A stretch of DNA of 64,000 nt from Polytrichum commune. Taxonomy: Eukaryota > Streptophyta > Polytrichopsida > Polytrichales > Polytrichaceae. Where the stretch lies: NCBI GenBank assembly GCA_950295325.1, contig OX485804.1, forward strand, positions 52,018,001 through 52,082,000, written 5' to 3'. This document shows positions 1 through 64,000 of the stretch, one piece after another; position 1 is the first letter of the stretch, and each line of letters begins with the position of its first letter. The position numbers and the translations under genes were made by a program. The notes below the pieces were generated by a model that made no database searches, had not been told where the DNA came from, and was given only the letters and a program-made list of their open reading frames with translations.

Positions 1-1785
1 ACATGTCAAACTGTTTAATTGGTGGGATGAGAAATGTCTATTGCAAATAAATATAACTCATTAACCACTTAACAAAGCTCAAATCAGAAATCATGGGACC
101 TACTTTATCCAGTATCTCTCACCAATGATAACAGCTCATTAATTATCTACAGAAGTCATCAGCTTTTGAAATATCTCTGCTTTAGAAAGGACAGTTACCA
201 GATGTCATAAGAGCCCATTCAAGGAAAAATTTCTGGTCAAAGTAGTGTCTCAGTGTTTTGGCAATATTCGATACTCATCAAATTCTCATGGATAACAAGT
301 TCCATGCTCATGTCATCACATTTTGAAGCAAGCTGAACAAAAACCTATACTGGATTTTCAACCTCAACCTTCTTCGCCAGCTTGTCAACGAACTGTAATA
401 AGTACAGTCACTCTGCTTGTAAGAGCTACCTGCTGTTCATTCCTGCTTATAACTGCAGGTGGGTAGTAACACAGTAGATTCATCGAGAAACATGAATCTT
501 TTTCTGAGTCTTCTGAATTTTTCTGAAGGGGGAATGGAGAATTCTACAGGTGAAAGGTGTCTTGGGTAGCCACTGGATGTAGCAAAGTTATGGAACCACC
601 ACTCTTCTGTAGTCTTCAGTTTAGAATGCTGCCCACCAAATTCTGTCATATCATGTCCATGGTACAATATGCAGTCTGATTCAGCACAAGATTGTTCCAT
701 GCTATTGTGAATCAATGGTAGTACCAGTATTACATAGCAACTAGATTAACACACCCTTGTCTGGACAAATAGTGCTAAGGCGGGACTCAAATTTACTGCC
801 ATTCAGGGTCATATATAACGGTTTCAACCAGTTGACCTTCTGATCCTAATATGATTAGATTTTTCATTGTTAAACCATCTGGCAAGGGAGCACTGGACAA
901 TAAGTGTTAGAACATTACCAGGAAAAGTCTTCTGCATACCATAGGAGCGGCTTCACCATCAGTTTGAAGTTCACCATCAGTCATTCGTTGGAGAGGTGAT
1001 GGCAGGTTGAGATTGTCTGGTTCTGTGAGCTTGTAGCACATCTGTAATTTCACCAAGAAGACTATCCATCATTCTGATCTTCATGGAGGACTGAATTAGA
1101 AGTCAAAACAAGAGTGCAGATTGTGGTCCTCTACAATATTCATCACTATCACGTACAATAATGGCCAAAGTTATCATTCAAAATTATGAAGGTCTAGTAC
1201 TAAAGCAGAATTTGTTTTAACCATCCAAATCAAATACTATGTGCATTTGGCTAATAACAGATACTCCTTTCAACATATTGGACTGGAATCTCATTCACAT
1301 TAGTAAATGTATGTAGACTTAATACCTTTCCTCCAATTCTATGAGGGATAAATCAGTTCACTTTTCATCCTTCAGCATTGGTCCGGTTTCAGGTGGTAAC
1401 AATCCTGACACTTAGGAGGTCCGAGACTTCTAACATTTCATGTTGGATAACACAAGGGAGAGTATAAATGTATCTGCACATTAGGGTTGATAGACATCCT
1501 CTATTACAATTCATGGACGGTGCAACATTTGAAAGTCCTGTGGACACTGCTCACCTAATAGAAGGCATCCACAAAAGTTTCACCCTGCAACCAGGAGTCC
1601 TCAAAGATGATGCCTGGTGACATCCATTGCTCTGCATGCTTAATTCCCATGAATGTATTGGGACAAAGCTTTCAATGAGAAGACGGGCTTCTTCTTCATG
1701 GGAATCTCCAGGAGGAGAGTACTTGATTTTGTTCCTGTGATGGGTACAGTTTCAGTGCTTGTCGGCAAACGATGAAAATCTAGAG
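1..1785. other. 3' flank of the helicase gene, no recognised gene
   Basis: No gene was recognised here. This is downstream of the helicase stop codon and may include its 3' UTR. One minus-strand open frame at 437-715 (92 codons) has a protein-like run with aromatic and proline residues (EEWWFHNF, SPVEFSIPPSEKF), but no family was recognised and no convincing splice junction links it to the helicase gene. It could be an exon of a gene extending past the left edge, or chance. Confidence 0.3.
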
Positions 1786-4700
1786 TCATAGGAAAGAGAC
1801 CCACACAGTTAGTTTGTAAGTTGGAAAAAGTTTCCTGACTAGATAGTCACTAAGATTCGAATTACATAGATTGCCAAAGAAACAAGATTTCATGAAAACC
1901 TCCAGGACATCCTTGTAATTAAACATTCTCTGTCCTATGTATTCGCAGGCATGCCTAAGGAGAGGAAGCTTACATGGGGAAGAGCTGTGCATGTTTTTTG
2001 TAGATTCACGGACACTCATTGAGAGTACGTTTTTCTGTGAGTTCACAGCAACTCGTGATGTTGGATTTATAGAAAGCTTAGTTGCAGAGGACGAATAAGC
2101 ACTCTCAGCCACCTTGATATCGACGAGCAGCTCTTTTGAGGAGCTATGTATACTTTTGGTTGATTCACAAACACTCATACCCTGTACATGTTTCTGTGAG
2201 TGCAGGGTGACCTCTATTGTTGGCTCAGTGACCTTGATGTCAAGCACTGTGGAGGATCTTTGTAGAAGTGCTGACCTTGTACAAGTACTGGCAGCAACCT
2301 CTGTTGTCATCTTTGTAGAAAGCCTTGCTGCAGAGGATGAACAATTATTGTGATCTACCTTGATGTCGAGCAGCTCTGTGTGTGACTCATGTATGCTTTC
2401 GGTAGCCCCAGAATCACTCATAGCAGGTACATCATGTTTCTGCAAGTCTTTTGCAACATCTGTCGGCTTTGTGGAATTACTGGCTGAAGAAGCTGAATAA
2501 ACACTGCCAGCAACCTTGTTGTCTAGCAGCTCTGTGGAAAAACTATGTATGCTTTTGGAAGAGTTGTCAACTGTCATAGCAGGTACACACTTCTGCAAGT
2601 CCAAGGCCACATCTGTTCTCGACTTTGTAGAAGTACTGGCTGGAGAGGCTTGAAAAGCACTGCTGGTGACCTTGATGTCAAGCAGCTCTGGGGATAGGCC
2701 ATATATGGTTTTGATAGCTTCATGATCACTCATACCAGGTGTATGTTTCTGCAAGTCCAGGGCATTCTCTGTTGGCTTTGTGTAAGTACTGGTTGCATCG
2801 GCTGAATAAGGGGCAGCAAATTGGTTGTCAAGCAGCTCTGAGGATAGGCCATGTATGGTATTGGGAGAGCCTCCAACAGTTATAGCAGGTACATGTTTAT
2901 GTGAGTCGAGGGCAACCTCTGACTGAGTAGAAGTACTGACTCCAGAGGCTGAATGAGCACTGCCAGCAACCTTGATGGAGAAGTTATGTGTACTTCCAGT
3001 AGGCGGACAAACACTGATAGTGAGCATATGTTTCTGTAAATCTGGGGCGACCTCTGTTGGTTTAGTATAAGTACCAGGTGCAGAGGCTGAATAAGCACTG
3101 CCAGCAATTGTGATGTCAAGCAGCTCTTTGTCATCATCACTGCCACTCAAGTCACTCTGGCTGTAATCAACCACCATTTCTTCACGTCCGTCGGAAAGTG
3201 TAGTACCCTGGTACCAGAAACCCAAGGTCGTTACTTCATTTGTATATTATATATATTTCAACAGACAGTAAGGTTTTGAAAGTCCTTGGTAACAAAATTG
3301 TGAATATGGTCACCAGATATTGCAGTTAGAAAGGCATTTGCAAGTGAAAGGGAGGCACAGTAACCTTTACAAGCCAATGAGAACCAACATGCCTTACATC
3401 TGGTGATTATGTTATTCATATCCGGGATAATCAATCAAGATGCTGAAGGGTTTAGGGTTTAGGGTTTACCTTGGCAGAGGATGTGCGCAGCCGCTTATTC
3501 TGTTGGGACTTTTCGAATAGCTTCTTGATGGTCATCTGCAGGCCTCTTTTAGTTTTCAAGTGCTCAGACCTGCGACGCCGCGCCTGGTCAGCAGTCACTT
3601 TTGCATGGCATACCACGCATAATGTTCGCAAATTCTCAAGGGTGCACTCTCCTGCAAAATCCAAACCATACAAGAAATTCTTCAGCTGATACCGCTTGTG
3701 CACCACACTGGTTAAATACTCAGCTCTTTCGAATTTCTGTCTGTGGATCTGTTGAACCCAGCCTCATTTATAGCCAGATCGTATTTATCTAACTGCTGGA
3801 TACGAAATTGTATTCATATTAAGCTCTGTGGCTGTGGTTATTGCAAAATCTAAATGATAGTAATTTACTAGAACCTCATGGGCTAGTTGATTTGCATATT
3901 CATATGATGATCTGTTATGGAGACTTTCCTCTAAATATTGCTGTGATATCATTATGCTACCAAAACTGGCCAAAAAGCTTACCTCCACCATCAGCCACTG
4001 CCAAAATGTGATCAGCATGCCATGCATTGCCCTCTGATGGTTCCCGTGTAAGGTTCTCAAGCCTGTGGAGCAAGTTCAGAACAATAGGTAAATATTGGTA
4101 ATTACACAGCAAGTAATCAAAGATCTCATGGTTGTAAGTTCACAATAATACTCCCTTTTGTCCCCGGACTGGTTTGTGCAATTTACAGGACATTCATATT
4201 CTGAGAGTCTGAGATGGCTAATTAGGGACAAACCAGGGACACAGCTTATTGCGCACATCAAAAAAATGTACAACCCTGTCACACCTGTTTTAAAACAATG
4301 AGGAACAAACTATCATAAGATTCAGAAATAGTTTGTTTGATGAGTATGTTTTGACTGCAAACATTGACATAGTTATGCAATCTTCACCCATATAGATACA
4401 GTGGAATGAAATAGAATGTAAGAAAGTTCACAAATAACATGTCATTAGAGGAAATAAATAAAAAAAACAAGGAGTACAAATGCCAATAGAGAAATTATGT
4501 ACAATTTTTTGTGCTTGTTGAACTGGGGAGCCTTTTCAAGAATGTATGTGCGACGTTGATGTACTGGTAATGGTCGTATCCTATCCACCAGAGAATGGCA
4601 GTCAAGCTTGCACACTACACATACTCCAGCTTCTAAACTGAACAACTCCTGCAAACCCATGAATAAATATATCAGCCTTTCAACCGATTTGAAGTTTACA

Positions 4701-7700
4701 TCATTGAAATGCATACACTAGATTTAGGTACTGCAAGACAAATTTCAATATCAAGTGACACCAAGTGAGAAAACATCTTATGCATGGTCATTCAGGACAT
4801 GAAGGTACTCATCCTGCATACTGATTAGCAAATCAACATAGGTCAACAATCAGATTCTGAGTATTTTTCCATGCAGAGGTTGTAACTTTTTGCTTCAGTG
4901 TAATGTACAAACATTTGAACATGACACGCAAACTTATGCCTGATAGACATACAATGATTGTCATTGTACCTGGCGGGCAAAACGACGGCTTGTTTTTGTC
5001 GAGTACTCAAGAGAGCAACTTCGTTTACAAAACAGGTCCTCAAAAGACTCAGGCTTCTTGGATCTGTACCCTCTGAAAATCAGAACAGTTTTCTGTCAGC
5101 ATTGAACTTCTAATTGATTTTCTCAGTTGGAATGTATATACGCATGAAGATCACAAATCAGAACGATCTCATTTCTAATCAAAATAGCCCTTCAATTAAC
5201 CCACCATTCAATATGAGTTCATGAGGTGAATACTACATAGACTACATTGGAAGTCATTAGTAACTGAGATGGTACCTCAACAGTATCTCAAATACTTATT
5301 CGTACAAGACATTTGAATTGCAGATAATTTCTTTTTTACTTTATACAAAAGTTAACATTAAATTGGACATTGAATCTTACTCGCATGGGTGCTGACAGAA
5401 TTTGCAAAGAGGGTTACCCTCCGCATTCCATGCTTGTATGACGTGGCTCTCTTTCAAACCAGCCCGTTTGTGAAAGGAGACAGATTTCCATGTTGCACCT
5501 TCTGGAGGTGCACAACCAGCTTCCTCTTTGGGAGTATGTCGCCGCTTGCTCCCACCTTTGATGATTCCCTGCACATATCACAGTTTTTTGGTCATGCGAA
5601 AGTAGCATGACCTCCATCTTCTAATATGTGCATCGTTCAGCAAAGAGACAAATGTGGCTACTTCAAGAACTTACAAGAGATCTCTGATTTGGTCCTTCCC
5701 ATGTTTCAACCACCTGCAGTGTTTCAGTGACTTGGAGTGATTTGTTTTAAGGTGCGCTTGCACACAACCACCGATTCAGTGGTTGGTGGTTGCAGTTAAC
5801 TTTCTTTGGCTCTATTTTTGAGGAATAAGGTAGGATAACCAGAATTAGGTGACAACTACAACTACAACTACAACCGCAACTACGCTAACTTGCTCAACTA
5901 CAATACCAGGTGTAGTTAGGATTGATGTTACGATGGTTGTAGTTTACTTTCTTTGGTTCTCTTTTGTTTGTCCTTACGATGTGGTACCTTCAAGGCCAAA
6001 GCATGGGGAGAGGATTTTTAGGTAGCCATTACTCTTGGACAAACTTCCCACTAGAATCCAAAAATCGTTTGTCTCCACTCCAAGGATATAATCAATATGA
6101 GGGATGATCATTCAGGTCAAATCTCCAGTTCAACTACAAGGGTAGTTGTGTGTAGACGAAAAAGAATCTTAGTTGTGGTTAAAGGGGGGCCCGAACCCCG
6201 ATTCAACCACTGTGGTGATTGTGTGTAAAGGCATTTAGTGACAGGTTTTATGAAAAGAAATTCATAATCCCTTTCAATTCCTGTGAGTAACTTCTCATAT
6301 GGCTACTTTGCAAAGGATAGCATAGGAAGTATATATTGAGTACTTGCACATTTCCACGTTCATTATAGTAGACAAACATACCCCTGGACCATATTGTGCA
6401 TCCATTTTGAGGCAGCTTAGCTCCGCCGACAATGGCAGCAAGAGAGGCCGCCCAAGAAGCCGTGTACGAAATATAGGTCGCAACTCCATCCATTGCTCCC
6501 AAAAGGAAGTGGCTGCATCTCTGTGAACAATGCTGTCGACCAAACAATTAGGCAGAGCGCCTCGTTCACGACTCCCGGATTCTTTGAAATGTGCCAAGTC
6601 CTCAGGTTTGAAATTTTCCTGCAGTGATATGGGCTGGCTTGTGCCATCTGCCGAATTGAGAAATAAGTGAATTCGGCCTGTGTTGCGGCTTACCTATCCC
6701 CAGAAAGTACATAAACAGGTCATTAAGAAATGAGTATTTATAAATTAACGAGAAACCCAACTTTCCAGAGTGTAGTTTCTTCACCAGCTCATCAAGACGG
6801 TGCTCAACAAGGTATGGATATAGGTAATAAGGATACAACAAATCATTATTTCTCGAATTTTATCAATTACCTCAAACATCAAGCAATGTGCAGGAAACGT
6901 CACACTTGAAACTCCTTCCCTATCAGCCCTATCTTCATTACAAAATGTTCTTGATGTGCACCGTGTAACGCTATCAGGAACATGGTTCACTTCACTGGAT
7001 GATACCCCTTCGCATGTATCAGAAGTTATGCATGAGTCTTCAGAGGAACAGTCTATAGTAGTTTCCATACTTCTTGTGCAAGTATTGTCCTTGGAATGCA
7101 TGGGCACCCTTGTCTCAACTTGCATGTGTGGCTTTGTGATATCAATAACGGAATCGACCTGCATGATAATAGGAATTTGTTAAGTGAAAGACAAGGGTTC
7201 TTCTGCATCTAAGAGCCTGTAGATGTCAAGATGTCAACTTCGTAATTGCACAGAGAGATACATCACAAACTTCCTTAGGCAAATGCATCATGTACAAACA
7301 TTAAAATGTTAAAATGACATAACACATTCCTCATTAATATATTGTAATTGTATGATTTCCTTATTTTCTTCTACTATATGCCACATTCTGTTACTACAAA
7401 GCAATGTTACATAAAATGTTACATAAAATGATTCAATGTAATATAAGATAATTGCATTATACACCACTATGTACAATTCTAAACGTAATAAACTACATAG
7501 TACATGCCTATACATGTGTATACCTCCAGGGATGTCTCAACACCATCGGTCATAGTTGACACCCGCTCCAAGCTCCTTCTCAAAGACTGCCAATGTGCCT
7601 CATCTGTTGTTTCCTGTTCCATGATTGACAGAGATGCTGACTTCAAATTGTTTATTTTTAGTTCTAAGAATGTCAACAGTAGCCATACGAATAGCAATGT

Positions 7701-10700
7701 TGCACATTGAGCTACCTGCCTTAAGACTTTGCATTCATCGACATTCATAATATATAAACGAAGGGAGCAAACCACCTTAGCACAAAAAATGTATATGTTG
7801 ACAGCATTCTTCTGGCCTCGACGATGTGCCCTATCCTCAGCCTGCAAAGCCCACAATATTTTAGAAGGAACTCATGTTGACATATGCTGACTCACTCTGA
7901 TGTAGTGAAATTTCTGTGCTACCCATGTAAGTAATAAAAATCAGTGATGTCTAGAAGCAGAGACCTGTGATTGTGCACACTTTCATGGATGTTTTGAATG
8001 ACATTTTAAAAGGGCACAAGGCATCACCTGAAGCATCTCAGAGGCAGATTTGGGGAGCTCAACAAAAACGACACTCTGGGCTGCTGAAAAATTGAGCCCT
8101 ACCCCTCCAGCAGTAACGCCAATGATGGCCACCTTGACCTGAATCCCAATCATATTTTAATAATCGGACATGTGATTGGGGTACAAAACAAGTTGAGATT
8201 CTCCCTGACACATCACCTAATGAATTAAATCTATACACCATGCACAATTCATGTACATTGAAGAGTCGCAATACTACAGGAAAGGTAGAGTCCCATACCA
8301 CAGAATCTGATTGAAAGTGATTGACATTCTTCAAGCGCTCCTGTGACGGAGTTGTCCCATCCACACGCACAAATTCTACTCCTTTACTTTGGACTATTTC
8401 CTGTATTCAACATGCAATGCAATTTCTAATATCAGAAGATCATCCAGATTGAGTTATTTGAAAGATGATGTGCTTATTTCTTTAACAAGATGCTGACTCG
8501 GAATAGCCAATTGACCCAGTGGTACAAAAAGATCACTTGGCCATGAATGAAAGAACAGAAACCCTGCAGACAAGAGGCACCTGTATGCTGTCAAGGACCT
8601 TGTGATGGTGTGCAAAAATAATCATCTTCTGTTGTGTTTTTCCAAGCTCAGTATCGGTTTCAGCCACCTCATTACTGGCAAAGATGGAATTATTAAGCAG
8701 CCACTCACGGAAACCCCGCAGCTTAGCCACTCCAATCTCTTGGCTACCAAGAGATCTTGCGGATGTTACACGAGGCACACAAGTATTCTCCATAACCACA
8801 TCGTCATTCTCATCTTCCATCTCTTCCTCACAATCACACAGTCCCTTCTCAGTGAATCCACATTTGCAAGCCTCCCCACCTTTTCGGGTCATATTTCTTT
8901 GGGCCTCCATAGAAGCAGTGAAAGCTTTGGCATCTTGTATGTCCACTGGTGCTAGTTGCAAGCATATTACCTGACGCCTTTTAGGAGGCAACTGTGCCAA
9001 CACATCCTCCTTCAACCTCCTCAGCTGAGGAATTTCAAGAGAGCAATTTAGTTTCCAAATGATTAAATATCACTTTCATAATTCCTTTCAATTCCAAAAG
9101 GCAAGTAGGACAATTGCGACACAGGTACCAATTTAGTGAGGAGGATTATTGTAATCTTCAAGAGAACACACAAGAAATATATAAGAATCCTAAAAAAGAA
9201 AATCTTCATGAGTGCAAGCCTCAAAGAGCAAATAAAAGTGCAAAATAGATTAGTTCAGTTTTTGGCCATGTTTCTTTTTTTATTCGAAAAGCTAGTAAGA
9301 TAATTGCGACATGGGTACTCATTTCGTAAGGAGGGGGCTTACTGTAACCTTGAACAGAGTGCACATGTATTATGCAAGAGCCCTAAGAGGAAAGCTTCAA
9401 GAGCGCAAGCCTCAAAGTGGAATGAAAAGTGCAGACAAGGTAAGTTTGATTTTTGGCCACGTTTCCCTTCAATTTTCATTCCTAAAAGGAGCTTTGTAAC
9501 AAATGAGAACTCTATCAATGCTGACAATGACATTTGAAACTGTCCACTAGTAATAAGAAATGGAATTTGGTGAATTTGGTGAATTTGGTGAATTTGAAGG
9601 TGACAAGAATGGGCACCCACCATCACAGTTTGCTTCAGAAGAACATTGAGCTCTTGGAGCCTTGTTCCCTTTGTGTAGTCCTGCAAGGCAAACAGAGGAG
9701 CATATTTTAATTCTTGCTCATAATTCCTTCTTAAATCATGGTCAAGGACTTTTTAAACGTGAAAGTATTTGTCTGAACTTAAAAGTATTCTTCTGAAAGT
9801 GGAGAGACAGTACCTTGAAGCCTCCCTGTCCATAGGGACGTGGTTGACTCTTGTCCGATACGCCACAGTAGGTCTTTGCAAACTCGTACTTATTCTTACC
9901 AAGTAAACCTTGCCTGCATGTGCATCAAGTCACCCCTTAATCATGATGAGTCTTGATCACTTTTTTGTGTACACAAACTGCCAATGAGTCCTACTGGAAA
10001 GAAAAGTGACAGAAGAGGTCGTCCTCTCACCACAAACAGTTTACTTGATGATATATGTCAAATGGCCTGCATCAACAGAGGGTTCATGAGAAACATTTTA
10101 CGATATATCCCAATACTTGAAGACAATCATAAACAGAGTTGTACTTAGGTCCAGAGTTTATATTACACATTAGAGTTTTCCTTTTAACTCAAAACGGACT
10201 TTTTGTCGGGAGTTTATCCCCTACAATTTTCCTGTTGGTTGTTTTGCACACAAAATCATTGCTTTCGTTCCACTTGAGGTGCATGCTTGGAGGTAGTTTT
10301 CAAATTTCAATGAAGAGCAAGCTACTTTGGTATGTTGAGGGACAAACTCATTTTAGCACCTCTTGGGATTACAAAATAAGTTTACTCTTTGACTATCAAT
10401 GAACTGATCTAGAATGTTCTTCATTCAAATTCAAACACTATCTTCACCCATACACCAAGAACTTACCAAATATGGAAGCTATTGTGTGCAAAAACAACCT
10501 TCCGACAAGAAGTTCCATTGAGTTAATGAATGATTCTATTCTACACTTTAAGGATTCATTAAAACACAGATTTGTGGGCATCACAATGACTTCCATTAAA
10601 TATGAGGCGAGAAACTTGCAATAATAATTGAAATGAAATGAGTGGTGCAGAAGCGTTAGTTTTGCATACTTTGACAGAGACGGTGTACCACTAAGCAGTA

Positions 10701-13700
10701 CAACCCTCTTTACAGTCTCTGCAAGCTCAAGCACTGCCTCAGTCTGCAGTAAAAACACCACAATTCTTAGGTTCATTGTGTGAGCCTAAATTGGAGCATC
10801 CATACACAACCATTGAGGACAGCTTGTAACTGAAATCATCATGCCTTTTCAATTTTGTTCCAACATTTTCTTACATCAACAGCGAAACAGATACATACCT
10901 CCTCACACTCGGCCTTTTTCATAGTGCAACGTAGATTATGAGACTCATCCACAATCAGCATTCCCCACTTGTGAGACACCATACTTCGGCGCAGCCGTGC
11001 TAGCATGAAATAAGAGATCACAACTACCTGGGGTGGTTGTATATTCTGTACCAAATCGTTTTTCCGACCAAACACTGGCAAGCAACCAAATTAGTAAATT
11101 ATTAGTTGATGATATCAACTGCCCTATACCCTCATCTGTATTTCGTAACCAAGGAGTTTTCAAAGTCCCAATGTCTTAACCCTCTCGTATCCAAGTAACA
11201 ATCAACTAGAGCTTTGTCTGTTCTGTAGGATGTAAGCTCAACAGATGTAAGCTCTTCTGTTGCCACCGTCTATTACCACCTCTCATGGATTTGGTAGATG
11301 CATAATAGAAGTCCATCAGAATAAGGACAGTGGTTACATGTCTCTTGTTAAGTATTTCCACAACCCCCTCTAATAATGGAATCAGGGGTAAGCAAACAAC
11401 TGCCGGATGTCAAACCCCTTGTTTAGCAGGATAACATGTCAACTGCAATAAATGACCATGTAATTGTTCTTGCGTACTGATAGTGGCCTATAGAATCATC
11501 CCCCAACAAAATTTGTTTATCTGCTCGGGGTCAAAGCCTTCTTACCTATTTTTGGTCACCAACCTCTTTTGAAAAGTACTAGACAAGGTTTAACCTGCAC
11601 ACATTGGTTATCCACAACACTGAAAGTGCGTTTCCACACACTCAGGTGATTGAGGTGGACTTTCTCCCCACCTTCAATGACAGCTACGATTTTTTACATT
11701 CATACACAACTACTCTTGGAGTTGAGTATATTTGACCTCAACGATTGCCCCTCCTATTGGTGCAGTCCGTGGAGTGGAGACAAATCATTTATGGACTGAA
11801 GTGGAAAGTTTGTTCAAGAGGAATAGCCTCTTAAAACTCCTCTCCCATGCTTTGGTCTTGATGTTCTCTCCCAGTGTCACACAGTGACTACAAAGAAAGT
11901 ATACTACAACCACTGCAACTACTCCCATCTACACCTTGTATCATAGTTGGGGCAAGGTGGAGTAGTGGTTGTGGTTGTCATCAATGCACTTTATCCCTCA
12001 TCATCCCTCAAAAATAAAGCCAGAGAAAGTACACTACAACCATCAACCATTGAATGTGTTCGTGTGTAAATGCACCTTGAATGTACACAGAGAGGACTGA
12101 GACAAAGAGAGGACTTACCAAGATGCACATCAAGTGGAGACAGGAACGGAAGCCAGCGCTCCAGCTCATCTGCCCAAACTAGGCGCATGCTGGCTGGACA
12201 CACCACTAGGAGGGGGCCTTCTTCTCTGTAACATGCTGCCATTGCAATTGCCTGAACATTTATCACCATTCCAAACACCCATGATTATAATCACATACTC
12301 ACAATTTTTGCAAATTGCAGTACCAATGACACAACAATCTTACAGACCTGAAGTTTAGTCAGTATTTAGCCACTTCAATCACCAGGTCACTGACCTGAAT
12401 GGTTTTCCCGACACCCATTTCATCAGCCAGGAGGCAACGTCCGCCTCGTTTCAGACTGTATTTGACACCCTCCTTCTGAAATGGTAAAAGATTCTCTTTC
12501 AAATGTAGTGGCAATTTCCGCAACAATTCCTCTGCCTCTGTGTCAGTGACCCCGCTTGGTGTGATTGGGACCCCATTTTCACTTGCTTTCATGGCCTTCT
12601 CTAATGGCATACGAGTAGGCCATGGCACTGGTTGATAAGTTACACCTTGCATGCTCTTCAGTAAATCTGTTAGCTTTTCATAGTCCTTCAAATTAAACAC
12701 TAGCCTCTGGTTTATGTGGTCCAAGTTCTCGCATGGTAAGACCTGGCCATGGAACACAAGAACAACAGCATGCAGAGTAAGTATACTGGGTGCTCAATTA
12801 GGCAGTACTTAAAACATTGACAACAGTAATGTACTTTCAGTAGTAGCCTACTGACAACAGTAGTAGCTATGAAGATTGTCCAATAGTGAGTCTGATTACC
12901 ATTTGTGTGAGTTGAAGATGCAATGAGAAAAGCCCAGATATTGCAACACACAGCGTTAGAACAGCAGAGTGGCCCTGGTCTCAGTACCATATACACCAGG
13001 AAAAGGGAATTTGTTAAAAGTGTATAACTCTCTGAGGAATATATGGGGTTAAATAGAAGTATAATCTATTGCACACAAGTACTGGACCTTCTTCGTACAC
13101 AAAAAAATCCTCATAGAACTTAAAGTGCGTTTGGTGAGATCCTGTGGTATGAATAAGCTTAGAGCATCAGCAATCATCCACAGTAGAGTGTATTGGCTCT
13201 TTGACAGTCCCATTGGCAATATAGGAGAGATTGGAAAAAGAGTTGTTCTGAATGTATATATTTCTTGTTTAAATCGTAATCAATCCCGAAACGAAGACAC
13301 AGGGTCTTCTTCAACAGATCCTAACTCGATTGCATACTAATACAGGTTGAAGTGCAGGATTGAATTATGCAATTGCTGATCTACAGTATAACAGGTGTCG
13401 TCATCATCCTCATGGCAATGGCTATGGCAATGACAAGGCAATGCAAACAATAAGGAAATAATAAGGCTTTGCTCCAGTTTATGTCATGATCCAGTAACAA
13501 GATGAGTTCATCTTACACTGTAGGAACAGTGTCTTGGCAAAATACTTACAGATAAAACCGTCTCGAAGAAAGCTTGGTGATGGAATTGGTCCCCAATTAT
13601 GCCTTTCAGCATCACGGCAAATTGTGTTGGTTGGCATATTTCGAGGAGAACTTCGAGTGGCTTGCCTGAGGCCACTTCAAACCTTTTAACGCCATTCGTG

Positions 13701-13855
13701 TTAAGTTGCAGTGGGTTTGGTAGACTATGCTTAGACGGGTTCGAGGGATCTGCGAGGACATCAGGTTGAGCTTTCTGTTTAGCTGAATTCCTTCTAGCCA
13801 AGGCTGCAGCTCGGTTTGCCTCCATACGCCGCTTCTGTTCTTCATTTACCTTCAT
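1786..13855 (-). CDS. ZRANB3: ZRANB3-like SNF2 annealing helicase with HNH endonuclease domain and repeat tail
   Basis: Exons in gene order: 13855-13550, 12742-12395, 12251-12119, 11074-10899, 10743-10670, 10066-10031, 9913-9814, 9680-9621, 9024-8581, 8400-8299, 8138-8028, 7841-7776, 7613-7524, 7158-6871, 6693-6382, 5713-5675, 5568-5381, 5072-4970, 4648-4503, 4062-3983, 3651-3470, 3207-1786. They sum to 4806 nt, 1601 aa, all in phase. Visible: N-terminal EEQKRRMEANR; Walker A GVGKT (about 212-216); DESH box (305-308); SGTP (339-342); motif VI EDRAHRRGQ (632-640); Cys pairs CKFC (about 950) and CVVC (1002-1005); HNH core WHADH (1055-1059) with LCVVCH (1078-1083). SMARCAL1/ZRANB3 proteins remodel stalled forks, and ZRANB3 adds a structure-specific HNH nuclease; this architecture matches. 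QMTIKKLF after the HNH resembles a PCNA-binding PIP box (inference). A Cys cluster (CKC...CDC) interrupts the helicase linker in exon 9. The 36- and 39-nt exons are unusually small; the 39-nt one is least certain. An in-frame upstream ATG at 13951 is an alternative start. Confidence 0.93.
1978..3126 (-). repeat. Coding tandem repeats in the helicase C-terminal tail
   Basis: The last exon encodes about eight degenerate units of 40-52 residues, beginning ELLDIKVAGSAYSAS, then a STSTKPTEVALDLQKH segment, then PAMSV and STKSIHS. Later units are shorter and more diverged. The tail is rich in Ser, Thr and Ala and looks disordered. No known domain was recognised. It lies after the HNH domain, where animal ZRANB3 ends, so it is an added lineage feature (inference). 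Confidence 0.85.
3448..3468. repeat. Interstitial plant telomere-type repeat at a splice donor
   Basis: The plus strand reads GGG followed by two full TTTAGGG units and TTT. On the coding (minus) strand this is the start of the intron after helicase exon 21: the donor GTAAACCC runs straight into CCCTAAA repeats. It is about three units long, far too short for a chromosome end. Confidence 0.85.
5749..6235 (+). mobile_element. Short inverted-repeat element, family A copy 1 (about 490 bp)
   Basis: Lies in the intron between helicase exons 15 and 16. It starts AAGGTGCGCTTGCACACAAC and ends with the imperfect complement (GATTGTGTGTAAAGGC). The interior matches copies at 11623-12078 and 54603-55041 over most of its length, including shared stretches near ACAAACTTCCCACTAGAATC and GTTTGTCTCCACTCCA. 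It has no coding capacity, so it is probably a non-autonomous DNA transposon. The target-site duplication was not resolved. Confidence 0.8.
10194..10525. mobile_element. Foldback element, family B copy 1 (about 330 bp)
   Basis: An almost whole-length inverted repeat in the intron between helicase exons 5 and 6. The left arm starts AACTCAAAACGGAC and the right arm ends CCATTGAGTTAA. Both arms share the complementary core (GCATGCTTGGAGGTAG in one; related CACTACCTCCAAGCAT in sister copies). Related copies lie at 51996-52323, 54106-54432 and 56168-56443. Non-coding. Confidence 0.75.
11623..12078 (-). mobile_element. Short inverted-repeat element, family A copy 2
   Basis: In the 1.0-kb intron between helicase exons 3 and 4, in the opposite orientation to copy 1. 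Its right end is GTGTGTAAATGCACCTT and its left end AAAGTGCGTTTCCACACA. The interior tracks the copy at 54603-55041 closely, for example CCTATTGGTGCAGTCC, GGAGTGGAGACAAA and ACTACACCTTGTAT-like segments. Confidence 0.8.
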
Positions 13856-13951
13856 TTTGTGAGGGACACACTTCACATACTTATAAACTTCATAATGCGC
13901 TTGTTGGTTGCTCCTGTTGTGGAGGTCACTAATGAATGTGGCAAGATCCAA

Positions 13952-14046
13952 GTAGCCATTGATTTGGTCCCAAAAATACCGAAATTGCTGTCATGATCCT
14001 CGATCTTTCGGACGAGCTTCTCGACTCTGTGGTTTTCATCGAGAAG

Positions 14047-14078
<32 letters not shown>

Positions 14079-15216
14079 CCATGTCTATTGAATGGCTTTC
14101 GTCGTCAGGACATAAGGGTGTGATTGTTGCCATGCAAGATCCGCCTCCAAATTTGGCGCTTCTGCGTCACAATCAAGGAGAACGGTATAAGAGGTCTCTA
14201 AATCTGACAGCCACTCAAGGTAAACCACACTCAGATCGGACCGACCATGGCCTATTTATCGGTTAGGAAACTCTGGCGTTTGTGATAGAGAGATAGAAAT
14301 CTATAAGGCATTGAAGTAGACCTGGACTCGTGTTTGCATTCACATTCCTCTACCTGGCTGCAAAATGTACCCCCAGTAAGGGATACATTTCCGAACAATT
14401 AGCTGTGCAAGCAATTTTGACAATTTTCTCATTGCTGCGACCCAGGCAACACATCCGAAATATCGAGCAACCCACGAGCTCAACATTAGCAGGTCTTTCG
14501 ATACACTCAGCTTTGAGAATCGCCAATCCCGCTTTCCCAATGACCATACCCCAACCACCCAGACAATGGGAAGCAAATTGACAAGTGGCAATTCATAAAT
14601 TCGTGAACGCAAGTGGCAATCTCTAGCCATCCGCATCACCATGCCAATATTACTACTTCAAACTGTAGAGAAGTAATTAGTTCACATCTACAGTATATCA
14701 TCCAGTGTTATATAATCCTTATCTAACAAATGTGAAGGGAGAAAGTGCCAATACAACGCTTTGACGTTATCATAACTTCAGTTTTGCAATTCATGCTGAA
14801 TGAACAGGTTCCCTCGTCACTGCTATGTTTCCATGCCACTATAATCTGCTAAGAATTCGAAATTTGCATTAAAGGAACTTCCATATCCAGGAATGCCAAT
14901 GAACCTATAGGTTCGCCATGCCCAACCACCTAACCCTCCGAGCAAACTGCGAGGAGTGGCCATTCAAAAATTCAAGTGGCATTCTCTAGCCTAACCACAC
15001 GACCATGCCAATTTTCACTACAGCAGCTTCCGGAGATCACGAGGCCCGTCTAGGCCTCTTTCTGTTCCACATTGCTTGCTAGGTATTAGTTGCAAATAAA
15101 TGCATACCATCTCGGAAATCGTCATGGTGCAAAAACCTCTCAGCTCCTGGAAATCGAGGGAAAGGAAATCTGTGTGTTTATCCATCTGCAGAACATCATT
15201 CCAGTGCTACGAATGA

Positions 15217-15252
<36 letters not shown>

Positions 15253-16554
15253 TCGAGGATCACGAGGCCAGAGAGCGCATTGTGTTGCTTGTTTAATGGA
15301 TGGATGAGTGGATGGATTGGTCTCGACAATGCACCAATTCGTGTAATGTGAGAAAACCCACCTTCAACTGCAAAGTAGGAGCCTCGGTTAGCATCATTGC
15401 GAAGCGGAACCTCCATTTCCAGTGCATCAGCCAAAAACGACAATGGCGCCTGCGGAGGAGGAAGCATGGCAGAACAGAGAAGAAGCGCCTTGGAGAAGGA
15501 ACTTTACCGTTGGGAGCTGACCTTCATTCGTCCTACTATCATCCATCCAGCTTATGTCATCTTTGGATGAAACTCATATTGTGGTTTTATCAGAAGGGGG
15601 CCAAAGGATTCATGGTGTCTGCGTAAATCTCATCCGGTAAGCTTAGTCTGAGGGCTTTCTCAACTATAAATTTCTCAACAATGAGTACGAGTGTATTAAA
15701 AGCAACTCTTGTCAGTGTGACCCCAATGCAAAACAAAATCATTGTTGCTTGTCTTCCTGTAAATCATACGCTCGCCATTGAAATTGGTTGGTGGTTGACT
15801 ATCGCAATCCCTACACATAGCAGATTTTGTCATTTTTTTCTCATATAATAAAGTTATCTTTAAAGTTGTTGGCTTTGAAGGCCTGACTTTGAGCTTGAAT
15901 CTTGAGTCCGCCTTGCTCACTTATTTGGGGGATCCATTATCGGCAAAGTTAGTCTTTACCACGTTGCCAACCACCTAGCCTCACAGCCGCCTACGCTAGC
16001 CCACGCTACTTTCAAACTTTGTCAGCACTATCAGGTTTGTTCCCATTTGCTTTCCCAAAGAACTTTGCATTCCGTTGCATGAAGGCTTCAGACCATCGCA
16101 CTTTCTACATTTTCGACATTCACAAGGTTGAGCTCTCTACAAGATTTAGGGTTCTCCACTTAGTGGATGGTCCGTCATCAATATTCATACACATTAATGC
16201 AACTTTTTGCATGGATTATGTAACTTCGAATAGTAGTGACACTAAATACCATGAACGGTGTAGCCTAATAGTATTTAGCTGCATCACAAAGTTTTGGGGG
16301 TAAGTGTTCACAACACATAAGGTAGAAGCACCCAATTCCAACACCAATTTTTCTCCAAGGTGGGCAACTATGTACCTCAACAAGAACACTAATTGTATTA
16401 TTCTAAGGATTGCAAACACAACTCATTGCTTACTAAAAACATAATCTTAATGATCACCATTGTTCATTTTGAGAGAGCCTAGGTCACTTTTAGAAAGATC
16501 AAGTGAGGTTTGTTGAATGATATAGCCAGTGAGCCGGTGGCCGGCACATGCCAT
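13952..16554. other. Intergenic region upstream of the helicase gene
   Basis: Contains an (ATC)n microsatellite at 14047-14079 and a (GA)15 run at 15220-15249. A diverged duplicate pair of about 100 bp lies at about 14550-14640 and 14910-15020 (both read AAGTGGCA...TCTCTAGCC). The segment at about 14690-14845 resembles 48090-48240. It probably includes the helicase promoter, but no core element was identified with confidence. Confidence 0.5.
15468..15629 (+). other. Possible orphan exon remnant
   Basis: An ATG at 15468 opens a 34-codon frame (MAEQRRSALEKELYRWELTF...) ending at TGA just where another frame opens with DETHIVVLSEGGQRIHGVC and meets a good donor (CCGGTAAGC) near 15635. Read together they resemble the first exon of a real gene with a one-base frameshift, or two pieces of a decayed gene. 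No family was recognised and no downstream exon was found. Low confidence. Confidence 0.2.
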
Positions 16555-17350
16555 CACTAGTTTCCCAGACATCGCATAAACATGTCATTTACAATGGAGG
16601 CATTACGAGTCCATGAGAAAACCCAACTTTTTATGAGTGTAGTTTCTTCACTAGCCCATCGAGATGATGCTCATCAAGGTATTGATAATATAAAGATACA
16701 ACAAATCATTATACACTCTAAACTCCGTAGTATCACACCTATGGCAACCAAAGTGCACATAAAATTATGGAGTTTTGTAGCATTAACATGGATGCGTGAT
16801 ACTATAGAATTAGTGTAGCATGTGACATTATGGAATAACACAAAGGACATGTGAGGACAAATTGAATTCGTTCTCCCATCACCTACGCTATTGTGGTCCA
16901 CTCCACTTGACCTTCCTGGGCGATGTGGCGGGCGCATGCACCAACATTCAGCAAGTGGCATAAGAAGAAGAAAAAAAAAATTAAAAATAAGAAGGTGACA
17001 CTCCACATGTTGACATATGGCGCAATGCGAGGGTGTAGGTTAACTTCTTTGATGGTTTGCATTAATGACAAATTTTGTGATATAAGGGAGAAAAAATATG
17101 ACAATAAGGAGTGAGATTTGAACTACAAACATATGTTCCCTAGGGTTTTGGGATATTAGAGAATGTGTGACATTACGGAGGTCGATATTACGGAGTTTAG
17201 GGTGTATCTTGAATTTCACTAATCACCCTAAACATGAAGTGGTCAGCAGGAAGCAGTGCAAGTGAATCTGCAGAGAAAGAGTCGATGGAAGATTCCATAC
17301 TTCATGTGATTAAAAGAATAGGTTCCTTTGCAGTTAAGAGCCTGTAGATA
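16555..17350 (-). pseudogene. Decayed duplicate of a helicase gene fragment (exon 14 region)
   Basis: The stretch 16560-16711 matches the helicase intron at about 6695-6848: both contain AAACCCAACTTT, GTGTAGTTTCTTCAC and GATACAACAAATCATTA. After a 495-bp insertion the match resumes at 17207 with TCTTGAATTTCACTAATCACC against 6850 onward, including the exon-14 3' end, and later AAGAGCCTGTAGAT (compare 7204-7217). Exon 14 itself is mostly deleted. A non-functional partial copy in the same orientation, about 10 kb upstream of the source. Confidence 0.7.
16712..17206. mobile_element. Inverted-repeat element nested in the helicase pseudogene fragment
   Basis: Starts TACACTCTAAACTCCGTA and ends TACGGAGTTTAGGGTGTA, a roughly 20-bp terminal inverted repeat with few mismatches. 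Removing it rejoins the helicase-like sequence on both sides, which defines the insertion cleanly. No transposase frame is visible. The superfamily is not assigned. Confidence 0.75.
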
Positions 17351-17947
17351 AGAAGAAGAAGAAGAAGAAACATTTGTAGGGGGAGTATGCAACTACTCCC
17401 CTCCAATTTGCATTCACCTAGGAATAGAAGTGTTTGCAATGTATTTAGCACCCAAAAACAAAAGTTGGAACTGTGTCATTAAGTTGATTTGGTAAACATT
17501 GTGTCTGGTACCTAATGATTTGGGCGAATCGAATACTCGTTCTTTGTTGGATGCCTAAACCCTTGCCTCCAAGGAACCAATGTACGGGTTGGTTCACCCC
17601 GGCTGTACCTAATGTGGTAAGCCAATCCATAGAAATCAAACTATATATACTACATGGACGACAATGTTTCATACGACATTATGGTTCAATTATATTTGGA
17701 GGGAGCTTTCTATTTTTTCAACATTGCTACAAACAAAGAGAAATTCTGTCGCAACCCTTGCTAAGCCCCCTTGACAATCTTGCCAATTTTCAATTTTAGC
17801 AAAGGTTATGAGCACTAACCATTCGCATTCCGCCATGCTAATGGTTAGCTCCTCCTACCCCGGACCTTATGGTTCATAGGAGGGAACCAACCCTCCTACT
17901 TTGCTTTCGGGACTCACCCCTTAATCGGTCACCCATTTCTTCGATGT
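17351..17947. other. Intergenic, nothing recognised
   Basis: Contains a short AAG/AGA microsatellite near 17350-17370 and otherwise no gene, RNA or repeat that I can identify. Confidence 0.4.
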
Positions 17948-18490
17948 GGACTTCCATCCATGGAAGTCCAATCCTATGTTGATCATCGTATTGCCGGAGC
18001 AACACTACAACAACCCGAACCATACTAGGCAACTATGGCCTCACAATGGGCCAAAGCCCATGGAGGCCGTGCCGTTCAACCTCGGGTGGGTGAGGCCACA
18101 CCACCTCACCCATATAAGCCTCTAGGACTCTCCGCGGGGCCCCTACCCCACCGTCAAGAGACCTCTTGTCTCTCTACCAAGAGTTGGGGCCAAGTGGACA
18201 TTTTCCTTTAGCTGCTGGGCCTGGAACCCCCCCAGCAGCTTCAGACCATCATAACTTCCTTGTATGATATCTGATCATAACAACCAACCACTCCATCTTC
18301 ATCTACGCTTCACGTAGATGCCGATGGACTCCTCACTTGCCCTATTCAGGCAAGTCTTGAGGAAGTTATGCCTGTTTGAACCTTGGCAGTCCCGGGAATC
18401 ACTCCCAGGCACTGCTGTACCAGGGCGCTGTCCTGGGACAGCGCCCCACTCAAATGGCCATAACTCCTAGCTCACACCTCCGCTTGAGGT
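17948..18490. other. GC-rich cluster of short hairpins upstream of the LINE
   Basis: At least seven inverted repeats in 540 bp: GGACTTCCAT/ATGGAAGTCC at 17948-17969 (2-nt loop); GCTGCTGGG/CCCAGCAGC at 18211-18239; CATCTACG/CGTAGATG at 18300-18320; ACTTGCC/GGCAAGT at 18335-18355; an imperfect GCAGT...ACTGC stem at 18386-18415; GGGCGCTGTCC/GGACAGCGCCC at 18423-18446 (2-nt loop); CACCTC/GAGGTG at 18474-18490. A TATAA sits at 18113-18117. The composition is much more GC-rich than the LINE that follows. It could be a retroelement leader, an LTR or a structured RNA source. The function is unknown. Confidence 0.7.
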
Positions 18491-21400
18491 GATCTTGAGC
18501 ATTCTAGAATCACCACGCCATGAGCTACGCATAGATCATGGCCTTACCCTCATGCCTCCTAGTCTCCGTGGGTGGGAGGCGTTCCCAACGCCCGGGGCCC
18601 TCACCCACACTAGGATCACTTGGGCCCTCTCACCAACGGCGTCACAAGTCCCGGGTGTCACTCCGGGGTCCCCCTTGTGCCCATGGTGTTTCGGGCACTC
18701 CTCATGGAGAGGTGCGCGACAAATTCCAACCTACTGGACACATAGCAAAACCATCCTATTGCACAAAAAAATGACCCCATACACCTTGCCAACTTTAGGC
18801 CGATTGCATTGGCCAACACTATATATAAATTATTCACTAGTATCATAATGATTCTCTTCACAAGTTACAGCGAACAACATAAAATATTACACTTCAGCCA
18901 AGAAGACTTCCGGCCTCAACGAAACATATCCCGACAAATTCAAATGATCTTAACAGCCCTAGAAGATGCAAGACTCGCCACCAAGGACATCTATCCACCT
19001 ACATCGACTTTCGTAATGCCTTCGGATCCATTGACCACGCAAGACTATTTGCCCTCATGGAAGACCTAGGTTTTCCCCTAGACGTAGTGAAAATAGTCGA
19101 AAACATATACAAAAATTCCACTACATCCTTCACCAGCAACAACTTTGGAACAACACGCCCAATAACAATAAGCGGAGGCACCATACAAGGAAACACCCTT
19201 AGTCCATATTTATTTATCATATTTCTAGTATCTCTACTCCGTTGGTTAGAAATGACAACTTGGGGTATCACTTTAACACGTCCACATCCACATGCACCAC
19301 CACAGCATATGCAGACGACCTAGCCATAATATCCGACAACATACAATACATCCAACCCCAAATCAAGCTACAAAAATTTGCAGAATGGTCACATATGGAC
19401 CTCAACCTCTCAAAATGTGTCATCACAAGATGCCCCAACAAATCGAAACTCAAACCTAACACATTCAAAGCATACATCCAATCACAAAATATCACATACA
19501 ACACCAAAAGCTTCCCAACCCTAACACAAAACGAATTATATACATACATAGGCATTCAACTAGTACCCTCCCTCAAATGGAACCTACAAAGAGAAATCAC
19601 ACTCCAAAAAACTAAACAACAATGTAAACTACTAACCCTATCTCCAACCAGCCTCAAATAAAAAATTAAAATCCTAAATACAGTCATAAAGCCCCACATA
19701 ACATACGCATATTACGCGGTACCTTTCTCCAAACCAGACATTATGAAACTAACCAAAGAAATCTGCAACATACCCAAAAACACCGCTAACATCTTTACCC
19801 ACCTCCCACATGACAACTTTGGCATAAGCATATCCTCTCTTCTACCAGACTACATACACTGTATAGGCCAACAACTAATACAAGCCTTCAATGACCCAAG
19901 ATAATTGGGTATTATATACCAAGGTCTAGCCAAATATATAGCATCCAAATACGAGAGTTCATTACACCTCCCTAAATTCAAACAACAGGCATGCACAAGA
20001 TCACCCATAGCCAGAACTCTCTTTCTGCTCGAAAGAGAATATGAAATACATGTTACCACTGCTAACCGTGCATTCCCCCTAAAAAAAACCCCGCTAGAAC
20101 ATACATGAACATCCAACCCAATATACATCAACCTCCCCGAGAACTCCAAAAAAAAATCCCAAAAATACCTAGACAAACAATACACACATGGAATCACAAT
20201 ACTATCACAAATCCAAAACAAAGACACCATGGCCATAATTACACCCGAGGAATTCCAAAGCACACACAAACACATATCCAAAACCATTAAGGAAGCCCTA
20301 CAACAAGCCACAATAATAATTCCTATTACACCAAAACCCACCCCTCACACAAACCACTCCCAGCCACCACAACAAATACCCACAAATACCAACCTTGACT
20401 ATCACCACCCCCCACAACACACCCTAGGACGAGCAATTCACGCAATAACCAATGAAAAATCCACTACTAGAAGAGACAAATGGGGCACACAAGCCCTCAA
20501 GAAAAAATACCTATGTCAATGGCTAACCACACAAGGCACCACCCACCAATGGCACCTAGAAGAGGACCTCCTACACCTAGACAACATCCTACTAGAACAC
20601 AACTTCTAACTTCTAACACAATATCACAACACCACCAACAAACAAAAAGCCACCCAAACATATGCCAACTACCTTAACCACACCCAAACAAAAGACAAAA
20701 AAAATACATACATCCCCCCCTTAGAATTACCAACCTCAAAACATACACGCAAGAATGTAACCCGGATAAGGATATCCTTACCACCAAAACAACCATACAA
20801 ACACAAGCCTCAGAATCCCACATATACGACCAAAATGGAAAATCCATAGCCACCATCAATACAGAAAGACTACAATAGCTATGGACACACTTCTCTCAAA
20901 GCAACCCCCTACACTTAACCAACTTCCTACAACCGCCCCCACAAGATTTTGAAACCGAAATACTATGGCTCATACAAAGATACATAACCATATTCCCCAA
21001 GAGAAAACCAAAACACATACAACCTAACAACCAACACCACATACTACACCCCGAAATTACCAAAATACTAATAGACACCTTCAAAATCACACACTCATAC
21101 TACTCATCCCCCCTTACTTGCCCTATGCAACTCACAAAACATAACTCACCGCATACCCGAGACATATTATTTGGATCTCTAGGACACGTACACTCCTCCA
21201 GATGGAATGGCATCGGCCTAGCATTCCCCACGGACCACAATACGACCCTAGAGGTCATCCATTAGGCTAGAATGGCCGCCAAAGAAGACACACAAACCAA
21301 CACCATATTAATAGTAAACCACAATGACTGGACACCACAACAACTACCTATCACCTCAAGCGCGGATATTCACATATTAGCAACCATCCCACCACATACC

Positions 21401-21638
21401 ATACAATTTAACCCCACGCCAGAATGGCCAAAATACCACCATTACACAGAACCATCACTGACATCCATCATATACATACACAACCAAATAAGTCCAACAA
21501 TGAACCCACAACTCCCACAAGACCTAAATAAAGTCCTAAAAAGAACCACGAACACACACATAGAGACATATCCCATCAAACCCACCCCCAAAACATACAA
21601 CATTAAATTTTCCAAGGCAAACCCTAAACCTTGTTCCC
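18491..21638 (+). mobile_element. Decayed LINE-type retrotransposon (reverse transcriptase)
   Basis: Reverse transcriptase blocks in order across shifted frames: SKTILLHKK near 18740; DPIHLANFRPIALANTIYK near 18775; FRPQRN; YIDFRNAFGSIDHARL-like near 19000; QGNTLSPYLFIIF at about 19190-19230; and the catalytic YADDLAIIS at about 19315-19340. Downstream frames (19905-21652) continue as broken A/C-rich protein fragments with no recognised domain. Frameshifts near 18770, 18990 and 19240, plus several stops, make it inactive. The upstream boundary is uncertain, and no endonuclease domain was seen. The plus strand is strikingly poor in G after 19 kb. Confidence 0.85.
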
Positions 21639-21787
21639 AAGTTAAAGTTTGATGAGTAAAATGTTTACTTTCCTAATTGGGGTGAAAATGACAGAATTGA
21701 ATCCTTTAAGTTGCGGACAAAGATTTCAATTCTGTTATTTTCACTCCAATTAGGAAAGTAAACAATTTACTCATCAAACTTTAACTT
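21639..21787. repeat. 63-bp near-perfect inverted repeat
   Basis: Arm 21639-21701 is the complement of arm 21725-21787 with three mismatches and a 23-nt loop. The outer ends read AAGTTAAAGTTTGATGAG and CTCATCAAACTTTAACTT. It lies exactly between the LINE remains and the gag fragment. It could be a small foldback element or a hairpin made by repair at the junction. Confidence 0.9.
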
Positions 21788-23060
21788 GAATTGGATAACT
21801 GACAAACTTCCCTATTTCAAATCATACAATTGTTGGCGTATGTCCTCTCCATAGTTGCCAAGGAGGAATTGATGGAGAAACAACTCTTTGAATGTACTCC
21901 ATGTTGAAATAGGTCCTGATCCACAGTTTTCTCGGTCCCTCTTCAATGTATCAAACCAAACACGAGCTTTGTCTTGAAGGAAAATCACCATAGCCTTGAT
22001 CTTATCCGCATCCTTGTATTTTGACGGGAAAAATTCCTCCACTATCAAAATGAAAGACATAACTTCCTTTAGCTTGCAGTTCCGCCCTCCAAAACTAGGT
22101 TTCATTGGATACTTTTTCAAGTCGTTCAAAATATCAACTTCTCCATGAGCAATCCTACTTGGAGAAGACGTAGCACTCGCCTCCACCTCCCTTGAGACAA
22201 GTGGTGTAACTGCATGATTTTCTCTTGAAAGAGGTGGGGAGTAAGGAGTCGTCTCCCTAGGAAGAGGTGGAATTCTAGGTTGTGCAAAACCTTGGCTCAA
22301 TGCAGCCAAGATTGCCCTTACAATCTATTCTTGAAAACCCTCCACATGATCCATCCCTGCTTTGATACCAATTTGTAACATACCTCTCACAGGTTTGTCA
22401 CCAACATTCACAATAACAATTATCAATCAAAATGATGAGTTGAAGAACTCAATTTTTTTTCCTTGTAACGTCAAATTACAATCATAGACCAAATAGGTCT
22501 TAGTCTAAGCTCAACCACCCGACCATACGAGAGAGACAAAAAGAATCCTCTCTCCTCCCCCGAGCTTCTTCTTATGCCAAAGGCACTACTTTTACTTTCT
22601 ACTATCACATATAATAAAAATATACTATTCATAGCTCTATCTCTTAGTTCTACTATGAATTTTCTATCTTTGGTTCTTCTAGAACCTTCTTCCATCTTTT
22701 AACTCCATCTCATTCTTCCAGTTGGAACTATCCAATTCCAACTGGATTTATCCATCCCTCCTCCTAGTTGGAATTGTCTAATTCTAACTTGATTCATCCA
22801 TCCTTTATTCTAGTTGGAACTGTCTAATTCCAACTTGATTCATCCATCCTTTATTCTAGTTGGAACTGTCTAATTCCAACTTGGTTCATCCAACCATTCT
22901 TCTAGTTAAAACTGTCTAATTCTAACTAGATCTATCTATTGATTGAGAGTTGTCTAACTCCAATGAATAGCATTAATCTTTCCAATTTTGGAGTGGTCTA
23001 ACTCCAGTGCACCTCATCGAGAGTTGTCTAACTCATGTGCACTAAGTAATGAGCTATCTA
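21788..23060 (-). mobile_element. Truncated LTR retrotransposon: LTR, primer site and gag fragment
   Basis: Read on the minus strand. The gag-like frame 22309-21812 contains a capsid-type segment (ARVWFDTLKRD, TWSTFKELFLHQF, GEDIRQQLYDLK) typical of Ty3/gypsy gag. Upstream at 22370-22359 is TGGTATCAAAGC, one mismatch from the primer-binding site for initiator Met-tRNA. The LTR would end (TGTTACA) just before it, at about 22374. A TATA-like ATTTTTATTATATG lies near 22622-22605. Pol is absent: the element stops at the 63-bp inverted repeat. The outer LTR end could not be placed; 23060 is a guess. Confidence 0.7.
22718..22947. repeat. 46-bp tandem array of hairpin units
   Basis: Units start at 22718, 22764, 22810, 22856 and 22902, an exact 46-bp period. 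Each holds AGTTGGAA...TTCCAACT as a small inverted repeat followed by a TTCATCCATCC-type spacer. The last unit is the most diverged, and related half-units (GAGTTGTCTAACTC) continue to about 23050. It lies inside the presumed LTR, upstream of its TATA-like site. Confidence 0.85.
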
Positions 23061-26000
23061 AGTAATTCAAGGAAGCGAGTAGATATTTATTTTCTTCTTT
23101 AGATAGCCAACTCATGTACGAGTAATAAACCAAATATTTTGCAAGTTTATTGGTGTGGCTTTTCATCGAAGAAATATCGGAGGTCGTCAAGTTTGTTAGC
23201 CGGTGGCATCAACTTGTCATATACTGATCATGTCCTTTAGTTAACGTTTGAGATAAGAAGCAATTAATTATTTGCACAAACCATTTCAGCATCTATGCAA
23301 TTGTGTGTTTTAAATATTGAGTTGTTGGCAGTACTTTTTTTTAATTTGTGTGTGCGCACTTTGTGGCGTATGCTGTTCAAAATGTGATAGATCTCTCACT
23401 GTAGTCAAATTTGGCAATGAAGACCATCACCTACTGCTAGAAGTGTAGAAATTTTGAGGCAATTCCATTATGTTTATCACAATGATCTCATTAGGTAGAA
23501 TCAATTGATTTCTTTGTTTTTGATATTAATAAGCTGCTCCAAATGATGTCTTCATGGTTTGAAGCCCTTTATGCATTGTGCAAAATCAGCTGCATGCCGG
23601 AAATGAGCGAAGCTTGTTATTTGTGCATGGAAGCATGCCAAATTTTTCTGTGGGCATTGTTGCAAAGCAACTTTGTCTCCGACCTAAAACTGCATGTCTG
23701 ATGTATAGAGAGAAATTCAGTTAATTTGCATGTTGTTATTTCGGCATTGTAGACGTACTAAAGTATAGATAGATTGGTTTCTTCAATTGTCAAAGCCTAT
23801 CAGAAGCAAATGTTATGCAATCTAATCTTGCGTGTGTGTGTGTATATCACATAGATGCTCCTACTTGTGTTAGCTTTGAACTTGATATGTATCAGTCCAG
23901 TCCCATCATTACACATGTTTTTTTGGTGGCTATTCTTAACTGCAAACATCGTTAAACACCACTCAATGAGATACCGGTGTCTGTTTAGAAAGAGTGATCA
24001 CATAAGGCCTGCATTCCTTAGGCTGAAAAATTATGGAAGACTGAATATGCCATCTCTCTTTTCACAAATAGCTCAAAGTTGGACTGTAACAATTTGACTT
24101 GCATATACCCATTACATGACTGTCAATTTAGCAGCTTTTCGCAAAAAGTCCAGAAAATATGGTAATAAATCCCCAATTCAACAATACAGAAACCTTCCAG
24201 ACCCCATCCACAAGATATCAATGTACTCAGTTTCTAGTAGTCTGGTAGTAATAGCAGAACTCAGTCATGGTACAAAAAGACAAAACGAAAACAAGAGATG
24301 CACAAAAGGGCAGAGGAGGAAAATCAAGAGAACATACTGGATAAGCAAGAAAAATCCAAAATTCTGAAACCAATACACCTGTTTAATGGACAAGTGACGT
24401 CTTTGTGAGACAACTGACTTTATGAAGCAAGCCCTTCACTCCATTACAAATTCAACACTGAGAGAAGCCTTGGGTGGGAAGTATATTTATCAAATTCACT
24501 AATCATGTAACAACAAGCAGTATATGAAGTATACTGTGAAGGTGACACAAAGACCTATTGAACTGTCAACAGTAAACTAATTCAGAGTACTACGCTCTTT
24601 GAACTTCATAGGCCAGAAATTTTGCAACATGTTAAAATGCTTTGAGAAATTGTATGATAGAGCATTTCCTTATTAGCCAAATAGATCTTGATAGTTTTCA
24701 AGGTTTGTACGGTAACGGGGTTCTACTACTCTACTGGACAATGTTATCGATGAAATCTCACTGGGAGCACCCTGTCCCTCTTAAACTGCAAAATAGACCT
24801 CTTCCAACAACATTCAGATATCAGTCACAAAGATCCTTCATTCCAATTGATTCCCACAAAGTACTATACTGCCATGTATTAAAGTTTCTACTTTTAATAT
24901 AAATGGAGATACCTAGCTGAATCTCCATAATTTAACTCAAAATGGATTCCAGATACTTAACTTTTTGTGACATTGAACTTCCAAAAATGCTTGTATACTG
25001 CAAAGAGGACATCTGAGTCCTCAGTTGAGATGCAGGGAAGCAACCCCTGACCATATCTGGAGAGCAGAGCCCCACAAAGAAGTCAAAAGCAAAATACATG
25101 GTAATATTCAATTAAGTCAACGAAGACCAATAACAACAGACTTACTCGATTGAATTATATCATCTCTGACATCCACTTCCTGGCTTCTTCGTCTTGGTAA
25201 CAGGCTGATGATCAGGCTTCTTCCAAAGCAAGAAGCCAAGTTACAACTTTTTAGGAGATTGAAGTTGATAGACCAACTTAACCAGCAGCGAAAGGGAAAG
25301 CCTAACTATTCAAATGAAAAGTGGACTTGAAGAAATCCTCAAGCTATTGATAATAATAGAAATATATCAGCAGATGACAAAGAACCTTGAAAAGATCCAA
25401 AATACCTCAGCTGTCCTCAAAACTACTGTTACTGCTTTTCCTTCACAAAAATAGCTTGTTACAATGCTCATGTGTACAGTCAGTAGTCAGTATAGTCACT
25501 TTATTCAGCATACAATCTTCAAATGGCACACAATGCAGGAACTGCTTCATCTCTACATCCATGTTTGACCAGATTTTGATTTCCACAGACTTCAACATTT
25601 GAACTTCCAGACGATCCTTTTCCATTCAAATGTCAAAAAATCAAAATGAAAAGTAACTTGCCTTCTAAAAGCTAAGCAGCCACAGCCTGAGTTTACCAAA
25701 ACCTGCTAAAGCCTCACATGTAAATACCACTAGATGTAGGAAAAGAATTAGAAAAGAACAAATTCAAGTATCTGTGTGGGTCTTATCCTTCCAGCATAGA
25801 CCCCACCAACGGGATGGTTCAAGATTAAAACCAAAGCTGATAACTTAAAGAAAGAGGCTCGTGCCTTGACATGTATTTCAAATATTCTAACCTGAAGGCG
25901 TAGCAGAAAGATTAACCAGAGAATGACATCACAATGACTTCATGGGATTCGCGAGAGAAGCTAACTTCCACCTGGAAATTTAGGAAATATATTCTAGTGT

Positions 26001-27584
26001 AAACAATTGGCAGACTTTGAGATTTAAATCAGTGCAATTCTTCTGATCCAAAGTCAAATTCCACAGCCTAGGAGCAATTGATGAACTTTGTTATTAAATC
26101 ACATGGTTCAGAATCTACAAATCTAGTACCCATCACAGGTCCAAGATGAGGACTAGGTCTAGAAACTCCATACAAATGATGCTTTGTATATTAAAGCAAG
26201 ATTATCCTTGAACACCAATAAAACCTTCTGACATGCTTCCAATATGCACTACAAATTGTACCAAACATAGACGCACTACATATTTCACGGCATTTTAGGA
26301 AAACCTATCTTTAAGTCAAAATACTGATAGTCCAGAAGAACTATCACCAAGACTTAAGGCAACTTAAGATATTAAGACATTTCCAATCAAACTGATGATC
26401 AACATCACTGTGGACGAAGACATTCAAAGGCCAGAAGAAAGCAACATAAATCACAGTGGCAAAAGCATCCAACCATATTAATCCTATTCTCAGACGCAAG
26501 AAAAGATCACAAATTTACAACTATTTCACCAACATCAAGTGTGTGATTGATACCCTCAAATTTGAGATCAAGACTATGACTTGCTTCTGCATCTATGCCC
26601 AAATGATAGAAATTTTGCAGTGGGGCCATACAGACCACAAGTATATATAGCCTTCCCACAGAATTGCATGTATGATGGCATTGATATCACTTCCAAATTA
26701 CTACAGACTAATTCAACAGAAAATTATCTTACTCCAAAAGTAACAAATTTTACTCGGGCACCACAATCAATATGGATGGCACTGGGAAAACTGACAAAAT
26801 GAATACTCATTGGACCCACTCGAAAAACTATGCCAGAGTAGATTCTTGCTTTAACAGAAGACATAGGGCTTCATCTAATGTAGAATCTCACTAATAGATG
26901 TAGCCAACAGGGATGTGATTAAATAAGATATGAATGAACTATGCATCATCATTTCTTTCCCTAATGGGAATTTGTGCTTACATATGATTTTGCCTGGCTG
27001 TTTCAGACACCCCTGACATGTAATGTAGTGCTTGAAGCAGTTGCCCCATGGAGTCCATGCATGCTCATGATTGAGCCCAAGCTCATCTCCATCATCATCA
27101 GCTGGGCCGCATAACGCAGCACGATGCTTTCATCAGTATGTATGCAAAATAGTCCTAACAAATGAGTTTTTTTGCCACTCTGTTTCTATCTAAACATGAT
27201 ATCACTCAATCTAACCTGAAGACATACAAATAGTACTTATAAACACTCTATAAGACACAAGGTATACACTCCCTACTCTTAAAAGCCACACCTACATTTA
27301 GATCGAAAGCACCAACGTAGGATCATAGATTGCTCACCAGATGAAACAAAACACATGCAAACAGAGAGATTTTCCCTCTTTAGTTCTCAAGAATGCCCTC
27401 CTTTTCCAACCAGTGACCAATGTTCTCATAGGACTGGCAGCAAAATCTGTTCCCACACCCAATCAGACAAGTCCAACCTGGTGTGATCAGAATATTTGGG
27501 CTACAAACCCTCTTTGGAAATCTCCCCCTGGAATCGAAGTAACACAGTGAGCCCTGCTGTTGGTAGACAACATCTGGGCTGCTT
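23061..27584. other. Long gene-free stretch
   Basis: About 4.5 kb with only short chance frames. The part nearest 27.5 kb may hold the PRP3 3' UTR. I see no rRNA, tRNA, transposon end or conserved protein segment here. Confidence 0.4.
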
Positions 27585-30500
27585 CTAGTTCTCCTCAGTG
27601 TTGAAATTCACCGCAAGATCCCAATAATGCCCAACATTTGCATCTGCTAGGTATTTCCTGGCAGCTGCAGCTGACCGGAATCGCTGAAGGATAAATTTGT
27701 CAAAATTTTGAGAGGCCACACTACCCTGCCAGACTAAGTCACACTTATTTGTGCGTTGCGGACCTTCATCTATATCCTCCTCAGTGACTTCCTTCACAGC
27801 TGCTGCCCAATTGATCCGTCGAGTCATGAGCTTGTTGTACCTCTTGATTGACTTTGCCCCCCCCTCAACAATTACTACACACATAGCATCAGTCATCACC
27901 GCACAGCCAGTCAAGCGATTTTGCTCGGCATTTTTGTCGACCTTAAATCGGGTCGGGGCATGAGAAAGATCCAAGACTCGGTAAACAGAAACAATTGTCT
28001 CAATTGTGGTTGAATCATCAAATAGCTTCTTAGCCTTCTTTTCCCGCAGCTCTGCAGGTGTCAGCTTGCGAGCAAGGTTTCGATCTGTGTGAGCTTGTTC
28101 ACGCTCTGCAGCAGCACTCCGTATCTCGTATTCCAGTTTAGTAGGATCCTGAGTTGCCTCAGCACCCAAAACCTTCATCAAGTTGCTCATTTTCACCTTT
28201 GATTTTGGGGGCTCTAGTAGGCCCTGCCGGATCATCTCCTGCCTATCCTTTTCCTTAGCAAGACGACGCTGAGTTCGAAGTTTCTTTTGTTCCTTTTTTG
28301 TGAGCTTCAAAGGCTGTGGGGGAGGTGGAGCTGGTTCAGCAGGTGGCTCAATGGGGACTGGATGCTCAACAAGATAGGTGTACTTCTCTTCCTCCTCAAC
28401 TTTTCCCTCCTCAATATCTCTGTAATTTTTGGATGGTAGGAAACTTGCATCCCTGCAAAACCAGAACAAAATTTGAGATATAATAGTACACGAGTGAGCT
28501 CAATTAATGTGGCTATCAAGAGTTGCACATTGGATGCCATTACACATTCTCAACTATTAGGAGCAAAAAGGTTCATGTCAAGAAACATACCACCATTCGA
28601 TGTCAGGAATTGGATCCTTGATTTTCTCCTCTTTGATTGGAACTCTCTCTGAGACTTCAATAAGATTGGGATTAATATCTGCCTCAACCTTTGCTTTAGA
28701 TAAGGCTGCTTGTTTTGCTTTCATCTCCTTTGCTTTCGCCTCTCCATATTGACTCTGCACAAAACCAGAGGACCATGTCAATGATGACTCTAAGCTTATG
28801 CTGTAAAGTACAACAGTATCCTATAATTTAGACATGTCAAAGAAGGTCTTCACAATGAGTATAAATGGAATAGTTTAAAAGCTGAGATAACAGGATTGTA
28901 ACAATAGAATGCCAACTCCCTGCTGTCACAACTCTTACCCGAAGCTTTTGCATCTCTGCTTGCTTGCTCCATTTACCTTCCTCCACAAACTGAAAACTTG
29001 GCCTCCGGGCTCGAACCAGCTTTTTCTTGTCAAGTCCAACACGCTCATCAAAAAAGGGATTGTCTACTGGATCCTCCTCCAGCTCTGGGCGCAGAATTTG
29101 AAAAGCTTCCTTTTTCTGTTTGTTGATATTCACCTGAAACAGAGAACAATGGTGTATATAATATGAGCAATTGTATGTCCTTGCCTAGGTTACTCAGCCT
29201 AACATTGATGCTCTGAGATGTGTATGGCCTGCTCTGACTCTGTTTAGCAGCACTTCTGAGTAAACAATAAAAAATATGATAAATGAAGAACAAGAACACA
29301 ACTACAAATCAGAATTTTCTTAGAGACATCCTTCCTCCAATAGAGACTACTGACTGAAAATTCTCCCTTCAATTACAAAAAGTTCAAATCCACACATGCA
29401 ATGCTGCCTCTATGTTACACTTGAGGATGAGACATTCACATCAGTCTCTTGAGTCACTTGCCCTGAAAACTGAAAAGCACCATTGCACAACCAACGTGGC
29501 AAACACCCAGAATTGAAGACCAAAAAAGGAAGCTTCATCATACCTTTAAAGTGCTCACGTTGGTCACTTTGAAGCGTTCCACCACATTGCCATTTTCATC
29601 AATCTCCCTTCCTTGTGGATCAAGTCGAAGAACTGGTGCCTTCACAGACTTTGGACCAAGCCCACTCATATCATCTGTTAGATGAGTGGGCACCATGTTT
29701 GGTATAACCGGCATTCCAAAAGGGATTTGATGGAAACCCAAGCGCATTGCTAAGTCATGAGCCCTTTTAATGGCCTCATAATTCGCTAATGCCCCCACAT
29801 TGGCAGCTCCAGGGCCAGCAGGCATTCCAGGCATTCCAGGCACTCCTGGCATCACTGCTGGCATCATACCTAGCAAGTTTGGTGGCACCGCCCCTTGTGT
29901 TGGCACCCCTGATTGATTCAGCTGTGATGGCACTGATTGTGTAGGTTGACCCGAAGTAAGAATCCCAGGAGTAGAGGAAGAGGGAGGCACAGTTGTGGTG
30001 GTTGTGGCAGCTGCCCCTGTCTTGTTCAACTGTGAAGGCATTAAGAACAGTATATTAGGTTATAATTCGAGCTCCAAATAGTATTCCAGTTCGAATCTGA
30101 GTACCAAAACCCAACACACACCTTTGCCTGAAACATGCTAGCACGTAAAATTCAAATTCTAATAACAAGTAGATTGTTGACCGCAATGATATAAAACAAC
30201 GACCATGTACTCACATGACAGAATCCACACAAGTCGTAAAAAATCATCACATGCCAGTTAACTCCTACACACTTTTAGCATTTTCATACTCTTTGTGTAT
30301 TCTCTCTTTATACTGGATGATATGAAATCTTCATCAAAGCCCTTCCAAAGGCACATTGGGTGGGTGTGAAGAAGTATAGCCTTCCAAGGCAACAAGCTAT
30401 TAATCTCTACCAAAAAAGCACATCACAGTGTATATCAATGTTGTACAATTTCATACTACCCGTTATGTATGAGAGGCCCAAATCGGGCCTCAAAAGTGTT

Positions 30501-31138
30501 TAGGGATTAAGCGGCGACAAGATAAGAGTACTAGGTAAATTTATAACCTGAGGTAGCCTCTTCAATTTTTCGGATAGCTCTTTCTGCATTTGCAGAGTCT
30601 TCTTAGCTTTAGCCAAAACATCAAGGCTGACACCTCCGATGTTGAGGCTATCCGCTTTCCTCTTGACCCCGCTGAGCACCTCGGCCTCTTCCTTCTGCTT
30701 CTGTTGTACGCTGGTCGTTCCATTCGTCTTCTCTTCAATGATTTTATCTGCTACTTCGATTTTTTCCCCGTTCCCTTCCTCGTGTGCTCCCAAGCGCTTC
30801 TGCTTCTCTCTAATATGATCTCGGGAAGTGTCTGCTTTCCTCTTAAGCCCACTGTGAACATCGGCCTCTTTCTCTCTACCATCCCTGCTATCCTTGCCTC
30901 TTCCATCACCCTCTTTCTCCCTGTTACCTTTCTCTTTTTCCTTTTCTCTACTATCCCTCTCTTTCCCTCTGCCACCACCATCGGTCTCCTTCTCTCTGCC
31001 ATCCCTATCTTTCCCTCTGCTGCCATCGGTTTCCTTCTCTCTGCCCTCCCTGTCTTTCCCTCTTCCATCGCTCTCCCTCTCTCTCCTTCTCTCGTCCCTC
31101 TTCCATCGCTCTCCTTCTCTCTCCCGCACCATGGCCAT
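27585..31138 (-). CDS. PRP3: U4/U6 snRNP splicing factor PRP3
   Basis: Exons: 31138-30548, 30029-29544, 29133-28939, 28754-28591, 28452-27585, summing to 2304 nt (767 aa). PRP3 binds U4/U6 snRNA with PRP4 and helps form the U4/U6.U5 tri-snRNP in the nucleus. The C-terminal half shows the family core: FKVTNVSTLKVNI at the exon 2/3 join, KLTKKEQKKLRTQRR, SNLMKVLG, EATQDPTKLE, ARKLTPAELREKK, then the ferredoxin-like DUF1115 region (VYRVLDLSHAPTRFK, VVIVEGGAKSIKRYNKLM). The first exon is a charged low-complexity region of GREKE/DGRGKDR repeats, and exon 2 is Pro/Gly/Met-rich. No PWI domain is evident at the N-terminus, unlike the human protein. The Arabidopsis homologue is known as RDM16. The start is the first ATG of exon 1; ATG at 31132 is an equally good alternative. 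Confidence 0.95.
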
Positions 31139-31174
31139 CCTCCACCCCCTCGAAAATTAATTCCCACGCCCGCG

Positions 31175-31183
31175 AAACCCTAA
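31175..31183 (-). promoter_or_regulatory. Telo-box upstream of PRP3
   Basis: AAACCCTAA, about 40 bp upstream of the PRP3 start codon. Telo-boxes are known in plant promoters and leaders of genes for ribosomal and RNA-processing proteins. Its role here is inferred from sequence and position only. Confidence 0.55.
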
Positions 31184-31834
31184 CCTAAGTTAAACCAAGA
31201 GTTGCGCCTTCAAACTGGAAATGGCAATCGAGCCTTCCTTCCTTCTTGAGTCTGGACTGTGCTTGACGTCGCAAATCAATTCCAGAACCACGAGTCCTTT
31301 CCTGCGAATGATCTCCGGACCCTGAGCCACGACCTGCGCCAATCGCACATGGCAATCAAGCCTTCTTCCTTATGGTCGCCCTCCTCCGACGTTCTGTTCT
31401 TGTGCTTCTAGGGTTTTCATCCCAATCAATTTGACTACCCTGCTGGGTAAGTATGCCACACTAATATCGCATTAAGCTTAGATACGTTATGACTTATGGC
31501 CCACGCACACTCCAATAAACATTTGCTTATTGTGGCCCACATTAATTGCCTTGCAATCACTAAGTGATAACTAGAAGGAGTCATATGACACTTGGTGCTA
31601 TGTAAGGGAAAAAACGCTATATTCAAAAGGAAATTACAAATAAATATGACCATACAGATGTAGTCTAACATTATCCTTCACAACATACATGTATGTATGT
31701 ATGTATGTAAAATTCAAGGCACGCACACAAAGCATCCTATAGTGCCTTATGAATTTTGACCCAAAATAATCATTTTTTTTAGTGATGGTGTCACATGTCA
31801 CGCAATTGCAGCTCAAAATGTAAGAAAATTTTGA

Positions 31835-32095
31835 TATGGGATGTACCCCTTAAACATTTTTTTAGCATGTTCATATTGATCATGTATTCTTTCTTTATAT
31901 TGGAATATATAAGATATGCATCGAATTATTTCCAACTTACTTTGTGTGCAGGTGTCATGAGAATTTTACTTTGCAAGACAACGCGCTATCACTATTTACC
32001 CAAAAGCCGCATCACAATATATATATTCACGTTGTACAATTTCAAAGTAGTTGATGTACTAAGAGCCCAAATCAAACTCCATAACGTTTAGGGAT
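31835..32095 (-). pseudogene. Duplicate of PRP3 intron 1 sequence
   Basis: Matches 30270-30515 inside PRP3 intron 1 in order: TTAGCAT..TTCATA, TCTTTCTTTATA-type run, GGTGT.., CAAGACAACG-like run, AGCCGCATCACA, TGTTGTACAATTTCA-type segment, GAGCCCAAATC, and TTTAGGGAT. No exon is included. It lies directly upstream of the gene, so it looks like a decayed local tandem duplication. Confidence 0.65.
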
Positions 32096-32153
32096 CAAAA
32101 ATAAAATCATATTTGCAATGACAAACAAAGTGCCTAAACTCATAAAAGTAATA

Positions 32154-33164
32154 CCGTAGTTTATTAGCAGGTTCGGCAACTTGCTGCCTAATATTTAATT
32201 AAAGTTCAAAAAGTAGGTTCGGCACCTTAAAATAGTATATTCATATTTTCGGCAATTTTCTCTTTTAATTTTTGGCTTAAATTCATTTTTTATTTAAGCT
32301 TATATCTTGTACATCTCTCTTGCATTGAATGACAAGTAAGATGTGAGTGAAAAGTTGAGAATGATTCATTTTTTATTTAAGCTTATATCTTGTACATCTC
32401 TCTTGCATTGAATGACAAGTAAGATGTGAGTGAAAAGTTGAGAATGATCTGTGCTTTATGCAAGTAGAGTGGAGTTGTGTTCAACAATGCATATGGGATA
32501 TGTAAACTTTGAGGTGAAGCACCTAGTTAGACTTCATTTTGATAACACGCATAACTTTTGCATAGAGTTTTCAAATGACATAAAATTTGTTGGACGTGAA
32601 AGATTACTTGATTTCTAAACTTTTCTTAGACCAACAAAATTCAAAAAAAGTTGATCTTCTATGCACAAATGAGCTCCGAAAAACTGTTATGAACGCATTT
32701 TAATTTTTTGATCTTTACACGGCTGCAATGTTTTGTCCATATCTTTTGCATAAAGACTTATTTTGACACAAAACTTGTTGGAGGTGGAAGAAGGATTGAT
32801 TTCTCAACTTTTGTTAGTTGGACAAAATTCTATAAAACTTCATCTTCTATGCTCAATTGGACTCCAAAAATTTGTGTACAACACATTTGAAAAGCCTCGC
32901 CTAGAGTCTTGCTACTTCTTAACCCATATTCTATGTGGACTAATGTAAGTGAGCTTGATTACAAAAGGAGCACCTTCTCTCCTTCAAAATTTATATATGC
33001 TTCCACTGTAAGTAAAACTCTAGTGAGAAGTAAAAATATCTTACTTTTTGGCAATTTTGAAAAATAATTAATTTTATATTCGGCAAAAAATGCCAATAAT
33101 ATTCCAAAATTTTAGGCATCTATTTTTAGAATTATTTTGTGCCGAACCTGCTATTAAGCTACGG
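32154..33164. mobile_element. 1.0-kb TA-flanked inverted-repeat transposon
   Basis: Terminal inverted repeats of about 25 bp with two mismatches: the left end starts CCGTAGTTTATTAGCAGG and the right end is the complement of CCGTAGCTTAATAGCAGG. Both ends are flanked by TA, the target duplication of Tc1/mariner-type elements. No transposase frame is visible, so it is non-autonomous. Further TTCGGCA motifs recur just inside both ends. Confidence 0.85.
32281..32446. repeat. Perfect 83-bp tandem duplication
   Basis: 32281-32363 and 32364-32446 appear identical over all 83 bases. It lies inside the 1.0-kb transposon. The identity implies a very recent event or an assembly artefact. Confidence 0.9.
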
Positions 33165-33166
33165 TA

Positions 33167-34461
33167 TGGGAGTGTATATCATAGTGACTGTTTGGTTTGA
33201 AGTATCCTATTGTAACAATTCATTTGATACGTACTGGGGTCATAAGAGGCATGAGGTTGCAAGCTACATGGGTCTTTAGAGGGAGATATTCTCTCTCTTT
33301 CAAGTCTAGTACAATGTTGGGTCTCTATGCATGCTCCACCTTTGCCAACCTCATTGGCAGTGCCTCCATCACTACTTGCTAGTACATATGAAGATTTTTC
33401 AAGTTCCCTTGTTTGAATAAGGGAGTGTCAAGGAGGACAACATAGAATAAGTTTTTAAAAGCTTATGTTGGAGAAATGAAATATCTTTTCTAGTTAGGAA
33501 AGTTGATTTGTCTTTTTGATGGGCTTGTTTTTTGAGATTTATGGGGAAGAAACTAGTCAATTAATTAAAATGCCAATATATATATATATAATATTCCATA
33601 TAGAAAAGATAGTTGCAAGTGGTGCATTTTCGATTGTATACGTGACTGACAATATTGACATCAATCTTCACAAGACCAATTTAAAATCAAATTCCTTCAT
33701 AAAATGTCGATAAATTTGTAATCAACCAATATTTATGAAATTTGTTCTAAGTGGCTAATAACACAAGCTACATAAAAATGCTAAGGAGGCACTACTCCCA
33801 AACTCGAGAACCACATTGTGGTCTTGTGGGGACATTAGTGGATATCATAACCTACACCTCTACAATTATCAAATCATGTCACACATTTCCAATCCTCTTC
33901 TTGCATTACAATCGATCAAATCAATCATCAATCGACCTAGTAGTTAAATTATCGTGTGCAATTATAGCACTTTGTGATGCATACCTTTTGGAGAACTATT
34001 TGCTCATCCATTGTATAGGGTTTGCATGGTAAGGTACGTGGTCATATTGTGGACACTGCCAAATCCACACACAATTTTGACTATTGGATCAGAAAGGGAA
34101 TTGTCTCACCACATAGCAACTATGAGTAAAATGAAATGTCATTTCAAATTACAAGGTCGTTGTTTCACAAGATGCAATTTAACTAGTAAAATTTAAAGAT
34201 GAAGATTCTCTTTCTCTTTAAGTGATCTATGCAGTCGACCCTATCTTGTTTAATAACGTAAGGATGATCTCACCAACAAGCTTTGCCACATAAGTACCAC
34301 TAAAATATGGGTTTGCAAGATTCAACTCTCAAGTGCCCATGACGACCCACGAGGTCATTTTGTGAGCATAGCTCCGTTCATTGTACTTTGGTGGGGGGCC
34401 ATCCCATAGATTTTCAAAAAGTGCTCTTATAAGTATCGGAGGTGTGGGGTGATGAATCTAA
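33167..34461. other. Intergenic, nothing recognised
   Basis: A/T-rich, with a (TA)n run near 33578-33590 and only short frames. I see no gene. Confidence 0.4.
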
Positions 34462-34934
34462 GGGCCACTTCGCACACGAGCCAAGAACCGTGACCATGAA
34501 AGTTTGAGAGCCCAAAAGAAAATGTCCAAAGGTTGTCCCAAGACAAAATCATGCAGTGTGGTCACGGATCCTCAAGTGTAGTGTGAAGTCATATGTGACC
34601 GGGTCCTCAACCAAATACTATTTCAATGAATTTCTATTCATGTGGGTCCTCACACATGATAAAATACAACGGTTGTGAACATTCAGAGTGACATGGTCTC
34701 CCGGTTTTGTGTTAGGCCTACCTTCAAGAGGTGGTTTTTGAAAATAGTCCAAGTGGCCATGAAGCACGATCCATTTGATGCCATGTAGGCTTTACATCCA
34801 TCTTGCATTCACATACTCCATTGGTCCCTCAAGTTTAGTGTGAAGCAAACTTGGACCGGCTCCACCTTTTCCACCTACGAGAGTGCTTGAAGTGTAATGG
34901 TCACGGGCTCCCAGTCTCGTGTGTGAAGTGGCCC
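34462..34934. mobile_element. Tourist-like MITE, family C copy 1
   Basis: Ends GGGCCACTTCGCACACGAGC and the complement of GGGCCACTTCACACACGAGA, flanked on both sides by TAA, the three-base target duplication of PIF/Harbinger elements. The inner end repeats (CCGTGACC / GGTCACGG) extend the inverted repeat to about 35 bp. Non-coding. Very similar to the copy at 37072-37566. Confidence 0.85.
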
Positions 34935-35031
34935 TAACAAGCAAACTCTCACTATAAAATTCTCGAGGGATTGTTCAAATGTTGTATTTGAACCATATTC
35001 ATTTTCTAGCCCTCACCTTCAGGGCCACTTC

Positions 35032-35543
35032 ACACATGAGCCAAGAGCCGTGACCTTATAATGGTGAGGACCCTTGACTCTCATCCAAAGGCCATACCAT
35101 GGGTGCTGGGAAAACCATTTTATATAGTCACAAGCCCTCAAGCATAGTGTGAAGTGAGAATGGACCATGTTGCGGGACCATTGCATATTTTTTTGGCGGA
35201 AAATAGAAGAGGATTTGGTTTAATATAACATGTTTCAAACTTTATTAATTTAAGAGCATTACTTGGTGGTGTTTGTCTGTCGTTGAATCTGTTATGAAAT
35301 ATGCCCTGCAATTTGTCATGTTGAAAAAAATATTTTTAAAAAGTCATGAGAGACCATGAAACCTTATCCATAGTCTGCCATGTAGGACTCCATATAGACT
35401 TTTCATCCATGAAGTCTTCTTTGGGCCTTTACGCCTTCACCTTCGTGTGTGAAGTGAACTTGGATGGTCTTCGCCCTTATGATCAATGAAATCTCTTAGA
35501 TTGCAATGGTCACGGGCCTTCAATCTTGTGTGTGAAGTGGCCC
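35032..35543. mobile_element. Tourist-like MITE, family C copy 2
   Basis: Starts GGGCCACTTCACACATGAGC and ends with GTGTGTGAAGTGGCCC. The flanks are TCA and TCG, a degenerate three-base duplication. Inner CCGTGACC and GGTCACGG are kept. The middle differs from copies 1 and 3. Confidence 0.8.
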
Positions 35544-36222
35544 TCGGTTCATGCTCAAGGGATATTTTTCAAGATTGCTCAAGTGATCTTGCGTTCTTTC
35601 AACTATTGGGCATGCAACTTTTGCATATAATTTGGGCAAATATCTTGGTACTTGGATCACCCAATGGTCGAGACAAGGGACTTTAAACTGACCACAAAAG
35701 GTCCACATACATAGTCCAATGTTAGGAATCGTTCAAAAACTCACACGTATGTATTTAAGAACAATATAGCGGATGACGGATGAATAGAAAACAAACATTC
35801 ATCTATTTACCCCAAATTAAGAAATTACGTAATTTGGTTCTTTTGGAGACTGAAATTTGTTAGTTTGAGGGAGTCTCACAAATCTCAAATATGATCTAGA
35901 TACCACAATCAAGTCATGCCATTATGTGGGATTTGGAGATAATTACTTGCTCCAAGTGAAAGCACAAAATTCCATACCAAGGAAGTGCCTCGGAATGGCC
36001 CAACACACACAACAAGGTCGGCTTGAGTGTTAAGGCAAGTGGTCTTATTGTAGGCGATTCCAATCGTGCATATAATTATGGTTGTTAGATCGAATTGGAA
36101 ATTGTCACATTTGGTTGGTAATCGTGGTGAATCATGGAGATTGTCATTTCAAATTCAAAAATGAAAAATTAAGGTGAAAATTTTAAAAATTAGAGTTGAA
36201 ATGCAAACATTAGAAAAGGTCA

Positions 36223-36600
36223 AAGTGTATGCGGGTTTCATTTGGTTACTATTCTTAATCAAACACCTACATTTGATTGGTGTGGGGGTAGGTGAAATAA
36301 AATAACAAACACCGTAAAGACACATCTTTGAATGAGACCGTACCACATTTTCAAAGTTGTATGAACTACTCCACACTCAACAATGAACATGTTTGGAAGG
36401 ACGAGGTATTCAATGAAAGAGTCGACAAATGTGCACTTCCAATAACCATAACTACATTAGGAGAGGTCCAATTTTCAATTTGCTTTATGTTGGTACTTCA
36501 TGATAGATTTTCCGACACAACCCAAATTTGAAGACGTAAATATGATCAATGGAAAACAGAGAACAAGAAAAACAAATTGAATAACACCCATGCACCTTAG
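36223..36600 (+). mobile_element. Inverted-repeat element, family D copy 1
   Basis: Shares with 42946-43333 the left end (GGTT.CATTTGGTTA.T.TTCTTAATC), ACACCTACATTT, AACTACTCCACACTC, CACTTCC.ATAAC and the right end AATAACACCCATGCACCT. Ends are imperfect inverted repeats. Non-coding. Copies in the opposite orientation lie near 50800-51118 and 58720-58945. Confidence 0.7.
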
Positions 36601-37071
36601 TTACCCCCCCCCCTCCCTTGACTTATGTAAAGACGCAGGCCAAATTTCTCTTTGTAATCCAAGGTACCCATTGTAATAAGACATGGGGTGTGTGAGGGTA
36701 CCCCATGTATTTTGATGTGCATTATGTTTCTCCAACCAACCAAAGGCGTTGAGATTTGTCCTTGGACCTTTACTTTTGGTAATGCATTCGGAGGAGTGCA
36801 TTATTGGGGTACACAAACACATATGCTAGGGTACCGCCTCACCCAATGAACGGGGAGAATTGACCTCTAGCTATAGATGAACCGGTAAAAATTGAGAAAT
36901 AACCGGTCGAGGTCAAGACTTCATGAATATCAACAATCATTTTAGAGGAATATGTGAAATATTCCCAAACTTAGTAGCGCGGAACTGAAAGATCACAACA
37001 TGTAATCGGTTGGACTTGGAAACATTATGCCCTCAACCAAATGTATAGAATGATGTCTATGCAATACATAA

Positions 37072-37566
37072 GGGCCACTTCACACACGAGCCAAGAGCCG
37101 TGACCATGAAATTGTGAGAGCTCAAAAGAAAATGTCCAAAGGCCGTCCCAATACACCTCCAAAATCACGTAGTATGGTCACAGACCCTCAAGAGTAGTGT
37201 GATACCATATGTACCGGGCCGTCAACCAAATGCTTTTTCAATGAATTCCTATTCATGCGGGTCCTCACACATGATAAAATAGAATAAATCAATGGTTGTG
37301 AGCATTCGGAGTGCCATGGTCTCTTGGTTTTGTGTTAGACCTGCCTCCAAGAGGTGATTTTTGAAAATAATCCAAGTGGCCATGAAACATGATCCATTCA
37401 ATGCCATGTAGGAATCCATGTAGACTTGACATCCATCTTGCATTCACGTACTCTGTTGGTCCCTCAAGCGGTGTGTGATGCGAACTTGGACCGGCTCCGC
37501 CTTTCCACCAACGAGAGTGCTTGAAGTGCAATGGTCACGGGCTCTCAGTCTCGTGTGGGAAGTGGC
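37072..37566. mobile_element. Tourist-like MITE, family C copy 3
   Basis: Starts GGGCCACTTCACACACGAGC after TAA. The right end is worn (GTGGGAAGTGGCTGAG). The interior is close to copy 1 through most of its length, including GGACCGGCTCC and GAGAGTGCTTGAAGTG. Confidence 0.8.
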
Positions 37567-37601
37567 TGAGCTTATTTGTGCATAGAATCCTGTGTCATTG
37601 T

Positions 37602-37611
37602 GACACGTGTC
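37602..37611. promoter_or_regulatory. Palindromic G-box upstream of the SLC13 gene
   Basis: GACACGTGTC, a perfect 10-bp palindrome containing the CACGTG core bound by plant bZIP and bHLH factors. It is about 1 kb upstream of the transporter start and just outside MITE family C copy 3. Function is inferred. Confidence 0.4.
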
Positions 37612-38092
37612 TGTTTGGCGCGAGTGGTCTCCGCTTGCCACATAGACCAGTGCCACTAAAATAGAAGATTCTCGAATATGGACTTAGACGATACCGTTAC
37701 GCCTGTTAAGGTTAGAGAGAAGAGAGAGATGGAAGGCGGCCCTGGTTCCTTCGGGGACTCGGGGAGTCCGAGCTCCCTGGGAGGCACCTTCCAACCTCAA
37801 TCTGCTCGAGGGCGGCTCATGAGACACAACAGGGCCCGGACTGAGGAGCTGCAGTTAGCACCTGCATTCGCACTTGGCAATGGAAATGCTGCTCCGCAGG
37901 TGCTTCGATGGCCTCCCGTGTCCTACGATGGACACATCAGCAGCCTCGCCTGTCTCGTTGCCACTTCTCAGCTTCATTGCAACTACAGGAGCACCGCCAC
38001 AACAAGAGAAGAGAGAGGAGAAGAGAGAGAGAGAGAGAGGCCAAGTGTAGTGGTAGTAGCAGCGGCGAGCTTAGTGAGGGATCTTTGTCGCC

Positions 38093-38530
38093 CAGTTTTG
38101 ATTAGCAAGAGGAAAGGGGAGGAACGCAGGGGACCCACCTCCGAGGGGTGGAGAGTATGGGATCCTTGTGAAAGAATCTGGCGGAGAGGAGGAGGAGGAG
38201 GAGGAGGAGGAGGAGGAGGAGGAGGAGGAGGAGAAATTGAGCATCGTACAGCTTCTGGAATGTGGGCTGCGGAGTTGAGGTGGGCGAAAGCGAATTGAGC
38301 ACAGAGGTTGCCCGGGGAACTTTTCGGCGCAGTTTTGATGAGTAGCGAAAGCTGAGAGAGGGAGTGAGGGCAGGAAAGTGGACGCAGAGGACTCACACCG
38401 GAGGCTGGAAAGTACGAGATCCTTGTGAAAGAATTCTGGCGAGGAGGAGGAGGAGGATGAGGAGGAGCAGGAATTGAGCATCCTACACATCCTGGAATGT
38501 GGCTTGCGGAATTGAGGTGGGAGGAAGCAA
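38093..38530 (+). repeat. Duplicated leader with GGA microsatellite upstream of the SLC13 gene
   Basis: Two tandem copies of about 210-230 bp (about 38093-38290 and 38322-38530). Both contain CGCAGTTTTGAT-type starts, GAGATCCTTGTGAAAGAAT, a (GGA)n tract, AATTGAGCATCCTACA-like, CTGGAATGTGG and GAATTGAGGTGGG. The first (GGA)n tract at 38185-38233 is about 16 units, the second shorter. The copy spans the likely 5' UTR. A plus-strand frame (37678-38298) crosses it but codes for a long glycine run, so I do not call it a gene. Confidence 0.8.
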
Positions 38531-38598
38531 CGGACTGGTGGTGAGAAATTGGGAGGAGTGCATCAGGAAGGGGGCCTGGAGTACCGAGATTAGCAGCT

Positions 38599-41500
38599 AT
38601 GGCAGAATCCAGCACTCCGCTGCTCTCATCACCGAGCCAGAGGAACAGCAGCAGCCACAATAACGTGGTGGTGAAGTGGTTTCATGTGTTCAAGAGGGAG
38701 ATTGTGGTGTTTTCGGGGCCATTAGCGATGACACTCATCCTGAATTTTGTAAAGATTGAGGAAGGTCCGAAAGCGGCACACATGCTGGGGGCGTTGGTAT
38801 GGCTAGCGCTATGGTGGATCCTGGAGCCAGTGCCTCTGTGTGTTACGGCACTTGTACCCTTGGTGCTCTTCCCTGCGCTCCGCATCATGGATGCGGACGA
38901 AGTGGCCAAAAACTACGCCAATGACACGGTGACACTTATGTTGGGGACATTTATCCTGGCACTCGCCATTGAGAAGGTGAATCTGCACAAGAGGATTGCA
39001 CTTCGCATCCTGCTCTTCTTTGGGGGGGAAACGATGGACCCCCGGAAGGTTTTGCTGGGGTTCTGTGCTGGCCCTGCGTTTGTGAGCATGTGGATGTCCA
39101 ATACGGCTGCCACCATCATGATGATCCCCATGGCCACGGGGGTGCTCAAACACTTCGACGCCGCGGAGGAGAATGATGCGCCAGCTTTATGTAAACAATG
39201 CTCAAGATCCTTCTCCCAGAAGCACATGGCGTGGAATGAGAGTGATATAGTTGATCCTGAGGAGCAAGCTAAGAAGAGAGCATTGAATAGTGCGGCTGTC
39301 AAGAAAGAATTCTCCAAGGGTGTTGTTCTTGCGATTGTGTATGGGACCGCGGTTGGAGGGTTGTCCACCATCACGGGGTGCGGACCTAACTTGGTGCTTC
39401 CGGGTATTTATAGCGGGCGGTTCCCGAAAGCCCCACCGGTGCAATATTTCCAGTGGATGCTGTTTGCCTTGCCCGTTGCACTTCCGCTTCTGCTCTTCCT
39501 GTGGCTCATGCTCTGCTACTTCTACTGCCCTGCATCTTCAGTGAACATTATCGAAGCAAGTTTCAGCCGCGAGTATGTGGAACATGAATATGAAAATCTG
39601 GGTATGTATGTGGAATTCTCTATCATTGTCCAACTATTTTGTAGTTATCAATTATACAATGTATCCTTAATGTATCCTTTGGTTTTGGGGCTTCCCTTGT
39701 AGCTTGGAACTTTATCATCCCACTAGTCTTTCTTAGGGCCACTTCACACTAAGGCCAAAGGTCGAGAGGCCATCAATTTCCACCCATCAGATTGCAAGAA
39801 CCCAAGAATTCGGCCATTTGACCCTTCACACTAGAGGCCAAAGTCCAAAGGTCTCCAAAATGCCTACATGGCAGTACTTTTTGACCAAGGCGACGGACTC
39901 TCGAAGGAAGTTTGGGTTAGACAGGAATGGAAACCCAAACTATGGTTGAGAGTCTGTTGGCTGTTAGATTGGAGGAGTTGTTTTGGACAGGGAATAAAGT
40001 GGGATGCTTCTTCTTCTTCTCTCTCGGACTTTGGAGGCTTCACACTATGCCTGGTCGAAGGCTCCAATTCTTATATTTTATTGACTTTTTTCAATCCATT
40101 TCTTTGGACTCTCAACAAAGTTTGGCCATTCAATCCCACGGCCTCTTGACTTGGACGGCCATAGTGTGAAGTGGCCTTAGAGATTGACGATGCATCCATT
40201 GTAGCACTCTACCTTTAATTCTCTATCATTGTTCAGACATCTTCTAGTTATCATTTCACACAACATCTCATCTCGCCTTCAAGCGCCAATGCATCCTTTG
40301 GTTTAGTGACTTTCCTTGTAGCTTGGAAGAACTCATTATCCCAGCTTTTTTTTAGTGAATAATGTTGTATCCAGGGTAGATATCTACCTCTAATTTGGGA
40401 AGAACTCATTATCCCATCTTTGTTTTAGTGAATAATGTTGTATCCACGGTAGATATCTACCTCTAATGTGGGGAACCTTTCATGTGTTTCTTACTATCAC
40501 TCTTAGCCTAGTTGTGCAGCATATTTTAGATCTGAAGCTTAAAACTGTTCCTCGCCTTTGCATGTCATGCAGGTAGCATGCACTTTGGGGAGAAATTTGT
40601 GGGTGGCTCCTTTGTGGTAAGCCTTCTTTACAAGCTGCTCGAGTTTGGTTTTACCAATGTGCATTCTCCTTCACACCAACCTTGAGTCCATTGCCCGTCC
40701 ATTGTATGATATCAGTGGGTTCAAATTCGAATTCACCACTAAGTTATCGTCATAATTTGGAACAACTAAATGAAGTATTTAGGGACTTAGTTTCACAATC
40801 TGCCAGTCGACCCCATAGTACATCCCTAGTGCAGTCAACATTTGGAACATGAACTGCTGAATGTAGGGCTCTGGACGTTCTGCGATTAACATGAATGAAG
40901 CTGGCAGTTTCCTAGTACCGACAGTTTCCCATTGACAATTCTTCAAGAGGCAACTGGTGATGATACCACCCCATTTTTCTGCCTGCACCTATTCAACCCT
41001 CAGCAATCACAATACCTCTGAGAGGGGTATCCGTGTTTGAAACCTTCTGTTCTCTAGATATAAGAAACTTGTCCACAGGGAGTTGGAAATACTGAGAAGG
41101 TTGGATTACTTTACAGAACTGTTTCTGATGTTGCACAACACTAAACATCCAATGGAGTGTGGCATTAGTTTTTTGTGCTATGTTAATTGAAGTGGTCTTT
41201 GTGATGTGTCATCTAGCATCAAGTGTCTAGTTGCCAACCAATGATTGCAAGACACTTAAATGTGGGTTGATTGTGAATAGCGTGGGCCACACTAAATGAG
41301 ATGTTTAGTGTAGCAATCACTCTACCCATCTTTGCCTTTCACAACTTTTGCTTGCTTACCACAAGGAGGTATTCATGTAAGAATTGAAGCCTCTTGACGC
41401 ATCTGGAGTTGGTCACCCTCACTCAAGCTGAGAAGTCATCAATACTTGTTCTAACGACCCAGATGATCTAACTTAGCAAAATCATGAAGATTATAGATGA

Positions 41501-42715
41501 TTACAAACAGCTACATATTTACTATGGCTTGTATTGTTCGGTGGGAGCAGATTTTGGTGATCCTCTGGTGCACTCGGACATTGGGCGACTACCCAGGATG
41601 GAGTGACCTGCTCGGTGGCTATCCTAATGAAGGCACTGTCGCTGTAAGATGCTTTTTCGACTCACCCCATGAAACATATATGCATACGTCATTACCTAGT
41701 CATAGCTCTCACTTGCTACTTGCATATATCTGCAATTGTTCTATGTGGTCCTCAGGTCAATACTATATCAGTGTATGGCCTCTCATCCCTTTCTGCTAAA
41801 CTGGTATAGTAATTGTTTGCTGACTAAGCACCATGTGATCACCAGGTGGAACAACATATGTTCCTCTAAGGTATTCCAGCATCCCTGCAGATTAGGTTGC
41901 CACGGAGCTGAAGTGTTGGAACCTGAAAATTTATTTTCTGATATGCAGATTATGGTGGCAATACTATTTTTCCTGGTGCCAAGCGGAATAGAGAAAGGGG
42001 ATATGTTGATGGACTGGGGAACCTGCAAGAAGCTGCATTGGGATGTACTAATTCTTCTTGGAGGAGGTAAATTCAAGTTGTGGTTATTCATGCTGAACTC
42101 ACTTTGAATGTCTTGTTTTTATATGTATCTGGCAAATATATATATATATATATTTTTTGATATGGACACAGTTGCAATGCACAAGCTCAGTGTTATGGGC
42201 TAAATTGAACCTGTGTTGCAGGATTTGCGCTTTCGGCGGGGATGTCCGTAAGTGGACTTGATGAGTGGTTAGGAAATTACATGCAAATACTCCACTCCGT
42301 CCCATACTGGCTGCTCATCCCAGTAGTCTCGCTCTTCATCAACATTGCCACTGAATTTGCGTCCAATGTGGCGATGGCCACCCTCTTCCTTCCCCTGCTG
42401 GCTGAGCTGGCAATTTCCATTGGACAGCATCCCCTGTTGCTCATGGTGCCAGCAACGTTTTCATGCAACTATTCCTTCATCTTACCAATTGCAACACCTC
42501 CAAATGCCATAGCTCATTCCACTGGTTACACCAAACCTATTGATATGGTGGCACCTGGCTTCCTCCTCAAAGTTGTTGGCATTGCTCTAATTTCAGTGCT
42601 CATGCCAACTCTTGGTATGACAACCATCTTCTCCACTCTCTTCTTCCAAGCATTTTCATTTGACATTTTCATCTTTGATACTTATTCCCTTTCAAATTTC
42701 TCAAAGTGGCGGTGA
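38599..42715 (+). CDS. TDT: SLC13-type tonoplast dicarboxylate transporter
   Basis: Exons: 38599-39601, 40573-40616, 41551-41643, 41949-42066, 42222-42715, summing to 1752 nt (583 aa). Plant members of this divalent anion:Na+ symporter family move malate across the vacuolar membrane. Two helical-hairpin anion/Na+ motifs are present: SNTAAT (167-172) and SNVAMAT (467-473). The family signature SFILPIATPPNAIAHSTG is at about 504-521. Many hydrophobic segments are visible, starting VVFSGPLAMTLILNF near 36-50. DWGTCKKLHWDVLILLGGGFAL precedes the second half, as in relatives. The end reads FDTYSLSNFSKW, the usual type of C-terminus. The 44-nt exon 2 is small but phase-consistent (GSMHFGEKFVGGSFV). 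Intron 1 carries a Tourist-like MITE. The start ATG is followed by an acidic/Ser-rich tail with PLLSSP, like a dileucine vacuolar sorting signal (inference). Confidence 0.93.
39736..40176. mobile_element. Tourist-like MITE, family C copy 4, in the SLC13 intron 1
   Basis: Ends GGGCCACTTCACACTAAGGC and the complement of GGCCACTTCACACTATGGCC, flanked by TTA on both sides (39733-39735 and 40177-40179). The interior differs from the other three copies, so it is a subfamily sharing only the terminal bases. Confidence 0.85.
40325..40470. repeat. 73-bp tandem duplication in SLC13 intron 1
   Basis: Two adjacent units starting GGAAGAACTCATTATCCCA, each with TTTTAGTGAATAATGTTGTA and GGTAGATATCTACCTC, which is itself an inverted repeat (GGTAGATATCTACC). 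Few differences separate the units. Confidence 0.85.
41142..41311. mobile_element. Small inverted-repeat element, family E copy 1
   Basis: Ends ACACTAAACATC and GATGTTTAGTGT are exact complements. Shares TGTGGC, TGCTAT, AGTGGTCTTTGTGAT, ATGTGGGTTGATTGTGAA and GGGCCACACT with 42761-42949. About 170 bp, non-coding, in an SLC13 intron. Confidence 0.75.
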
Positions 42716-42760
42716 CACTGAAATTCTTAGAGTCAGCCTTCCAGTATAATGAGCAGACGT

Positions 42761-42949
42761 GAACTGCACTAAACATCTGATTAGTGTGGCTTTAATAATT
42801 GTTGTGCTATATTAAGTACAGTGGTCTTTGTGATTTATTATGTAGCATGTGACACTCTTTGTAGTTGGCACCCAGTGATTGCAAAATAATCAATGTGGGT
42901 TGATGATGAACAGTTGGGGCCACACTTAATCAATTGTTTAGTTTAAGGT
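42761..42949. mobile_element. Small inverted-repeat element, family E copy 2
   Basis: Just after the SLC13 stop codon. Starts TGCACTAAACATCTGATTAG and ends CAATTGTTTAGTTTAAG. Aligns end to end with copy 1 with scattered changes. Confidence 0.7.
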
Positions 42950-43333
42950 ATTCGGGTGTTATTTGGTTATTGTTCTTAATCGGACACCTATATTTAATTG
43001 GACACCTATATTTATTATTGGTGTGTGCTTTGGTGAGGATCAAAGAACAAACACCATAAAAACACATATTTAAAAGAGATTGGATTACGTCTTCAAATTT
43101 TATTAACTACTCCACACTCCATAGTGAACACTATTAAGAGGACCTATGTCCTGTGTTAAGGAATCAACAAATATGCACTCCTGATAACTAAATCAGGGGA
43201 GGTCTGATTTTCGATCTGATGTTTTTTGATGCTTCATTGTAGATTTTCTGATTCAACACAAGTTTTTTTTTGTGTAAATCTAATTGGTTGAAGTTGAACA
43301 TGAAAACGAACCGGATAACACCCACATACCTTG
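42946..43333 (+). mobile_element. Inverted-repeat element, family D copy 2
   Basis: Starts AAGGTATTCGGGTGTTATTT and ends with the complement AAGGTATGTGGGTGTTATCC. Internal ACACCTATATTTA is repeated twice. Abuts family E copy 2. Non-coding. Confidence 0.8.
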
Positions 43334-45440
43334 GAGATGTTTGAAATGAAACCTTGAAATCACCAAATGTATCTGTGTGATTGTGATCATTTTTATTTGG
43401 TGGGTGTAACAGGTTCTTGGGTCTTCAACTTGAACGATCCCATGACGGACTTTACACGGTAAGCAGCGTCCCACTTTGAACTCTGGGAGAGCAACAACGT
43501 GCAAATTACTGTTGTGACCATGATTGGACAATTACCATGACAATATAGGGGGAGCATTGAGAGGGTCACTCAAGCTCAGCCTTAACTTAACACCAGTGGC
43601 TTCTTGGAAACTTCAAACTTCTGTATAATAGATTTACTTGCCAAGTTTAACATGAGATCCCCAGGACCCCCTAAAGTATGACAGATATCAAGGATTCTCG
43701 TGGAACTATGGCAGCTATTTCTGATGTGCAGGTTAGGTCCATGACAGTTATTATACATCTCAGGTTTATTAACACCTCAGACATGGCCCAAAGCCATCGT
43801 CATTCAGTAAACCTAAAGTGTGTCATGGGATGGCTGCATGCTTTTTCGTCCACATATCTATGTGGGTAGTCAACAAATTCATGGTTTGTATTATGGCCTA
43901 TCTTTGTGACACACACACACACATATATATATATTTTTACCAATTGTGGTTCATCAATAGGTACACATAACTTTCCAATCGATTCATATGGAGCACCATC
44001 ATCTCAAGGAATTTGCTGTTTTGTCGGGCTCTGCTCTGACCATGAGACATATTTTCACACAAGTAGGTTTTGGATTGTGGTTGATGTGACCAATTTTTTA
44101 AAGACGACAAATAAGATGGTCAATATAAGAAATGCGTGTGTTTGGTGTTGCAACAACGCTTTGCTAATGCTTCAAATACGAACGAGAATTGTTCGGTCTG
44201 CAAGATAGCAAGATAGAAATGTCTAGTGTAATGAAGTTTGCCCCTCCTCTTGACTACTATTCAGTATTGCTGCCTAAGGCTGTGAAATTGGAATGTGCCA
44301 TATTTGAGGTTGGATTCAAAGATGGAAATAGCTGGATACGTTTTGGTTTAGAAGAGTTTTTAGTCAAATTCATTCACTATCAAAAGGTTAAATGTATTGA
44401 CATGAAGATTCAGTCACGGGTGATTGTGGCAGGCCTTTGTATGCTGATAATCCAACAGATTTGTGATGAGTGTTCTTTTACAAAGTGGAACTTAAGTTTT
44501 AAGTCTCAACTTCTTGTAGTAGTCCTATATCGCAATACAATTCTCTGACTCATTTCATGGCTCTATTTCATGGCATATGTATCAGCCTTCATGACCTCAA
44601 CATCCAATTTGTGCATGTCATATGTGCAAGTTACTTATGCACATATAATGTTCGTAGTATTACTCCTGGAAGATGGGTAATCATTGAAGCTACCAATGTG
44701 AGGAAATGAGATCAACATGTCAATGGTTTGGATGTACCTTATGGTAACATAGCAAACTTTGGACCTAGTACTCACATAGACCTCCATAGCTTGAGATTTG
44801 TGACGGCCTTGTTAGGGACTAGATACCCAATAAGCGGAGAGCGGATGATGATCCATGGGAGTCATTGATGTACTTGAGGTGGTTATTAATCATATCTAGT
44901 ATCACATGGACAAAGTCTTCAAATTGTGGATGATGTCACACCTCTATGGATGAAACATTGTGACTAGTTTTGAAACCCCTTCTCCTCTTGAATGAGCAAT
45001 CAGTTATGGGGTCTAATGAAAACTTACCCCCTGATAAATTTTATGGTTGCTTCATCCCAACTTAATCTCAGTTGACCGATATGGGGATCTTTTATACTCA
45101 GTATTTCTTCAGTCAAAAAGAAAAATCTCCAATCAATAAGAGGTTTTCAATACTTCAGACTTAATACATGGCTGCCACAAATCCTTTGCCAACATCACTC
45201 GACTCAGCCAAAGCTTTGCTGATGTCGGCAAAGCCTACTTTTCTTCAGCCACTCTTAATAGTTGGCACACACTAGACTATTAGGTAACCCAGTCACTTGG
45301 CACACATTACTACATAGTACATACACAAAGTGTAAGTAGTTTAGAGCATTATAAGAGAGTACAGTGCAGGCAATCTGACACCATGTAAATAAGGCCGGAT
45401 CAATAAAGCACTCGCCACGTCCCTAGAGACGACCACCTCA
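43334..45440. other. Intergenic, no gene recognised
   Basis: Contains a CA/TA microsatellite near 43908-43935 and an open plus frame at 44189-44548 (119 codons) with no recognisable family. No splice context or conservation cue supports it. Confidence 0.4.
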
Positions 45441-45446
45441 TCTACA

Positions 45447-45532
45447 CACGTGGCATGCAGAATCCACGTGACGTGCTGAGGAGGCGACAGATGGCGTGCC
45501 CTCTTCTCCCTCCCCCATCCCATTGGTTTATA
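45447..45532 (+). promoter_or_regulatory. Core promoter with two G-box/ABRE motifs
   Basis: CACGTGGC at 45447-45454 (classic ABRE core), CCACGTGACGTG at 45464-45475, an inverted CCAAT box (ATTGG, 45522-45526) and TTTATA at 45527-45532. They are in sensible order about 360-440 bp upstream of the membrane-protein start. Suggests bZIP-type, possibly abscisic-acid or light-linked control (inference). Confidence 0.55.
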
Positions 45533-45589
45533 CCGCGTCTTGCCCTAGCACCATGATGGCCAGATTCATGATCACGGAATCGATCGACC

Positions 45590-45875
45590 GCTGAAGCAAA
45601 ACCCATCCTCTACTGCTGCGGGGGTTGAAACTGAGCTCCGAATTCTGGAAATCCTTTGTAGAAGTGGAAGATTGCTTTAATTTTAGCTTTGAGAGTGAAC
45701 CATCAGACGTGCGGAAGAAGGACTCAAGCTTGTGGAGCAAAACTCATCCTCCACCCGTTTCGGGGGTTGAATTTGAGCTCCGAAGGCACAAGGATTTGGA
45801 AATCCAGTGTAGAAGTTGAAGATCGCCTTAATTTCAGCTTTTGAGAGTGATTTAGAAGTGGGAAAGAAGGAGAAG
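45590..45875 (+). repeat. Tandem duplication of the 5' leader of the membrane-protein gene
   Basis: Two units of about 143 bp (45590-45732 and 45733-45875). Both contain AGCAAAAC.CATCCTC, GGGGGTTGAA, TGAGCTCCGAA, GGAAATCC, GTAGAAGT.GAAGAT and TTTGAGAGTGA. The second unit ends right before the start codon at 45890, so the leader carries the sequence twice. Confidence 0.85.
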
Positions 45876-45889
45876 TTCGAGTTTTGAAG

Positions 45890-47355
45890 ATGTCTGGGGC
45901 AACGTTAGCCGCGGGTCCTCGGATTCCGAAAGCAGACAAGGAGACACATGGAGAGAAGTACACAGCGCGAGCTGGCGACACAGCGGGGATGGGGGGAGTG
46001 ATGGGGTCACTCCGTGTGATTGAGCTCCAATTGGTAGCATTCATCATCGTGTTCTCCGCATCCGGTTTGGTGCCATTGGTGGACCTGGTCTTCCCGGTAT
46101 TCTTATCAATCTACGCGTTCCTGCTGTCGAGTTTCGTGTTTCCGAACTACGGGAAACCTGAGGCTCTGGTGGTGTTCAAGGGAAACAGGCTGTTCCAGCT
46201 CTACGTGGTGTTGGGCACGGTGATAGGGCTGTTCTTGCCGCTGGCTTATGTGTTGGGAGGGTTTGCGAGAGCTGACCAAGCTTCCGTGAGAGCTGCCACT
46301 CCACACTTGTTCCTTCTCTCGTTCCAGGTGTTGACGGAGAATCTCATCAGTGGGTTGAACATCTTCTCCCTTCCTGTTCGTGCGCTCTTGCCGGTGTTGT
46401 ATAGCATGCGGAGGTTGTTTTCTCTCAACGGATGGGTCATCTCCACATGGTTTCATACCAAGATCTCTCCTGACGGCCGTATCCAGGTAAACCATTGATG
46501 CTTGTTATGTTTGACTCACACCTAAGAAATCGATGTATAAGATTGAGAGGTCTTGAGGTGTATGGATGGTTTCAATCACACCTGTGGATCAGGGGATGTG
46601 TGGTCCTCCTTGATTACCGTGTGGGTTGTTTGTTGAAAGTTTGGGAGCATTTGCTGTCCGGCTGAATGGGGTGCATGTTTCCTGAAACCACTCTCCAATA
46701 TACGCCCTAGAGATGTACACGCCCACTTCATTAAGTTCTTAAAAGATCTCTCCCGACAATTGCAGCTAAGGTGAAGAATCCCTTATGTGACTCCTAAGAG
46801 AGTCGTAAGAAAATAAAAATTGATGTATGGATGGTTTCAATTATACCTGTGGATTGGAGATGGCTACTTCAATCCTTATTCTGGGGGATGTGTGCTATTC
46901 CACGGTTTCATGTGGATTGAAAATTTTGAGAGCATTTGTTTCCCAGCTGAATGGGTTGCATGCTTCCTGAATACTCAGTCTACTCTATTGTCTGCCTTAG
47001 ACCTTCCACTTACTGTGTGGAGAGCTAATACCTGAGTTGGGGCTCTTCAGCTATATATTTGTTTCTTGATCATCACGAGTCTGATTCAGTCTCAGTGTAA
47101 GTCCTAACAATTCTCAACTGGTTTTTGCAGGATGATTCATGGATCTGGTTCGGTCGTGCATTGTCAGCAGCCAATGCCATCTACTTCACTCTCAATCTGT
47201 TCGGCTTCCTCATTCCCATGTTCTTGCCTCGCGCATTCGAGATGTACTTCGGGGAGCGCGACAAATATATGGCTGAGCACCCCCCCAAGGACAGGAAGCA
47301 CATCAAAGATTTCATGCCCAGCGCACCTCCTCCCAAGGAGAAGAAGTCTTCATAA
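45890..47355 (+). CDS. Plant DUF7733-type multipass membrane protein
   Basis: Exons: 45890-46486 and 47131-47355, 273 aa. The first exon gives a polar N-terminus, then hydrophobic stretches LVAFIIVFSASGLVPLVDLVF, FLSIYAFLLSSFVF and LYVVLGTVIGLFLPLAYVLGG, followed by AATPHLFLLSFQVLTENL and ALLPVLYSMRRLF. The second exon adds a last hydrophobic stretch (FTLNLFGFLIPMFLPRAF) and a lysine-rich end (PPPKEKKSS). This layout matches the uncharacterised plant family I know as DUF7733. No enzymatic residues are apparent and the function is unknown. The start is the only in-frame ATG before the conserved part; the frame is open further upstream only through non-ATG codons. Confidence 0.87.
46461..46985 (+). 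repeat. Tandem duplication of the exon 1 end and intron of the membrane-protein gene
   Basis: The exon-1 end AAGATCTCTCCTGACGG (46461) recurs as AAGATCTCTCCCGACAA at 46742, and the following intron text (TGTATGGATGGTTTCAAT, ACCTGTGGAT, GGGATGTGTG, GAGCATTTG, GCTGAATGGG) recurs at 46820-46985. The copied exon end keeps a GT-like junction (AAGGTGAAG) but lacks the reading frame beyond. Confidence 0.75.
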
Positions 47356-49318
47356 ACTTCCAAGAATTCTGCTCTCAACTTGTGAATAGTGAGAAGAAAG
47401 TCTTCGGTGTTACATTCTTCCCGAAACTGTAAGAAGGTTAGGTTAGGATTGATGATGATGGGTCAGGGTATAAGCTCTCACACTGTAAACTGAGATCTGT
47501 ATAGGGTAATCTGCATTATGGAACACAGGTTTGGGTTGAGCATGGTTTTCGCACCATTGTCAGAGAACAGGAGGTGAATTGAAATTGACTTGAGATGTGT
47601 AACACTCTTGCGCAGTACATTCTGTGCATGATATACCGGCATGATGTATAAAACTGCCTGGAAGGTGATGAGGAAAAGGAAAAGATTTGGATAATCATTC
47701 AGTTTGGCAATGTAAGACTTTGCGGGCAGTAAGTCTCTTATTGGTTTCTTGTCACACCCGTGTGCAGACTACATGATTTGAAAGACATTGTTTGCCTTGC
47801 TTAGTATTATGTTATTGCTTAAACCTAATTAATTAGACAGTAATTGCAGAGCAAAGCTTGGAGAAGATTTAAAAGCAAAAATCTCATGAATGGATGTTAT
47901 CTCTGTAATTAACGGGATTTGAAAAAATTGGCAACATATACTAAACATAGACGCATAACAGGTTGTTCTGATTAGTTGGCAATTTAGTTTTATAATGTTT
48001 GTGTCGAGACAGAATATTGTGCTTCGATAAGAAAAGATCCACATTTTGGATCGCTTCATTCTGTAAAGCAGTTTAATTCACATGTATGAGTTAATATATC
48101 CAGTGTTTTGTAATCCATATTTGACAAAGATGAAGGTATAAATCGTCAATACAACTTTTTGAAATTATTTATTGATCTACAATTCAAGCTAATTGGACAG
48201 GTTCCTTGCTACTGATAATAATTCACTGCCACTACAACAAATAAAAAATTGGTGGTTTTGTGACTTTTCAACATTCACATTTGATAAGTGTGATATGTAC
48301 ACACTTATTTGGCTAGATTTGTAATCCCATGCGCGACATACGGATAAAATAATGTAACTCAAATTTCTCTTGATTGGATGTACGATTCTCATGCGAGATT
48401 AGCCCTTTGTGCAAATAAATAAGTCAGTGATTCTCTGTACGCCCAAGTGCAAACAATGTTCATTGCCCCAATAATGATGCAAGGTGAGCAGGCCTTAAAC
48501 AGACACTTTTAGCTCTGCACCCACTTTTCTTGTAGCATATGAAACGCACAATTTGTCTCCAGACTGGACTGCTTCACTTCTCAGAACTTGCTTACATTTT
48601 ATCATCCAAGTCTGTCCTTTGGGAAAGAGCTTTGAATTTCTACACAACTACTACAATCACTGAAAGACCATTGCTGAATCTCACATGTGCTTGGAGGCAT
48701 TTGAGTACATCTTCCGAAAAACTACATATGGGATCTGGAGTAAATTGAGATTCTCAAATTTCACTCACTGAACAGTGACTATACATTGCTTCAAATTTGT
48801 TCAAGTTCAAAATATTAGTCATTATAGCATTCTGTATACATATGAACTTGTAGAAATTACCAGTGCCTGGAATGAGCCAAAGGTCAGCCTCAAAATCTTC
48901 AATATCTATTAATGACTAATCAGAACTTACATTGGTTTTTTGAAGATATAGTGCTTGTGGTCGAGGGATGGATGGTGCCAAAAAGGCCATGGTCCCACAA
49001 TGGCTTAGGCTCACAAGGACGACATGTCATACTACCATAGATAGTGCTAGAGGCAAGTGGATGCCATTCAATCCCGTCTTAACCAATTAGTGCCATAACC
49101 CATCTAAGTAACTTGCAGAACTCTCTTGAACGAGTAGGAAATTTAGAAGAATGTCATCATTCCAATCAAACCTGATGTGACAAAATCCCTCTGAAATAAG
49201 GAGAAACCTCCATACAAAACAAATCCAGTCCTGCACTCTGTTATGAGCGTACCTATTCCTTCAAGAGAACTAACTTAACTCTAATTCTAAGAAGAGTAAG
49301 GAGGGTAAATAGTATTCT
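47356..49318. other. 3' flank and intergenic, no gene recognised
   Basis: The first few hundred bases are likely the 3' UTR of the membrane-protein gene. The stretch 48090-48240 resembles 14690-14845 (ATCCAGTGTT, CAATACAAC, ACAGGTTCC, CACTGCCACTA), so it is a dispersed repeat. Nothing else was recognised. Confidence 0.4.
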
Positions 49319-49480
49319 TTACTGGCGCATAATGAACTGCCTTGAGTGATGGGGCCTTCGAGTCAGCTTCCACAGGTACGTGAGTCCACCTATGAAAAAC
49401 AGAATGGCCCCCGCACTCACCACGGCTCCCGGCCCCATAGGCCTGGAAACAACCACCCCTCCATACAGTGAGGTAAACCC
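49319..49480 (-). CDS. Possible terminal exon of a small membrane protein
   Basis: A minus frame open for 53 codons to a stop at 49319-49321. It contains a clear single membrane span (AVVSAGAILFFIGGLTYLWK) followed by a basic tail (LTRRPHHSRQFIMRQ). No ATG opens it; a good acceptor (TTGTTTCCAG) occurs inside at about 49443. It may be the last exon of a small gene or an alternative 3' exon of the SSUH2-like gene. Family not recognised. Confidence 0.35.
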   Translation of the reverse strand, partial: GFTSLYGGVVVSRPMGPGAVVSAGAILFFIGGLTYLWKLTRRPHHSRQFIMRQ

Positions 49481-49559
49481 TCATGACCCATATTCCAGAT
49501 CGTCATTCACAATGTCAGATCTCAATTTCTGAATGCAAATATGAATCTAAGTTAAAAAA

Positions 49560-50100
49560 ACATCTCTATTAGGGAAGGAACTGTACAATGCAGGAGCACA
49601 TTAACTAGTTTCCATCCTACCGATCCATAATAACAGTACATTTGATTGGCCCTTAGAGAACCACATGGAAAATATCATGTGAAAATACAAGTCATTTTTA
49701 AAACCTTGTACCTTTTAACCATTCATATTCACAAATTTAGGAGCTGAATTAGGGAACCTCTCTACAAGGGAATGACAGGTATGATGCAGGAGCACATTAC
49801 CTAGTATTCATCTTTTCCAACTAACAACACTGCAATTGATCAGCCCTTTCAGACCCACATGGAAAGTATCATGTGAATACATAAGTAGCTATTAAAACCT
49901 CATACCTTTCAACCATTCATATTCACAAATTGAGATCTGAATTAAGGAACCTCTCTACGAGGGAAGGAAAGGTACAATGCAGAAGCACATTACCTGGTTT
50001 CCATCTCATCCAACACAACACTGCAATTAATCAGCCATATCAGACCACATGGCATTTATTATGTGAAAATACATATGTAGTTTACCTCATACCTAGTTTC
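49560..50100. repeat. Tandem array of three units of about 195 bp
   Basis: The marker CAGGAGCACATTA recurs at 49591, 49787 and (CAGAAGCACATTA) 49980, spacings of 196 and 193. Each unit has a TTTCCATC-like segment, ACATGGAAA.TATCATGTGA, and AACCATTCATATTCACAAAT. It is a small satellite-like array between the possible small exon and the SSUH2-like stop codon. Confidence 0.85.
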
Positions 50101-50356
50101 CAGAGCCATATACCATACTTTGCGAAGGAGACACCCAAGTTATAAGCCTTTGCAATAGCAAGTGCACAAACCTTCATTAAACCTACCTACCTACCTCTAC
50201 CTTGTATAACCACTCAATTATAGTATTTGAGATTTTCTTCTAAAGTTTACTTACAATTTAGCTAGGTTAACCAAAAGAATTATAATATACTGCAGTCAAA
50301 TGATTATCACTAATTTAATTTGAACAAATGACAGCATGTGGGTACATAATACAAGG

Positions 50357-53300
50357 TCACAAGATTGAGCACAAACTCCCAAGACCACAAAGCCCCCAAC
50401 AGCACCTGGCAGGGTAATCCTTGAGGTAAACTTGTCTGTCTAGGCCGACAATGAAGAACTTGAATGAGCTTTTGCCTTGGTTGACAGAGACGCGTGTCAC
50501 GGGAATCATATGCATCTGGTGACGTTCACAAATAATCCGAGCAGATGGGGGAACAGGATTCCTCTCCGCAATAACATCCGATGAAAGTTGTGTGAGCCCA
50601 TGAGAATGTGGAAAGCTTGCAGGTTGGCACTGGTACGATTCACTGCTGTACAACTGTACTCCTTTGGCTTCATGGAAGACTTCATCAGGAACTAAGCTAG
50701 CATTACTTGATGTGCTGATCTTCTTTGATTTCAGAGTTGTCCTGCCATTATCAAACAAATCCTCCAGTCTATGAGAAAAACCAAGCTTGACGGGTCTTAA
50801 AGATGTGTTTAGTGTGAAAAGACTAGCAAATTCAAATCAAGGTCATAGCTATTTTCCTCATACATTTTTGGAGCTCATATCAATATCTTATTTCGTTGTG
50901 AAAATGAGGATTCTCTTTCTTCTTAGATGATCATATAGATCCCCCAAGTTATGTTGACTATTGAACCTAGAATAGTTTACAAATTTCAGCATGTAGTTCA
51001 ATCCTTTTTCAGATGTCTCTTCTGGTATTGTTCTCAGATCCACACCTAAAGCACACACCACTCAAATATAGGTGTCTGAATAAGATAAGTAACCGAATTA
51101 GACACCCTTACCTTACCTTATCTTAAGCATGATGTGAAACCCCATCCACCAAACCTGCAATCTATGTTTCTTCTCTGATTCAGAGAGGCACAATGTACTT
51201 GCATACTGCAGAAAAGAAAGAAAGACAACTCTAATGTTGCCATTGCCGTATTTTATGGTGGTGCTTCATTTTCGAATCAGTATAAGTCTATATGTAATCA
51301 CAAAATGGGCATTACAAAAATTACATTGCCTCCTTTCGAAAGTGAACACCTTGAACGAGCACGAACAAGCCAACTGGCACTTATCTCCCCCAAGAGCAAG
51401 CCCCTAGCTTCCCACATGGTTGGTTGAAAATATTTGGTTTACCCAAATACCCCCACTATGATTGGATGGTAGTGTGCACTGGAAATCAAGTGCTAGGAAG
51501 GTCACCCATCTGAGTACCATTCCGACCTTAGGTGGCTTAACCTCAAGAGTTCTCATGGGATCTGGGTAAGGCCTTAGGTTAAAGCCACCCTTTTACATAA
51601 TGCATACAAACTACAGAGGATCACAGGAAAACCTTACCATGTGACAATGAGATCCTTGCCCTCCAGCAAGGCACCTGAACCTTCACATTTACCACACCAA
51701 ATAAGGCCCCGAGAGTTGCATTTTGCACATGGTAACTGCCCTTTTCCTTGGCACTGACCACACCTGCAGTGAAACCACTTGTAAGCTTATACTGACTTCA
51801 CCTAACAAGATTCCTGCAAAACATGAAGAAAGCAAAGTCTTACGAAGAATAGTAGTCCCACTCAGACTGGTCAACCTTGTTGATTGTGTCACCTATTGCT
51901 ATGAAGCTGGTAACAAAGATAACACATGAGGTTTGAAGTACTCGTCTATCAGGTCAACAAAAGTCTTTTGCTACCGTATACTAGGGCTATCCTTCAACTC
52001 GATGGGACTTTTTGTCAGGATTTGGGACCCTTCGATTTTGAATTGGTTGTTATTATACAAAATCTATAGTTTTTTTCCACTTGTGGTGCATGCTTTGGAG
52101 GTAGTGTTTGAAGTTGAATGAAGAGCAACCTATTTCAGTTCATTGAGTACCAAACTCATAGCACCTCTTGACGCGCCAAACTGAGTTTGACCCTCAATGA
52201 CCAATATAGGTTGTTCTTCATTCGAACCTCCACACTACCTCAAGCATGCACCAAAAACTTACAAACATGGAAGGTTTTGTATGGAAAAGCAACGAACTCC
52301 CGACCAAAAGTTATTTGGAGTTAGAGGATAACTCTACTGATTGAAATAATCAAGGACAATTGCAAGATATTCATTTTAAAATCACATGTCGAAGCAGATG
52401 GAAGGTTTAGGAAAGCTTCCAATAGTCAATGAAGGAGAAATATCATCATATGTACAGTATGAGAAATGGCGTAGATGGAGTACTTTGTATCAGAGCCATC
52501 TTGATGAGCAAGAAGGCCACGACCATGGCACCGAGAACATTCCGTAGTTTGACCAGATACATAAGAATTTGCATCCTTGCTTTTGTTGCACAAGGGACAG
52601 ACTACTTCCTTCCGTCCAACACAATCTGCAAATTGAGAATTTATGTAAGAAGCAACAGGGCAGCAACATTCTAGGATCACTTAAGTCAAATTGATTTGCC
52701 ACTCCTTTACTAGTATACAACTTTCATACACAAATATAAAATCTTTCTAGAGCAACTATTAAAGCAACCTGGGAATGGGATAATTGATTCTACCTAAGCA
52801 ATTGTAGAACAAAAAGGAACTCACTGAACCTAAACAAGGCTGCACTGCAGTATAAGAGTCTCTAGATTTTCCAAACAAATGGCATGCAATCCTTGTGCTT
52901 TATGAACTGGGTACTGGGTGCCTACTACAACCGATGGGAGACCAAGAAATGTACATTTGCAGATGTAGTGATCAGGCATGATAAAGTCATCAATTACAGG
53001 TGATAATAATGTGCCTCCTCATATCCAATCAGGAATAGACACTTCAACAAAATCACTTGGCCTGACCACTACGTAATTTGTTCCTTCGCAAATTTCATGT
53101 TGATCAAAACAACAATATCAGATTTCAAGGTCTTCAACTAGGAATCACACAAACTACTCGTTGAAAGTGTTGGTACCTGAACACCTTTGGACTGACTCTG
53201 AATGAGGTACTTTCAGACGAGCCTCTTTCTTCAGAGTAAACAGCAAAGGAAACTCATGCCTCATATCTATTTCCCATGGGCCTTGTTGGCGCTGCCCACT

Positions 53301-55291
53301 GCCTTCATCATCAACTGGGCCTCCAGAATAAGACTTAACATTATTATTCACCACTCGCGTCTCGATGAAAGTCTCAAGAGTGCCAATGTAAACATTACAA
53401 TCTTCCACCTTCCCGATAGGCCACTCATGAGCTGGTCGTCCACCCCAACAGCCTTGCTTTCCCACATAGTCTGTTAGAATCTCTCGAATTTCTTCCTCAG
53501 TTAACCACTGCTCACTGCTATTTGCCACCACAACACCAAATAATTCAGCTAATGGCTTCAATCAACACTAAGGTAGACGAGCCTAGTTTGGTTGCTCCCA
53601 GAATGTTTGGCCTCTTCTGATGTGCAATAAATTACAACAAAAATCCAATTGATTTGCAAATCTTGTACGAATCGAAGGCTATAAGAATGAGATCAAGGTG
53701 ACAAATGTCAATTTGTGATGATGTGGGACTCATGTGTGGCAACTGTTCAAGCAATCCCTTACCTAGGTGCCCCTTCCACTTTCTGTTGATTACCTTGCAA
53801 ATCACCTGGTTGTTGATCTGCATACAAAAGCAACAAGTGATCCAATCACTACACATGCAAACCATAATTATAGTTCCAAGCCCACCCATCTCAAGCACTC
53901 CAAGCACCTCATAACATTTCTGTTCAAGTTGGATTACATTGAGACCAGAAAGTAGGGTCAGACACCCAATGGATAACAAGCTCGATGATAGGGGAGAGGC
54001 ATAAGGACCAAGTGGAAGCCATCACAAGCCAATCACATCGGATATTTACTGCACATGTATACAATGGCAAAACAGCCAACTCTAGAAGATAATAGAGTTG
54101 TCCACTAACTCAATGGGACTTTTTGTCAGGCGTTGGTCCCCTATGATATCCCATTGGTTGTTTTGCATACAAAACCAATAAATCTTTCCTCTTGCGGTGC
54201 ATGCTCAGAGGTGTTGTTGGCATTTCAATAAAGAGCAGAAAATTTTAGTTCATTGAGGGCCAAACTCATTTTAGCACCTATTACCATGCCTAAAATTGAC
54301 CCTCAATGAACCAAAATAGAATACTCTTCGTCCAAATCCCCACACTACCTCCAAGCATACAGCAGAAACTTACCAAACATCAAAGGTGCTGTATGCAAAC
54401 AACCAATTCCCAACCAAAAGTGCCGTTGGGTTACAGGATACTCTTATGTAGGATGAACATACTCACCTAAATGCTCAGGAGACTATTTGTTTTATGTATG
54501 TGAAAGAGTGCTCACTGGATATTGAAGTTCACATGATGACTGGAGAACATTCAATAATAGTACATTCTATTCAATTCAAATATTCATGGTGAACAGATTG
54601 TGGTTGGGACCCGCTATTAACCACAACTAAAAAAAAATGGATTACAACAACTACTCTTGTAGTTGATGAGTGCATTTGACCTCAACAATTGTCCTTCCTA
54701 TTGGTGCAATCCATGGAGTGGAGACAAACAATTTATGGATTCTAGTGGAAATTTTGTCTAAGAGTAACTGCCTCCTACAAACCCTCTCCCATACTTTGGC
54801 CTTGAAGTTCTCTCTCGGTGTCAAATAGTGACTACAAACAAAATGGAGCCAAAGTAACTAGAACCATCACAACTACTCCCAACTACACCTTGTATCGTAG
54901 TTGGGCAAGTAAGAATAGTTGTGGTTGTGATGGTTGTCATCATTGCACATTTTCCTTCCTTATCTCTCAAAAATAGAACCAAATTAAAAGTAACCTGCAA
55001 CCATCAATCACCAAAACGGTGGTTGTGTTTAAACACACCTTGAGATGCCTGGGTGACACTGTGAGTGGAAGCTTCAGGGCTGACAAGTGCACCATAAATC
55101 CACTGCGGGTAAGGGTCTTGTGATGATGATGCCGCCGCACGAATCTCGTTCACTGTTGCCAATGAGGCAGATTCAAGAGGTGGCACACTGGGTGGTGTGT
55201 GTGACCCTCCTCCTCCCCCACCAGTTGCGTATTGGCCCTCAGCCCATTCACTCAACTGCCCTTCCCCCTCTTCTGTAGTCCAGATAATCAT
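50357..55291 (-). CDS. SSUH2: SSUH2-like cysteine-rich zinc-ribbon protein
   Basis: Exons: 55291-55039, 53817-53763, 53517-53177, 52625-52484, 51763-51638, 51205-51155, 50768-50357. They sum to 1380 nt (459 aa) and every junction keeps phase. Centre: YVGKQGCWGGRPAHEW then DCVGRKEVVCPLC and a DnaJ-like run of CxxC pairs (226/229, 246/249, 265/268, 276/279, 287/290) with CxGxG spacing, as in the DnaJ zinc-ribbon. C-terminal part: RHQMHMIPVTRV and the hallmark DYPARCC...CSIL ending. The family's biochemical role is not established; a human member is linked to tooth development. Exon 1 is Gly/Ser-rich and not conserved-looking. Exon 6 (51 nt) places Cys where Trp is usual after LIVT, so that junction is the weakest. 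The exon 1 donor lies in a MITE end. A second copy of the exon-1 start lies upstream. Confidence 0.9.
50800..51118 (-). mobile_element. Inverted-repeat element, family D copy 3 (diverged)
   Basis: On the minus strand it starts AAGGTAAGGGTGTCTAATTC and continues ACACCTATATTTGAGTGGTG and TGAGAACAAT, matching 42946-43333. The far end is worn, so 50800 is approximate. Lies in the last SSUH2-like intron. Confidence 0.6.
51484..51575 (-). pseudogene. 5S rRNA-like sequence (pseudogene or 5S-derived SINE)
   Basis: On the minus strand the order of 5S landmarks is kept: AGATCCCATGAGAACTC, then GAGGTTAAGC (the internal A box in 5S is AGTTAAGC), then GGTACTCAGATGGGTGACC (the C box in 5S is GGATGGGTGACC) and CTTCCTAG. 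Spacing agrees with plant 5S rRNA. The first roughly 25 bases of 5S are not recognisable and several stem bases differ, so it is not a working rRNA gene. It lies in intron 5 of the SSUH2-like gene, in the same orientation. Confidence 0.8.
51996..52323. mobile_element. Foldback element, family B copy 2
   Basis: Left arm AACTCGATGGGACTTTTTGT, centre around 52160, right arm ending TTGGAGTTA. GCATGCTTTGGAGGTAGTG on the left pairs with CACTACCTCAAGCATGC on the right. In the intron between SSUH2-like exons 4 and 5. Confidence 0.8.
54106..54432. mobile_element. Foldback element, family B copy 3
   Basis: Starts TAACTCAATGGGACTTTTTG and ends CGTTGGGTTA. TTCATTGAGGGCCAA on the left pairs with TTGACCCTCAATGAA on the right. 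In SSUH2-like intron 1. Confidence 0.8.
54603..55041 (-). mobile_element. Family A element copy 3, supplying a splice donor
   Basis: On the minus strand it begins AAGGTGTGTTTAAACACAAC, the same end as the copy at 5749. Exon 1 of the SSUH2-like gene ends at 55039, so its last bases and the GTGTGT donor are the element's terminal sequence. The far terminal repeat is worn away. The interior closely follows the other two copies. Confidence 0.8.
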
Positions 55292-55614
55292 CAACACAGG
55301 CACCCGTCAATTGTTTGTGGTCACTTGCAAGATTGAGGAATTCTTCGAAAATCCAAACAAAGATCACAACCCGATTAAACAATGTGCAGAACCCTTTGAA
55401 CTGTCTTCATAACATTACTAAGCCTTAGGATCGTGTATTAATCTACCAGTGTGACAGCTGCTATTTTGATGTAGGTGAAGAGTAAATGATGGCCAGTTAC
55501 ATGCAGTCGCAAGATTGCGTATTCCTTAGAAAACCAGAAAAGAAATTGAAAAAATAAAATAAAATCATAACCTGGTAGATATATGCGCAACCTAACATTC
55601 TAAGCCTTGAATTG

Positions 55615-55815
55615 ACCCTCAGCCCATTCACTCAACTGCCCTTCCCCTTCTTCTGTAGTCCACATAATCATCAACACAGGCGCCAGTCACCTATGATCGC
55701 TCGCAAAATTGCGGAATTTCTTAAAAAACCAAACAAAGATCACAACTAATGAAAAAATGCGCACACCTCTTAGAACTGTCATTGTAAAATTACTACCTAA
55801 GACTTGTGAGCTCGT
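55615..55815 (-). repeat. Duplicate of the SSUH2-like 5' end
   Basis: Copies 55205-55420 about 410 bp upstream: shared CCTCAGCCCATTCACTCAAC, CTTCTTCTGTAGTCCA.ATAAT and CCAAACAAAGATCACAAC. On the minus strand it keeps an ATG and a frame starting MIMWTTEEGEGQLSEW, as exon 1 does (MIIWTTEEG...), before diverging. Could be an alternative first exon or a relic. Confidence 0.75.
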
Positions 55816-56167
55816 TCTCTTCAATGTAGACTCAAGGAATGAAAAGAAAGACGACTCCGATGTTGCCACCAGCATGAACCATGGTGTTGCTTCATTTTCG
55901 AGTTGGCCTAAGTGTATATGTAATCCGAAACGGGCATAACGAGAAGACTCGAGACTCAAGGAACATATCTTCAAGAATTTGTAATAAATGGTGAGCATAC
56001 CCCATAATGACCATATGTATCTTAAGATACGGAGCCTTCGCACATTCATTCCCAGACTAAGGCTTCAAATTGTATAATATTCTCCTACATGGCTTTCGAT
56101 GCGTGCATCAAAGTGCCTCTGATTCCCGGTTCCACAGAAAACTCTTATGAAGGTGAATAATATCATA

Positions 56168-56443
56168 AGTTTTGGTGCATGCTCGGAGGCAGTGTCGAGG
56201 TTCGATGAAGAACATTCTGTGTCAGTTCATTGAGAGTCAAATCTCATTTTGGCATGCTAAGAGGTACTAAACTAAGTTTGGTTCACAATGAACCAAAATA
56301 AGTTGCTCTACTTTCAAATTCAAACAATACAACCTCCAGGCATGCACCATCACAAATGGGAAGAAATTATTGCTTTTGTATGCAGAACAACCAATGGGGG
56401 ATCATCGAGGACGAACTCCCATCAAGAAGTCCCATTGAGCTGA
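56168..56443. mobile_element. Foldback element, family B copy 4 (left end lost)
   Basis: Begins inside the left arm (TTTTGGTGCATGCTCGGAGG) and ends AAGTCCCATTGAGCTGA. TTCATTGAGAGTCAAA on the left pairs with a GGTTCACAATGAACC segment in the middle, and the right arm has ACAACCTCCAGGCATGCACC. Confidence 0.7.
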
Positions 56444-57290
56444 GGGATAACACTAATGCCTCAAACCCTGACAAGCACAAGATTGGAATTCCCGCAGTTC
56501 AGCCACAAAACACATCATCACCGGACCAAAAAAAAATTAGAAATTTTGATGCAGCAGGCAAGCGTATGGTAAAACCCAGTGGGTATCGCAAGAGAAACAA
56601 AATTCCTGAGCTCCTCGGATCCAACCCCACAATGTCCAGCCTCCAAAAGCACCGACTACAGTAGACGCCTCTCCATTTCGAAGACAAATCATTCCATTCC
56701 CCCTCAACCTTTGCCACATGTCATTCCTACATTGGTTGAGACCTCCAGTTCAATCCCATGTAGAACCTGACAACCACGGATTCATCAAGACTCCACCCCC
56801 ATTTTGGAAACAAAATCTCCTCCAAAATGACCAACACCGACACAAGAAAACAGCAAATACTACAGCGGGCTGCGAGGATTCTGACGTGAAGAAATGGCGG
56901 GGCGAAACGCAGACAGATCCGGAGCTCCAGTTCCGATCACAGGGTATTGCACCGACCCTGGCAGCAACGGCTCCTTCTCCATGCTTACGTCACCGAAATG
57001 ATCTCAATTGCTCCAAAATCAATCCTCTCGAGTCTCCACTGCTGCTTGTGTTGATTCTGGAGCTGCTCCTCCTCCTCCTCCTCCTCCTGATGCTTCCTGT
57101 GAGTCACCTGCGGAAAAGGCTGGTCAGGCGAGGCGATTGCGAAATGTGATGATTCGCCATAGCCACGATGACAGCTGCAACTTGATCCTCTTTCCTGCTT
57201 GTGTTCGCTTTCTTCCTTCTTCCCTCCCTCCGCCTCCCTTCCTTCCTTCCTCCTTCCTACGATGATTGTCATCCCTTTATAATTTCATTC
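56444..57290 (-). promoter_or_regulatory. Likely distal leader and promoter region of the SSUH2-like gene
   Basis: Contains a (CTC)n tract at about 57063-57091 and, at 57190-57262, a long pyrimidine-rich stretch (CTTCCTTCC repeats; GGAAGGAA on the gene strand), the kind of sequence common in plant leaders. No TATA box was placed. Frames here are low-complexity. The assignment is by position only. Confidence 0.3.
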
Positions 57291-57674
57291 ATCCCCTTTT
57301 AGATGAACTCTGTTACTGTGTCCTTACAGTTACACCCTAAAGCCCAAAAGCGACATCTCCCCAAAATCGCCTTCAAAACTTCACTCCAATATAACAACTT
57401 ATTGAATAGAATTTGAATCCCTTATGATGGCTCCATAACATTTCTCAACTTAGCCATGGCTAAGTCGAGGAATGTTATGTCTTTGACCTCATGGATGGCA
57501 TTCTTGTAAATCTAAGATTGTTCACACAAAACTTTAATCGTTCATGTGTCCAAGACCAAAAGATTATAACGAAAACATGTACGTCAATATAATCGGACAC
57601 AAGGTGATTGCCCCAACAAAAAACTCATGCTTGGTTGTTAGAGATTAACCCCGTAGTGGCGGGAGCTACTCTAA

Positions 57675-58195
57675 TGCCCCCTTCCCACCTGACTTTAGTT
57701 AAGACCCAAAGTATTTCCTCAAAACTGGGTAAAGCTCCCTCGGTTACAGCAGAGGCATCCGACTATCCCAATGCACCTACAAGAACTTGCTCCGGAGATT
57801 TTCAAGTAGGTTTTAGTTAAGTAGCTTTCACAGATGTTCATGGTTTTATCTACCAAGCAATGAATGTTGGGTAGTTTTTGTCCCATCCCCAAATGCCTTA
57901 CTACTCACCTATCTTACCATCGGTTTTTGTTAATGGAGCTCCTCGTGCCCTCATAGCTAAGACTAAAAAGCAACCAATCACAAGGGTGGGAGGCGACACT
58001 TTTAAAGCTCCTATATTCTTGCCTCATGTTTAGGTACTGATGGGAGGGTCGGCTGTTGAGGCTTAAAACCTCCACTTTTAAGCCATGCCACATCATTTGC
58101 CGACTAGGCTCGGCACTAGATAATGTCGATGGTGTGAAGGCCGGTTTGTTAGAACCAACTTTTAGTCTTAGCTAAAGTCGGGTGGGAAGGGGGCA
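57675..58195. mobile_element. Tourist-like MITE with 29-bp terminal inverted repeats
   Basis: Ends TGCCCCCTTCCCACCTGAC and the complement of TGCCCCCTTCCCACCCGAC, two mismatches in about 29 bp, flanked by TAA on both sides (57672-57674 and 58196-58198), the PIF/Harbinger target. 521 bp, non-coding, and different from family C. Confidence 0.9.
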
Positions 58196-58719
58196 TAATT
58201 ATGATATTTAATGTCAATTTGGTAACTTTTTGGATGACACTTGTTGTGAATAAGTGAAAAAAAATATTGTTATGGATGGTGGATGAGTTCATCCATTGGC
58301 CAACCCCCTATCTTCTCTTGTCAGCAACTTGTGATAAAATATTGTCATGGATGATTGAAATTTGGATGAAAAACCGCTTGGTAAATCACAGTAATTTCAA
58401 CACTCTAAATCTATAATCCCCACCCCCCCAAAAAAAAAATTATAAGGGATGCCAAATAATGTTGGGTTAGAATTTAGTGTTAGTGACACTAAACTGCGGC
58501 TTACAATTAGTATTGAGCAAGACAATTAGAATTGGTGACACTAAATATCATATTTAGTGTTCATAAATTAATGTAAATGTGTCTTGAATGGTTAGTGTAA
58601 AGTGTTGCATGGCATGAATATGAACTTGGATTTCATAGATAGGATTTTTCAAAATTCTGCAAATGCAACAAGAGATTCAAGCAACAATCATAGTGATTTT
58701 ATGAGCACCCAAGTGCATT

Positions 58720-58945
58720 TTATGATTATTGTAGGTAAAAGTGTTGAAGGCGTAATATGCTCGTGTAGCCCAATTATGTTGACTATGGTGTCTAGAATGG
58801 TTAAAAGAAAATTAGCATGAAGTCTAATCTCTATTGAGCACATGACTTTTTGGTGTCCGCTCTTAGATTCACACTTAGCCACACATTACTCAAATATGGG
58901 TGGCTAATTAAGATAAGTGACTATATCAGGCACATTTACCTTCCC
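58720..58945 (-). mobile_element. Inverted-repeat element, family D copy 4 (diverged)
   Basis: On the minus strand starts GAAGGTAAATGTGCCTGATA and continues ACTTATCTTAATTAGCCACC and CATATTTGAGTAATGTGTGG, aligning with 50895-51118. The distal end is not determined. Confidence 0.55.
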
Positions 58946-60600
58946 ATAAATAATGTAGCTCACAATATTGAGCTCAAGGTCCTTCTATTGTGAACATATG
59001 ACAATCTCGGGATCCACATCAACATGTTTACACAAGTCAAGTTTTGTTCGGCTTAAATCAATATGAATTGCACTTCCGTATAGAGAGGCAATTACTTCCC
59101 ATTCCTATCAATTGTGCCAACCACCAATTCTCATTCTTTGGGGGAAAATTGCACATGCATTCCATGTGTAAGGGGTCAACTTTACGTCATTCTATGGTTT
59201 CGTCAACCTAGTTGGAACATGGAAATATGCCCTTAGGGTCTAGTTCAAATGCAAGTCCCAAGTCCCAACTTTTGAGCCTCTAGAAACCATTAAAATATGT
59301 TTCATATCCTCTAAGTCATATCTTGATTATTTGAAGCAAAAAATCTCTCAAGACTTGTGTTGCAAGTTGGGTCTACACTAGTTCTCCCAACTAGTGAGGG
59401 TGGGCTAATAGCGAGTGTGGGTAATTAGTGAAGGTAATACTAAATTTATGTACGCTATGAATTTAGTGCCATCAAAAGATCTAGGAAGTATGTTCATCTT
59501 GACATTATTCACTAAAAATATTGGCACTTGACATTACATTGAAAGTATGAGCACTTAGCACTACCGCAGAGGGCTCTCTATTCCAACACAAATTAATTCT
59601 TCTCCCCTCAAATTGTTGCCACATATCATGCTCACATTCACTAAGACCCAATTTATCTCACATGGAAACTACCTTCCGGCACATATAAAGATGAAACAGA
59701 GAGCCCTCTACAGTATTCACAGAGATGCAGGTGGCACATACTAATCACAAGCACGCATTAATTCTCTTGGAATCTATGGTAAATGAACATGTATTCATAA
59801 AAATTCCAATCCTCATTAAGTTTGAGAGATTTGGCTAAATATTGTATGATTAGGGAATTAGTGCTGCCCACACTAATTGAGATGATCAGTATAGCTTTTT
59901 GCTCAACCCAGCTCTCACCACAAGTCCCAAGCCTCATCTCCAAAGAGTGTTGCCACATAGGCATCCACATCATAATTGGGACCAAATGTGAAGTTACGTA
60001 TGTCCCAATTTCCATTCTCTCAACAGCTGAGATTGCAGAGGCTGACATCAAGTGAACTGGCACTTGCTCATTTTCTAAGTTTGCATTTTAGGTCCGCTCC
60101 ATTCTTCCTTTAAGAGTTCTCCCTCCAACTCCGGCTTTGGGGTAACTAGTGCGAGCCTGATGTACTTTACTTTACAAACAGAACCAGTATTGTCCATTTG
60201 TCTTCAAAATCAAATGCACCATTTTCCAAACCCCCACTTACGTCAAACTGCTGTAGTCTTTCAAACATCGGTTTAGGTCATTGAAACATGATAGTGTTTT
60301 CAATATACTAACCAGAAAATGAATCATTCTACATATGAAGGAATACAACTTTGGTGACATGCAAATGCATGCTCACTGTAGTGACATCAAATCTCCAATC
60401 TACAAACTTCAAAGGGATGAATGATATCTCCCCACAATTCTAAGAGCTTCAGCCAGATAGTACAAAGTAGGCATGTAAAAATCTGCTAATGCACAGAAAG
60501 CCATTAATATCGAGTCGTCCAATACGTCTGCTTACCATGCAGAACTGTGGGCTCTTGTGTATGTACAGAAGCCATGATCACCACTTAAAACTGCATGTCT
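58946..60600. other. Intergenic, nothing recognised
   Basis: Only short frames. Several ACTAAAT/ATTTAGTG motifs suggest further worn inverted-repeat elements, but I could not define ends. The last part may hold the PMI1 3' UTR. Confidence 0.35.
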
Positions 60601-60872
60601 CCATCATTCCAGTACATCCAGGTTGCCGAGATGAGTTTCCTGGTGCTGGATACTAGAGGAATAAAGTGAAGAACATAAAGACCAACAAAACAGTGACTTG
60701 TGATACTTGTTCTCTGTAGCAAGTCTACAACTGATTCCTGCAAGATAAACCTCTTTAAGAGGTTCTCTTAGAGGGACATCATATCCTACAAACAGAAGGA
60801 AATTTGGAACTGAAGTCAACAAAGATCCTTGACAAAACCCTGCAGTTAAAGAAATTAAAAAAATATGAACTT

Positions 60873-63800
60873 CTATTTCTTCCTGCCAAACCAACCAACC
60901 TTTGCCATGGCAACGTCGGGGTTTCGAGTTTTTGCAGCAGCTGGAGCACCCCATTTCGACCCAGTTTTGGAGGAAATACTCCACATGGAGTCAGCCTTGA
61001 CTGTGCTACTGGCAGGTTTACTGGATGCTGCTGCTGGCACGAGAGGACCCGCTTTGCTTCTGGGCTGCAGGACTGGGTGTTTGGTGGCTTTCCCCATTCC
61101 ACTGGCCACAAGCCACCGAGACCCTGATTGCAGTTGCTTCTGATTACCCCAACCGATCGGTTTCTGTTTCTCGTTCGCACTTTCCTCACTGTTTTGCATA
61201 CCTGATATTGTCACCTCTGTGATTTTAAACTGTGGCTGAGTAGGAGCATTAGATTCTTCGTCAGAATCCTCACTATTTCCCTTGAGAGAAATTCGTCTTC
61301 CTAACCGCACTTTGGGAGTTGGAGGTACCATAACCCTCTCAGCTTGCACTAAAGCCATCATGGGGGCTCCAACAGGCTCATAGTTCCGGAGGGGGTCCCG
61401 AAGCTGAACAAGCATGGCCAGAGTAAGAGTGTCACCCATTAAACCACCTTTCAAGTTTGTTGCATCTGCCCCACCTTTACTCCACTCATTGTTTTTCTGT
61501 TTACCAGGCACAATCTCACCATGATTAGCCTGGTGAGTAGCCAGCAGTGCCATTGTGTTGTCATTGGTCTCATTTTCATCATATACACCTGCATCCAACC
61601 TCATCCACTCGTCTAATGAGATGGCCATTCCTAAGCCATCATCGTCGCTTCCAGAAGTCTCTGCATTCCCGCCTTCCAAAAGCCTCATGGCTGTTACTCC
61701 CTCCAATGAGCTGATTCCTCCAGACTTTCCCCCTCTCCGTCTTGAGGCTGAACCACCCTCTAGTGCAGCCATCTCCTGCCATGAAAGGGGATCCACCATA
61801 TATGGTGCTTCTTCTTCAGCCATGTCTGATTGAATCTTCAGGCCTTCCAAAGCCAAAGCTTCTATTTTTTGCATTGCCATGGGTGCTAGATCCTCCAAAG
61901 ACATGAATGTATCATCCAGGTTGGGGTTGCTGTTGCGTCTACTTGAATGACCTCTAGAGGTTGTTGCCAAACCTGAACCTCCTCCACGGGAAGCCAACGC
62001 CCCATGACTCCTTTGAGAATCCTGGCCATACTCTTGACTTGGAACAGCTCTTCCGCCTTCTAGTGCAGGGAATCTGCACAAAAAGTTCAATACTTGCTTC
62101 GAGGTCAGAGGATTTACTGGACACACATTTTCAAATGGGTATATCAACAGAGACATGACAGAGGGAAAAACATGTAGCTGGGAATCCATTGAGGGAGAAA
62201 CATTCATGGATATAGGTAGGGAAGGAAGTACAATTAGTGATGGATGGGTAGACAGCTTCAAACACATTAGTCATCATGCAGGAGAATAAATTGCTGTATG
62301 CACTACAAAAAAACTACAAGCTGACAGTTACTTATATGTAACTTCTACAGCAAATAATGGGCAGGATACCAGACTTTAGGAGACAATGTTACGACACTAA
62401 CCCATAATGTCCTCGTCCTTGAGTTCCTTCCAAAGCTGCAAACCCCTCACTTGCAATTTGCTCTACACTCTTTCCAGTGATATCATCCAAGGGCATGGCC
62501 ATCATGGCCTGATCTGCCATTCCCTCCATCCCTGCAGCAGCCATTCTTCGCAAAATATCCATGGAGGAAGCCCCCATGTCTACTGGTACCACGACAGGCT
62601 TTGATACTTGCATGACTAGCTTACCACCATTTGTAGCCTGAAAATTCACAGGGCTCATTGATCTCAAAGTCCCTCCATCACCAGTTTGTACCACAGGACC
62701 TAAGCTTTTCCCCAGGGATGGCGGATCAGCCATCACCATGGCGTATGGGTTGCCAGTGTCATCTACAGCAGAAGCTCGTGGAGGTGATGCCTCAAAGACT
62801 TTTTTATTTAGACCCCATTCTTGCATGAGGGCCTCAGTCTCTTCATCTTCTAGCATTTTGGCCCGGTTTCTACTTCGCATCGTTTGGGTTGCCTTTTGAA
62901 GCTCTGATTCTGCAGCTTCCATTATGGAAGCCAACTCAACATCCTCTTCACTACCCCAGCCTGAATACCAACCAAAATCTCTTTCAAAACTCAGACAATG
63001 ACTTATTATTCAACACAGATAAAGACGTCAAACCAAAACTTGAATAACTGTGAGCACTGACCTAGATTATTGAAGTCCTCAGACAAGGTCTGTTCAAGTG
63101 TACCCAGCTTGTAAGATTCCTCCATAGTCCCAACATTATGACCGGAGTCACCGGACATACCATCAAGGTACAGTTCTGGAACCTCAGACCGCTCAATGTA
63201 ATGTGGTGCCTCTGGCAATTTCATGTCCAGTCCCAAACCACTTTCCAACAATGCCTCATTTTCAAACTGCTTCAGCAACAAAGCACGAGGAGAATCTGGC
63301 TCACTGTCAGAAGTAAGACCTACAGGTGCTGGTCCTGTTGGAGTTTCTAAAAGGCTCAAGAATTCACCAGCAACAGGATCAAACTCATCATCCGATTCAG
63401 GAACCTTACTTTGAATCACTACCTTGTCTGAGTTCCAGTTGGACTGCCCATCACCAGGAAGCAGTGATAGAAGTTCTTCCTCAGTCATATCATCTGGCAA
63501 ATCCAGCACATGTTTTTCAGTTTCTGGATCTGTATGGGGATGAGAATAACCTAACGTTTCTTCCTGTAAGTCTTGTGATTGTGTGTTCTCATAATCATAC
63601 AAGGAGTCTATGGGATCTTCTCCATCTGAATCCTGTTCCTCCTCGCCCAAAGCAGCTAAAAGCTCCTGCATTTCTAATTCTTCATCCATGGATTGATCTT
63701 GTGGTTGTGCTGAATTGTGAGCTGCATCCATCCTTGAAATATTCTCTACTCCAGAATAGTCATTGAAGGTTCCTGTTTGAGTCACTTCCTTATAATCGAT

Positions 63801-64000
63801 TACACGCTTTTCAAGCTCCTCTTCCTCTTCCTCTTCCTCTTCTCCCGACCCCAGGGCCTCTTCTTCATACTCCATGTGCATTGTAATGACCTCTTTAGAG
63901 ACTACTGACATAACCACCAGAGAAATAAACACATCAGCTCCAGCTGCATCACCTTCTTGAATGAGCAGATGTGGCTTATCTATTTTGATTACACCAAGAA
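60873..64000 (-). CDS. PMI1: PMI1 (PLASTID MOVEMENT IMPAIRED1), C-terminal part, 5' end outside the window
   Basis: Exons: right edge (64000) to 63062, 62960-62402, 62073-60873; 898 codons plus stop, all in phase. PMI1 proteins act in the plant cytoplasm in chloroplast and nuclear positioning with actin. Seen here: the end of the N-terminal region (KPHLLIQEGDAAGADVFIS) running off the edge, a long acidic stretch, NNLGWGSEEDVELASIMEAAESELQKATQTMRS, TEALMQEWGLNKKVFE, PPLGKGLGP-like PPSLGKSLGPVVQTGDGG, MDILRRMAAAG, VEQIASEGFAALEG, then IEALALEGLKIQSDMAEEEAP, TLTLAMLVQLRDPLRNYEPVG, and a C-terminal tail ending GWFGRKK. These match the conserved order of the family. The motif LEGG recurs five or six times, an odd enrichment. 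The N-terminal C2-like domain is expected beyond the window. Confidence 0.88.

Follow-up and report, generated by a model that had tools for sequence, protein, structure and literature searches.

A MITE has probably inserted at a TCA near the end of a predicted exon, and the spliceosome would now use the 5' splice site (donor) provided by the terminal repeat of the element. The window, i.e., the whole stretch of 64,000 nucleotides analyzed here, corresponds to C2:52018001-52082000 in a genome of 408 Mb, nearly all of it in seven large contigs. If true, this case would represent a route for silent splice-site turnover by transposons, as a DNA transposon could set exon edges harmlessly when its first four bases repeat the existing exon end; it would also supply a land-plant family in which to study the apparent absence of introners from this group. 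The features of the locus are the following:

56886..56982, minus strand: candidate earlier coding exon (MEKEPLLPGSVQYPVIG...), with a weak donor only
55039..55272, minus strand: predicted coding exon, abutting the element; its final two bases, AG, are element-derived
55041..55043, minus strand: TCA, the upstream member of the 3-bp target duplication; its downstream counterpart is not identifiable
54603..55040, minus strand: MITE copy lacking its right end; where similarity persists, it differs by 13.2% from the consensus of 20 full copies
55019..55040, minus strand: 22-bp terminal inverted repeat, which starts AGGTGTG and contains the donor
55037..55038, minus strand: GT belonging to the predicted 5' splice site (AAG|GTGTGT), in phase 1, with a score of 4.71
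53157..53548, minus strand: open reading frame of the predicted exon that follows, with acceptor ccattag|CTGAAT at 53549, phase 1; 3' border approximate
52486..52632, minus strand: Cys-rich predicted coding segment with anti-TRAP and DnaJ zinc-finger similarity, below curated cut-offs
51637..51777, minus strand: another Cys-rich segment of this gene, also predicted to be coding

On the minus strand, the predicted exon ends as GGCATCTCAAG|GTGTGTTTAAACACAACCACC, and positions 55043-55031 read TCA-AG|GTGTGTTT, just as claimed in a preliminary description of this DNA, which had placed the border AAG|GTGTGT (55039/55038) inside the terminal repeat. The latter starts AGGTGYGTTTACACACAACCAC, directly inside the 3-bp TCA/TGA target duplication. 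The same description gave the element an extent of 54603-55041; a transposon copy is indeed present, with its start at 55040, since 3-bp duplications sit directly outside AGGTG in 27 of the 61 two-ended copies of the family, and the duplicated TCA occupies 55041-55043. Resemblance to the 20-copy consensus ends near 54600, short of the right terminal repeat, and the empty site is unreadable at this locus because the far end of the copy is lost. Further into the predicted intron, an inverted repeat at 54198-54361 (66-nt arms, 73% complementary, 32 nt apart) is possibly a second small foldback element.

Donors were scored with a plant weight matrix. The GT at 55038 reaches the 99.6th percentile among the 7236 GTs of both window strands and tops those of the exon, the next being 1.81 (55221) and -0.96 (55092); it also exceeds a helicase donor at 12118 (3.88), and is sixth, tied, among the 146 GT-bearing element ends, whose median is 2.90. 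Its phase is compatible with the acceptor at 53549, which has no clear pyrimidine tract; this agreement is given little weight, because phase 1 is shared by the upstream GTs at 55092 and 55221.

The element family and its relatives

Besides this copy and one short piece, at least 39 places in the genome are 77-83% matches over most of the element's length (40 of 558 candidates scored), and the terminal 22-mer occurs 182 times with up to 2 mismatches, vs. 0 for a reversed-pattern control. The terminal repeat at both ends reads AGGTGCGTTTACACACAACCAC (23-copy alignment with flanks; 247 ends in 175 loci). GT is retained at 146/247 element ends, and an earlier count found AGGG at 50/207. The bases directly outside are TGA at 96 and TCA at 83 of the 247 ends; identical 3-bp duplications, 15 TCA and 12 TGA, account for the 27 two-ended copies mentioned above, vs. 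a mean of 16 and a maximum of 26 in 2000 re-pairings, and other duplication offsets or lengths matched in at most 3/61 copies. The 20 full copies measure 433-494 bp and lie 10.6-19.5% from their own consensus. The family is thus short and multi-copy, with terminal inverted repeats at both ends and a TCA or TGA target site duplication, as expected of MITEs. Four C1 copies (near 26.54, 28.11, 28.21, and 28.33 Mb) have common terminal variants AAAGTGYG..., and three of them also AAGATGCATTTACACAAAACC ~330 bp away, which suggests a local sub-family or a duplicated block.

Maize Ds, whose insertions are spliced as introns, likewise has donors close to its end; Ds belongs to the hAT superfamily and makes 8-bp duplications, unlike this family. 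A PIF/Harbinger Tourist-like MITE, with TWA duplication, was considered and discarded, none of the 27 identical duplications being TTA or TAA. PIF/Harbinger elements as described in Medicago (PMC2213677) have 3-bp duplications, a similar repeat length and a partial likeness in sequence (one family reads GGGKGYGTTTG...), but those duplications are TAA/TTA rather than TCA/TGA. The family resembles NuwaII, of the PHIS superfamily, in its TSA duplication and Y-R context, and is a candidate member only: the account of NuwaII (PMC4482050) includes 3-bp TNA duplications, a C|TNA|G-like target and a terminal repeat within 13-46 bp, whereas the repeat here starts with AGG instead of the GG of most NuwaII, no transposase is linked to it, and its flanks show a mere Y/R majority (Y|TSA|R in 22/27, C|TSA|G in 6/27). 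The genome holds a rich PIF/Harbinger-type population, with at least 150 DDE_Tnp_4 matches (150 of 990 candidates scored), many in frames of more than 500 codons. An autonomous NuwaII partner would encode a DDE transposase and a Myb/SANT protein; the transposase was sought with PF13359, and the terminal repeat was found at none of the eight DDE_Tnp_4 loci examined, the best match being 15/22.

Copies in other genes

A sister copy of 485 bp lies in a PEX12-like gene (C2:13041387-13041871, minus strand), with TGA on both sides. The exon ...RAALQMLVKVYPWVHMATE-G ends CTGAAG|GTGCGT within the element (donor score 3.76), and the acceptor gattaacag|GTGCATCATT, followed by ASFAYQLLYLLDATQFYTPALHFMRLQVRRSTGQEL, lies downstream, 1217 bases from that donor, so that the copy would form just the first part of a longer intron. 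Once joined, the exons match Pfam Pex2_Pex12 with 45.5 bits (E 1e-11, profile 84-168, cut-off 25.1), vs. 11.5 and 21.4 bits (E 0.24 and 0.00023) for the pieces alone. Query residues 70-115 align with the solved Peroxin-12 structure (7t92_B), ungapped across the junction, with E 0.0023 for the whole sequence and 0.8 for that stretch alone. Four in-frame GT donors were tested (~120 bases either side), and that of the element alone joins the exons without residues lost or added. Because of the joined score, the ungapped alignment and the misfit of the other GTs, an exon of this conserved gene very probably ends inside the element. The flank past the element reads TGA-AG-ATGTGAAAG, one change from TGA-AG|GTGTGAAAG, and may represent the displaced native donor in its decayed form. 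Coding resumed just past the element had been considered as well; it reached only E 0.0063 with Pex2_Pex12 and was abandoned in favor of the downstream exon. Among the matches listed by a genome profile search with PF04757, only C7:32661350, which has internal stops, appears; the C2 gene, with exons that score low when taken singly, is absent.

Two further copies of the family are found in helicase introns of the window:

5750..6236, plus strand: family copy, right border approximate, with AAGGTGCG antisense to the helicase
11624..12077, minus strand: family copy, with a sense-strand terminal GT at 12075

The first (TTA on its left side, by eye) had been cited in the preliminary description, as the copy at 5749, to argue that the element carries a ready-made donor. 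In that form the argument is not supported, as AAGGTGCG is on the plus strand and the helicase on the minus strand, where the element end reads AAATGCCTTTACAC, with no GT. In the second copy, also referred to as the copy at 11667, a better-scoring donor, GTAAGTCC at 12118, precedes the sense-strand GT by 43 nt. A transposon-made exon boundary, as originally put forward, loses the support of the 5749 copy and keeps that of a donor placed in the terminal repeat, its top score among the local GTs, its phase, and a sister copy located where protein similarity sets an exon edge.

A third copy (C1:377756-378238) is flanked by ...GVVDAQAMLLE and LAQQPDGENLAGGTDAKVF... in a TPR-repeat gene, presumably SKI3/TTC37. 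The element shows AG|GTGGGT at a coding-exon edge and measures 486 bp together with its duplication; a single frame stays open in both flanks, and read-through into the element resembles that of the window locus. If AG|GTGGGT were joined to an acceptor ending at 378258 or 378276, the frame would be kept; with the one ending at 378242 it would be shifted. The copy may either split a coding exon or begin an older intron. A PDB search with the first TPR fragment gave nothing useful, and another TPR exon matched consensus, engineered or other repeat proteins (TOM70, IFT139) rather than SKI3.

Taking the window, PEX12-like and TPR copies together, a predicted coding exon ends at the donor of the element in at least 3 of the 175 sampled loci, a lower bound because the first 20 loci had only ~110 bp of flank. 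Such copies suggest that the family can probably take over exon edges. A first scan, in which the 60 longest frames from 163 loci were judged by eye, missed the PEX12-like copy, whose end has 17/22 matches, under the terminal-match threshold of 18. A second one took every GT-bearing end with at least 30 open codons (70 frames, 63 ends); four frames exceeded the control 95% level (0.075) of the coding score and none the 99% level (0.245), i.e., the PEX12-like (L129) and TPR (L001) copies, L195 (the same copy as L044), with no Pfam match, and the helicase exon w11667, with its native donor upstream. The copy at C2:322972-323493 is a possible fourth case: a 71-codon frame with an above-control coding score, and with no Pfam match, reaches its left donor.

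The predicted exon and rival readings

The exon frame comprises 77 codons between an acceptor-like AG (55274-55273) and the junction; such a length says little by itself, because at least 89 open codons lie upstream of 14% of the minus-strand positions in the window. These codons score 0.077 vs. a control median of -0.318, a value equalled by 3.5% of the 451 control stretches, some of which may themselves be coding. The signal is weak, notably in the last part of the exon: the last 18 codons score -0.155, and the last 60, with a smaller training set, -0.036, under the control 95% level. The training set took in exons further along the window gene, and two of these have low scores once left out of it (0.022 and -0.112); the measure has therefore little power. 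The name SSUH2-like is tentative for this gene; Pfam/NCBIfam-type profiles, none of SSUH2 itself, gave only sub-threshold Cys-rich matches, in later exons. The status of "exon 1" assigned in the preliminary description is doubtful, given the acceptor-like CTGGACTACAG that precedes the exon and the possible earlier coding start at 56982. A PDB search with the window gene gave nothing useful, and the next exon has no Pfam or PDB match; paralogues sought in the genome returned the gene itself as sole match for the next exon, and for the exon at the element two extra matches (E 0.157 and 1.09), taken as chance.

This evidence bears on whether the sequence upstream of the element is a real exon of the gene at all; if it were not, there would be no boundary to explain. 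We consider this unlikely, even with the weak score in one of two coding tests, the glycine run within the exon and its lack of Pfam, NCBIfam or PDB matches. The start of the exon is also a tandem duplicate: a 79-bp direct repeat (94%; 55231-55309 and 55611-55689), accompanied by a weaker one (55318-55370 and 55694-55746), spans its acceptor and first codons. Against such a reading, the exon's own frame is the best of six, though one reverse frame is close (0.077 vs. 0.040), the frame starts at an acceptor-like site, and the phase matches. Granting the exon, the element could instead lie inside an existing intron, directly downstream from a weak native donor still in use (e.g., TATG|GTGCAC at 55092), its own AG|GT being idle. 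The helicase copy at 11667 does have a native donor just upstream, 55092 is in phase 1 as well, and the codons from there to the element do not score as coding; nonetheless, this arrangement seems rather unlikely, since the GTs from 55092 to the element score -0.96 or lower vs. 4.71, the frame is open as far as the element, and the PEX12-like copy has its donor at a confirmed exon edge. Lastly, the transcript might enter the element, where the frame runs on as GVFKHNHRFGD to a stop 11 codons in, as in the similar read-through at the TPR copy, and yield a short isoform or reflect a decayed gene; later segments of the gene are open over 120, 49, and 47 codons, and we hold this outcome to be very improbable.

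Proposed mechanism and known systems

We infer, for the donor at 55038, that a non-autonomous DNA transposon of ~480 bp landed at TCA just ahead of the exon end. The start of its terminal repeat, AG|GTGYGT, would make a good 5' splice site, cut two bases inside the element; the exon would then end TCA-AG, and the element would become the intron start. In the likeliest history, the native exon ended TCA-AG|GT, the AGGT of the element replaced exon end and donor with the mRNA unchanged, and the old donor, displaced to the far side, was later lost. Insertion at a TNA before a native AG|GT would be silent because the first four bases of the element restore both exon end and donor; the repeats being inverted, a copy with intact ends shows TNA-AG|GT upstream on the sense strand in either orientation. 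Where the host reads TNAG instead, the far side would be CACCT-TNAG, and a cut at that point would lengthen the mRNA by one base, a possible explanation for the rarity of coding copies; TCAG is given by 8/27 duplications. Far flanks still read TNA-AGGT, candidate native donors, at 3 of the 191 TNA-flanked ends (L137, L036, and L006).

More tentatively, the family may practice a donor mimicry, AGGTGYGT and the TNA target together copying the consensus TNA-AG|GT; exon edges would be colonized in either orientation, old donors would decay, and exonic copies would start introns, as in an incipient land-plant introner. This generalization is possible, if doubtful. Introners among animals and land plants are described from two groups only, both animals, and from none in land plants, in PMC9860276. 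The family shares with them, as characterized there, a DNA-transposon-like nature, terminal repeats, target duplications and the ability to carry a 5' splice site, and differs in that the PEX12-like copy makes up no more than the beginning of its intron and that few sampled copies (3/175) touch coding exons. MITE-made splice sites in plants are already known, having been reported in mulberry (PMC6593561) and reviewed (PMC12595863). As in the cases outlined in that review, a short inverted-repeat element supplies splice-site sequence in a plant gene; here, in contrast, both terminal repeats contain the donor within their first four bases, and one copy very probably marks a conserved exon edge. 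No mention of silent donor replacement was seen in the literature consulted on the general subject of transposon-derived splice sites. Elsewhere in the genome, 58 chlorophyll a/b-binding protein matches were counted, along with two exon matches to AUX/IAA, a marker of plants, and the genome is on these grounds taken to be that of a land plant. Fourteen chlorophyll a/b-binding genes, of equal score, lie within 95 kb (C5:1751760-1846160).
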